The notes under the pieces: model-generated
Databases searched by the model: none
Told to the model about the DNA's origin: nothing
What the model saw: the letters and a program-made list of their open reading frames with translations, nothing else
Program-made: the position numbers and the translations under genes
Part shown: piece after piece, positions 1-36,430 of the stretch
How positions within the stretch are numbered: the stretch's first letter is position 1
How the letters are laid out: every line of letters starts with the position of its first letter
NCBI GenBank assembly: GCA_025934715.1
Contig: JAICWR010000004.1
Span: 1 to 36,430 of the forward strand
Reading direction: 5' to 3'
Source of the DNA: Candidatus Saccharimonadota bacterium
Lineage (GTDB): Bacteria; Patescibacteriota; Saccharimonadia; Saccharimonadales; UBA10212
Length of the DNA stretch: 36,430 nucleotides

Positions 1-926
1 CGATTGGTCACATAGTATTCGATTGTCGCGGCCGTGCTGTTGGCCGGGCTGATGACCACGTAGGGCGTGGAGCTGAATTGGTGCGTGAAGCTGATGGTCA
101 CAAAGCATCCGGCCGGCGCGCCGGAGCCGGTGTTGATGTTAATCGAACCGGCTGTGTCGCTGCCGCTGACAGACACCGTGCCGCCACCGCCCAAAGCCGT
201 GCCTCCGGAGCGGCCCGGGCCGCCACCGCTTGACACCAGGTGCTGGTTAAAGGCCAAGTCGCCCCTGATATTAAGCTTGGTCACGCTTAAAGTGGAAACA
301 TCCAGCGCTCCGAAGGTGGCAGTACCACTGACCGACAGGTTGTTTTTAACTGTCAGCTGGCCCTGGATGACCGTGTCTTTGCTGACATTCAGGCCGCCGC
401 TTATACCGATTTGGCCGAAGGTGCCGTTGCCGCCAACCGTGATAGACGGTAACGACAGCGGGCCGCCAACCTTAAGGTTGCCGGCCACGTTCAAATCGGA
501 TCTTAACAGGACCTGGCCTTCGAAAATCGAGTTGCTTTGGACATCCAGGGTGTTTTTGGAATCACCCACCAGCGTGGTGTTGCCTTTGAGGGTCGATAGC
601 TGCTGGTCGGTCAAAGAGCCGGCTTTATTGTTACTATTCTTCGGGGCGCCGGTCTTGATGCTGACATACACCACTATACCGGCCGCCAAAACCAGCAGAA
701 TGAACACAATCAAGTAAAGATTACCGAAGATCATAGATTTTCCCGGCGGGCCCTTCTTTGGCGCCTGGCCGGAAGGTGCGGCTGGCTGCTTATCCGTTGC
801 GGTAGGCGCCTCCGGCGCCTGGCCGGCCTTACCTGCGTCCAGGCTGTCTTCTTCTTGTGGCGCGGCTGGCGGCTGGGGTGGAGCCGCCGCCGGCTCATTA
901 GTTGGTTTGTTTTGGTCTTCGGGCAT
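1..926 (-). CDS. Membrane-anchored surface protein with Pro/Ala-rich N-terminus, one TM helix and repetitive beta (stalk/fibre-like) region; partial, runs off left edge
   Basis: Minus-strand ATG at 926 (MPEDQNKPTNEPAAAPPQPPAAPQEEDSL...GKSMIFGNLYLIVFILLVLAAGIVVYV...LNVAGNLKVGGPLSLPSITVGGNGTFGQIGISGGLNVSKDTVIQGQLTVKNNLSVSGTATFGALDVSTLSVTKLNIRGDL...). No stop before position 1, so it is absent from the ORF track. Confidence 0.85.
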   Translation of the reverse strand, partial: MPEDQNKPTNEPAAAPPQPPAAPQEEDSLDAGKAGQAPEAPTATDKQPAAPSGQAPKKGPPGKSMIFGNLYLIVFILLVLAAGIVVYVSIKTGAPKNSNNKAGSLTDQQLSTLKGNTTLVGDSKNTLDVQSNSIFEGQVLLRSDLNVAGNLKVGGPLSLPSITVGGNGTFGQIGISGGLNVSKDTVIQGQLTVKNNLSVSGTATFGALDVSTLSVTKLNIRGDLAFNQHLVSSGGGPGRSGGTALGGGGTVSVSGSDTAGSININTGSGAPAGCFVTISFTHQFSSTPYVVISPANSTAATIEYYVTN

Positions 927-991
927 TTTTTATCGTTTGATTTACTACATCAATAATATAGACGTTAACAGTTTGATACAATATATGGCTG

Positions 992-1672
992 ATGGCCAGG
1001 GGTTATATCTACAGGAGACCGGTTAAGCGTTCGCACTACAGCAACTTCCGGCGCAATCTGGTGATTTTCTTCGCGGCGGTCATCGCGCTTGGCGTTATCG
1101 CCTACTTTATACTGTCAGGCTTGCACCAACCCAACCTGGGGGCCACATCATCGGTCACTAATACCCAGGTCACTGGTAACTTAACCACGTTCACAAACGA
1201 TTATTTCCAATTCCAAGATACCGGCACCTGGGTTTTAGATAAGAAAGATAGCAGCGCCAGCCGCGTTGTTTATCATAAATTCCTAAAAAATGTTCTGGAA
1301 AATGAGCTGATCGTCTATATCAACCAGACCCCGATCCCCTTGTACATAGAAACGCCCAGGGTCTTGCCTGTCCATATCATCAATGACAACCGGCTGTCAG
1401 CTAACAGCGTCTCAAACCCATGTGTCAGCCAGTACGCTAAAGGCGAGCTCCATAAAGTCAAGGAAGTGACTATCAGCGGCGCCCTTATGCTCTGCGACCC
1501 GGACTCAACTGACTACTTTGTAATTTTGAGCGAAATCGGCGGGGACTATACGCTAAATATGAAACGGTCTAGCGGCAAGCCGATAAGCTTTGTCATCACC
1601 TATAAGGACGTCGGCCTGAATCCCCAGCCGGACAGCATCTTAAGCATCGCCTCGACTTTTAAGACCCGCTAA
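992..1672 (+). CDS. Hypothetical single-TM protein with extracytoplasmic domain
   Basis: ORF 226 aa; basic N-terminus followed by TM (LVIFFAAVIALGVIAYFILSGL); TACAAT at 977-982 just upstream. Confidence 0.8.
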   Translation: MARGYIYRRPVKRSHYSNFRRNLVIFFAAVIALGVIAYFILSGLHQPNLGATSSVTNTQVTGNLTTFTNDYFQFQDTGTWVLDKKDSSASRVVYHKFLKNVLENELIVYINQTPIPLYIETPRVLPVHIINDNRLSANSVSNPCVSQYAKGELHKVKEVTISGALMLCDPDSTDYFVILSEIGGDYTLNMKRSSGKPISFVITYKDVGLNPQPDSILSIASTFKTR

Positions 1673-1698
1673 GCGGCAATTTGCTATACTCCTAACAG

Positions 1699-2439
1699 AT
1701 GAAATGGTTACGTTTTGTCAGTCTCGGACTGTTTTCCCTTTTAGGTTTGGGAGGTGTAGCTTTTGCCCAGTATAGTTCGAGTAACTATAAGGCCAACGAA
1801 GTTATTTTCGGCTCGGGCGGCGACAATGGCCAGGCATCTGCTAATTACGAAGCCAGTGTGGCCGCCGGAATACTGGGAGTTGGCTTGTACAGCAGCGCCA
1901 ATTACCAAGCCTATTCAGGCTTTTTGACGCCGGGTGACCCCTTTTTGGAACTGGGCATAGATACGGCTTCTGTGGATTTAGGAAACCTAAGCCCCTCTAG
2001 CACTAATAGCGGGCAGGCAAGCTTCCACGTGCGGGCTTACATAGACAGCGGCTACACTGTGCAGACGGTCAGCCAGCCGCCAACTTACACAAGCGGGACC
2101 CGCAGCCATACTTTACCGGCCAAAGCCACTCTAGGGGCCCCGTCAGTTGGCATAGAAGAATTTGGCATCAACCTGGTCCATAACACTTCACCGGCAGTCG
2201 GCTCTGACCCGGCGCCGCAGCCAAGCAGCGCCTTCGCCACGGGCGTGGCGGCGTCGGGCTACAACACTCCAAACCAGTTTAAGTACAATGTTGGTGATAT
2301 CGTAGCCCAAACACCGTCCGGCAGCAGCGGCTGGGGGCTGACCCAATACACCATTTCTTATATAGCTGACGCCAGTATTTTGACTCCATCCGGTAATTAC
2401 CAGATGGCCCAAGATCTAGTGGTTGTCGCCACATACTAA
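1699..2439 (+). CDS. Secreted protein with C-terminal WxL-like/Patescibacteria surface domain
   Basis: Signal peptide MKWLRFVSLGLFSLLGLGGVAFA; shares FGINL..N, pN.F.Y..GD and C-terminal Y..(V)VATY-end pattern with ORF 5475..6512. Confidence 0.85.
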   Translation: MKWLRFVSLGLFSLLGLGGVAFAQYSSSNYKANEVIFGSGGDNGQASANYEASVAAGILGVGLYSSANYQAYSGFLTPGDPFLELGIDTASVDLGNLSPSSTNSGQASFHVRAYIDSGYTVQTVSQPPTYTSGTRSHTLPAKATLGAPSVGIEEFGINLVHNTSPAVGSDPAPQPSSAFATGVAASGYNTPNQFKYNVGDIVAQTPSGSSGWGLTQYTISYIADASILTPSGNYQMAQDLVVVATY

Positions 2440-2540
2440 AAAGACAAATTCGCTGACATGTGGAAAACTCCGCCAAAATCTTCTTTACATAGGGACGCTT
2501 ATGTTATAAATTCTCCTTAGGACTCAAAAAACAAAAAAAA

Positions 2541-3950
2541 ATGAAAAAAGTGCGCACTCTTATAAAGGGTCAAATCTACCGGTTATATTTACTGGCCGCG
2601 GCGGTAGTGATAGCCGCAGGCGGCATTATGCCTTTGCTGATGACAGGCCAGGCCGAGGCCTATGGGCAGATCACCAACCGGTCGCTGACGATTTCCTCCG
2701 GCGTGCCCAGTAAGACCAACGTTAAATACTCGTTCACCTTCACACTAGCTTCAACATCCGACGTCCAGAGCCTTAAATTCATAGCCTGTAACGCTCCGGC
2801 TGTCTTCACCTATCCGGGCAGTACCACCAACTGTGTTGCTCCAACCGGTTTGAGTTTCAGTAGCGCGACGTTTGATGCCCCCAGTTTTTCCGGTTGGCAG
2901 GGTGCCACTAACTTTGTGGCAGGCGCCGGCTCAGTGGGGAGCGACTGCGTAGCTGCCGCTAATATTATATGTGCCAACCGGACCGACCTCACAAACCAAA
3001 CGGCTACATCACGCACCATCGCGTTCACCGGCATTACGAACCCCAGTACAGTTAACACGGCCTTTTATGTTGGTATCTACACCTATAGCGATAGCGGCTA
3101 TACAGTTGGAAACCTGGTGGACTTTGGCGCCACCGCGACAGCCGTGACCCAAACGCTTACCACCGATGCGGCTGTGGCTGAAGTTTTGCAGTTTTGCGTG
3201 GGTGCGACCACTGTGGATGACGTCAATAACACCCTACCAGGCAACCTCATAGCCAACGATTGCTCAGGCGTCAGCGGCACCACCGTGGATATCGGTACTC
3301 TGGACACCTCAACAGTGAATATTTCGCCCGTGACAACCGATGGTGGAAATAGTAATAACGCCGTTGCCATGGTACGGAGTAATGCCGGTAATGGTGTGGG
3401 AGTTTATTATGATGCCATCCAAGCCTCAACCGGGACAAACCATCTGGGGGCGCTGCGCATCAGTGGCCAGACTTGTAACACCGTGGGCGACCCCGGGGCG
3501 GACCCCAATGGCAATACCTTTACAGATCCCTGCATAAACTCCGATGGCTGGAACGCCGGCACCGGAAATGCCACCCAAACCGCAATCAGTGCCGGAACTG
3601 AATCCTTTGGAATGACCATAGCCGGCGTCAACAGTAACGGTACGACTTCATACTCTTGCCAGTATGGCGATAGTGGCCAAAGCCTCGCCGTTGGCAACTC
3701 CTGCCACCTGGAGCCACAAACTAACTACCTAGGGGCCGGTGGTACAGGTACCGAAGATTACGGTACAAGCAACGGATTTGCCTGGGATGAAGACGGCAGC
3801 TCCACGATAATCGCCAGCTCCGCTGGATCCTCTGTAAAGCAGGTTGACGACGAAGCCCTTATGGTCAAATTCGCTGGTACCCCGGAAATCACCACGCCGT
3901 TCGGCCGCTACTCCGTGCAAACCGACTTCACCGCTGTACCCACCTACTAG
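2541..3950 (+). CDS. Secreted surface protein, paralogue of 4083..5444
   Basis: Signal peptide ending ...MTGQAEA; strong similarity to next ORF (SNN.VAMVRSNA.NGV.VYY.AIQASTG.NHLG.LRI; VDDEAL..KFA; TPFG.YSVQ.DF.AVPTY-end). Confidence 0.9.
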   Translation: MKKVRTLIKGQIYRLYLLAAAVVIAAGGIMPLLMTGQAEAYGQITNRSLTISSGVPSKTNVKYSFTFTLASTSDVQSLKFIACNAPAVFTYPGSTTNCVAPTGLSFSSATFDAPSFSGWQGATNFVAGAGSVGSDCVAAANIICANRTDLTNQTATSRTIAFTGITNPSTVNTAFYVGIYTYSDSGYTVGNLVDFGATATAVTQTLTTDAAVAEVLQFCVGATTVDDVNNTLPGNLIANDCSGVSGTTVDIGTLDTSTVNISPVTTDGGNSNNAVAMVRSNAGNGVGVYYDAIQASTGTNHLGALRISGQTCNTVGDPGADPNGNTFTDPCINSDGWNAGTGNATQTAISAGTESFGMTIAGVNSNGTTSYSCQYGDSGQSLAVGNSCHLEPQTNYLGAGGTGTEDYGTSNGFAWDEDGSSTIIASSAGSSVKQVDDEALMVKFAGTPEITTPFGRYSVQTDFTAVPTY

Positions 3951-3971
3951 CGCCTATACTCCGCTTATCTT

Positions 3972-3999
3972 AAAATCCGCCTTAGCAAGCGGATTTTTT
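3972..3999 (+). terminator. Rho-independent terminator
   Basis: AAAATCCGC-cttagcaa-GCGGATTTTTT: 9 bp stem followed by T tract, just after ORF 2541..3950. Confidence 0.85.
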
Positions 4000-4082
4000 G
4001 GTTGTATTGGGAAAGTGCTCATGGTATAAATTAATCAGTACTTTATCGGAGAGAAACACCCGAAACAGATACTCAAACCAAA

Positions 4083-5444
4083 ATGAGTAAAAGTCTTTTT
4101 GTTTTTGCTAAGAAAAAACAGCACCTTGCCGTGCTGGCTTGTTATTTGCTAGCTACAGTGGCGGTCTTTCTTTCTCCTCTCTTCTTGCTAACGGGTGAAG
4201 CCAGCGCCTCCGGCCAGCTTACCCTTAGGTCGCTCACATTAAGCACGGCTCAGGCTAGCGCCACGAACGTCTCTTATACATTCACCTTTAACAATGTCTC
4301 CACGACCGCGATAAAAGGGCTGAAGTTCATTGCTTGTACAACCGCTGTAGGCACCTATGGCGGCGGGAACACTTGTGCCGGAACGAGCACCGCTCCGACA
4401 GGCTTTAGTTTTTCAGCTGGTCCGGCCGCATTTGTGAGCCAGACCGGATTTGCCGACAACGGCATCAGTTTCGCTAGAGATGGCACTGGCGGAACCTATT
4501 GCACCCCGTCGGCTAACGTGCTCTGTGCCAGCAGGTCAGGGAACTCCACCGCTGAAACGACGAATACCACCCACACGATCAAATTTAGCGGCATCGTGAA
4601 CTCGTCCACCACGAACACCGCTTTTTATATCGGTATATATACCTACGACGCAACCACCAACGCCTCGGCATTGGACGGCGGAACAGTGGCCGGCGCCATA
4701 GTCCAGAGCCTGACTGTGAGCGCGCGGGTGGCTGAAATCTTAAACTTTTGTATCGGCAGCACGGCGGTTGATGACGCCACGACTGACCCGACTAACAGTG
4801 GCTCGCACGATTGCTCGGTGATCTCGGGCACGTCTGTGAATATCGGTACTTTGGACTCGGGAGCTGTTAATGTTTCCCCGGTTACCGCAAACGGCGGCGA
4901 TAGTAATAACGGCATAGCAATGGTTAGGAGTAATGCTGCTAACGGCGTCAATGTTTACTACAGGGCTATTCAGGCGTCGACTGGCGCTAACCATCTTGGC
5001 ACCCTTAGGATAACCGGAGCCACTTGTTCTACGCCGGGGAACAGTAACTCAGATGGCTGTATAAACGCCATCGGCAATACCCAGTCCAAAATAACCGCCG
5101 GCTCTGAAGATTTTGGCATGACAGTCGCCGGGGTCAATTGTGGCAGCACCACCAGCTACACCTGTACTTTCTCCACTGGTGCCTATGATCTTGTGCCACA
5201 AAGTCCATATGTGGGCGAAAGCGGCAATAACTTCTGTAATCTCGACACATGCAACACAGCCGGTAGTGGTTTTGCCTGGGATGAGACCGGCACAGCCGAG
5301 GAAATCGCTTCATCAACTGCCAGCGCTACACCGCAGGTTGACGATGAAGCCCTTATTCTAAAATTCGCGGCAACATCCAACATCATCACCCCATTCGGTT
5401 CTTATTCGGTCCAAGCCGATTTCATCGCCGTACCGACTTATTAG
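4083..5444 (+). CDS. Secreted surface protein, paralogue of 2541..3950
   Basis: Signal peptide ending ...LTGEASA; collinear similarity to the preceding gene through to the identical VPTY C-terminus. Confidence 0.9.
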   Translation: MSKSLFVFAKKKQHLAVLACYLLATVAVFLSPLFLLTGEASASGQLTLRSLTLSTAQASATNVSYTFTFNNVSTTAIKGLKFIACTTAVGTYGGGNTCAGTSTAPTGFSFSAGPAAFVSQTGFADNGISFARDGTGGTYCTPSANVLCASRSGNSTAETTNTTHTIKFSGIVNSSTTNTAFYIGIYTYDATTNASALDGGTVAGAIVQSLTVSARVAEILNFCIGSTAVDDATTDPTNSGSHDCSVISGTSVNIGTLDSGAVNVSPVTANGGDSNNGIAMVRSNAANGVNVYYRAIQASTGANHLGTLRITGATCSTPGNSNSDGCINAIGNTQSKITAGSEDFGMTVAGVNCGSTTSYTCTFSTGAYDLVPQSPYVGESGNNFCNLDTCNTAGSGFAWDETGTAEEIASSTASATPQVDDEALILKFAATSNIITPFGSYSVQADFIAVPTY

Positions 5445-5474
5445 CCGTCATTTAAGCTAGAATATATAAAGGTT

Positions 5475-6512
5475 ATGTTAAAGAAGAGCCGGGTCTTCAT
5501 ACTATTGGCTGTTGCTTTGCTCTGTGGTTTTTTGGTCGCCAAAGGCCAGACTGCAGCGAGCACCTTTCCCAACCGATCTGTGACTGTATCTTCAGGACTG
5601 CCCTCGGCGGTCACCACTCAAACATTTCGGTTCAACGTCCCCACTGCCTCGGTGGTTGGTTCTATCGTCTTGCAATATTGCTCCAATTCGCCACTATTTG
5701 TGATCCCGTGTGTAGCGCCTGCTGGGCTTGATGCCTCGGCGGCTAACTTAACCAGCCAGTCAGGCAACATCGGCTTTAGTGTAGATAGTGCGGATACTAC
5801 AGCGAGTGAAATCGTCCTGACCAGGACGGCCGCGCCGGGCTTGCTTGTGCCTAGCGCCTATTCTTTTAATAATATTACGAATCCGTCCACCACCGGGACA
5901 ACTTATGTCCGGATTTCGACGCATTCGTCAACAGATGGCAGCGGCGCCGAGGAGGACACCGGTGGAGTGGCATTCGCGACCCTCAATGCTTTTAATATCG
6001 GGGCGTTCGTACCGCCGTTTTTGCAACTATGCGTTGGTATCACAGTGGCCCCAGACTGCTCCACGACCAGCGGCGACAGCATTGATTTAGGAGACCTGTC
6101 ATCAACACGGGCTAATTTCGCCCAATCACAATTCGCGGTGGCAACTAATGACTTGTCTGGTTATACTATCTATTCGCTTGGCACCACCATGACCTCCGGA
6201 AACAACACGATTGCGGCTCTGGGCTCGCCAAGGGCCAGCTTTCCCGGTACGGCGCAGTTCGGTATCAACCTTCGGTCAAATCTCATCCCGCCGATTGGCC
6301 AAAACCCTGTTGGTGTCGGCACCGGAACCCCGACCGCAAACTATAACTTACCAAACCGCTTCACGTACATTGACGGCGACGCCATCGCCGATTCTCCGCT
6401 GACCACTAACTACAACCGCATGACTGTCTCGTATCTTGTGAACGTGCCGTCTAACCAGCCAGCCGGGATTTACGCCACCACCATAACCTACACAGCGATA
6501 GTTTCATTTTAA
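5475..6512 (+). CDS. Secreted surface protein with related C-terminal domain
   Basis: Signal peptide; FLQLCVG...; FGINLRSN...; YNRMTVSYLVNVPSNQPAGIYATTITYTAIVSF-end. Confidence 0.87.
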   Translation: MLKKSRVFILLAVALLCGFLVAKGQTAASTFPNRSVTVSSGLPSAVTTQTFRFNVPTASVVGSIVLQYCSNSPLFVIPCVAPAGLDASAANLTSQSGNIGFSVDSADTTASEIVLTRTAAPGLLVPSAYSFNNITNPSTTGTTYVRISTHSSTDGSGAEEDTGGVAFATLNAFNIGAFVPPFLQLCVGITVAPDCSTTSGDSIDLGDLSSTRANFAQSQFAVATNDLSGYTIYSLGTTMTSGNNTIAALGSPRASFPGTAQFGINLRSNLIPPIGQNPVGVGTGTPTANYNLPNRFTYIDGDAIADSPLTTNYNRMTVSYLVNVPSNQPAGIYATTITYTAIVSF

Positions 6513-6562
6513 TTACCCTGGGGCTTTGCTATACTATTTTTAACTGACCTAACGGAGAAAGA

Positions 6563-7531
6563 ATGCCAAAATTCAAAAAACTGATACCGGCAGTTGCAGC
6601 CTTTTCGCTGCTGTTCAATGCCATACCTTTCGTGGCTGCCCAGCAGGCCCCTAGTGGCAGCGGTTTGAGTATATCGCCCACCATTTCGCAGTACACGATT
6701 AAACAAGGTGGCAGCCAGAGCCTGACGATAACGCTTAAGAACGTGACAGTCGACGCCGTGGTGGCGAAGGGCGAAGTCGATGATTTTAAAGCCGATAACC
6801 TGACCGGCAACCCTCAAATTATCACTAATTCCAACCAAACGTCGCCAAACAGTATCAAACCGTTTGTGAATAACCTGGATGACGTGCCTTTGGCCAAAGG
6901 CCAGCAAAAACAGGTGATTATTGGGCTGGATATTCCTAAAAACACCCCGGCTGGCGCTTACTACGGAGTTATCCGCTACCGCGCCATACCAAAAAACCTG
7001 GCCCAGTCAGGACCGGGCCAGGTGGCTCTGACCGCCAGCGTAGGGACAATCGTGCTGATAACAGTCCCCGGTAATATCCGGACGCAGGTGCATGTTGACG
7101 GGCTGCAAGTTTACCGCGGTGCTCGCTCGGGCACACTTTTTGTCAAAACACCAAATAAAGTCGGCATAAAGATCACCAACTTTGGCAATGGCTTCATCCA
7201 GCCGTTTGGCGATATCGAAATACACGACATGTTTAATAAGAGTGTCGCCAACTTCCCGTTTAACAACCCTAAGCAGCTTGGTAACATTCTGCCCAATAGC
7301 AGCCGGACTTTCACGCACAACTTCAGCGGAGTCCATAAAATCGGACGTTACACTGTGTTGGCAAGTGTCAGCTACGGTAATGGCGGGCAAGTGCTGACTC
7401 TACAGAAAACGTTCTGGTACATACCGGTGTGGCTGATCATCATAATTGTCATTATCCTTGCCGGCTTGTTCTATCTGGCTTACCGTTCCTGGCGGGCATA
7501 TAAACGCAGCCAGAGGCATGGCCGCCGCTAG
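6563..7531 (+). CDS. DUF916/WxLIP-like protein with C-terminal TM helix and basic tail
   Basis: LSISPTISQYTIKQGGSQSLTITLKNV...IGLDIPKNTPAGAYYGVIRYRAI then WLIIIIVIILAGLFYLAYRSWRAYKRSQRHGRR; ggagaa Shine-Dalgarno upstream. Confidence 0.8.
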   Translation: MPKFKKLIPAVAAFSLLFNAIPFVAAQQAPSGSGLSISPTISQYTIKQGGSQSLTITLKNVTVDAVVAKGEVDDFKADNLTGNPQIITNSNQTSPNSIKPFVNNLDDVPLAKGQQKQVIIGLDIPKNTPAGAYYGVIRYRAIPKNLAQSGPGQVALTASVGTIVLITVPGNIRTQVHVDGLQVYRGARSGTLFVKTPNKVGIKITNFGNGFIQPFGDIEIHDMFNKSVANFPFNNPKQLGNILPNSSRTFTHNFSGVHKIGRYTVLASVSYGNGGQVLTLQKTFWYIPVWLIIIIVIILAGLFYLAYRSWRAYKRSQRHGRR

Positions 7532-7563
7532 CAACGTTTAACACCGCTCCGGGTGGGTGGAAA

Positions 7564-8448
7564 ATGAAAACCAAAAACCTAATCACAAACAAATGGCCCT
7601 GGGTGGCGCTTTTGGCGCCCTTGCTCATCATGTTATTCCCTCCGCCGGCCATAGCGGCCACTTCCGCGTCTGGGTCAACGGGGATCCAGGGTACGGTTCC
7701 CGGGCCGCCGCCTTCGCGCGGCGCCACCATCGACATACCGAGCAACGGCCAGTCTTTCAGTAACCTGCCGATCACCGTCTCGGGCTTATGCCCTGATAAT
7801 ACAACAGTCGAGATCTATAAAAATAATGTCTTCGCCGGTTCGGCGGACTGCTCACACGGCAGTTACAGCCTGCAAATTGATTTGTTCGATGGCCGGAACG
7901 ACTTGGTGGCTAAAGTTTTCGATAACCTCAATCAGGCTGGCCCCAACTCCAACACAGTGACCGTCACTTACCAGTCAGCCGTTCCAGTGGGCGGCCAACG
8001 GATCACTTTGACAACCCAATTTTCTAAACGGGGCGCCAACCCCGGAGAAGTTCTGACCTGGCCGATAACCTTGAGTGGCGGCGTTGGGCCTTACGCCATC
8101 AGCGTTGATTGGGGTGACAGCTCTAACCCTGATCTGATAAGCGAGAGCGCTCCGGGTAACTTTAACATCCAGCACACCTATGCCCAGGCCGGCGTTTATA
8201 AAGTGACTGTCAAAGCCACGGACTCAAAAGGGGACAGCGCCTTCCTCCAGCTGGTGGCCATCGCCAATGGGCCGGCCAAACTAACCGGCGGCAACACCAG
8301 CAACACCAATACGATAATCCAGACTAAAGTATTGCTTTGGCCAGTGATTGCTCTGTTTATTTTAATGCTGGCGTCATTTTTCATTGGCCGGCGCCACCAG
8401 CTTGAAGCCATCAGGAATAAGCTAAAAAAAGGCGATCCACCTCTTTAA
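7564..8448 (+). CDS. Membrane-anchored Ig-like/PKD-like domain protein
   Basis: Signal/TM N-terminus; PITVSG.CP..TTVEIYKN; PKD-like YAISVDWGDSSNPDLIS...NIQHTYAQAGVYKVTVKATDSKGD; C-terminal TM. Paralogue of 11505..12524. Confidence 0.85.
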   Translation: MKTKNLITNKWPWVALLAPLLIMLFPPPAIAATSASGSTGIQGTVPGPPPSRGATIDIPSNGQSFSNLPITVSGLCPDNTTVEIYKNNVFAGSADCSHGSYSLQIDLFDGRNDLVAKVFDNLNQAGPNSNTVTVTYQSAVPVGGQRITLTTQFSKRGANPGEVLTWPITLSGGVGPYAISVDWGDSSNPDLISESAPGNFNIQHTYAQAGVYKVTVKATDSKGDSAFLQLVAIANGPAKLTGGNTSNTNTIIQTKVLLWPVIALFILMLASFFIGRRHQLEAIRNKLKKGDPPL

Positions 8449-8473
8449 CCGCCTCTGTTATAATGGTTGGCAA

Positions 8474-9520
8474 ATGAAGAAGGTGTATGTTGGTTTATCC
8501 GGCGGGGTCGATAGCTCCGTCAGCGCTGCGCTACTCAAACAGCAGGGCTATGATGTGGTTGGAGTTTACATGAAAAACTGGACTAAAGATTTACCGGGCA
8601 TGCCTTGCCCGTGGATGGATGACTTCCAGGATGCCAAAAGGGTGGCAGTTCAACTGGGGATAGACTTTAAGGTATACGATTTTGAAAAGCAGTACTTCGA
8701 CAAAGTGGTCAAATACATGCTTGACGGTTTTGCCGCCGGCTTCACGCCCAACCCGGACATTATGTGTAACCAGGAAATAAAATTTAAACTTTTCTTGGAC
8801 ACGGCGCTAAAAGACGGGGCGGACTTGATAGCAACCGGCCACTACGCCAAAACAGCCGGCAGCCAACTAAATATAGCGCATGACAAAAACAAGGATCAGA
8901 CTTATTTTTTGCACCGGGTGCCAGGCAAGGCGTTTAAAAGGACCATATTTCCGCTGGGTGATTTGACTAAGCCGCAGGTAAGGATAGCGGCGAAGAAATT
9001 TGGATTAGTCACAGCCGATAAAAAAGAGAGCATGGGCATTTGTTTTGTCGGCAAAGTCAGTATTAAGGATTTTCTTAAGCAATATATTCAGGAAAAGCCT
9101 GGGAAAATTATTAGCCGAACAGGCCAAACGCTTGGCAGTCACGAGGGCGCTTTTTTCTACACTTTCGGACAGCGGCACGGGTTGGAACTCGGCGGCGGCT
9201 TGCCGTACTACGTCGTCGGCAAGGATATCAAGAAAAACCAAGTTTACGTGACAACTGATTTACAGGATAAAAAATTATGGAACGATAAGATCATATTTAC
9301 CTCGGCCCACTGGATAAACGAGGAGCCTCGGAGCGGCCAAAAACTGGTGGCGCGGACACGGCACCGGGGCAAGCTGATACCAGTCAAAAAACTTAACAAG
9401 TTAAGTGGTTCACGCTGGCGGGCCGATCTAGCGGAAGAAGTCAGGGCCCTAACTCCCGGCCAATCCTGCGTTTTTTACTCCGGGCAGCAGTGCCTAGGTG
9501 GCGGCATCGTCACCAGCTAG
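8474..9520 (+). CDS. mnmA: tRNA-specific 2-thiouridylase MnmA
   Basis: GLSGGVDSSVSAALLKQQGYDVVGVYMKNW, PNPDIMCNQEIKF, ATGHYA, SMGICFVGK catalytic motifs. Confidence 0.97.
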   Translation: MKKVYVGLSGGVDSSVSAALLKQQGYDVVGVYMKNWTKDLPGMPCPWMDDFQDAKRVAVQLGIDFKVYDFEKQYFDKVVKYMLDGFAAGFTPNPDIMCNQEIKFKLFLDTALKDGADLIATGHYAKTAGSQLNIAHDKNKDQTYFLHRVPGKAFKRTIFPLGDLTKPQVRIAAKKFGLVTADKKESMGICFVGKVSIKDFLKQYIQEKPGKIISRTGQTLGSHEGAFFYTFGQRHGLELGGGLPYYVVGKDIKKNQVYVTTDLQDKKLWNDKIIFTSAHWINEEPRSGQKLVARTRHRGKLIPVKKLNKLSGSRWRADLAEEVRALTPGQSCVFYSGQQCLGGGIVTS

Positions 9521-9558
9521 AATTTTTTATCGTTGTCACCTCTGTTACAATATTGCTG

Positions 9559-11421
9559 ATGACGGCTGAGGAAATTCGAAAAAAATATCTAGAGTTTTTT
9601 GAAAAGAAAGGGCACAAGGCTATCCCACGGGCGCTACTGGTGCCGCAGGACGACCCAACGACCCTTTTCACTGGCAGCGGCATGCAGCCGCTGATCCCTT
9701 ATTTGCTTGGACAAGCGCACCCTGAGGGCGCCCGTCTGGTCGACAGCCAAACCTGCTTTAGGGCCGAGGACATGGACGAGGTCGGCGACAACCGCCACAC
9801 CACTTTTTTTGAGATGCTCGGCAACTGGAGCCTGGGCGATTACTTCAAACAAGACCAGCTGACATGGTTCTGGCAGTTTTTGGCTGAAGAACTAAAGCTG
9901 CCCAAAGACAAACTCTGGGTAAGCTGTTTTGAAGGCGACGAGAAAGCAGGCGTGCCAAAAGACATCGAATCGGCGGATATCTGGAAGAGCCTGGGAGTGC
10001 CGGAAGAGCGCATCGTTTTTTACGGCGCTGAGCATAACTGGTGGAGCCGTGAAGGCCTGCCCGAGCATATGCGCGACGGCGAACCAGGCGGCCCCGACAG
10101 CGAAGTCTATTATGAATTTACTCAAGTCGAACACGACAAAAAATACGGCGAAAAGTGCCACCCCGCTTGCGAGTGCGGCCGGTTTTTGGAAATCGGCAAC
10201 AGCGTGTTTATGACTTACCGAAAAATCGGTGGTAAGTTCGAGGATTTGCCTAAACCGAACGTAGACTTTGGTGGCGGCCTGGAGCGCATTGCTGCGGCGG
10301 TTAATAATGACCCGGATATCTTCAAAATCAGCCTTATAAAACCAATGGTTGACGAGTTGGAAAAATTATCCGGCAAGGGCTATAGCCAGCACCAGACCAG
10401 CATGCGGGTCATAGCGGACCACCTGCGGGCGGCGACCTGGCTGGCGGTCGACGGAGTGGCGCCAAGCAACAAACAGCAGGGCTATGTGATGCGCCGGCTG
10501 CTTAGGCGGGCGATAAGATATGCCTTTGATCTTGGCATAGAGCAGGATTTATGCGACAAAATCGCGCCTACGGTGATAAATCTGTATAAAAATGACTTCC
10601 CCGAGATTGCCGAACGCGAAAAAGAAGTACTAGAAATATTTGGCCGCGAAGAGCGGATATTCCGTCAAACTTTGCGGAGAGGGCTTCAGGAGTTTGATAA
10701 GATCTTGGGAGTGAAATCCACAGGGCTTTTCGATACGGGCACAACACCGCCTCCCATGCGATCCATAATGTATGGTCCTGATATCTTCAAACTTTACGAT
10801 ACATATGGTTTTCCGGTAGAGCTTACTGTTGAAGAAGCGCATAGACGAGGAATAGAACTTGCTGGCGGTTGGCGCAGTGAGTTTGATCACTTAATGTTCG
10901 AGCAACGGCAGCGCAGCCAGACGGCCAGTGCCGGGATGTTCAAAGGCGGCTTGGCTGACCATTCACCAGAGGTAGTTAAGCTGCACACCACAACCCATTT
11001 AATGTACCAGGCGCTGAAAAATGTACTTGGAGATCACGCCGTACAGCGCGGCAGTAACATCACGGCCGAGCGGACCAGATTTGACTTTAGCCATCCTGAA
11101 AAAGTCACCCGCGAACAGCTGGACGAAGTCGAGAAAATCGTGAATCAAAAAATCGACGAAGATTTGCCGGTCACTTGGAAAGAAGAGAAAACCGACGAAG
11201 CCTTTAAAAAAGGCGCCAGCGGCGCCTTTGGCGATAAATACGGTGCCACCGTTAAAGTCTATACTATCGGCGAGCCGGGACACCCCTTCAGCCGCGAAAT
11301 CTGCGGCGGCCCGCACGTGGAGAATACTGGAGCTATCGGTGAAGGCGGTAAAAAGTTCAAAATCACCAAAGAAGAAGCCAGCTCCGCCGGCGTCCGCCGC
11401 ATCAAAGCTGTCCTCGAATAA
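9559..11421 (+). CDS. alaS: Alanyl-tRNA synthetase, short form (about 620 aa)
   Basis: MTAEEIRKKYLEFFEKKGHK..., FTGSGMQPLIPYLLG, CFRAEDMDEVGDNRHTTFFEMLGNWSLGDYF; editing HTTTH and CGGPH motifs; ends ...SSAGVRRIKAVLE. Start chosen at 9559 rather than the track's 9490. Confidence 0.95.
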   Translation: MTAEEIRKKYLEFFEKKGHKAIPRALLVPQDDPTTLFTGSGMQPLIPYLLGQAHPEGARLVDSQTCFRAEDMDEVGDNRHTTFFEMLGNWSLGDYFKQDQLTWFWQFLAEELKLPKDKLWVSCFEGDEKAGVPKDIESADIWKSLGVPEERIVFYGAEHNWWSREGLPEHMRDGEPGGPDSEVYYEFTQVEHDKKYGEKCHPACECGRFLEIGNSVFMTYRKIGGKFEDLPKPNVDFGGGLERIAAAVNNDPDIFKISLIKPMVDELEKLSGKGYSQHQTSMRVIADHLRAATWLAVDGVAPSNKQQGYVMRRLLRRAIRYAFDLGIEQDLCDKIAPTVINLYKNDFPEIAEREKEVLEIFGREERIFRQTLRRGLQEFDKILGVKSTGLFDTGTTPPPMRSIMYGPDIFKLYDTYGFPVELTVEEAHRRGIELAGGWRSEFDHLMFEQRQRSQTASAGMFKGGLADHSPEVVKLHTTTHLMYQALKNVLGDHAVQRGSNITAERTRFDFSHPEKVTREQLDEVEKIVNQKIDEDLPVTWKEEKTDEAFKKGASGAFGDKYGATVKVYTIGEPGHPFSREICGGPHVENTGAIGEGGKKFKITKEEASSAGVRRIKAVLE

Positions 11422-11504
11422 ACTGAGCCCCAAACACCTTCCTCAAAACGCTTCACTTCTTAGGTTAAAAGTGGTAATGTTAAGGTGTTCCTAACAAAAC
11501 AAAA

Positions 11505-12524
11505 ATGGCACGGCCAAAAACTAAAAAGCGCCCGCCCAGAAAAACACCCAGGCGTAAAATCAGCTTAATGCTGGCGAATCCGCTGGCGGTCTTTTTATTG
11601 TTGTGCGTCGGCGTTTTTCTATCGGGCTGGACGCTCAAGGCCAAGGGGGCGGATATACGGGTCACGGCCGCAGTCCATGGCCCGGCAGTGACTTCGCCGG
11701 CGGTTATCATGGCTCCGGCTAACAGGCAGCACTTCAAATCAATTCCTATAACCGTGAGCGGCAGTTGCCCGGTTAATGCCGCCTATGTGGAGATATTCCG
11801 CAATGACGTGATGGGCGGCTCGGCGCTTTGCGACGGCAGTGGCGACTTTCAGCTGTCGGTCAGCTTATTTTCTGGCCGGAATGATTTAGCGGCCCATGTC
11901 TTTAACGTCACGGATGACGAAGGCCCGGTTTCACCAACCGTGACAGTTTATTATGACGCGCCAAATCCGCCGCCTCCCGCAAGCCACCAGCCTAACTCAG
12001 GATCCAGCTCCGGTTCATCCGGCGCCGGGTCGAACACGGCTGTGGCCCCGCTATCGCTAACAACCGCGTTCCTATACAAGGGATATTACATTGGGCAGAA
12101 GGTGGTTTGGCCTTTGCGTATCGGTGGCGGAACACCGCCTTATGCCCTAAATGTTAACTGGGGAGACGGCCAAAGCGATGTCATCAGCCGCGGCGTGGCT
12201 GGAGATTTCAATATCAGCCACACCTATTCTGCGCGCGGGGGCTATAAAAACAGTTACACGATTAAAGTTAATGCCGCCGATAGCGCTGGCCAAAAAGCCT
12301 TCCTGCAGTTCTTCGTCATTGTCAACAGTCAAACCGCCGTTGGTCCTGTAGGCGGTATATTTTCCAAGCCGCCGCCTAGCTTACCAGGCAGCCATAGATG
12401 GCTGTGGCTGGCTTGGCCCGCCTATACGGTCGTGCTCATCATGTTCGTGAGCTATTGGCTGGGCGAGCGTGAAGAGCTGATAAAATTGCGCAAAAAAGGC
12501 CTCTTAAAGACCAGGCGGACGTGA
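11505..12524 (+). CDS. Membrane-anchored Ig-like/PKD-like domain protein, paralogue of 7564..8448
   Basis: N-terminal TM/signal, PITVSGSCPVN...VEIFRNDV..GSALCDGSG, LNVNWGDGQSDVISRGVAGDFNISHTYSARGG, C-terminal TM with basic tail. Confidence 0.85.
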   Translation: MARPKTKKRPPRKTPRRKISLMLANPLAVFLLLCVGVFLSGWTLKAKGADIRVTAAVHGPAVTSPAVIMAPANRQHFKSIPITVSGSCPVNAAYVEIFRNDVMGGSALCDGSGDFQLSVSLFSGRNDLAAHVFNVTDDEGPVSPTVTVYYDAPNPPPPASHQPNSGSSSGSSGAGSNTAVAPLSLTTAFLYKGYYIGQKVVWPLRIGGGTPPYALNVNWGDGQSDVISRGVAGDFNISHTYSARGGYKNSYTIKVNAADSAGQKAFLQFFVIVNSQTAVGPVGGIFSKPPPSLPGSHRWLWLAWPAYTVVLIMFVSYWLGEREELIKLRKKGLLKTRRT

Positions 12525-12563
12525 GTTGCTTAGGTGTTGGCGTGCTATAATTTAACCTGAATC

Positions 12564-13883
12564 ATGGCTATGCTTAACAGGGCCAAGGATCTTGGCCATT
12601 CCCTTAAGAACAAAATTCCTAAAGAACCAACCACCAGGCTGCGCGGGGAGCCGGAAGGCGAATATATGGTGGCGCTGGATGTCGGCACCGAGTTCGTAAA
12701 AGCTTTAATCGGCCGGGTGACCGGCGATGAAGTGGAGATTATTGGCGTGGGCCGGGCCCATCAGGAGCTGGCCGATATGCAAGCCGGCGCCATCGCCGAC
12801 ATCGCCGCCGTGGTGGCTAATTGCGACAAGGCGTTAGCAGCGGCCGAACAACAAGCCGGCGTCAGCGCGCGGACCGCCATGGTCGGCATCGCCGGTGAAT
12901 TGGTCAAAGGCACCACCAGCACCGTCCGCTTCACTCGCAAGAACCCTTCAAAAGAACTTAGCATTGATGAAATGGCCCGAATCATCGAACTGGTGCAGGA
13001 ACGGGCCGAAGCCAAAGCCAGACAGGAGCTGGCCTGGGAGCTCGGCGGCAAAGATGTCGAGGTCCGGCTGGTCAACAGCGCCCTGGTGCGCATCGATATT
13101 GACGGTTATAAAGTCACCAACCCTGTGGGGTTCCAGGGACGGGATATTTTAGTGGAGATGTACACGGCTTTTGCCCCCATGATCCATATCGGGGCGCTGG
13201 AACGCACCGCGGCCGAGCTCGATTTGGAGTTACTCGCAGTGGCTGCCGAACCCTTTGCTGTAGCCCGCAGCGTAGTCGGCGATGACCCTAATGCCAGCGT
13301 CAGCGCCATATTAATGGATGTCGGCGGCGGCACATCGGACATTGCTGTGGTTAATGAAGGCGGCGTGGAAGGGACCAAAATGTTCGGCATTGGCGGCCGG
13401 GCTTTCACCCATGCCATTGAGCGCGATTTGGACATTGATTTCGTCAAGGCCGAAGCCCTTAAGCTCAGCCTGTCGTCAACCCACGAGACCGCCCATAAAG
13501 AGACGGTCGAAAAAGCCCTGCATAAAACCCTGAACGTCTGGATCAATGGCGTCGAACTGGCGTTAAGCGAGTTCACCAAACTGGACCATCTGCCGCACCG
13601 GATACTGCTTTGCGGTGGCGGCTCCAGCCTTAAAATGCTGATAGATAAGCTTGAAAGTTCAGAGTGGCATAAAGCCCTGCCTTTCACCCGAAAGCCCATG
13701 GTCCACCATATTAATCCGCACGACGTCGTGGGTATAACTGATTCAACCGGCAGCATCACCGACCACACCTTTGTGACAGCCATGGGCCTGCTACGGGTTG
13801 GTCTCGACACCCTCAATTCAGCCATCGCTGAAGAAGGAGAGAGCACCATAAAAGGCCGTTTGAACAGAATGCTTAGGGTATGA
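12564..13883 (+). CDS. FtsA/PilM-like actin-fold ATPase
   Basis: VALDVGTEFVKALIGRV, MDVGGGTSDIAVVNEG, ILLCGGGSSLKML; FtsA-like architecture. Confidence 0.85.
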   Translation: MAMLNRAKDLGHSLKNKIPKEPTTRLRGEPEGEYMVALDVGTEFVKALIGRVTGDEVEIIGVGRAHQELADMQAGAIADIAAVVANCDKALAAAEQQAGVSARTAMVGIAGELVKGTTSTVRFTRKNPSKELSIDEMARIIELVQERAEAKARQELAWELGGKDVEVRLVNSALVRIDIDGYKVTNPVGFQGRDILVEMYTAFAPMIHIGALERTAAELDLELLAVAAEPFAVARSVVGDDPNASVSAILMDVGGGTSDIAVVNEGGVEGTKMFGIGGRAFTHAIERDLDIDFVKAEALKLSLSSTHETAHKETVEKALHKTLNVWINGVELALSEFTKLDHLPHRILLCGGGSSLKMLIDKLESSEWHKALPFTRKPMVHHINPHDVVGITDSTGSITDHTFVTAMGLLRVGLDTLNSAIAEEGESTIKGRLNRMLRV

Positions 13884-15634
13884 GCGCTAAAATTCCACCA
13901 AAACCGGGCAAGCCGACCAAAGACGTTATTTACGTAGATGTTGATGATGAAATAACCGGCATCATTGATAAGGTCGAAAATTCAGCGCACAAAGTGGTGG
14001 CGCTGGTGCTGCCTAAACGGGCGGCCAGCTTACAGAGCATCGTTAACATGAAGCTTCTTAAGCGCAGCGCTGATGGGGCCGATAAAAACGTGGTTTTGAT
14101 AACCAGCGAGCATGCTTTGTTGCCGCTAGCCGGCGCCGCTGGCTTGCATGTGGCCCGTAACCTCCAAAGCACTCCAGAAATCCCCGATGCGCCGACCGCG
14201 GCTGCAACCGATAAAACTGGCGGGGAATTACCGCCAGAAGCGGTGCCTGGCGAAGAGGCCGCTGAAGACCTCCCCCAAAAATTTGACTATAGCCGGCCGA
14301 TCGGCGCGCTGGCAGCCAAGCACGACGCTGAGAACCCCGAAACGATTGATCTGGATGATGAGGATGAAAAACCGGAGGCCTTGGCCGGGGCGGCAGCCAT
14401 AGCGTCTAAGAAGAAACCAAAGGTCGAAAGGCCTAAAATACCTAACTTCGACCGGTTCAGGATGTTAATTGGCCTCGGGGGCCTGGCGCTGCTCGCCCTG
14501 ATAATTTTTATAATCCTGGCGCTTTTTGTGCTGCCAAAAGCCACAATTAGCATCACCACCACAAGTGAACCCGTTTCGGCCAGCTTTAACCTCAACGCTT
14601 CGCCCGGCGCCCCAGCCGACCCGGCCTCCGGCACTATTCCATCCAAGATCGAAAGTTCTGACTTAACTGGCACCCAGTCTGTGACTGCCACTGGCCAGCA
14701 GAACAAAGGGAATACAGCCACCGGCAGCATATCCATGACGGCCCAAAAATGCTCTGGCAATCTATTCACTCCGCCCAGCGACGTCCCGGCCGGAACCGGT
14801 GTAAGTTCAGGCGGCGCATCATTCATAACACAGGACGACACCTCCTTTCATGGGGTGAGTACGAATGGTAGTTGCGCGACTTATGCCTCAGATAACAACA
14901 CGGACATCACCGCTAATGCCCCCGGATCAAAATTTAATCTCAATAACGCCAACTTCACAGTTTCCGGCCGATCAGACGTGAGCGGGTCCGGTTCGGCCTC
15001 AGGCGGTTCGGATAACATTGTCACTGTGCTTAGCCAAAGCGATGTTGACGGCGCCAAGCAGAAACTGACCAGCGGGACCAAGTCTGATGACTTCGTTAAA
15101 TCGTTTGAAGATAAACTAGCCAGCCAAGGCGAATATGTGCTGACCTCAACGCTTAAAGCCGGCAGCCCGCAAATCACTGCATCGCCTTCTGTCGGCCAGC
15201 CAGCCAGCTCGGCTAACGTCGATATCAAAATCACCTATACTGTCATCGCCCTCCAAAAGTCCGACTTAAGCAAAATAATCGAGGCTAAATTATCCGGACA
15301 GATTGATAAAAAGAAGCAGAAACTCAACGGAAACTTTTTGGGCGACGCCACCATTAACGTATCAAGCCAGGATGCTAAAGGCGACGCTCTGCTTGATGTG
15401 AATATTCAAACCACAGCCATACCGATTATCAATGTAGGCGATGTTAAAAACGTCGCCAAGGGCCACAAAACCGGCGATATCCAGTCAGCCATTGGCAATT
15501 GGGCCGGCGTTAAAAACGTTGATGTCAAGCTAAGCCCGTTCTGGGTCAGCAAGGTGCCTAGCAAAGACAGTAAAATCACAGTTACTTTCCACCAGGTTAA
15601 ATCAGATAGCAGTAAAAACAGCAGTGCCCCCTGA
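13880..15634 (+). CDS. Large single-TM protein; N-terminal cytosolic domain, extracytoplasmic region possibly baseplate-J-like
   Basis: 584 aa, ATGA overlap with upstream ftsA-like gene; VVALVLPKRAASLQSIVNMKLLKRSADGADKNVVLITSEHALLPLAGAAGLHVA; TM FIIFIILALFVLPK-like segment. Confidence 0.8.
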   Translation: MSAKIPPKPGKPTKDVIYVDVDDEITGIIDKVENSAHKVVALVLPKRAASLQSIVNMKLLKRSADGADKNVVLITSEHALLPLAGAAGLHVARNLQSTPEIPDAPTAAATDKTGGELPPEAVPGEEAAEDLPQKFDYSRPIGALAAKHDAENPETIDLDDEDEKPEALAGAAAIASKKKPKVERPKIPNFDRFRMLIGLGGLALLALIIFIILALFVLPKATISITTTSEPVSASFNLNASPGAPADPASGTIPSKIESSDLTGTQSVTATGQQNKGNTATGSISMTAQKCSGNLFTPPSDVPAGTGVSSGGASFITQDDTSFHGVSTNGSCATYASDNNTDITANAPGSKFNLNNANFTVSGRSDVSGSGSASGGSDNIVTVLSQSDVDGAKQKLTSGTKSDDFVKSFEDKLASQGEYVLTSTLKAGSPQITASPSVGQPASSANVDIKITYTVIALQKSDLSKIIEAKLSGQIDKKKQKLNGNFLGDATINVSSQDAKGDALLDVNIQTTAIPIINVGDVKNVAKGHKTGDIQSAIGNWAGVKNVDVKLSPFWVSKVPSKDSKITVTFHQVKSDSSKNSSAP

Positions 15635-16049
15635 TAGCGAGGAATACCTAGGGGTGGACGCCGGAGCGGCTAAAGTTGGTATCGCCAGGGGTTCAACCGG
15701 CGCCCGTTTGGCTGAACCATTGTTGAGCGTCGAAACTAAGGAAGCGGCCGAGACACTCGCCTCCATAGCTGAAGAAAATCAGGCGGCCGGCATTGTGATT
15801 GGTCTGCCGCGGGGGCTGGACGGACAAGAAACCGCTCAAACCCAGGCAGTTAAAAACTGGGTGGTTGGAATTAAGGAGAAAATTAAACTGCCGCTATATT
15901 GGCAGGACGAGGCGGCGACCAGCCTAGCAGCAGGCGAACTTCAAACCTCAAATTTCAAACATCAAGCTTCTGATGAGCACGCAGTGGCGGCGGCGATTAT
16001 ACTGCAAGATTTCCTGGACACTCCTAAGCAGAGTAGAGTAGTCGTATGA
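15624..16049 (+). CDS. ruvX: YqgF/RuvX-family Holliday junction resolvase-like / pre-16S rRNA nuclease
   Basis: GTG start; LGVDAGAAKVGIARGS, GIVIGLPRGLDGQETAQTQAVKNW, YWQDEAATS, DEHAVAAAIILQDFL. Confidence 0.85.
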   Translation: MPPDSEEYLGVDAGAAKVGIARGSTGARLAEPLLSVETKEAAETLASIAEENQAAGIVIGLPRGLDGQETAQTQAVKNWVVGIKEKIKLPLYWQDEAATSLAAGELQTSNFKHQASDEHAVAAAIILQDFLDTPKQSRVVV

Positions 16050-17107
16050 GGAGGTTCCTTCGAGGCCGAAATTATAAGATGGCCGGCAGCCGCTCGCGCT
16101 GGAGGTGGCTATGGATGGGCCTTGGAGCTTTGCTTTTGGCGATTATCGTCGCCGGCGTGTCCTTGTATGTGTGGTACAGCCGGAGCCTGGCGCCGGTTTC
16201 CAGCTCAAAAACCACCCAGCTCTTTGCGGTCAGCGAAGGCACGAGTGTTCATCAGGTCGCAGACGGACTTAAGTCGCTAGATCTTATTCGCAGCCAGAGC
16301 GCCTTCATAATTTACATTGACCTGCACGGCTACCGCGATAAACTCCAAGCCGGCACCTACAAACTCAGCCCTTCGCTATCAGCCCGGGTCATCGCTGGCA
16401 TGATGGCTGGCGGCCAGATTGATAAAAACTGGATAACCATCCTTCCCGGTAAACGGCTGGGCGAGATCAAGCAGGCCTTTAAGCAGGTGGGATATAGCGA
16501 TTCCGAAATAGATGCCGCCTTTACCCCGTCCGTATATAAGGACGAGCCTCTGATCGCTGAGTTGCCGGCCGGCGCCAGCTTAGAAGGGCTGCTTTACCCC
16601 GATTCTTTCCAGCGTGCGGACACCACTCCCGCCAGCACGATTGTCCGCGAAAGCATCGAGGAAATGCAGTCTAAGCTAGCGCCGGATATTATTAACGGCT
16701 TCAAACAACACGGTCTGACAACCTACCAAGGCATAACGCTGGCCTCTATCGTCTACCAGGAATCCGGCAGCTCCGCCATAGAACCCAAAGTGGCCCAGGT
16801 TTTCCTACTGCGCCTTAAAGACGGCATGCGCCTGCAGTCTAACGTGACCGCTGATTACGCCGCTGATATCGCCGGCTTGCCGCGCAATGTGAATATAGAC
16901 TCACCCTACAACACCTATCTTCATGACGGGTTACCGCCCGGGCCAATAAGCAATATGTCAGTTGATGCTCTAGAAGCTGTCGCCCACCCGGCACCAACCG
17001 ATTATCTGTTTTTTGTGGTGGGCCAAGACTGCACCGTCCACTTTTCACACACCCAGGCTGAACACGACGCCGCCATCCAGAAGTACGGATTGGGGTGCAG
17101 CCAATAG
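16046..17107 (+). CDS. mltG: Endolytic murein transglycosylase MltG
   Basis: N-terminal TM; LQAGTYKLSP, GLLYPDSFQ, ITLASIVYQESGSS..., VFLLRLKDGMRLQSNVTADYA, YNTYLHDGLPPGPISNMS. Confidence 0.93.
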   Translation: MRRFLRGRNYKMAGSRSRWRWLWMGLGALLLAIIVAGVSLYVWYSRSLAPVSSSKTTQLFAVSEGTSVHQVADGLKSLDLIRSQSAFIIYIDLHGYRDKLQAGTYKLSPSLSARVIAGMMAGGQIDKNWITILPGKRLGEIKQAFKQVGYSDSEIDAAFTPSVYKDEPLIAELPAGASLEGLLYPDSFQRADTTPASTIVRESIEEMQSKLAPDIINGFKQHGLTTYQGITLASIVYQESGSSAIEPKVAQVFLLRLKDGMRLQSNVTADYAADIAGLPRNVNIDSPYNTYLHDGLPPGPISNMSVDALEAVAHPAPTDYLFFVVGQDCTVHFSHTQAEHDAAIQKYGLGCSQ

Positions 17108-17161
17108 TTGTCAAGTGTCCGCTAACAGATAAGGAAAGCCCCTGGGTGCGATGCTTTTTGG

Positions 17162-17167
17162 TATAAT
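17162..17167 (+). promoter_or_regulatory. Predicted -10 element (TATAAT) of the LysM-CHAP gene
   Basis: TATAAT about 77 nt upstream of GTG 17245, followed directly by a hairpin-capable leader. Confidence 0.65.
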
Positions 17168-17244
17168 TAGACCCGTGCAAAGGAGGTCTTTGGCCCCTTT
17201 GCCTGTTTCTTTCCAAGGAGTTCGACATTCAGCGATTATTTAGA

Positions 17245-18360
17245 GTGATACGTGAAAATAAAACCTCGCCTTCAGAGGCTTTGCTGGCGTTGGCCTATCC
17301 TTCAGGCCGGCACACTAAAAAAGCCCGGAAACGCCTGTTGCGGATGGGCCTGATAGGTGGGAACCTTCTGCTTCTACTGGTAGTAGGGATATTCATAATC
17401 ACAAACCGCTCGGCCAGCCAAACCGTGCGCGCCAGCACTCTCAGCGGTGCCACCGCCACCGCCGCCTCAGCCTTGAACCCAGTGGATACCTTATCATCGG
17501 CCGAAATCGCGCTGACGGCCGCCCAGTTAACGGACTTGCCGGAGCTTACCGCCATCCATAACCAGGCGGACTCCGATAGCCTCACCCTTGCAGTCGTTCC
17601 CAATGACTCAAGTTCATTAGCCAAACCTCAGATTATTTCCGCCAGCGGTAAGTCTCGGGCAGACATTATCCACTACACGACCCACCCGGGAGACACGGTC
17701 GATTTTCTCAGCAAGAAATTCGGTGTCAGCCAGGACAGTATCAAGTGGTCCAACAATATTAGTAGCAACTCCTTAACAGCCAACCTTAATCTTGTCATCC
17801 CTCCGTTCAATGGCATAGTCTACACTGTTAAAAGCGGGGACACGCCGACTAGCTTGGCGGCTAGGTTCTCGGCCGATGAAAGCCAGCTTATAAGTGTGAA
17901 TGACGCCGAAATCAACGGATTAAAACCAGGCGAGCAGATCGTGATACCAAACGGCAAGATCGCGCCGGCAGTTTTGTCTTACGGTTCATACAGTTCGTAC
18001 TCTGTAGGATCCTTTGCCGCCAGTTACGGAGGGAACGGATACGATTTTGGCAACTGCACTTGGTATGTGGCCAACAAGGTGGCGGTACCTACTAACTGGG
18101 GCAACGCCAACACCTGGGATGATTACGCCCGGCTTAGCGGTTGGACAGTTACAAGCACACCGCCAATACCTTGGCGGCCAGGCATCATTGCTCAAACCGA
18201 CGGAATGAGCTATCTGGGGCATGTGGCCTACGTGGAGGCGGTTTCTCCTGACGGATCACAAATTAAGTACTCCGACATGAATGGCATCGCCGGGTTCGAC
18301 GCAATTGGCTATAGCGGCTGGGTCCCGACCAGCACTTTTGAACACTACATCTACCACTAG
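17245..18360 (+). CDS. Secreted/membrane LysM-LysM-CHAP peptidoglycan hydrolase
   Basis: TM, two LysM-like repeats (HPGDTVDFLSKKFGVSQDSIKWSNN; VKSGDTPTSLAARFSADESQLISVN), CHAP-like GNCTWYVANK...GHVAYVEAV. Start codon uncertain. Confidence 0.9.
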   Translation: MIRENKTSPSEALLALAYPSGRHTKKARKRLLRMGLIGGNLLLLLVVGIFIITNRSASQTVRASTLSGATATAASALNPVDTLSSAEIALTAAQLTDLPELTAIHNQADSDSLTLAVVPNDSSSLAKPQIISASGKSRADIIHYTTHPGDTVDFLSKKFGVSQDSIKWSNNISSNSLTANLNLVIPPFNGIVYTVKSGDTPTSLAARFSADESQLISVNDAEINGLKPGEQIVIPNGKIAPAVLSYGSYSSYSVGSFAASYGGNGYDFGNCTWYVANKVAVPTNWGNANTWDDYARLSGWTVTSTPPIPWRPGIIAQTDGMSYLGHVAYVEAVSPDGSQIKYSDMNGIAGFDAIGYSGWVPTSTFEHYIYH

Positions 18361-18392
18361 ACCCTATCTTTTAAACCCTATAACCTATAGAC

Positions 18393-19667
18393 ATGTTTGT
18401 AGATAGGGTTGAAGTGAAAATCAAAGCCGGCAACGGCGGGGACGGCGCTTTGAGTTTCCGCCATGAAAAGTTCCGCGCCCGCGGCGGCCCCGACGGCGGC
18501 GATGGCGGTAACGGCGGTAACGTTACTCTAAAGGCCAGCCGTGACCAGAACACCTTGGCGGCGTTCCGGTATAAAAAACTAATCCAGGCCGGTAATGGCC
18601 AATCTGGCGGTAAACGTAAACGCCGCGGTAAAAAGGCCAATGATTTAGAAATCGCCGTGCCAGTTGGCACTATAGTGGTGAATAAACGGGGCGATGCTTT
18701 AGCGGATTTAACAGAAGACGGCCAAACGGCCACCATAGCTAATGGGGGACAGGGAGGCTTTGGCAACGCCCACTTTACCAGCTCGACCCGCCAGGCGCCG
18801 CGCCTCGCCGAAAAAGGCGAAAAGGGCGAAGAGGTCGAGGCTACCTTCGAACTGAAAATGATCGCAGATGTCGGCATCATCGGCCTGCCAAATGCCGGCA
18901 AATCCACATTGTTATCAGTTGTCAGTAGTGCCCGGCCAGAGATAGCCGCTTACCCTTTCACTACCATAACCCCTAATTTAGGGGTTGTTGATATTGACCA
19001 AAAACACAGTTTACTGCTTGCCGATATCCCCGGTCTGATAGAGGGGGCCAGCCGGGGCAAAGGGCTAGGCGATGAATTTTTACGACACGTCGAACGCACC
19101 AGCGTTTTACTTCATCTGATTGATGTTTATAGCGATGACATGGCCGGGGCCTACCAGACCATCATGAAAGAGCTGGCTGACTACAAGGTCGACTTAAGCC
19201 AAAAGCCGCAAATTGTGGCCTTAACAAAGGTGGAAGGGTTTGACGAAAAAAAACTTGATAAAAAGCTTACCCAGTTAAAACAGCTAGTTCCGCGTGGCAC
19301 TTTGGTGTCTGCGATTTCCAGCTCCGGCCAGCAGGGAATTAACGAGCTGCTGAGAATCCTACTAAAGAGAGTTGAGCAGGCGCAAAAGCAGCAAGTGCGG
19401 CGGGCAAAACGGCCGGCCCTGCCGGTCATCGGCCTCAAGCCTGCGGACAATTGGAAAGTCGAAAAAACTAATGATGGATTTTTGGTTACTGGAGGACGAA
19501 TCGAGCGCTTTGCCCGCCGCACCGATTTTGATAATGAAGACGCTATCGACCGCTTGCGTGACATCACCCGCCGCACCGGAATTCTGCGCGAAATGGAACG
19601 GCAAGGCCTTCAGCCAGGCCAAACCATAACCATTGGCCAGCCACCTATCGGTCAGATAGAATACTAA
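18393..19667 (+). CDS. obgE: GTPase ObgE
   Basis: Glycine-rich Obg domain (GNGGDGALSFRHEKF.ARGGPDGGDGG), G1 GLPNAGKSTLLS, DIPGLIEGAS, C-terminal OCT-like region. Confidence 0.97.
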   Translation: MFVDRVEVKIKAGNGGDGALSFRHEKFRARGGPDGGDGGNGGNVTLKASRDQNTLAAFRYKKLIQAGNGQSGGKRKRRGKKANDLEIAVPVGTIVVNKRGDALADLTEDGQTATIANGGQGGFGNAHFTSSTRQAPRLAEKGEKGEEVEATFELKMIADVGIIGLPNAGKSTLLSVVSSARPEIAAYPFTTITPNLGVVDIDQKHSLLLADIPGLIEGASRGKGLGDEFLRHVERTSVLLHLIDVYSDDMAGAYQTIMKELADYKVDLSQKPQIVALTKVEGFDEKKLDKKLTQLKQLVPRGTLVSAISSSGQQGINELLRILLKRVEQAQKQQVRRAKRPALPVIGLKPADNWKVEKTNDGFLVTGGRIERFARRTDFDNEDAIDRLRDITRRTGILREMERQGLQPGQTITIGQPPIGQIEY

Positions 19668-19672
19668 GGCCG

Positions 19673-21097
19673 ATGACTTTTTATTTTTTTGATTTGGAAA
19701 CTAGCGGCTTTTCGCCACGCGATGACCGGATCATGCAGTTCGCCGGCCAGCGCACTGATATGGAACTTAACCCTATAGGTGAACCGGATAATATTTTGGT
19801 TAAAATGACGCCCGACGTCCTGCCGCAGCCGGACGCCGTGCTGGTGCACGGCATCACGCCGCAAAAAACCCTAAGTGAAGGCATCACAGAAGCCGAGCTA
19901 TGTAAATACTCAACAAGTCAAGTATTTACCAAAGACACTATCGCCGTTGGTTATAACAACCTTCGTTTCGATAATGATTTCATCCGCTTTATATTCTGGC
20001 GTAACTTCACAGATGCTTATGAATGGGCCTGGAAGGATGGTTGTAGCACCTGGGACCTGCTGGATGTAACTCGGATGACGCGGGCGTTGCGGCCGGAGGG
20101 GATTGAGTGGCCGTTCGCGCCCGACGGCAAACCGACCAACAGTCTGGAATACCTGACCGCAGTCAATAAGCTAGACCATATCGATGCCCATGATGCCCTC
20201 AGTGACGTTAACGCTTCGCTGGCTTGGGCACGTTTACTTAGGAAAAAACAGCCGAAGCTATTCGATTTTTTGCTAGCGCACCGCCAGAAAACCAAAATCG
20301 CGCCACTGGTGACAGCCGGCAAGCCACTGGTTTACACAAGCGGTCGTTACCCTAGTGAATTTAACAAGACCACCGTGGCCGTGATGGTAGCTGAACTTCC
20401 GGACAAATCCGGGTCTTTAATGTACGACCTCCGGACTGACCCTGACGAATTTAAGGACATGCCAGCCGCGGAACTAGCTAAACGATGGAAAGACCGCGGC
20501 GATGACGCCCCTTATTTCCCGGTCAAAGTACTCAAATATAATCGCTGCCCAGCCGTCGCGCCCTTAGAAGTGCTTGAAAAGGATGATGGTTATGAAAAAC
20601 TCAAACTACACAAAGAAATCGTTAAAAAACACCTGCAAAAACTTATGGCGGCTAAGGGTTTTTGCGATAAACTGTTGGAAGCCCAAGAAGATTTGTGGCC
20701 GAAACGTCAAGCCGGGCTGGTAGAGGACCCGCAGAAAGTCGACAGCCAGCTATATGACAAATTCATTAGCGATGAAGATAAAACCAAAATGAGCGCGGTC
20801 AGGGCAGCCAAGCCGGACGGACTAGCGAAGTTAAATATGGAGTTCAAAGACGGCCGGCTCAATCTGTTGCTGCCACTTTATAAAGCCCGCAATTATCCTA
20901 AATTACTCAGCAGTGATGAAAAAATATCCTGGGACGGTTTCCGTGAACAAAAACTGGCTACTAATGGTAAAGCCGATAACTTCTTTAAGCGGCTGGACGA
21001 GCTTGCTAAAACGCCTGGCCTTGACGGCGAAAAGAAGTATCTGCTGGAAGAACTGAACCTCTACGCCCAGTCAGTTTTGCCTACAGGTGTAAGCTGA
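19673..21097 (+). CDS. sbcB: Exodeoxyribonuclease I (SbcB/ExoI), DEDDh family
   Basis: FYFFDLETSG, RTDMELNPIGEPD, GYNNLRFDNDFIR.IFWRNF.DAYEW, LRPEGIEWP, HDALSDVNASLAWARLLRKKQPKLFDFL; alignable over full length with recalled E. coli ExoI. Confidence 0.93.
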   Translation: MTFYFFDLETSGFSPRDDRIMQFAGQRTDMELNPIGEPDNILVKMTPDVLPQPDAVLVHGITPQKTLSEGITEAELCKYSTSQVFTKDTIAVGYNNLRFDNDFIRFIFWRNFTDAYEWAWKDGCSTWDLLDVTRMTRALRPEGIEWPFAPDGKPTNSLEYLTAVNKLDHIDAHDALSDVNASLAWARLLRKKQPKLFDFLLAHRQKTKIAPLVTAGKPLVYTSGRYPSEFNKTTVAVMVAELPDKSGSLMYDLRTDPDEFKDMPAAELAKRWKDRGDDAPYFPVKVLKYNRCPAVAPLEVLEKDDGYEKLKLHKEIVKKHLQKLMAAKGFCDKLLEAQEDLWPKRQAGLVEDPQKVDSQLYDKFISDEDKTKMSAVRAAKPDGLAKLNMEFKDGRLNLLLPLYKARNYPKLLSSDEKISWDGFREQKLATNGKADNFFKRLDELAKTPGLDGEKKYLLEELNLYAQSVLPTGVS

Positions 21098-21290
21098 GCT
21101 GGCTGCCGGGGCGCGTCGTCAGATAGATTTTTATATAAAACCAATATCGTTCAATGCCGGCAAGGGTTATATGCCGGCGGTAAGCATAAACCAACAGGCC
21201 CGCCACCGGTAACAGAACTAGATATTCGTAAAAAGTAATTTGTAAGTTAGTTCCGGGAATTTGTCCCAGTACGACAATCTCGTTAATCAT
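21081..21290 (-). CDS. Small membrane protein (69 aa)
   Basis: MINEIVVLGQIPGTNLQITFYEYLVLLPVAGLLVYAYRRH...; one TM; gaggtgg SD-like sequence upstream; tail-to-tail overlap with sbcB 3' end. Confidence 0.7.
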   Translation of the reverse strand: MINEIVVLGQIPGTNLQITFYEYLVLLPVAGLLVYAYRRHITLAGIERYWFYIKIYLTTRPGSQLSLHL

Positions 21291-21445
21291 CGTCCACCTC
21301 GCTATTTAGCTAAACAGTAGCACTAATTTGCTAATTAAGCAAGCGTATTATAAACATAAGCTTGTATGGTGTGGAAATAACTTGATTTTTGTCAAAAATA
21401 AGCGGAAAATTAACCTAAAGCCCAAAAACAAAAAGGAAAATAAAA

Positions 21446-21985
21446 ATGCCAAATGATTCCGAATTGCCGTCAGGTGGTGAAAATCAAACAGCGGAGAATC
21501 TGACTATGCCTCAGCCGGGGGCTGAAGTTACGCCAATAACACCGCAAATTAGGCAAAACGAAGGTGCAATGGCTCACGAATCGCACGGCTATTCTGTTAA
21601 AGCTCCCTCGGAAGAAACTGTAAGCGTACCCGTTCGTGTAGAAGATCCTGAAAAAGCCAGAGTTATGGCGGACGCCGAAGCACCAGATAGAGACGACGCA
21701 GCTGAATTGAGAAATCAAGCGGCTGTACTCTCTGAAGCAAATGGCGCAGCGGATTATGAATTCGCTGATGACTTAGCACGAGATGCGGATATGGTCGATG
21801 GCGTTGCTGAAAAAGCAGGAGAAGAAGCTGGCAGGCAATACGATGCTGAGCATGCTGCGGAAAAGGGCGTATATATAACTCAAGAAACTTTCGATAAGGT
21901 AAGTAGAGCTTTAGCTGACGCACAGCAACTTTTGGAAGATTCCCGCAGCGGAAAACTCCGAGAACAAGCTGAATCCGAGCCCTAG
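21446..21985 (+). CDS. Acidic, Ala/Glu-rich hypothetical protein
   Basis: 179 aa, no TM or signal; aaaaagg SD-like sequence upstream. Confidence 0.75.
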   Translation: MPNDSELPSGGENQTAENLTMPQPGAEVTPITPQIRQNEGAMAHESHGYSVKAPSEETVSVPVRVEDPEKARVMADAEAPDRDDAAELRNQAAVLSEANGAADYEFADDLARDADMVDGVAEKAGEEAGRQYDAEHAAEKGVYITQETFDKVSRALADAQQLLEDSRSGKLREQAESEP

Positions 21986-21996
21986 GTCTAGAAAAG

Positions 21997-22029
21997 TTTA
22001 GCCAAAGTCTGTATAATACTTTGGCTAAA
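21997..22029. promoter_or_regulatory. Perfect 12 bp inverted repeat around the uvrA -10 element and start codon; candidate operator
   Basis: TTTAGCCAAAGT-CTGTATAAT-ACTTTGGCTAAA; the spacer contains TATAAT (22012-22017) and the right arm ends in the A of the uvrA ATG. Confidence 0.75.
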
Positions 22030-24842
22030 TGAGCGAGTTTATATCTGTTAGAGGCGCGCGCGAGCATAATCTAAAGAACATTTCTTTGGAAATCCCGCGC
22101 AATCAGCTGGTGGTGATCACCGGCCTGTCCGGCTCTGGTAAATCAAGCCTGGCATTTGATACCATTTACGCCGAAGGCCAGCGCCGGTATGTAGAATCAT
22201 TGAGCGCCTACGCCCGGCAATTTTTAGGCCTGATGGAAAAGCCGGACGTTGACCAAATCGACGGTTTAAGCCCGGCCATCAGCATCGACCAGAAATCAAC
22301 CAGTCGCAATCCCCGAAGCACTGTAGCTACAGTGACAGAAGTTTATGACTATTTACGCCTACTGTTCGCCCGCATCGGTGTGCCGCACTGCCCAGTCTGC
22401 GGGAAACCGGTTAACCGTCAAACCTCCACGGCGGTCATTGATAAAATAGCCGGCGGCGAAAAAGACAGCCGCTTGATTATCTTGGCGCCCATTGTAGTTG
22501 ATAAAAAAGGCCAGTTCGAGCATATCCCGGAGCAGTACATGAGGGCTGGTTTTGCCCGCGCCCGGGTCGATGGAGTTATTTACGCGTTGGATGAATTCCC
22601 AACGCTCAACCGGAATTACAAGCACAATATCGAGGTTGTGGTCGACCGTTTGACAAACACCGCCGAGAACCGCGGCCGGCTGGCCCAAAGCGTGGAGCAA
22701 GCCTTTGACATTGCCGACGGGCTGTTAATTGTGAATGACGCCGATAAAAAAACCGACACTCTTTATAGCTTAAAATACGCCTGCGTCGACCATCCTGATG
22801 TGGCTATACCGGAACTCGAACCACGAACTTTCAGTTTTAACAGTCCGCATGGCGCCTGCCCGGTCTGCACCGGTTTGGGTAGCCGGCTGGAAGTCGACCC
22901 CGAGTTAGTGATACCTAATGGCCGGCTGACTATCGCCGAAGGCGCGATTAGGCCCTATAACCGGGTGACCACCGATGCCTGGTGGCTGAAAAAACTCCAG
23001 GCTGTAGGTGAGCGCTACGGGTTTTCTATTCATAAATCCACTGGCGAACTTACTCCCAAACAGCTGGAAATCATCATGTACGGCACCGGCGATGAGACGT
23101 ATCGGGTCAGCTTGGGTATGGGCCGTTCCTTCAACACCACTTATGAAGGGGTTATACCGAATCTGGAGCGGCGGCACCGTGAAACGGAAAGTGACTTTAT
23201 CCGCCGTGACATAGAGCGCTTTATGATGGAGCGGCCTTGCACCGCTTGCCAGGGCAAACGCCTAAAGCCGGAGGTCCTGGCCGTGACCGTGCACAACAGT
23301 TCAATAATGGATATTTGCGAACTAGACATCGATAAAGCGATTGATTTTTTCAGTTCCATGAAGCTCAGCCAGACCGAAGCCAAAATCGCCCACCAAATCC
23401 TTAAAGAAATCAATGCCCGGCTGAAATTTCTGCAGGACGTGGGGTTGAATTATTTAAACCTGGCCCGCAGCGCCGTCAGCTTATCTGGCGGCGAGGCCCA
23501 GCGCATCCGGCTGGCCACCCAAATCGGCTCTGGATTGCAGGGAGTTTTGTATGTGCTCGATGAGCCCAGTATCGGCCTGCACCAGCGGGACAACAGACGA
23601 CTGCTAAATACCTTGGAGCGATTGCGGGATTTGGGGAACAGCGTGCTGGTGGTCGAGCATGACGAAGAAACCATCCGCACGGCCGATTATTTGGTGGATA
23701 TCGGGCCGGGGGCCGGAATCCACGGTGGTAAAGTGGTGGCGGCCGGCCCGCCGCAGCAGGTGGCCAAGGCCGATAAAAGCATCACCTCTGAATTTTTGCG
23801 CGGCGAGCGCAAAATCCACATCCCCAAAAAGCGGCGGGCCGGCAGCGGCAATTCATTGTTTATTAAAGGCGCCCGCGAAAACAACCTGAAAAATATCGAT
23901 GTGAAGATACCGCTGGGCCAGCTGGTGGTCGTCAGCGGGGTATCCGGCAGCGGTAAATCGAGTTTGATAAATGATATTTTGGCCAAAGAGCTGAGCGCCC
24001 GATTGATGCGGGCCCAAGCTGTGCCCGGGCGGCACGACGACATCGAAGGTATTAAACAACTGGATAAAGCAATAGTCATCGACCAATCGCCCATCGGCCG
24101 CACGCCGCGCAGCAACCCGGCTACCTACACCGGAGTCTTCACGCCCATAAGGGAGCTGTTTGCCCAAATGCCAGAAGCGCGGTTGCGTGGCTATAGCCCT
24201 GGCCGGTTCAGTTTTAATGTCAAAGGCGGCCGCTGCGAAAACAGCCGCGGCGACGGAGTCATAAAGATAGAAATGCACTTTATGCCGGATGTTTACGTGC
24301 CGTGCGAGGTCTGCCATGGCAAGCGCTATAACCGCGAGGCCCTGGAAATCCACTATAAAGGAAAGACAATCAGCGACGTGCTGGAAATGACCTGCGAGCA
24401 GGCTCTGGAATTTTTCGGCAACATCCCGGCCGTCGCCCGTAAACTCCAAACTTTAGTGGATGTCGGCCTGGGCTACATCACCCTCGGCCAGCCGGCCACG
24501 ACGTTGTCCGGCGGCGAAGCCCAGCGTATCAAGCTGGCCAGCGAGCTGTCCCGCCGCCCAACCGGCCGGACGCTCTATATCCTTGACGAACCGACCACCG
24601 GCCTGCATATGGCCGACGTCGACAAACTCCTAAACGTCCTGCACGCCCTGGTGGATGCCGGCAACAGCATGATCGTCATCGAGCACAACCTAGATGTCAT
24701 CAAAAATGCTGACCATATCATTGATTTAGGTCCGGAGGGCGGCGAAGCCGGCGGCCTGGTTGTCGCCGAGGGCACCCCAGAGCAGGTCGCCAAGGCCAAG
24801 GACAGCTACACCGGCCAATTCCTTTCTAAACTGTTCCTTTAA
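22029..24842 (+). CDS. uvrA: Excinuclease ABC subunit A (UvrA)
   Basis: [40 protein letters not shown], duplicated [21 protein letters not shown]; 937 aa. Confidence 0.98.
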
Positions 24843-25492
24843 TCTTCAGGTTTATGTCTGAAAAAATAATCCCACTCTTCTTTCAAGCCTTTTTTGAAAC
24901 TGCGCCGGCGCTCCGGGTTTTTAGCGATTCCCCAGATTGCCACACCGTAAAGCAAGATCAACCCGGCGAGCAGGGCGGGGAAGAAATATTCATCGATGTG
25001 GGGCACGCTGGTTCCCAACCAGTAACCAATCAGGGTGATGCTCGTTCCCCACAACGCCGCGCTGATGGCGTTGTATAAAAAATAAGTGCGCTTATCCATC
25101 TTGCCGGCGCCGGCAATAGCTGAGACCAGCGTCCGGATATGGGCGATGAAGCGTGCGGCTATCAATGTGGCCGCGCCGTATTTATCCAAAAATTCTTTGG
25201 TCCGGCTGATATACTCTTCGCGGAACAATAGGCCGGTCTTGCGCTTAAACAGTCGCGGCCCGGCGCGTTCACCGATGACGTAACCTACCTGGTACCCAAG
25301 TATGGCCGATATGATCACTACCAAAAGCAGCCACAATAATGAAAGTTTGCCTTGCCCGGCGAATAAGCCCCCGGTCAGCAGGAGGGTGTCTCCAGGCAGA
25401 AAAATCCCAAGCAGTAATCCGCTTTCAGCGAAAATAGTGAAACCGACCGCTAACAGGCCTCCCGCCTGCAGGATGTGGCTCGCATTAAACAT
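24839..25492 (-). CDS. DedA-family membrane protein
   Basis: [64 protein letters not shown]. Confidence 0.92.
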
Positions 25493-25560
25493 ATATTCAT
25501 TGTATGCTTACCTCTTAAATTTTGGTATAATACCCCTGAACGATAAGGAGTTCTTTTTTT

Positions 25561-26277
25561 ATGGCTGATATTGACGCGCCCGTGAAACTGGAGCAAAGGA
25601 CTGTCATCGGCAAGGGCTTAAACCACCTGCGCCGTGATGGCAGTGTACCAGCGGTTATCCATAACCACGGCCAGGATTCTATCCACGTGATGGGTCCGGA
25701 GCGCGAGCTGGCGAAGGTTTACCATACCGCTGGCAAGCACCACCCGCTTAACCTGGAGGTCGGCACCGACAAATTCCTGGCGCTTATAAAAGACGCCTAT
25801 TTTAATCCGGTGAACCGCCGGTTACAGCATGTGGTTTTTCAAGCGATTAAGCAGGACGAGAAAGTCGAAGCTGAAGTTCCGATCCGGCTGGAAGGCGAAA
25901 TTCCGGCGGAGAAAATCGGCCTGATGATCCTGCACCAACTGGACCACGTCGAAGTTGAGGCTTTGCCCCGGAACCTGCCGGACGAGCTGGTGGCCGATGC
26001 CACTAAGCTAGCCGAACTAGGAGACGAGATAACCGTGGCCGACCTTCAAGTGCCAGACGGCGTGACAGTGTTAACCGAAGCAGAACACCCTATAGCCCGG
26101 GCGGTCGAGACTAAAGCCATGATTTCCGAGGAGGAATTGCAGGCTGAAGAAGCGTCGGCCGAGGAAGGCGAAGAAGGCGAGACCGCCGATGGCGCGGCAA
26201 GCGAGCCCGGACAAGCCCAAGACGGCGCGGAAGGCGAAGCTGCTGGCCAACAGGCTTCCGACAAGCCAAGCGAATAA
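25561..26277 (+). CDS. rplY: Ribosomal protein L25/CTC (TL5 type), acidic C-terminal tail
   Basis: LRRDGSVPAVIHNHGQDSIHV...; TL5 domain; aaggag SD and TATAAT upstream. Confidence 0.9.
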   Translation: MADIDAPVKLEQRTVIGKGLNHLRRDGSVPAVIHNHGQDSIHVMGPERELAKVYHTAGKHHPLNLEVGTDKFLALIKDAYFNPVNRRLQHVVFQAIKQDEKVEAEVPIRLEGEIPAEKIGLMILHQLDHVEVEALPRNLPDELVADATKLAELGDEITVADLQVPDGVTVLTEAEHPIARAVETKAMISEEELQAEEASAEEGEEGETADGAASEPGQAQDGAEGEAAGQQASDKPSE

Positions 26278-26321
26278 ATACTCAATTTGTTAAGTGTTTT
26301 CGTAGGCCTATAATTTAGCTG

Positions 26322-27827
26322 ATGAATAAGAAGCTGGAAAAGAAGCTTAAAGGTCTGCCGCAGTCACCTGGTGTCTATTTTCATAAGAACGCCAAAGGTG
26401 AAATTATCTACATCGGTAAAGCGGCAAGTTTACGTAGCCGGGTGCGCCAGTATTTTCAAAATAGCCGGGTGCGCGACCCTAAGACAGACTTACTGGTTTC
26501 AGAAATATCGGATATAGAATGGACTGAGCTGGAGAGCGAAGCCGACGCTTTGTTTTTGGAGGCCGAGCTGGTCAAACGCTACTTACCGCCCTACAATATC
26601 CTGCTGCGTGATGATAAATCCCAGCTGTATGTAAGGATCGACTATAAAAGTGATTATCCGACTGTCACGACCGTGCGGCGCCCGCTGGATGATGGCGCCC
26701 GCTATTTTGGCCCATATTTGAACGGTTTTGCCGTCCGTAAGGCTCTGCGTTATTTGCGGCGGGCATTCCCATATGCGGTCAGCCGTCCGGTTAACCAAAA
26801 ACGAGCTAGCTTGCATTATCACCTAGGGCTCGACCCGGGCCTGGAAGATGGGCGTACTACCCTATCTGATTATCGGGCTAACCTGCGTAAACTAATGCAG
26901 TACCTAAAAGGCGAGCGGGTGGCCCTGATGCGTTCGATTGAAAGTGAGATGAAAAAAGCTGCCAAAGCTCAGGATTTTGAGCAAGCCGCAAAGCTGCGCA
27001 ATCAGTTAGGCGCCCTGCGTACCTTGGGACGCCAGACTATCTTTGGCGACCGGGAAATAATCGAGGCCAGCAGCGACCAGGCCCTGGTGGAATTATGTGA
27101 TCTGTTGGGCCTGGCCCGGCCGCCGCGCCGCATAGAGGGGTTTGATATCAGCCATCTACAGGGAACCGATAACGTCGCCAGCATGGTGGTGTTTGTTAAT
27201 GGTTTGCCCGATAAGGCCAACTACCGGAAGTTCAAAATGCGCTTGGCTGGCAACGACGATTTCGGCCATATGGCCGAGACAATCAAGCGGCGGCTTCGCG
27301 ACGAGAATGTTAAAAAATGGGGATTGGGCGACCTGATGCTGATTGACGGCGGAAAAGGGCAGCTGCGGGCGGCGCTTGGCGCCCGGGAGGCCTGCGGTAA
27401 GAAGATTCCGATGATAGGCCTCGCCAAGCGCCGGGAAGAAATCATAGTCGCCAAGGCCGAAATTGTTCCCGAAGAGGTGCCAAAACTGGTCAGCCGCGCT
27501 AAAACCGCTGGCGCCTATGTGGCCGAAACCCCAGATTTCATAAATATAGACCTCCCGTCCGGTTCACATATAGTCAAGCTGCTGCAGCGTATCCGTGACG
27601 AGTCGCACCGTTTTGCCGTCAGCTATCACAGCACCCTCAAGGCCCGCCGGCAAACCGCCAGCGCGCTAGACGAAGTGCCGGGCATAGGGCCGAACACCCG
27701 CAAGAAGCTTATCAGGCACTTTGGGTCGGCCCGGGCTGTCATTAACGCCGACACCGCCCAGCTGCAGAGCCTTTTGGGAAATAGGCGTGGCAGGCAGATC
27801 GCTAAATATTTAACCGCCTTACGCTAA
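26322..27827 (+). CDS. uvrC: Excinuclease ABC subunit C (UvrC), short form
   Basis: LPQSPGVYFHKNAKGEIIYIGKAASLRSRVRQYF (GIY-YIG), YNILLRDDKSQLYV, UVR-like motif, EGFDISHLQGTDNVASMVVF, LMLIDGGKGQL, HhH C-terminus. Confidence 0.97.
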   Translation: MNKKLEKKLKGLPQSPGVYFHKNAKGEIIYIGKAASLRSRVRQYFQNSRVRDPKTDLLVSEISDIEWTELESEADALFLEAELVKRYLPPYNILLRDDKSQLYVRIDYKSDYPTVTTVRRPLDDGARYFGPYLNGFAVRKALRYLRRAFPYAVSRPVNQKRASLHYHLGLDPGLEDGRTTLSDYRANLRKLMQYLKGERVALMRSIESEMKKAAKAQDFEQAAKLRNQLGALRTLGRQTIFGDREIIEASSDQALVELCDLLGLARPPRRIEGFDISHLQGTDNVASMVVFVNGLPDKANYRKFKMRLAGNDDFGHMAETIKRRLRDENVKKWGLGDLMLIDGGKGQLRAALGAREACGKKIPMIGLAKRREEIIVAKAEIVPEEVPKLVSRAKTAGAYVAETPDFINIDLPSGSHIVKLLQRIRDESHRFAVSYHSTLKARRQTASALDEVPGIGPNTRKKLIRHFGSARAVINADTAQLQSLLGNRRGRQIAKYLTALR

Positions 27828-27847
27828 AATTGGTACAATAGACAGTG

Positions 27848-28216
27848 ATGGCTAGGCGTTTGTTGACCAGATTACTGGTACGCTGGGCGGTGTCAGCTCT
27901 GGGACTTTGGATAGCTTCGGCCATCTTAGGGTCCAGCCATTTGGACATTGGCAACGGCTGGAAAACGGTCATCATCGCCGGCCTATTCTTAGCGTTGGTT
28001 AACATGGCCATCAAGCCCTTGCTGGTTATCCTCTCCATCCCGGCCATCATCCTGAGCCTCGGTTTGTTCATGCTGGTGGTCAACGGCTTCTTAATACTGC
28101 TCGTACATTGGATTTATAACCCGCTTTACGTCAAAAACATAGGTTGGGCTATCCTGGCGGGCATCATAATCGGCCTGGTTAATTTTTTGGTGACTAAAAT
28201 TTTGGAGGACATATAA
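27848..28216 (+). CDS. YvlD/phage holin family 4-like membrane protein
   Basis: About 122 aa, four hydrophobic segments, MAIKPLLVILSIPAIILSLGLFMLVVNGFLILLV. Alternative in-frame GTG at 27845. Confidence 0.85.
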   Translation: MARRLLTRLLVRWAVSALGLWIASAILGSSHLDIGNGWKTVIIAGLFLALVNMAIKPLLVILSIPAIILSLGLFMLVVNGFLILLVHWIYNPLYVKNIGWAILAGIIIGLVNFLVTKILEDI

Positions 28217-28217
28217 A

Positions 28218-28433
28218 TTGAACATTTGGAACTATATCACCCTGGTAAGCGTCGTCCTATTAGTGATTCTCATATTAGTGCAGACCAGAGGCGCCAGTTT
28301 GGGTGCTGGCCTTGGCGGCGGCGGCGAAGTTAACACCGTCCGGCGCGGCTCTGATAAGACCCTGCACCAGTTGACCATCATTTTGGTTTTCATTTTCGCG
28401 GCCAGCATCATAATGGACATAGTGGCTAAATAA
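28218..28433 (+). CDS. secG: Preprotein translocase subunit SecG
   Basis: TTG start; two TM segments; LVQTRGASLGAGLGGGGEVNTVRRGSDKTLHQLTIILVFIF. Confidence 0.9.
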   Translation: MNIWNYITLVSVVLLVILILVQTRGASLGAGLGGGGEVNTVRRGSDKTLHQLTIILVFIFAASIIMDIVAK

Positions 28434-28455
28434 GGGCGGCGCCGGCTCCGCAGCT

Positions 28456-30249
28456 ATGGCAAGAATAGACGATGAGACGAAGCGGCGCCTGGCCCGTAAG
28501 ATGCGGCGCCGGCGCCGCAGCGCGGTTCAGCTCAGCCAGCAAGCGGATGAGCAAATAGAACGGTTGCTAATCAAACGCTTTGGCCGCCTAGCTTCGGTTA
28601 GGCGTTTCGTGGTGCTTTGGATCACTCTGCTTTTAGTGCTTATTCTGGCTGGCGTTCACCAGCTGCTCGGCCTGTCAAATTATTACCAGGATCTCCGGCC
28701 GGTGCCCGGCGGCCTATACACCGAGGGGGTCATAGGTAATTTCACTGACGCTAACCCGCTTTATGCCACGGGCGCGGCCGACACAGCGGTCAGCAGGCTG
28801 GTGTTTTCCGGACTATTTAAATACGATAACCATAATCGGCTTGTCGGAGATCTTGCCCAAGACTACAGCCTCATCGGTCCCCAGCAAACTCGTTACATCG
28901 TGCATCTTAGGCATGGCCTTAAGTGGCAAGACGGCAAGCCTCTGACAGCTAATGACGTCGTCTTCACTTACCAAACCATTCAGAATATCGAAGCGGAGTC
29001 GCCTCTGTACTCCAGCTGGAGCGGCATTAAGGTGACAGAACAAGACCCATACACTGTAGTTTTTGACTTGCCCAATTCACTCAGCGCTTTCCCGTACTCT
29101 TTGACTAACGGGATAATTCCGGCGCACCTGCTTAGTGATATCCAGCCGGCCGACCTGCGTAGCGCGCCGTTTAACACCCAACCGGTCGGTAGCGGACCAT
29201 TTGAATGGAAATTCATAGACGTCACTGGGGGTACCAGTACCGACCGTCAACAGCGAATCAGCCTGGCCGCCTTTAAGAATTATGCCGGTGGCCAGCCAAG
29301 GTTGGATGGTTTCAACCTAATCACTTATTCCGACGAACAGCATATGCTCTCGGCCTTTAGCTCTAAACAAATAGGCGCCATGAGCGGCCTTGACGACTTG
29401 CCCGACTCGCTTAAAAACGACAAGAGCGTCCAAACCTATGTGACGCCGCTCACCACCGCCGTGATGGTTTTTTTCAAAAACTCCGAACCGCCATTTAACG
29501 ACTTATCGGTCAGGCGAGCCCTGGTTCTAGCAGTGGACCGCAGTCAGCTTGACGGCCTGTTCGACAGGCCGGTGCAGCTGGTCGACAGCCCGCTGCTAAA
29601 GGACCAGCTCGGTTACAATCCAACGCTGACCGAACCGGCGTTTAATTTGACAGCAGCTAAACAAGTGCTGGCAGCCGACGGCTGGACGCCCGGCAATAAT
29701 GGCATGATGGTCAAAAAAGGCCAGCCGCTGACTTTCACTTTGACGGCACCGGACACCCCGGACTATACAAAGACGGCCCAGTTCCTGCAGGCGGAATGGC
29801 AGCAGCTAGGGGTCAAACTCCAAGTTAATTATTACGATAACGAAGACCTTCAAACTTCCGTGGTGGCCGACCACAGCTATCAGGCTCTGCTCGACGGCAT
29901 AAGTATCGGCGTTGATCCAGATGTGTATGCTTTTTGGGACAGTTCCCAGGCCTCAATAACTTCGGCTGGCCATCTGAACCTGAGCGAGTATAAATCAACT
30001 ATCGCCGACAGGGCCGTCGAGGCCGCCCGGACTCGCTCGGACGCCAAAGTCAGGTCAGTCAAATACACCCAGTTCCTGACCCAATGGCGAAATGACCTGC
30101 CAGCCCTGCCCCTATATCAGCCAAACTACCTATATATAACCCGTGGCCAGGTTTTCAACTATCAGCGGACAGCCGATAACTCCGCGGCCGACCGGTTTGA
30201 TAATGTGAACAATTGGATGGTCCGTCAAAAGCGGGTGACCGTGCAATAG
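28456..30249 (+). CDS. TM-anchored ABC transporter family-5 (peptide/oligopeptide) solute-binding protein
   Basis: IGNFTDANPLYATGAADTAVSRLVFSGLFKYD...LRHGLKWQDGKPLTANDVVFTYQTI; highly basic cytosolic N-terminus plus single TM instead of lipobox. Confidence 0.9.
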   Translation: MARIDDETKRRLARKMRRRRRSAVQLSQQADEQIERLLIKRFGRLASVRRFVVLWITLLLVLILAGVHQLLGLSNYYQDLRPVPGGLYTEGVIGNFTDANPLYATGAADTAVSRLVFSGLFKYDNHNRLVGDLAQDYSLIGPQQTRYIVHLRHGLKWQDGKPLTANDVVFTYQTIQNIEAESPLYSSWSGIKVTEQDPYTVVFDLPNSLSAFPYSLTNGIIPAHLLSDIQPADLRSAPFNTQPVGSGPFEWKFIDVTGGTSTDRQQRISLAAFKNYAGGQPRLDGFNLITYSDEQHMLSAFSSKQIGAMSGLDDLPDSLKNDKSVQTYVTPLTTAVMVFFKNSEPPFNDLSVRRALVLAVDRSQLDGLFDRPVQLVDSPLLKDQLGYNPTLTEPAFNLTAAKQVLAADGWTPGNNGMMVKKGQPLTFTLTAPDTPDYTKTAQFLQAEWQQLGVKLQVNYYDNEDLQTSVVADHSYQALLDGISIGVDPDVYAFWDSSQASITSAGHLNLSEYKSTIADRAVEAARTRSDAKVRSVKYTQFLTQWRNDLPALPLYQPNYLYITRGQVFNYQRTADNSAADRFDNVNNWMVRQKRVTVQ

Positions 30250-30258
30250 TCTGCGAAT

Positions 30259-30286
30259 AAAAAACTCCCTTTCAGGGGAGTTTTTT
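30259..30286. terminator. Bidirectional terminator hairpin between the solute-binding protein gene (+) and tRNA-Leu (-)
   Basis: AAAAAACTCCC-tttcag-GGGAGTTTTTT; T tract on either strand; right edge touches the encoded CCA of tRNA-Leu. Confidence 0.85.
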
Positions 30287-30370
30287 GGTGGGAAGAGAGG
30301 GACTCGAACCCTCAAGCCTTGTGGCAACGGATTTTAAGTCCGCAGCGTATACCAGTTCCGCCATCTTCCC
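30286..30370 (-). tRNA. tRNA-Leu(UAA), CCA encoded
   Basis: GGGAAGATGGCGGAACTGGTATACGCTGCGGACTTAAAATCCGTTGCCACAAGGCTTGAGGGTTCGAGTCCCTCTCTTCCCACCA; anticodon loop CTTAAAA, long variable arm, canonical GG D-loop and TTCGAGT T-loop. Confidence 0.95.
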
Positions 30371-30374
30371 GGGC

Positions 30375-30448
30375 TGGAGGCGCGTACGGGATTCGCACCC
30401 GTGTGAAAGGTTTTGCAGACCTACGCCTAACTCCTCGGCCAACGCGCC
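30375..30448 (-). tRNA. tRNA-Cys(GCA), CCA encoded
   Basis: GGCGCGTTGGCCGAGGAGTTAGGCGTAGGTCTGCAAAACCTTTCACACGGGTGCGAATCCCGTACGCGCCTCCA; anticodon loop CTGCAAA; 7 bp acceptor stem, U discriminator. Confidence 0.93.
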
Positions 30449-30585
30449 TCGATTGGCAAAACTGGAAAAATCGGAAGGTCAGTACAATTATACTAAATTC
30501 ACCTCTTATATATTGCTAAAATCGGTCAAAAACGGTATTGTTTAATCACTAAGCAAAATAAAGAGGTGGGTAGAAGGGGTAGCCA

Positions 30586-30726
30586 ATGAGCTGGGATTGG
30601 AGCTCACCTATTGCACTGGGCATTTTTTTGCTGATGTGCGGCGGCACCGTGGTCTTAATTGGCCTCGGCGCGTCACTTGCTGCCAGCAGCGCCCGCTGGA
30701 CCAGCGGTTCAAACCGACGCCGCTAA
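30586..30726 (+). CDS. Small membrane protein (46 aa), not in ORF track
   Basis: MSWDWSSPIALGIFLLMCGGTVVLIGLGASLAASSARWTSGSNRRR*; TM plus basic C-terminus; agaaggggt SD-like sequence upstream; followed by a palindromic terminator. Confidence 0.65.
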   Translation: MSWDWSSPIALGIFLLMCGGTVVLIGLGASLAASSARWTSGSNRRR

Positions 30727-30789
30727 TTTAACAGCACCAACAAAGTCGCTAATACTTTCTAAAATAAAAATCCGAATAAAAACTTCACA

Positions 30790-30819
30790 TAAAATTCCCA
30801 TCATATGATGGGAATTTTA
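30790..30819. terminator. Perfect 30 bp palindrome, probable bidirectional terminator
   Basis: TAAAATTCCCATCAT|ATGATGGGAATTTTA between convergent genes. Confidence 0.75.
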
Positions 30820-30839
30820 GTTCTTAAACGCTACTTGCT

Positions 30840-31382
30840 CTAGTAAGGGTAACCCGAACCGCTGGAAGAAGCCGGCTGGGTGGAACTGGAGCTAGGCTGG
30901 GAGGCCGCGGCCGAAGAGGGCATGGCCACAGAGAAATTCTGAACTCCGTTGCCAGTGACTTGGGTGCCGCTATCGCCAGTGAAGAAGTAAAGCGGATGTC
31001 CGTTGTAAACGTACTGGACCTGTCCGTTATCAGACCGGGTGAGGGTCGTGATTCCCGACGGCAGGCTTGCAGTGGAAGCTTTAGCCGTGTAGGCGGGCCA
31101 GTTCGAGAGGCACGAGCCGGTGCAGTTACTCTTATTTGTGCTGTCGCCGTTGAAGAAGTACAAAGGCTTGCCGCTAGGGTCGGTCAGGATCTTTCCCAGC
31201 TGGGGATCGGTTTTAGTTAGTACAATCGAATTGTTAGTGGCCGGTGTGTTAGCGGTTTGGGAAGTTGTCCCGGGCGAATTGTTCGTGGAAGGGCTGGAGG
31301 ACTTATGGAAAACGGCGAATAAAATCGCGGCGATCACCACCACGACGATTACGCCTATCACTCCCTTGATACTTCTACTCAT
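30840..31382 (-). CDS. TM-anchored COG4315/PF03640-like repeat protein
   Basis: N-terminal TM; ILTDPSGKPLYFFNGDSTNKSNCTGSCLSNWPAYTA and YVYNGHPLYFFTGDS repeats. Confidence 0.85.
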   Translation of the reverse strand: MSRSIKGVIGVIVVVVIAAILFAVFHKSSSPSTNNSPGTTSQTANTPATNNSIVLTKTDPQLGKILTDPSGKPLYFFNGDSTNKSNCTGSCLSNWPAYTAKASTASLPSGITTLTRSDNGQVQYVYNGHPLYFFTGDSGTQVTGNGVQNFSVAMPSSAAASQPSSSSTQPASSSGSGYPY

Positions 31383-31441
31383 TCCTATCTCCTAATTAGT
31401 TTATTGCACTAAATAATATTTTACTGAAAAAAACCTGAAAA

Positions 31442-32050
31442 TCAGTCAAACGAACCAGTCTTAACCTCGCCAGCCCTTTCGTAGTTAGCCAAAATAATTC
31501 CGCTGTGCAACGCTTTAGAATCCTGTAGCTTATAAGCGGCTGGGATTGTCCCAGTACCGAATAAGCGTTTTCCGTCCCCAAGTGTAATCGGGTAAATTCT
31601 TAATCGCAGCTCATCAATCAAGTCGTTTTTTAGCAGCGTCTGTATGAGCACACTACTGCCCCACACATGGAACACCGGGCCATCTTCTTTTTTTAAAGCC
31701 TTTAGCTTGGCTACTACATCACCGCTGATAAGCACTGACTCTTTCCAGCTAAGGCCCGGGTCTTTACTGGCCACAACGTATTTTGTGCATCTATTAAACG
31801 GGTCGCCCACCATGCCTTTTTGCTTGGGCCAATAAGTTTTCCAAAGATCATAAGTTTTTCTGCCCAACAGCAAGTCAAAAGGCACGCTTAGTTCTTTTTG
31901 AAGAATTGGCTCCATAGCTTTATCGGAAAACGGCGCGGTCCAGCCGCCATATTTAAAACCTTCCGCCTCATCTTCCTTTGATCCACCCGGAGCCTGCATG
32001 ACACCGTCCAGGGTAAGCATCATAAAAACAACTATCTTCCTCATACCCAT
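31442..32050 (-). CDS. Dihydrofolate reductase/RibD C-terminal domain family protein
   Basis: KIVVFMMLTLDGVMQAPGG, DLLLGRKTYD, VWGSSVLIQTLLKNDLIDELRLRIYPITLGDGKRLF. Confidence 0.9.
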   Translation of the reverse strand: MGMRKIVVFMMLTLDGVMQAPGGSKEDEAEGFKYGGWTAPFSDKAMEPILQKELSVPFDLLLGRKTYDLWKTYWPKQKGMVGDPFNRCTKYVVASKDPGLSWKESVLISGDVVAKLKALKKEDGPVFHVWGSSVLIQTLLKNDLIDELRLRIYPITLGDGKRLFGTGTIPAAYKLQDSKALHSGIILANYERAGEVKTGSFD

Positions 32051-32132
32051 ATCTTAGCAAAAAACACTAAGTTTCGTCAGACCTGTGACACTTTAATTTA
32101 CCTAGTATTTTTGATAGAATTTACCCTGTTAT

Positions 32133-32209
32133 GCGGGTGTAGCTCAGTTGTTTAGAGCGCTTCCTTGCCAAGGAAGAGGCCGTGAGTTAGAGTCTCATCA
32201 CCCGCACCA
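32133..32209 (+). tRNA. tRNA-Gly(GCC), CCA encoded
   Basis: GCGGGTGTAGCTCAGTTGTTTAGAGCGCTTCCTTGCCAAGGAAGAGGCCGTGAGTTAGAGTCTCATCACCCGCACCA; anticodon loop TTGCCAA. Confidence 0.93.
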
Positions 32210-32570
32210 TCCTTCGACAGGCTCAGGATTGGTGACTATGTATTATCTGTATATTCTTGAATGTGACGATGCCTTTTTATACGTTGGCATTACTAAAGAC
32301 GTGGAGAGAAGGCTCGCTCAGCATCGGAGCAAATATTCACCTCACACAAAGCGTTATAAGAAATTAGAATTAGTCCATACTGAAGAATTTGTGACCAGGG
32401 CAGATGCTGAGCATAGAGAAAGACAGCTCAAGGGGTGGTCAAGGGCCAAGAAAAAGGCATTAATCGAGCAAGATTTTGAAAAACTTACGTTTCTAAGCCA
32501 ATCTAGCCTGTCGAAGGATGGTGCCAAGAGTTTACCCTGAGCTTGCCGAAGGGTCTCATCACCCGCACCA
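32192..32570 (+). mobile_element. Candidate GIY-YIG insertion unit at the tRNA-Gly 3' end
   Basis: Direct repeat GTCTCATCACCCGCACCA at 32192-32209 and 32553-32570; inner 20 bp inverted repeat GCACCATCCTTCGACAGGCT (32204-32223) / AGCCTGTCGAAGGATGGTGC (32505-32524); GIY-YIG ORF between. Confidence 0.7.
32238..32540 (+). CDS. GIY-YIG nuclease family protein (UPF0213/YhbQ-like)
   Basis: MYYLYILECDDAFLYVGITKDVERRLAQHRSKYSPHTKRYKKLELVHTEEFVTRADAEHRERQLKGWSRAKKKALI; start at ATG 32238 (the track start lies inside tRNA-Gly). Confidence 0.9.
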   Translation: MYYLYILECDDAFLYVGITKDVERRLAQHRSKYSPHTKRYKKLELVHTEEFVTRADAEHRERQLKGWSRAKKKALIEQDFEKLTFLSQSSLSKDGAKSLP

Positions 32571-32655
32571 ATGAATCTTTGAATATCAGCACCAAATGCG
32601 GCTGGGGCAACCACACACGTCTTTTTTACCGGCTTGGTGTATGATTTAGGTACAC

Positions 32656-33753
32656 ATGCGTATCGGCATATTATCCGCTCAACTTAGCGAGCTGGATAAC
32701 AGGGAAAACAGGCGCTTTGCAAGAGAAATCCTGCTACTGGGCCACCGCGCCGTAATTATAAACTATCGTGATGCCGTTATCGTAACGACCAAAAATAAAC
32801 AAGTGCTGTATCAACCCAACCGGCAGGGAATATTAAGGCCGGTCAGGGTCCATGCCGTAATCCCACGTATTAACGAAGCTGACTCCAAGTCAATAAATCT
32901 CGGCACCTTGGCCCTTGAGTGTTTGATAGCCGGCGGAGCCTACTCAACGGCTTCGCCATCTGCAATCAGACTATCCAAAGATAAAACGCACAGCCTGCTT
33001 GCTATGTCTAGCGCCGGGATCACTACCCCAAGGACGGCCGCTATCTCCACCTCCGCAGACAAGGTGCTTGACCTTGAAAAAGTCCTTAAGGTGGTTGAAC
33101 CAACCGCTAACAGAAGATTAATCATCAAAACCAATATAGGCACAGGCGGCAAAGGTGTGATGCCGGCTAACTCCAGAGGCGAAGCCCGGGCGATAGTGGA
33201 GGGTTTTTTATCAAACTCAATACCGATACTTTTGCAACAGTTTATTGAGCCGACTAAAAAAGATCACTATATAGACTTTAGGATTTACGTAATAAATGGA
33301 AAATACGCCGGCACTATGATTCGCGAAGCTACTCGTCCCGGGGAAGTTCGGGCAAACATAGACCTGGGAGGCAAAGCAATCTTCTACCAGCCGACTCAAG
33401 AAGAAATAAAAATGGCCGAGGCGGCATGCGAAGCGGTGGGCTTAACGATTGCCGGCGTCGATATCATACCTTCTGGCAATAAGCGTTTTGTGATCGAAGT
33501 GAATAGCAGCCCTGGGTTCGCTTTTGAGGAAATCACCGGGACGAATTTAGTTAAAAGAATGGCGCGCCAGGCAATCGCTGGCGTTGATTTGGATCAGGTG
33601 TCAGCGCCAACCAAGATAAAAGAGGTGCTTAATACACCTGTGCCAATTCCTACCCCTAAAGTTATCAGAAAGGCCCGGCCCAAGATCAGCAAAGCCCTTT
33701 CGCCCGAGGCGATTAAACAAATCAGGATCAAAGTCAAATCAATCTCCGAGTAA
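32656..33753 (+). CDS. RimK-like ATP-grasp family protein
   Basis: RRLIIKTNIGTGGKGVMPA, ILLQQFIEPTKKDHYIDFRIYVINGKYAGTMIREA, GVDIIPSGNKRFVIEVNSSPGFAFEEITG. Confidence 0.9.
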   Translation: MRIGILSAQLSELDNRENRRFAREILLLGHRAVIINYRDAVIVTTKNKQVLYQPNRQGILRPVRVHAVIPRINEADSKSINLGTLALECLIAGGAYSTASPSAIRLSKDKTHSLLAMSSAGITTPRTAAISTSADKVLDLEKVLKVVEPTANRRLIIKTNIGTGGKGVMPANSRGEARAIVEGFLSNSIPILLQQFIEPTKKDHYIDFRIYVINGKYAGTMIREATRPGEVRANIDLGGKAIFYQPTQEEIKMAEAACEAVGLTIAGVDIIPSGNKRFVIEVNSSPGFAFEEITGTNLVKRMARQAIAGVDLDQVSAPTKIKEVLNTPVPIPTPKVIRKARPKISKALSPEAIKQIRIKVKSISE

Positions 33754-33774
33754 CGGCCCTAGGTGTTAACGTGC

Positions 33775-34263
33775 CTAGGCGTTGACGTGGAAGCTGAGTG
33801 TGGCCAGGGTGACTTGCTTGTTATGGCTGTTGTAGTACATGGTTGCGGTGCAGTCAGCCGAGCCGCCGGTCCAAGCGCCCGAGGTCAGCTTTAAGAAATC
33901 CTGATAGGCGAATGGGTTTCCACTGTAGAAAGATGCGTCAGCATGCAGCACTAACACCCCGTTTTGATAGCAGGCGGTTTTAACAGAAGGAGCTGAGGTG
34001 GCGCCAGAGGAAACGCTGTATGTGATCGTATCGTTATAGTTGGGCAGGCCATCATTATTAAGATCATCGGATAACACCAAACTAAGGGTGTTACCACCAC
34101 CACCATTTCCACCCTTATGGGGCGCGGCCAGGCTTACCCAAAGGGCAAAAGCTCCAACTAGGGCGAACACCAAAACGTACATCACAAAATCGCGGTGCGA
34201 GAACGTTGCCTTCTTTTTGACCGAATTAGATTTTCTTTTTGCCATTTTTCTTTTCCTAACCAT
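33775..34263 (-). CDS. Hypothetical TM-anchored extracytoplasmic protein
   Basis: Lys/Arg-rich N-terminus, TM FVMYVLVFALVGAFALWVSLA, then beta-rich domain with two Cys. Confidence 0.8.
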   Translation of the reverse strand: MVRKRKMAKRKSNSVKKKATFSHRDFVMYVLVFALVGAFALWVSLAAPHKGGNGGGGNTLSLVLSDDLNNDGLPNYNDTITYSVSSGATSAPSVKTACYQNGVLVLHADASFYSGNPFAYQDFLKLTSGAWTGGSADCTATMYYNSHNKQVTLATLSFHVNA

Positions 34264-34341
34264 ATTGTGGGCTTAAATTCTTATGATTGACTATATCTGT
34301 ATCCTTAACTATGTCAATGGGGCTGTGGATAAATAGGGAAT

Positions 34342-34370
34342 AAAAAGCGCGGGCCGGTCGAGCGGCCCGC
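34342..34370 (-). terminator. Terminator downstream of DUF1761-like gene
   Basis: GCGGGCCG-gtcgag-CGGCCCGC stem (plus-strand view); on the minus strand followed by GCTTTTTATT. Confidence 0.75.
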
Positions 34371-34436
34371 ACCACAATTTGTTTGTTTGGTTTTATTGTA
34401 AACTGTCCGCTTGTGGATTTTTGGTGTGATATTTAC

Positions 34437-34877
34437 TTAGGCCATCATGGCGCCGATAATCAGCCCCATCACAAAGAGCGTGACCAGCCGGTTGCCTAAG
34501 TTTATATAAAGTTTAGTTTTGGGTCGCGGATCAAACACGTCGTGCGCGACCAAAGCCGTGGCAGCAAACCCCACCCAGCTCAAAAAAGCCACGTCTAGAG
34601 CCGATGCCATCCAGCTGACACCCAGGTAACTATGTACGTACACAGTGAAAAGTGACATCACATAAGCTGTCAAAAACGAAACGATGAGCAAGATCGGCAT
34701 CACTTTAGCCCGGCCCCGCCTCATTTCCTTTTCAGTCACCCCTAGGGCTTCGCCCCAAGCCGGTCCAAACAGGAGCGGGCTGTACCAGATAATTCCGACA
34801 ACGATTGCCGACAGCCCGGCTAGTATCCACCCCCATACACTTACATGCGCGTATAAATGCGTGCTAAACGTATTCAT
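34437..34877 (-). CDS. DUF1761-like membrane protein
   Basis: SAIVVGIIWYSPLLFGPAWGEALGVTEKEMR, four hydrophobic segments. Confidence 0.85.
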   Translation of the reverse strand: MNTFSTHLYAHVSVWGWILAGLSAIVVGIIWYSPLLFGPAWGEALGVTEKEMRRGRAKVMPILLIVSFLTAYVMSLFTVYVHSYLGVSWMASALDVAFLSWVGFAATALVAHDVFDPRPKTKLYINLGNRLVTLFVMGLIIGAMMA

Positions 34878-34978
34878 TTTATTGCTCCCACATTACATGG
34901 TTGGATTATACGCCCGAAGCCTTAGCCGGACAATACGGCAAAAGCGGAGTATAATAAGGGTAGAGCCGAGGTGGCTTT

Positions 34979-35218
34979 ATGAACAACGGTGAATTTGAGC
35001 GGCGCGTCGAAAAGGTCCGGCAAACCAGGGAATTTGGCCGGCAGATCAGCCGGTTTCTTGGAGATTTGACGCTTAAGCTAGTGGCTTTGGGCCGCAGCAA
35101 GTCCGTGGAGCAAGACGTGTCAAAGATTGGCAATGAAGCCTTCCGCGAAAAATTCGGCTACGACCTACTCGATGAAGCCTTGCCGGATGTGGAAAAAACC
35201 GGCAAGAGCGATGAATAA
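34979..35218 (+). CDS. Small hypothetical cytosolic protein (79 aa)
   Basis: Charged helical ORF; TATAAT and gaggtgg upstream. Confidence 0.7.
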   Translation: MNNGEFERRVEKVRQTREFGRQISRFLGDLTLKLVALGRSKSVEQDVSKIGNEAFREKFGYDLLDEALPDVEKTGKSDE

Positions 35219-35236
35219 AGATTAGCCCAAACTAGT

Positions 35237-35269
35237 AATAAAATACTTGACTTGTTAAGTATTTTTATT
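35237..35269. terminator. Bidirectional terminator-like inverted repeat
   Basis: AATAAAATACTT-gacttgtt-AAGTATTTTTATT between convergent genes, overlapping the stop of the 59 aa minus-strand ORF. Confidence 0.6.
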
Positions 35270-35444
35270 CGTGCCTGGCTTTGAAGATGGTTTGGAAGGC
35301 GAAGTACATCACAGGGAGGCTTAGGATACCGGTTATGAACTGGGGCAAGCTGGTGGCTTCGCCCGGCTTAGCGATGTCGTGGAAGAACAAAAAATCCACG
35401 AACACGAATCCAATAATAATTGTTAAACTTAGTATTTTTTTCAT
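35265..35444 (-). CDS. Small membrane protein (59 aa), not in ORF track
   Basis: MKKILSLTIIIGFVFVDFLFFHDIAKPGEATSLPQFITGILSLPVMYFAFQTIFKARHE*; two hydrophobic segments. Confidence 0.75.
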   Translation of the reverse strand: MKKILSLTIIIGFVFVDFLFFHDIAKPGEATSLPQFITGILSLPVMYFAFQTIFKARHE

Positions 35445-35472
35445 TGAACGTATTTATTATATACCACTTATG

Positions 35473-35500
35473 AAAAAGAGCCCGAATTTTCGGGCTCTTT
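35473..35500 (-). terminator. Rho-independent terminator of 35522..35893
   Basis: AAAGAGCCCG-aatttt-CGGGCTCTTT. Confidence 0.85.
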
Positions 35501-35521
35501 CGCTGTTGTTTGGAGTAAAAC

Positions 35522-35893
35522 TTAACGAGTTTGTGGGTTGCCGCACAGAGTACTGTTATTGGTAGCTGTTGCTTGACCATCGGCACCGTTGCTATTTTGT
35601 GCATTTCCCGCGAGTGAGTTTCCAGAGCTGTCAGTAGCTCGGCCTGAAGTGCTGTTCCCGAAGTTAAAATCTTTCCCAAAAGCACCAAAAGCACCATGAC
35701 CTGCGCAGGGGGTGTTCATAGTAGCAGTGTCAAATCCTGGCTGAGTTCCATAAGCGGAGCCATCGCCAGCACTGCTGGCAAGAGCTGGGACGGCGAAACC
35801 GGCAACCATTACAACACTGGCGCCAACTCCTATTACGTATTTTTTAATACTCCTTTTGCCTCTTTGTACTTTTTGGCCATAGCGATATACCAT
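35522..35893 (-). CDS. Small secreted two-Cys protein, paralogue of 36009..36308
   Basis: Signal peptide (VIGVGASVVMVAGFAVPALA); C.GHGAFGAFGKDFNFG...GADGQATATNNSTLCG. Confidence 0.8.
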   Translation of the reverse strand: MVYRYGQKVQRGKRSIKKYVIGVGASVVMVAGFAVPALASSAGDGSAYGTQPGFDTATMNTPCAGHGAFGAFGKDFNFGNSTSGRATDSSGNSLAGNAQNSNGADGQATATNNSTLCGNPQTR

Positions 35894-35965
35894 AACACCT
35901 CCTAAAATTACTGTGTAATTTAATAATAATCCTCAAATCCGCACAGTAAAATTGCTTACGATAAA

Positions 35966-35990
35966 AAAGAGCCCCATGGACGGGCTCTTT
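35966..35990 (-). terminator. Rho-independent terminator of 36009..36308
   Basis: AAAGAGCCC-catggac-GGGCTCTTT hairpin with A/T-rich flank. Confidence 0.8.
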
Positions 35991-36008
35991 AACTTTACAA
36001 ACGTTTAC

Positions 36009-36308
36009 CTAGGCCTGGCAATTAGTATGGGAGTTATTGCTTCCAGTAGCACCCGGATCCTGACCAACAGCACCGTCGTGGTAACCTGGCGTACCACCAG
36101 CTTGTCCTAAGAATCCGAAGTTACCGTTTACATTTGCGAAAGCACCGTGCGCTGATCCGCATGCAGAAGATTGATCTGATGCGGCGTGGCTAATGGCTGG
36201 AATAGCCACGGCAAAACCCATGCCGCTAACGGCCATTATTGCTGAGGCGGCAATTGCTACCTTTACCTTTATCTTTTTAATACCTTTTTCAAGGTCATAC
36301 TTTGCCAT
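36009..36308 (-). CDS. Small secreted two/three-Cys protein
   Basis: Signal peptide; ACGSAHGAFANVNGNFGFLGQAGGTPGYHDGAVGQDPGATGSNNSHTNCQA; shares C-x(3)-HGAF and NNS..(C) with neighbour. Confidence 0.8.
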   Translation of the reverse strand: MAKYDLEKGIKKIKVKVAIAASAIMAVSGMGFAVAIPAISHAASDQSSACGSAHGAFANVNGNFGFLGQAGGTPGYHDGAVGQDPGATGSNNSHTNCQA

Positions 36309-36375
36309 TTGTTTTCTCCCTTTTTATTAACTTTTAAGGTAAGCATAAGCTGCTACAAGTTGGCTAAGCCGTCAA

Positions 36376-36409
36376 TAAAAATCAGCGCCCTTCGGGGCGC
36401 TGATTTTTT
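36376..36409. terminator. Strong hairpin terminator with TTCG loop
   Basis: AAAAATCAGCGCCC-TTCG-GGGCGCTGATTTTTT. Confidence 0.9.
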
Positions 36410-36430
36410 GGAAGCTAGAATTGACTAGCG

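Follow-up and report, generated by a model that had tools for sequence, protein, structure and literature searches.

A conserved Saccharibacterial gene cluster, probably for a surface fibre, in which Pam-type pilins are paired with a WxLIP-like membrane protein

The window analysed here, a stretch of 36,430 nucleotides from a Candidatus Saccharimonadota bacterium (contig JAICWR010000004.1), contains a conserved gene cluster with which the tiny Saccharibacteria probably assemble a hair-like fibre on their surface. The locus encodes pilus components together with a WxLIP-like protein and is not a WxL cluster; judged by sequence, it is the system that NCBIfam names the ‘Pam pilus’. We favour, with some reserve, the reading that the WxLIP-like protein, here called W, is a membrane-tethered chaperone that donates a beta strand to the pilins and serves as base anchor, in a fibre made without an usher and plausibly used in host attachment. 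Host attachment of CPR epibionts is a central open question, and type IV pili have received most of the attention; the Pam cluster represents a second, widely conserved fibre cluster of these epibionts beside them. Our literature search found neither a paper giving a primary description of Pam pili nor a description of the assembly route of the named system, and with W proposed as the partner of the pilins that route becomes open to direct test. W also ties together three systems that are usually treated apart, namely Pam pili, WxL/WxLIP surface complexes and chaperone-usher pili, and its constant presence beside fibre subunits hints at a role in fibre folding and anchoring.

Gene content and conserved gene order

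The six open reading frames singled out in a preliminary description of this DNA were found where it had placed them, all on the same strand and separated by gaps of 26–133 bases (Table 1). As that description had stated, the four exported proteins (T, A, B and P) each carry an N-terminal hydrophobic export segment and neither a C-terminal transmembrane (TM) helix nor an LPxTG signal, and they are followed by the DUF916-like protein W, with its C-terminal TM helix, and by a PKD/Ig TM protein, R. Hydropathy indicates an N-terminal hydrophobic segment as well as the C-terminal TM segment in both W and R, the latter being made up of Glucodextranase-B-like and PKD Ig domains ahead of that segment. 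The suspected CPR origin was borne out, as the homologues of the cluster come almost entirely from Saccharibacteria, and the organism belongs to the CPR as a member of the Saccharibacteria type.

Table 1. Positions of the features discussed, numbered within the window
Feature	Position	Strand	Basis or detail
Conserved N-terminal-TM protein, 226 aa	992..1672	+	TM segment at residues 18–46
PamT (T), exported	1699..2439	+	NF058579 246.2 bits; NF058581 134 bits
Pilin A, two-domain, exported	2541..3950	+	NF058581 weak match, 15–18 bits; blastp to B
Terminator-like hairpin and T-run	3972..3997	+	9-pair stem, directly 3' of pilin A
Pilin B, two-domain, exported	4083..5444	+	C-terminal NF058581 match, 17 bits
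Pilin P, invariant, directly 5' of W	5475..6512	+	NF058581 167 bits; C domain 6069–6509
W, two-domain WxLIP/PapD-like, C-terminal TM helix	6563..7531	+	hhalign, fold search
W residues 141–160, flexible hairpin then candidate donor strand	6983..7042	+	pLDDT 75–79
C-terminal TM helix of W, residues 289–319	7427..7519	+	Helix in model; hydropathy
PamR (R)	7564..8448	+	NF058578 385.5 bits; PKD 25.4 bits
Second PamR-like protein	11505..12524	+	NF058578 240 bits, under the 300 cut-off

Gene-order conservation was assessed in two partly overlapping sets of loci, the named loci and the further regions, and the order P-W-R proved nearly invariant across Saccharibacteria (69/70 assessable named loci and 36/38 further regions), W lying immediately upstream of R in 75 of the 76 assessable named loci and in 38 of 40 further regions. 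This near-constancy among assessable loci places the cluster far beyond chance. W genes in Saccharibacteria are preceded by a pilin gene in 77/79 and 44/46 cases in the two sets, and additional W genes are accompanied by additional pilin genes. The number and sequence of A and B differ among species, whereas T and P are constant. Elsewhere in the phylum, at 20 loci that were picked up through the pilin-C model only, a W gene touches a pilin gene in 17 by hand count (outside the class in 15 of 18), W genes being scarce in these genomes, at one to six per genome.

Three further features of the locus deserve mention. The protein encoded just 5' of T gave no significant family match in domain and family profile searches and is an accessory member, with 25 homologues in Pam loci that belong to a subset of clusters and mostly lie just 5' of pamT. 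The gene for the second PamR-like protein is situated 3' of mnmA and alaS and 5' of an ftsA/pilM-like gene, and occupies an equivalent position in several relatives. Finally, the hairpin behind pilin A could act as a partial terminator that sets subunit ratios; a genus-mate locus, L077, has a different hairpin with a T-run in the equivalent place, at about 4720–4764.

Relationships of the pilins and of W

The NCBIfam cut-offs are 240 bits for PamT (NF058579), 55 for the Pam pilin C domain (NF058581) and 300 for PamR (NF058578); they are exceeded by T as PamT, by R as PamR and by both P and T as pilin C proteins, A and B remaining under the pilin cut-off at 15–18 bits. The related C-terminal domains that had been proposed for the four exported proteins are real, a single NF058581 search of the genome recovering all four, and profile–profile comparison (hhalign) relates P to T at 99.9 % and P to A/B at 99.7–100 %. 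A and B are 49 % identical (blastp E 4e-125), and T consists of an N-terminal NY/G-rich domain followed by the Pam pilin C domain (1960–2436). A terminal Phe or Tyr is present in 79/81 T, 108/109 P (specifically Phe in 105/109) and 121/122 A/B homologues; this aromatic residue is preceded by an alternating hydrophobic strand, with an invariant Gly-331 and Tyr-333. AlphaFold2 models P as two beta-sandwich domains with a mean pLDDT of 94.7; the model is confident per domain, and a missing strand is therefore not shown by the P model alone. Fold searches with P returned only generic two-domain Ig-like adhesins, at an uninformative whole-chain TM score of about 0.2, and a viral library was equally uninformative. 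Sequence searches of the PDB with the P and W profiles returned no relatives.

For W, the preliminary assignment to DUF916 was right and even understated. PF06030 matches 16 of 17 homologues (best E 1e-7), W itself scoring 12.9 bits against a gathering cut-off of 27.3, and full-length comparison with DUF916-DUF3324-TM proteins gives hhalign probabilities of 98–99 % with both domains covered; the best run reached 99.2 %, E 1e-19 and a score of 144 against ≤20 for shuffles. Taken alone, the second domain of W goes unrecognized (0.5 %). No NCBIfam model covers W. The top match in the fold search is the Enterococcus faecium WxLIP 9i1y (E 4e-11), with 9i25 also a WxLIP match, and the chaperones CfaA, EcpB, CsuC, DraB and Caf1M follow among the next-ranked structures. 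Ig-like fold matches are permissive, and RbmA and cilia proteins also appear in the list.

The likeness to chaperones was also seen by profile. W aligns with archaic chaperone-usher pilus chaperones at 97 % (score 78, shuffles reaching at most 21) and W proteins from other classes do so at 94.7 %, compared with 0.2 % for the control PamR; the second domain alone gives no match (5 %), and Firmicute DUF916 matches chaperones weakly, at 12 %. Beside these profile and fold matches, no PapD_N match was found in the genome, nor was an usher (PF00577). The pilin C domain resembles archaic SCPU pilins weakly, at 30–45 % (score 29–30 against ≤20 for shuffles), and T and A/B show no match to them (about 1 %). 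The match of wider-phylum pilins to SCPU pilins spans about 40 residues.

Proposed assembly of a fibre and alternative explanations

According to a published prediction, a hairpin strand from WxLIP completes the sandwich of the WxL domain (PMC10599100), and W residues 154–160 form a conserved alternating hydrophobic strand, V-x-L-x-A-S-V, after a flexible hairpin. The assembly scheme that we infer, from strand donation and polymer order to anchoring and the use of the fibre in host attachment, would run as follows. T, A, B and P would be Sec-exported fibre subunits with a common C-terminal pilin domain, each of which W would catch at the exit of the Sec channel, its strand 154–160 completing the pilin's putatively incomplete beta sandwich. 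Subunits would polymerize through strand exchange with no usher, and W would remain bound to the last subunit, probably P, the gene of which nearly always adjoins that of W, as the base anchor, with R bracing the fibre base at the membrane. More speculatively, and on balance we doubt it, monoderm CPR bacteria may produce pili through an usher-less chaperone pathway, with W and strand-accepting pilins as a phylum-wide core module, and Firmicute WxL/WxLIP and Gram-negative chaperone–pilin pairs may be branches of one ancient module.

The preliminary description had taken the locus for a WxL-like cluster with a DUF916 partner, of which the partner stands and the WxL proteins do not. The pair of WxL motifs occurs in 0/81 T, 0/109 P and 0/122 A/B homologues (0/312), no exported protein matches Pfam WxL (PF13731), and pilin C domains score 0.1–0.9 % against real WxL domains in hhalign, so that WxL homology of the secreted proteins was rejected. 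Profile and motif searches found no WxL gene within the cluster, and a solved WxL chain, sought by sequence, was not found. The GWGL near the C-terminus of the ORF 1699 product is present as described but is not a conserved motif, being found in 7/81 PamT homologues, and we take it to be chance. These results bear on the explanation that a true WxLIP tethers diverged WxL proteins to peptidoglycan, in a WxL-type cell-wall complex with no fibre. The full-length relationship of W to WxLIP would fit such a complex, as would the plan shared with Firmicute WxL clusters, where exported beta proteins are encoded beside a DUF916-DUF3324-TM gene; the lack of motif pairs and of WxL profile likeness tells against it, as does the WxLIP motif NQIDKxxxYFDLK, whose NQ-x-DK occurs in 0/129 W homologues, and we regard it as distinctly unlikely.

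A fibre could also arise by self-polymerization or through another assembly protein, W being only a peptidoglycan- or host-binding membrane protein. Both binding functions have been proposed for WxLIP, the NCBIfam name for the system is pilus, and there are three sortase genes elsewhere in the genome and T2SSE-type ATPase genes on contigs other than that of the Pam cluster. Sortase-assembled pili were considered and rejected, none of eight cluster proteins having an LPxTG-type sorting signal. Against a W that only binds peptidoglycan or host, direct contact between pilins and W is indicated by the pairing of their genes, their joint duplication and the chaperone likeness of W, and we think this explanation unlikely. 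The preliminary description had proposed a surface coat or adhesion complex, and a surface fibre or adhesion complex is likely. Exported Ig-like adhesins could instead form a coat or an S-layer-like sheet without fibres, with W and R as anchors; this would agree with the resemblance of two-domain Ig-like proteins to bacterial adhesins, and the evidence here consists of genes and models. The terminal aromatic residue and alternating strand are nevertheless like those of strand-exchanging pilins and the family already bears the name of a pilus, and we give such a layer very little credence beside the strand-donation scheme favoured here.

Comparison with known systems

Saccharibacterial type IV pili (PMC12206443) are likewise surface filaments, serving host binding in the same group of bacteria, but the Pam subunits and assembly genes differ from theirs. 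The named Pam pilus system is matched in kind of organism and by the scores of T, P and R, and differs in that the near-invariant WxLIP/chaperone-like W lies outside its NCBIfam models and that A and B fall short of its pilin cut-off. In Firmicute WxL clusters, too, exported beta proteins are encoded beside a protein that has two Ig-like domains and a C-terminal TM helix, and W resembles the WxLIP of these clusters in full-length profile and in fold; unlike WxLIP, however, W lacks the NQIDK motif, its Saccharibacterial partner proteins have neither WxL motif pairs nor WxL profile similarity, and PamT and PamR are absent from WxL clusters. Archaic (Csu-type) chaperone-usher pili differ in that the Saccharibacterial genome gave no usher and no PapD_N match and that W is membrane-anchored; the similarity of the pilins to SCPU pilins is suggestive only. 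Yet W aligns with the archaic chaperones across both of its domains, the pilins of both systems end in an aromatic residue after an alternating strand, and in both the pilin and chaperone or chaperone-like genes adjoin.

Identity of the cluster and its exported proteins

Comparison with NCBIfam release 20 identified the cluster at 1699-8448 as the Pam pilus system, which is already named in that collection; no paper on Pam turned up in the literature library searched. The first gene product, T, scored 246 bits with 'CPR-type pilus protein PamT' (cut-off 240), P scored 167 bits over its C-terminal half with 'Pam pilus system pilin subunit' (cut-off 55), and R scored 385 bits with 'pilus system RbmA-like protein PamR' (cut-off 300). 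The pilin model gave only 15-18 bits with A and B (cut-off 55); by profile comparison, the A/B profile matched that of P at 100%, and at 99.7% with C domains alone. The arrangement proposed in the preliminary description, four exported anchor-less proteins and then two with C-terminal transmembrane segments, was confirmed, the six ORFs lying on one strand with intergenic gaps of 26 to 133 bases. Its WxL reading of T, A, B and P was incorrect, and the Pam pilus system should take its place: a pair of W-x-L motifs in the C-terminal 230 residues was absent from all 312 homologues, no member matched Pfam WxL, and hhalign against real WxL domains stayed below 1%.

Features of the Pam cluster and other features of the window
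Feature	Start	End	Strand	Description
Divergent upstream gene	3	926	-	Truncated by window end; N-terminal TM, then repetitive glycine/leucine-rich region
T	1699			N-terminal hydrophobic export segment; no C-terminal TM helix or LPxTG
A	2541			As T
Hairpin	3972	3997		Terminator-like, with T-run, immediately 3' of pilin A
B	4083			As T
P	5475			As T
W	6563			N-terminal hydrophobic segment and C-terminal TM
R	7564			N-terminal hydrophobic segment and C-terminal TM
Gene group	11505	15634		Second PamR-like protein, FtsA/PilM-like ATPase and 584-aa protein without family match
Small exported-type protein	30840	31382	-	Secreted repeats of unknown function (Lipoprotein_15)

The source genome (0.71 Mb, 33 contigs) is 95% complete, and titles of the cluster homologues were nearly all Saccharibacteria. 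R is followed by mnmA, alaS, a second R-like gene and an ftsA/pilM-like gene; the gene group at 11505-15634 is kept downstream of alaS in many relatives. The glycine/leucine-rich region of the divergent gene is suggestive of a beta-helix adhesin. A different terminator-like hairpin with a T-run occupies the same place after pilin A in the genus-mate locus L077 (about 4720-4764), and the post-A hairpin may set the ratio of T and A to the downstream subunits.

Conservation of the pilin-W pair

PamR was found in 89 of 148 order-mates sampled. Gene order was compared in two overlapping sets: 80 named loci retrieved through their similarity to PamR, and 40 further regions from the 148-genome sample. 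Among assessable cases, W lay immediately upstream of R in 75/76 named loci and 38/40 further regions, and the order P-W-R held in 69/70 and 36/38, respectively; in the three listed exceptions (L037, L039 and L120) W and R are separated by an extra pilin. Within Saccharibacteria, a pilin gene preceded the W gene in 77/79 and 44/46 cases, and nearly every cluster with two W genes has a pilin ahead of both. In six loci (L147, L148, L150, L151, L154 and L156) an additional pilin-W pair is found downstream of PamR, the module having been duplicated as a unit. Each cluster has one to five pilins of the A/B type, which have diverged more than any other member: their mean pairwise identity is 32%, compared with 34% in W, 39% in P, 41% in T and 47% in R. 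Many contigs of other genomes stop a short way upstream of P, W or R (L044, L046, L048, L051, L058, L067 and L075), which suggests that repeats or variability in the pilin region break assemblies.

When the whole phylum was searched with the pilin-C model, weaker matches appeared in other classes, and 20 of the loci found (18 outside the class) were scanned with a W profile. By manual count, a W gene touched a pilin gene on the same strand in 17 (15 outside the class), L197 being counted from the coordinates of the pilin-C search. These genomes have 1 to 6 W genes each, so chance adjacency would be rare. Since only one locus outside the class gave a PamR match, and a weak one, pilin and W look like a phylum-wide core, and PamR like an addition at class level. 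This pairing, together with the near-invariance of a WxLIP/chaperone-like partner, is the less expected part of the system.

Relationship of W to WxLIP proteins

Neither W nor 16 homologues convincingly matched any NCBIfam release 20 model. The preliminary description had called W DUF916/WxLIP-like, and rightly so, W being related to WxLIP. With PF06030 the window protein itself scored 12.9 bits, under the cut-off, and 16 of 17 homologues matched (best E 1e-7). Profile comparison with Bacillota DUF916-DUF3324 proteins gave 98.3% over 256 columns spanning both domains, and with a broader set 99.2% (E 1e-19), the latter value being obtained also for outside-class W proteins; column-shuffled controls never exceeded 25, against real scores of 143-144. 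The AlphaFold2 model (pLDDT 91.5, pTM 0.80) had the solved E. faecium WxLIP (9i1y, 9i25) as its top fold match (E 4e-11). Unlike classical WxLIPs, W lacks the NQIDK motif (0/129 homologues).

Proposed mechanism and comparison with chaperone-assembled pili

In WxLIP, a DUF916 hairpin strand is predicted to complete the WxL sandwich (PMC10599100). The W model has a flexible hairpin (residues 141-160, pLDDT 75-79) in the region aligned with WxLIP, followed by a conserved alternating strand, V-x-L-x-A-S-V. The genome encodes no usher, and sorting signals are absent from the cluster proteins. Given the hairpin analogy, these features of W and the pilin-W gene pairing, our best reading is that W would act as membrane-tethered chaperone and base anchor of an usher-less pilus built by strand exchange; on this reading W would donate a strand and the subunits would polymerise, and the pilus may serve in host attachment.

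W is also similar to pilus chaperones: below WxLIP, CfaA, EcpB, CsuC, DraB and Caf1M rank among its best fold matches, a list in which RbmA and some cilia proteins also appear. Against profiles of archaic chaperones, taken from chaperone-usher operons of environmental plasmids, W matched at 97% (score 78, shuffle maximum 21) and the W set from other classes at 94.7%, against 0.2% for the PamR control; the signal lay mostly in the first domain (93% alone, second domain 5%). Because Firmicute DUF916 proteins matched these chaperones weakly (12%), we offer a three-way relationship between W, those proteins and chaperones as a hypothesis only. Compared with archaic SCPU pilins, T and A/B reached about 1%, P 30% and other-class pilins 45%, the last two above every shuffle yet not conclusive. 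The last residue of the exported proteins is almost always Phe or Tyr (79/81 for T, 108/109 for P and 121/122 for A/B), and in P the strand ahead of this residue has alternating hydrophobic residues and invariant Gly-331 and Tyr-333. This C-terminal strand with its terminal aromatic recalls the C-terminal strand of chaperone-usher pilins.

Follow-up and report, generated by a model that had tools for sequence, protein, structure and literature searches.

A putative mobile unit with a GIY-YIG nuclease gene between inverted REP-like palindromes at a tRNA-Gly gene of a Saccharimonadales bacterium, and its possible relation to CGTC-tagged REPs

Few repeats are as common in bacterial genomes as REPs, and RAYT is the known enzyme for the half of them that carries the GTAG tag. 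For the CGTC-tagged REPs, which include dRS3 of Neisseria and RPE-4/6 of Rickettsia, a dedicated transposase was reported in 2013 to be absent (Di Nocera et al., PMC3733652). Our search, which left out subscription papers and preprints, found no literature tying GIY-YIG nucleases to REPs, and a prior description is possible. A nuclease is nowhere mentioned in a paper on the REPs of Bradyrhizobium or in the RepRanger paper, palindromes are not mentioned in the available part of a survey of the GIY-YIG superfamily, and no published biochemistry on the GIY-YIG proteins described here was found.

The window analyzed here is the whole stretch of 36,430 nt at the start of contig JAICWR010000004.1 in the 714-kb genome (G000) of an ultra-small Candidatus Saccharimonadota bacterium. 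In it, a tRNA-Gly gene is followed by a small GIY-YIG ORF and a series of repeats (Table 1). The initial annotation had described an 18-nt direct repeat of the tRNA-Gly 3' end, GTCTCATCACCCGCACCA, that brackets the ORF at a spacing of 361 nt, and a perfect 20-bp inverted repeat inside the unit; both are confirmed. The direct repeat reaches 20 matches in 21 positions when extended to 32189-32209 and 32550-32570, while the inverted repeat lies at 32204-32223 and 32505-32524, with GCACCA of the tRNA within its left arm. Chance origin of the 18-nt repeat and the 20-nt inverted repeat is ruled out by their length (~360/4^18 for the 18-nt repeat). A point absent from that annotation is that the arms of the inverted repeat are imperfect REP-like palindromes with the core ATCCTTCGACAGGCTCAGGAT. 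The outer ACCA of the left palindrome consists of the discriminator base A and the CCA of the tRNA, and a second, diverged palindrome precedes tail copy 2. The annotation was also correct that no integrase or transposase is visible, as the 100-aa GIY-YIG ORF is the only relevant ORF found between the direct repeats. The GC content of this gene is 42%, against 52% across the window. Elsewhere in the window, two adjacent small proteins predicted to be secreted are encoded on the minus strand at 35522-35893 and 36009-36308; they resemble paralogues, and both contain a motif of the AHGAFA/GHGAFG type.

Table 1. Positions of the tRNA-Gly gene, repeats, palindromes and nuclease ORF in the window.
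Feature	Position	Strand	Basis
tRNA-Gly (GCC) gene, CCA encoded, 3' end being the target site	32133..32209	+	ARAGORN; Rfam RF00005, 70.4 bits
tRNA 3' tail, 18-nt direct repeat copy 1, GTCTCATCACCCGCACCA	32192..32209	+	repeat comparison
tRNA-Gly 3' tail, copy 2, GTCTCATCACCCGCACCA	32553..32570	+	repeat comparison
Left REP-like palindrome, CACCATCCTTCGACAGGCTCAGGATTGGTG	32205..32234	+	hairpin, -10.1 kcal/mol; also upstream of the G006 homologue (L007)
GIY-YIG nuclease ORF, 100 aa, ATG at 32238, stop at 32540	32238..32540	+	PF01541, 3e-17
Right REP-like palindrome, GCACCATCCTTCGACAGGCT-AGATTGG, inverted left copy with a small deletion	32498..32524	-	sequence comparison
Second, diverged palindrome, ACCCTGAGCTTGCCGAAGGGT, holding the ORF stop codon	32534..32554	-	sequence comparison

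The family core of the encoded protein spans residues ~1-88, and the remaining C-terminus is translated from the right palindrome. The protein belongs to the GIY-YIG superfamily (PF01541, E=3e-17), which supplies its only catalytic domain in Pfam. Y5, Y15, G17, R25, H29 and E61 are invariant in the comparison with 15 relatives, so that the catalytic residues are kept. Its AF2 model (pLDDT 89) has a fold matching UPF0213 proteins, Slx1 and the UvrC domains; the UPF0213 proteins 1zg2 and 1ywl are the only sequence relatives with a solved structure, and Slx1 and UvrC come next by fold. To our knowledge, the function of 1zg2 and 1ywl is not known. No Rfam intron was found at 30000-34500 of the window, the protein is without an intein or a NUMOD-type recognition domain, and a search of a library of defence proteins returned very weak matches only.

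The closest homologue of the window protein (54% identity) is found in G006, a genome of another genus of the same family. There, ACCATCCTTCGACAGGCTCAGGATTTGGTAC stands immediately before the ATG of the homologue and a decayed inverted copy follows the gene, which is interrupted by an in-frame stop. No tRNA is found at the site. Since the same palindrome surrounds the gene of G006 without a tRNA, the palindromes belong to the gene rather than to the tRNA, and the comparison indicates that the gene and palindromes of the window probably travel together. Among the genomes of candidate phyla (CPR), 33 window-like proteins were compared. The REP core stands no more than 120 nt upstream of 17 genes (control: 1/33 in a window of equal size at a distance of 600 nt; 1.1 by shuffling) and no more than 160 nt downstream of nine, with both sides occupied in four. 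In the genome of the window, solo cores occur at only two other places, both without the gene: contig C8 at ~7541 and contig C25 at ~31376 (L004 and L005). The copy on C8 sits within a larger inverted repeat (GTGAGG...CCTCAC). The tag of the window palindrome is ACC-like instead of CGTC or GTAG; its stem starts with AT, yet the palindrome falls outside the CGTC REP superfamily. The right palindrome is damaged, so the window copy may be dead. The window unit is real and mobile in kind, and its present copy is probably decayed.

A scan of 295 Saccharimonadales genomes for small GIY-YIG genes revealed them in 58 genomes, with up to seven per genome. Inverted repeats with a score of at least 14 were found in the flanks of 24/117 genes versus 0.33% with swapped flanks, and the best pairs are inverted REPs of full length that bear a CGTC or TGTC tag, such as CGTCATTCCTGCGAAGGCAGGAATCCAGT around L021. 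When 84,980 species were scanned with the REP-flanked subfamily of the L021 type, 80 loci were recovered from many phyla. In this sister clade of the window protein, matched inverted REPs (score at least 13) flank the gene at 53 of 79 loci. The repeats are mostly classical CGTC REPs, such as CGTCATTCCCGCGAAGGCGGGAATCCAG, and fit the superfamily defined by a CGTC (TGTC, CCTC) tag, a stem that starts with AT and a CCA tail. For the 79 loci, the swapped-flank null is as high as 16%. This reflects the similarity of REPs between species and in itself belongs to the finding. The genes encode GIY-YIG proteins of ~95 aa and are found in many phyla, including cultured Bradyrhizobium, Pseudoxanthomonas and Flavobacteriaceae; a phage search with the sister-clade protein L249 of Pseudoxanthomonas gei gave no match. 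In a tree of 195 proteins, a single branch (support 100/98) separates all REP-flanked proteins from the rest. The window protein and its G006 homologue form a pair that neighbors the REP-flanked side; at the fork that joins them, the grouping of the window with the REP clade is weakly supported (92/26).

The abundance of the REPs follows the presence of the gene. With REP-rich defined as at least eight copies of the CGTC-REP pattern, eight of the 295 Saccharimonadales genomes are REP-rich, and seven of these eight are among the twelve carriers of sister-clade genes (hypergeometric P=1.7e-10); in the eighth, G017, the gene is present just as a fragment at the end of a contig. The sister-clade GIY-YIG genes are a strong candidate for the missing mobilizing enzyme of the CGTC REPs.

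Copies within one genome (L097/L121/L122 and L220/L225) share 82-88% of their sequence between the tags; beyond the tags the homology ceases, and the flanks are unrelated. Multi-copy alignments run from tag to tag for three copies in G153 (82-85%, ~400 nt) and for two in one gammaproteobacterial MAG (88%), and homology of the same extent is found between two copies in MAG SpSt-1139 and two in Bradyrhizobium. The sister-clade gene and both of its palindromes form a unit that is copied, and the ends of this unit are the tags. No target-site duplications are evident at sister units in the multi-copy alignments. One of the G153 units follows smpB, where three congeners have other sequence without a unit or REP; the junction is not base-exact because the downstream neighbor is not syntenic in the congeners. 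In G041, a unit and one further gene lie between genes that we take, from their sequence, to be dnaK and dnaJ. With sister copies moving as palindrome-gene-palindrome and the palindromes of G006 lying at a tRNA-free site, the earlier suggestion of a minimal self-contained mobile unit without an integrase is supported. In three species of Bradyrhizobium, L205, L209 and L260 represent one shared GIY-YIG locus whose flanking REPs differ; it looks as if the REP family was swapped while the gene stayed, as in vertical, domesticated inheritance. Such inheritance is known for RAYTs.

The history of the window locus was followed in its relatives. Congener G002 has the same left neighbor (a DHFR-like protein, 63%) and tRNA-Gly, and its contig ends at the CCA; a second tail was not found in the G002 contigs. 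In congener G001, which has homologues of window neighbors on both sides, the p30840 homologue is followed by tRNA-Arg in place of tRNA-Gly, 45 bp and the ATP-grasp homologue, with no unit. Both arrangements fit an insertion in the lineage of the window, and neither is a base-exact empty site. The empty site with one repeat copy that was to be expected in close relatives under the initial annotation was therefore not found among them. Other tRNA-Gly loci in the relatives have different neighbors, and no second tRNA-Gly insertion of the window lineage was found among the loci searched. A dedication of the unit to tRNA-Gly is not supported either, its relatives being mostly elsewhere and that of G006 being without a tRNA. 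That the unit restores the tRNA tail is unproven, as no true empty site was found and tail copies of the same length also occur without a GIY-YIG gene.

Other GIY-YIG lineages of the Saccharimonadales are associated with RNA genes. A tRNA lies within 120 nt of 40/121 GIY-YIG genes and is on the strand of the gene in every case. The genes of the tRNA group are directly at the 5' side of the tRNA (L013, L024, L025, L027, L035, L110, L116, L127, L138, L150, L160, L164, L173, L182, L186 and L190). Often, the gene extends 10 nt into the start of the tRNA and takes its stop codon from the TAGCTC box, whose TAG it shares. The rnpB group is found directly at the 5' side of the RNase P RNA, which Rfam identifies at L012, L026 and L143 only, while L022, L148, L165, L132 and L141 are assigned by their common inverted repeat and tree position. 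In the tRNA and rnpB groups, a partial copy of the target RNA is often present upstream. In genome G015, GIY-YIG genes lie within rRNA genes, L136 in the 16S and L016 in the 23S beside two group I introns. In the tree, the RNA-gene lineages are grouped according to their targets (tRNA-Trp, -Asn, -Ser, -Leu, -Gln, -Cys, -Lys and rnpB), and the window protein is outside all of them. In G004, a GIY-YIG gene of a different lineage follows the 3' end of tRNA-Gly and has TCACCCGCACCA on both sides; a plausible empty counterpart of this unit is found in congener G012.

Copies of tRNA tails are also found without the nuclease gene. At 19 inspected tRNA loci, the 3' tail is repeated at a distance of 126-192 nt downstream and the intervening DNA contains no GIY-YIG gene; most of the exact copies measure 16-23 nt. 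Since tail copies are common without GIY-YIG genes in this order, they are a general feature that cannot be credited to the window unit alone. The gene-free spacers downstream of many tRNAs usually begin with a terminator, often contain part of the T-arm in inverted orientation and end with the tail copy (L044, L053, L066, L068, L073, L078, L079, L018, L027, L097, L127, L131, L151, L164, L183 and L185). They are possibly a non-autonomous tRNA-tail element.

We propose, with a probability of roughly two in three, that the window feature is a compact mobile unit in which a GIY-YIG gene lies between inverted REP-like palindromes, that it landed on the CCA of tRNA-Gly, that its neighbors are the clade of the CGTC/TGTC REPs and that the nuclease would mobilize the unit and solo REPs. 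From its fold and the co-occurrence, the nuclease would recognize hairpins formed by the palindromes, probably when the DNA is single-stranded or cruciform, and may nick at the tag; host repair would then copy the unit and solo REPs to new sites. This would be analogous to the action on GTAG REPs of the TnpA-REP (RAYT) proteins, whose catalytic fold is unrelated. We prefer the recognition of hairpins as the mechanism because Slx1, which is near in fold, is described as a promiscuous structure-selective endonuclease (PMC9071465). More speculatively, judging from three palindromes (those of the window, G006 and the solo copy on C25), the end of a tRNA gene, a hairpin followed by (A)CCA, may resemble a palindrome with an ACC tag, which would explain the landing site. 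Surviving insertions would be those that keep a working tRNA.

An alternative is a homing cassette, as the initial annotation had suggested, in which the nuclease cuts intact tRNA-Gly, recombination copies the unit in and the tail copy restores the tRNA. The RNA-gene lineages of the same order, each with its own target at tRNA, rnpB or rRNA genes and with partial target copies, provide a precedent, as does the tRNA-Gly unit of G004 with its plausible empty site in G012. Yet the window protein stands outside those lineages and pairs with a protein that is not encoded at a tRNA, the unit has REP ends that most RNA-gene lineages are without, and the tRNA-Gly loci searched in relatives yielded no further insertion of its lineage. 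We consider this alternative unlikely, and tRNA-Gly-specific homing is not favored as the main reading because the nearest relatives sit elsewhere. An independent origin of the tail copy is the main alternative to its copying at insertion: the copy would come from the common tRNA-tail element or from a tyrosine recombinase acting in trans, and the REP-GIY-YIG unit would have entered or replaced the spacer later. Integrases that target tRNA genes typically have att cores of this length, and the gene-free copies at the 19 tRNA loci match that of the window in length. Against such a succession of two events, which we regard as quite improbable, the terminator of the spacers and their frequent inverted T-arm piece are both missing from the window, and the window palindrome abuts the CCA exactly.

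The gene could also be an ordinary, immobile one, i.e., a vertically kept nuclease whose REPs are terminators or passive insertion targets. Association of a gene with REPs is not by itself proof that GIY-YIG proteins move REPs, which could be insertion targets or terminators. REPs are known targets of other insertion sequences (PMC1525189), and at the Bradyrhizobium locus the gene is fixed while the REPs change. The patchy presence of the genes (58/295 genomes), their several copies per genome and the low GC content of the window gene speak against immobility, and the matched pairs of terminal REPs and the tag-to-tag homology of copies at unrelated sites argue against REPs as mere targets or terminators. 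The multi-copy alignments already disfavor an immobile gene, which we judge very improbable. 

A wider form of the proposal is put forward tentatively, at somewhat less than even odds: small GIY-YIG proteins would be dedicated mobilizers of CGTC REPs (dRS3, RPE-4/6 and more) and thereby a second REP transposition system, non-homologous to RAYT. The superfamily would also have yielded the RNA-gene lineages, each at one structured RNA gene, with recognition of hairpin DNA as the link, and the window unit would be a bridge between them, as a REP unit that landed on the hairpin and CCA at the end of a tRNA.

The window is one small instance, and it is the larger pattern, a candidate enzyme for the CGTC REPs, that merits follow-up. 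The occurrence of the ~95-aa GIY-YIG family in cultured species makes the question of the missing CGTC-REP transposase testable. If the proposal is true, GIY-YIG is one more chemistry by which bacterial DNA is moved, and there is an explanation for an abundant family of genes whose annotation is just 'GIY-YIG nuclease family protein'. Another group that is almost unexplored consists of the GIY-YIG lineages at tRNA, rnpB and rRNA genes of the Saccharimonadales.

Compared with known systems, the window unit shares with small integrative elements at tRNA 3' ends the repetition of the tRNA 3' end at both of its ends, but it lacks an integrase gene, is ~360 bp long and has REP ends. Like free-standing or intron-borne GIY-YIG homing endonucleases, it has a GIY-YIG domain, is inserted at a conserved RNA gene and would have the end of its target restored; unlike them, it has no intron or intein and no recognized DNA-binding module, its ends are palindromic and its sister units are not confined to a single target. 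Single-domain GIY-YIG proteins of the UPF0213 or YhbQ-YazA type (1zg2 and 1ywl) and Slx1, which cuts branched DNA, are similar in fold and size, although UPF0213 proteins have not been described with palindromes. The palindromes flanking the sister-clade genes (CGTCATTCCCGCGAAGGCGGGAATCCAG) are of the same kind as the CGTC REPs (PMC3733652), which were described without a dedicated transposase, whereas those of the sister clade enclose a GIY-YIG gene, and the window palindrome is without a CGTC tag. RAYT/TnpA-REP systems (REPtrons and REPINs) differ in that their enzyme is an HUH Y1 transposase, while the window protein has only GIY-YIG in Pfam, with neither the HUH motif nor the catalytic Tyr of a Y1 transposase, and in their GTAG tag, in place of which CGTC/TGTC is found in the sister clade and an ACC-like tag in the window. 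With these systems, the window and the sister clade share a nuclease gene between inverted tagged palindromes, solo palindromes elsewhere in the genome and a palindrome abundance that is tied to the presence of the gene.
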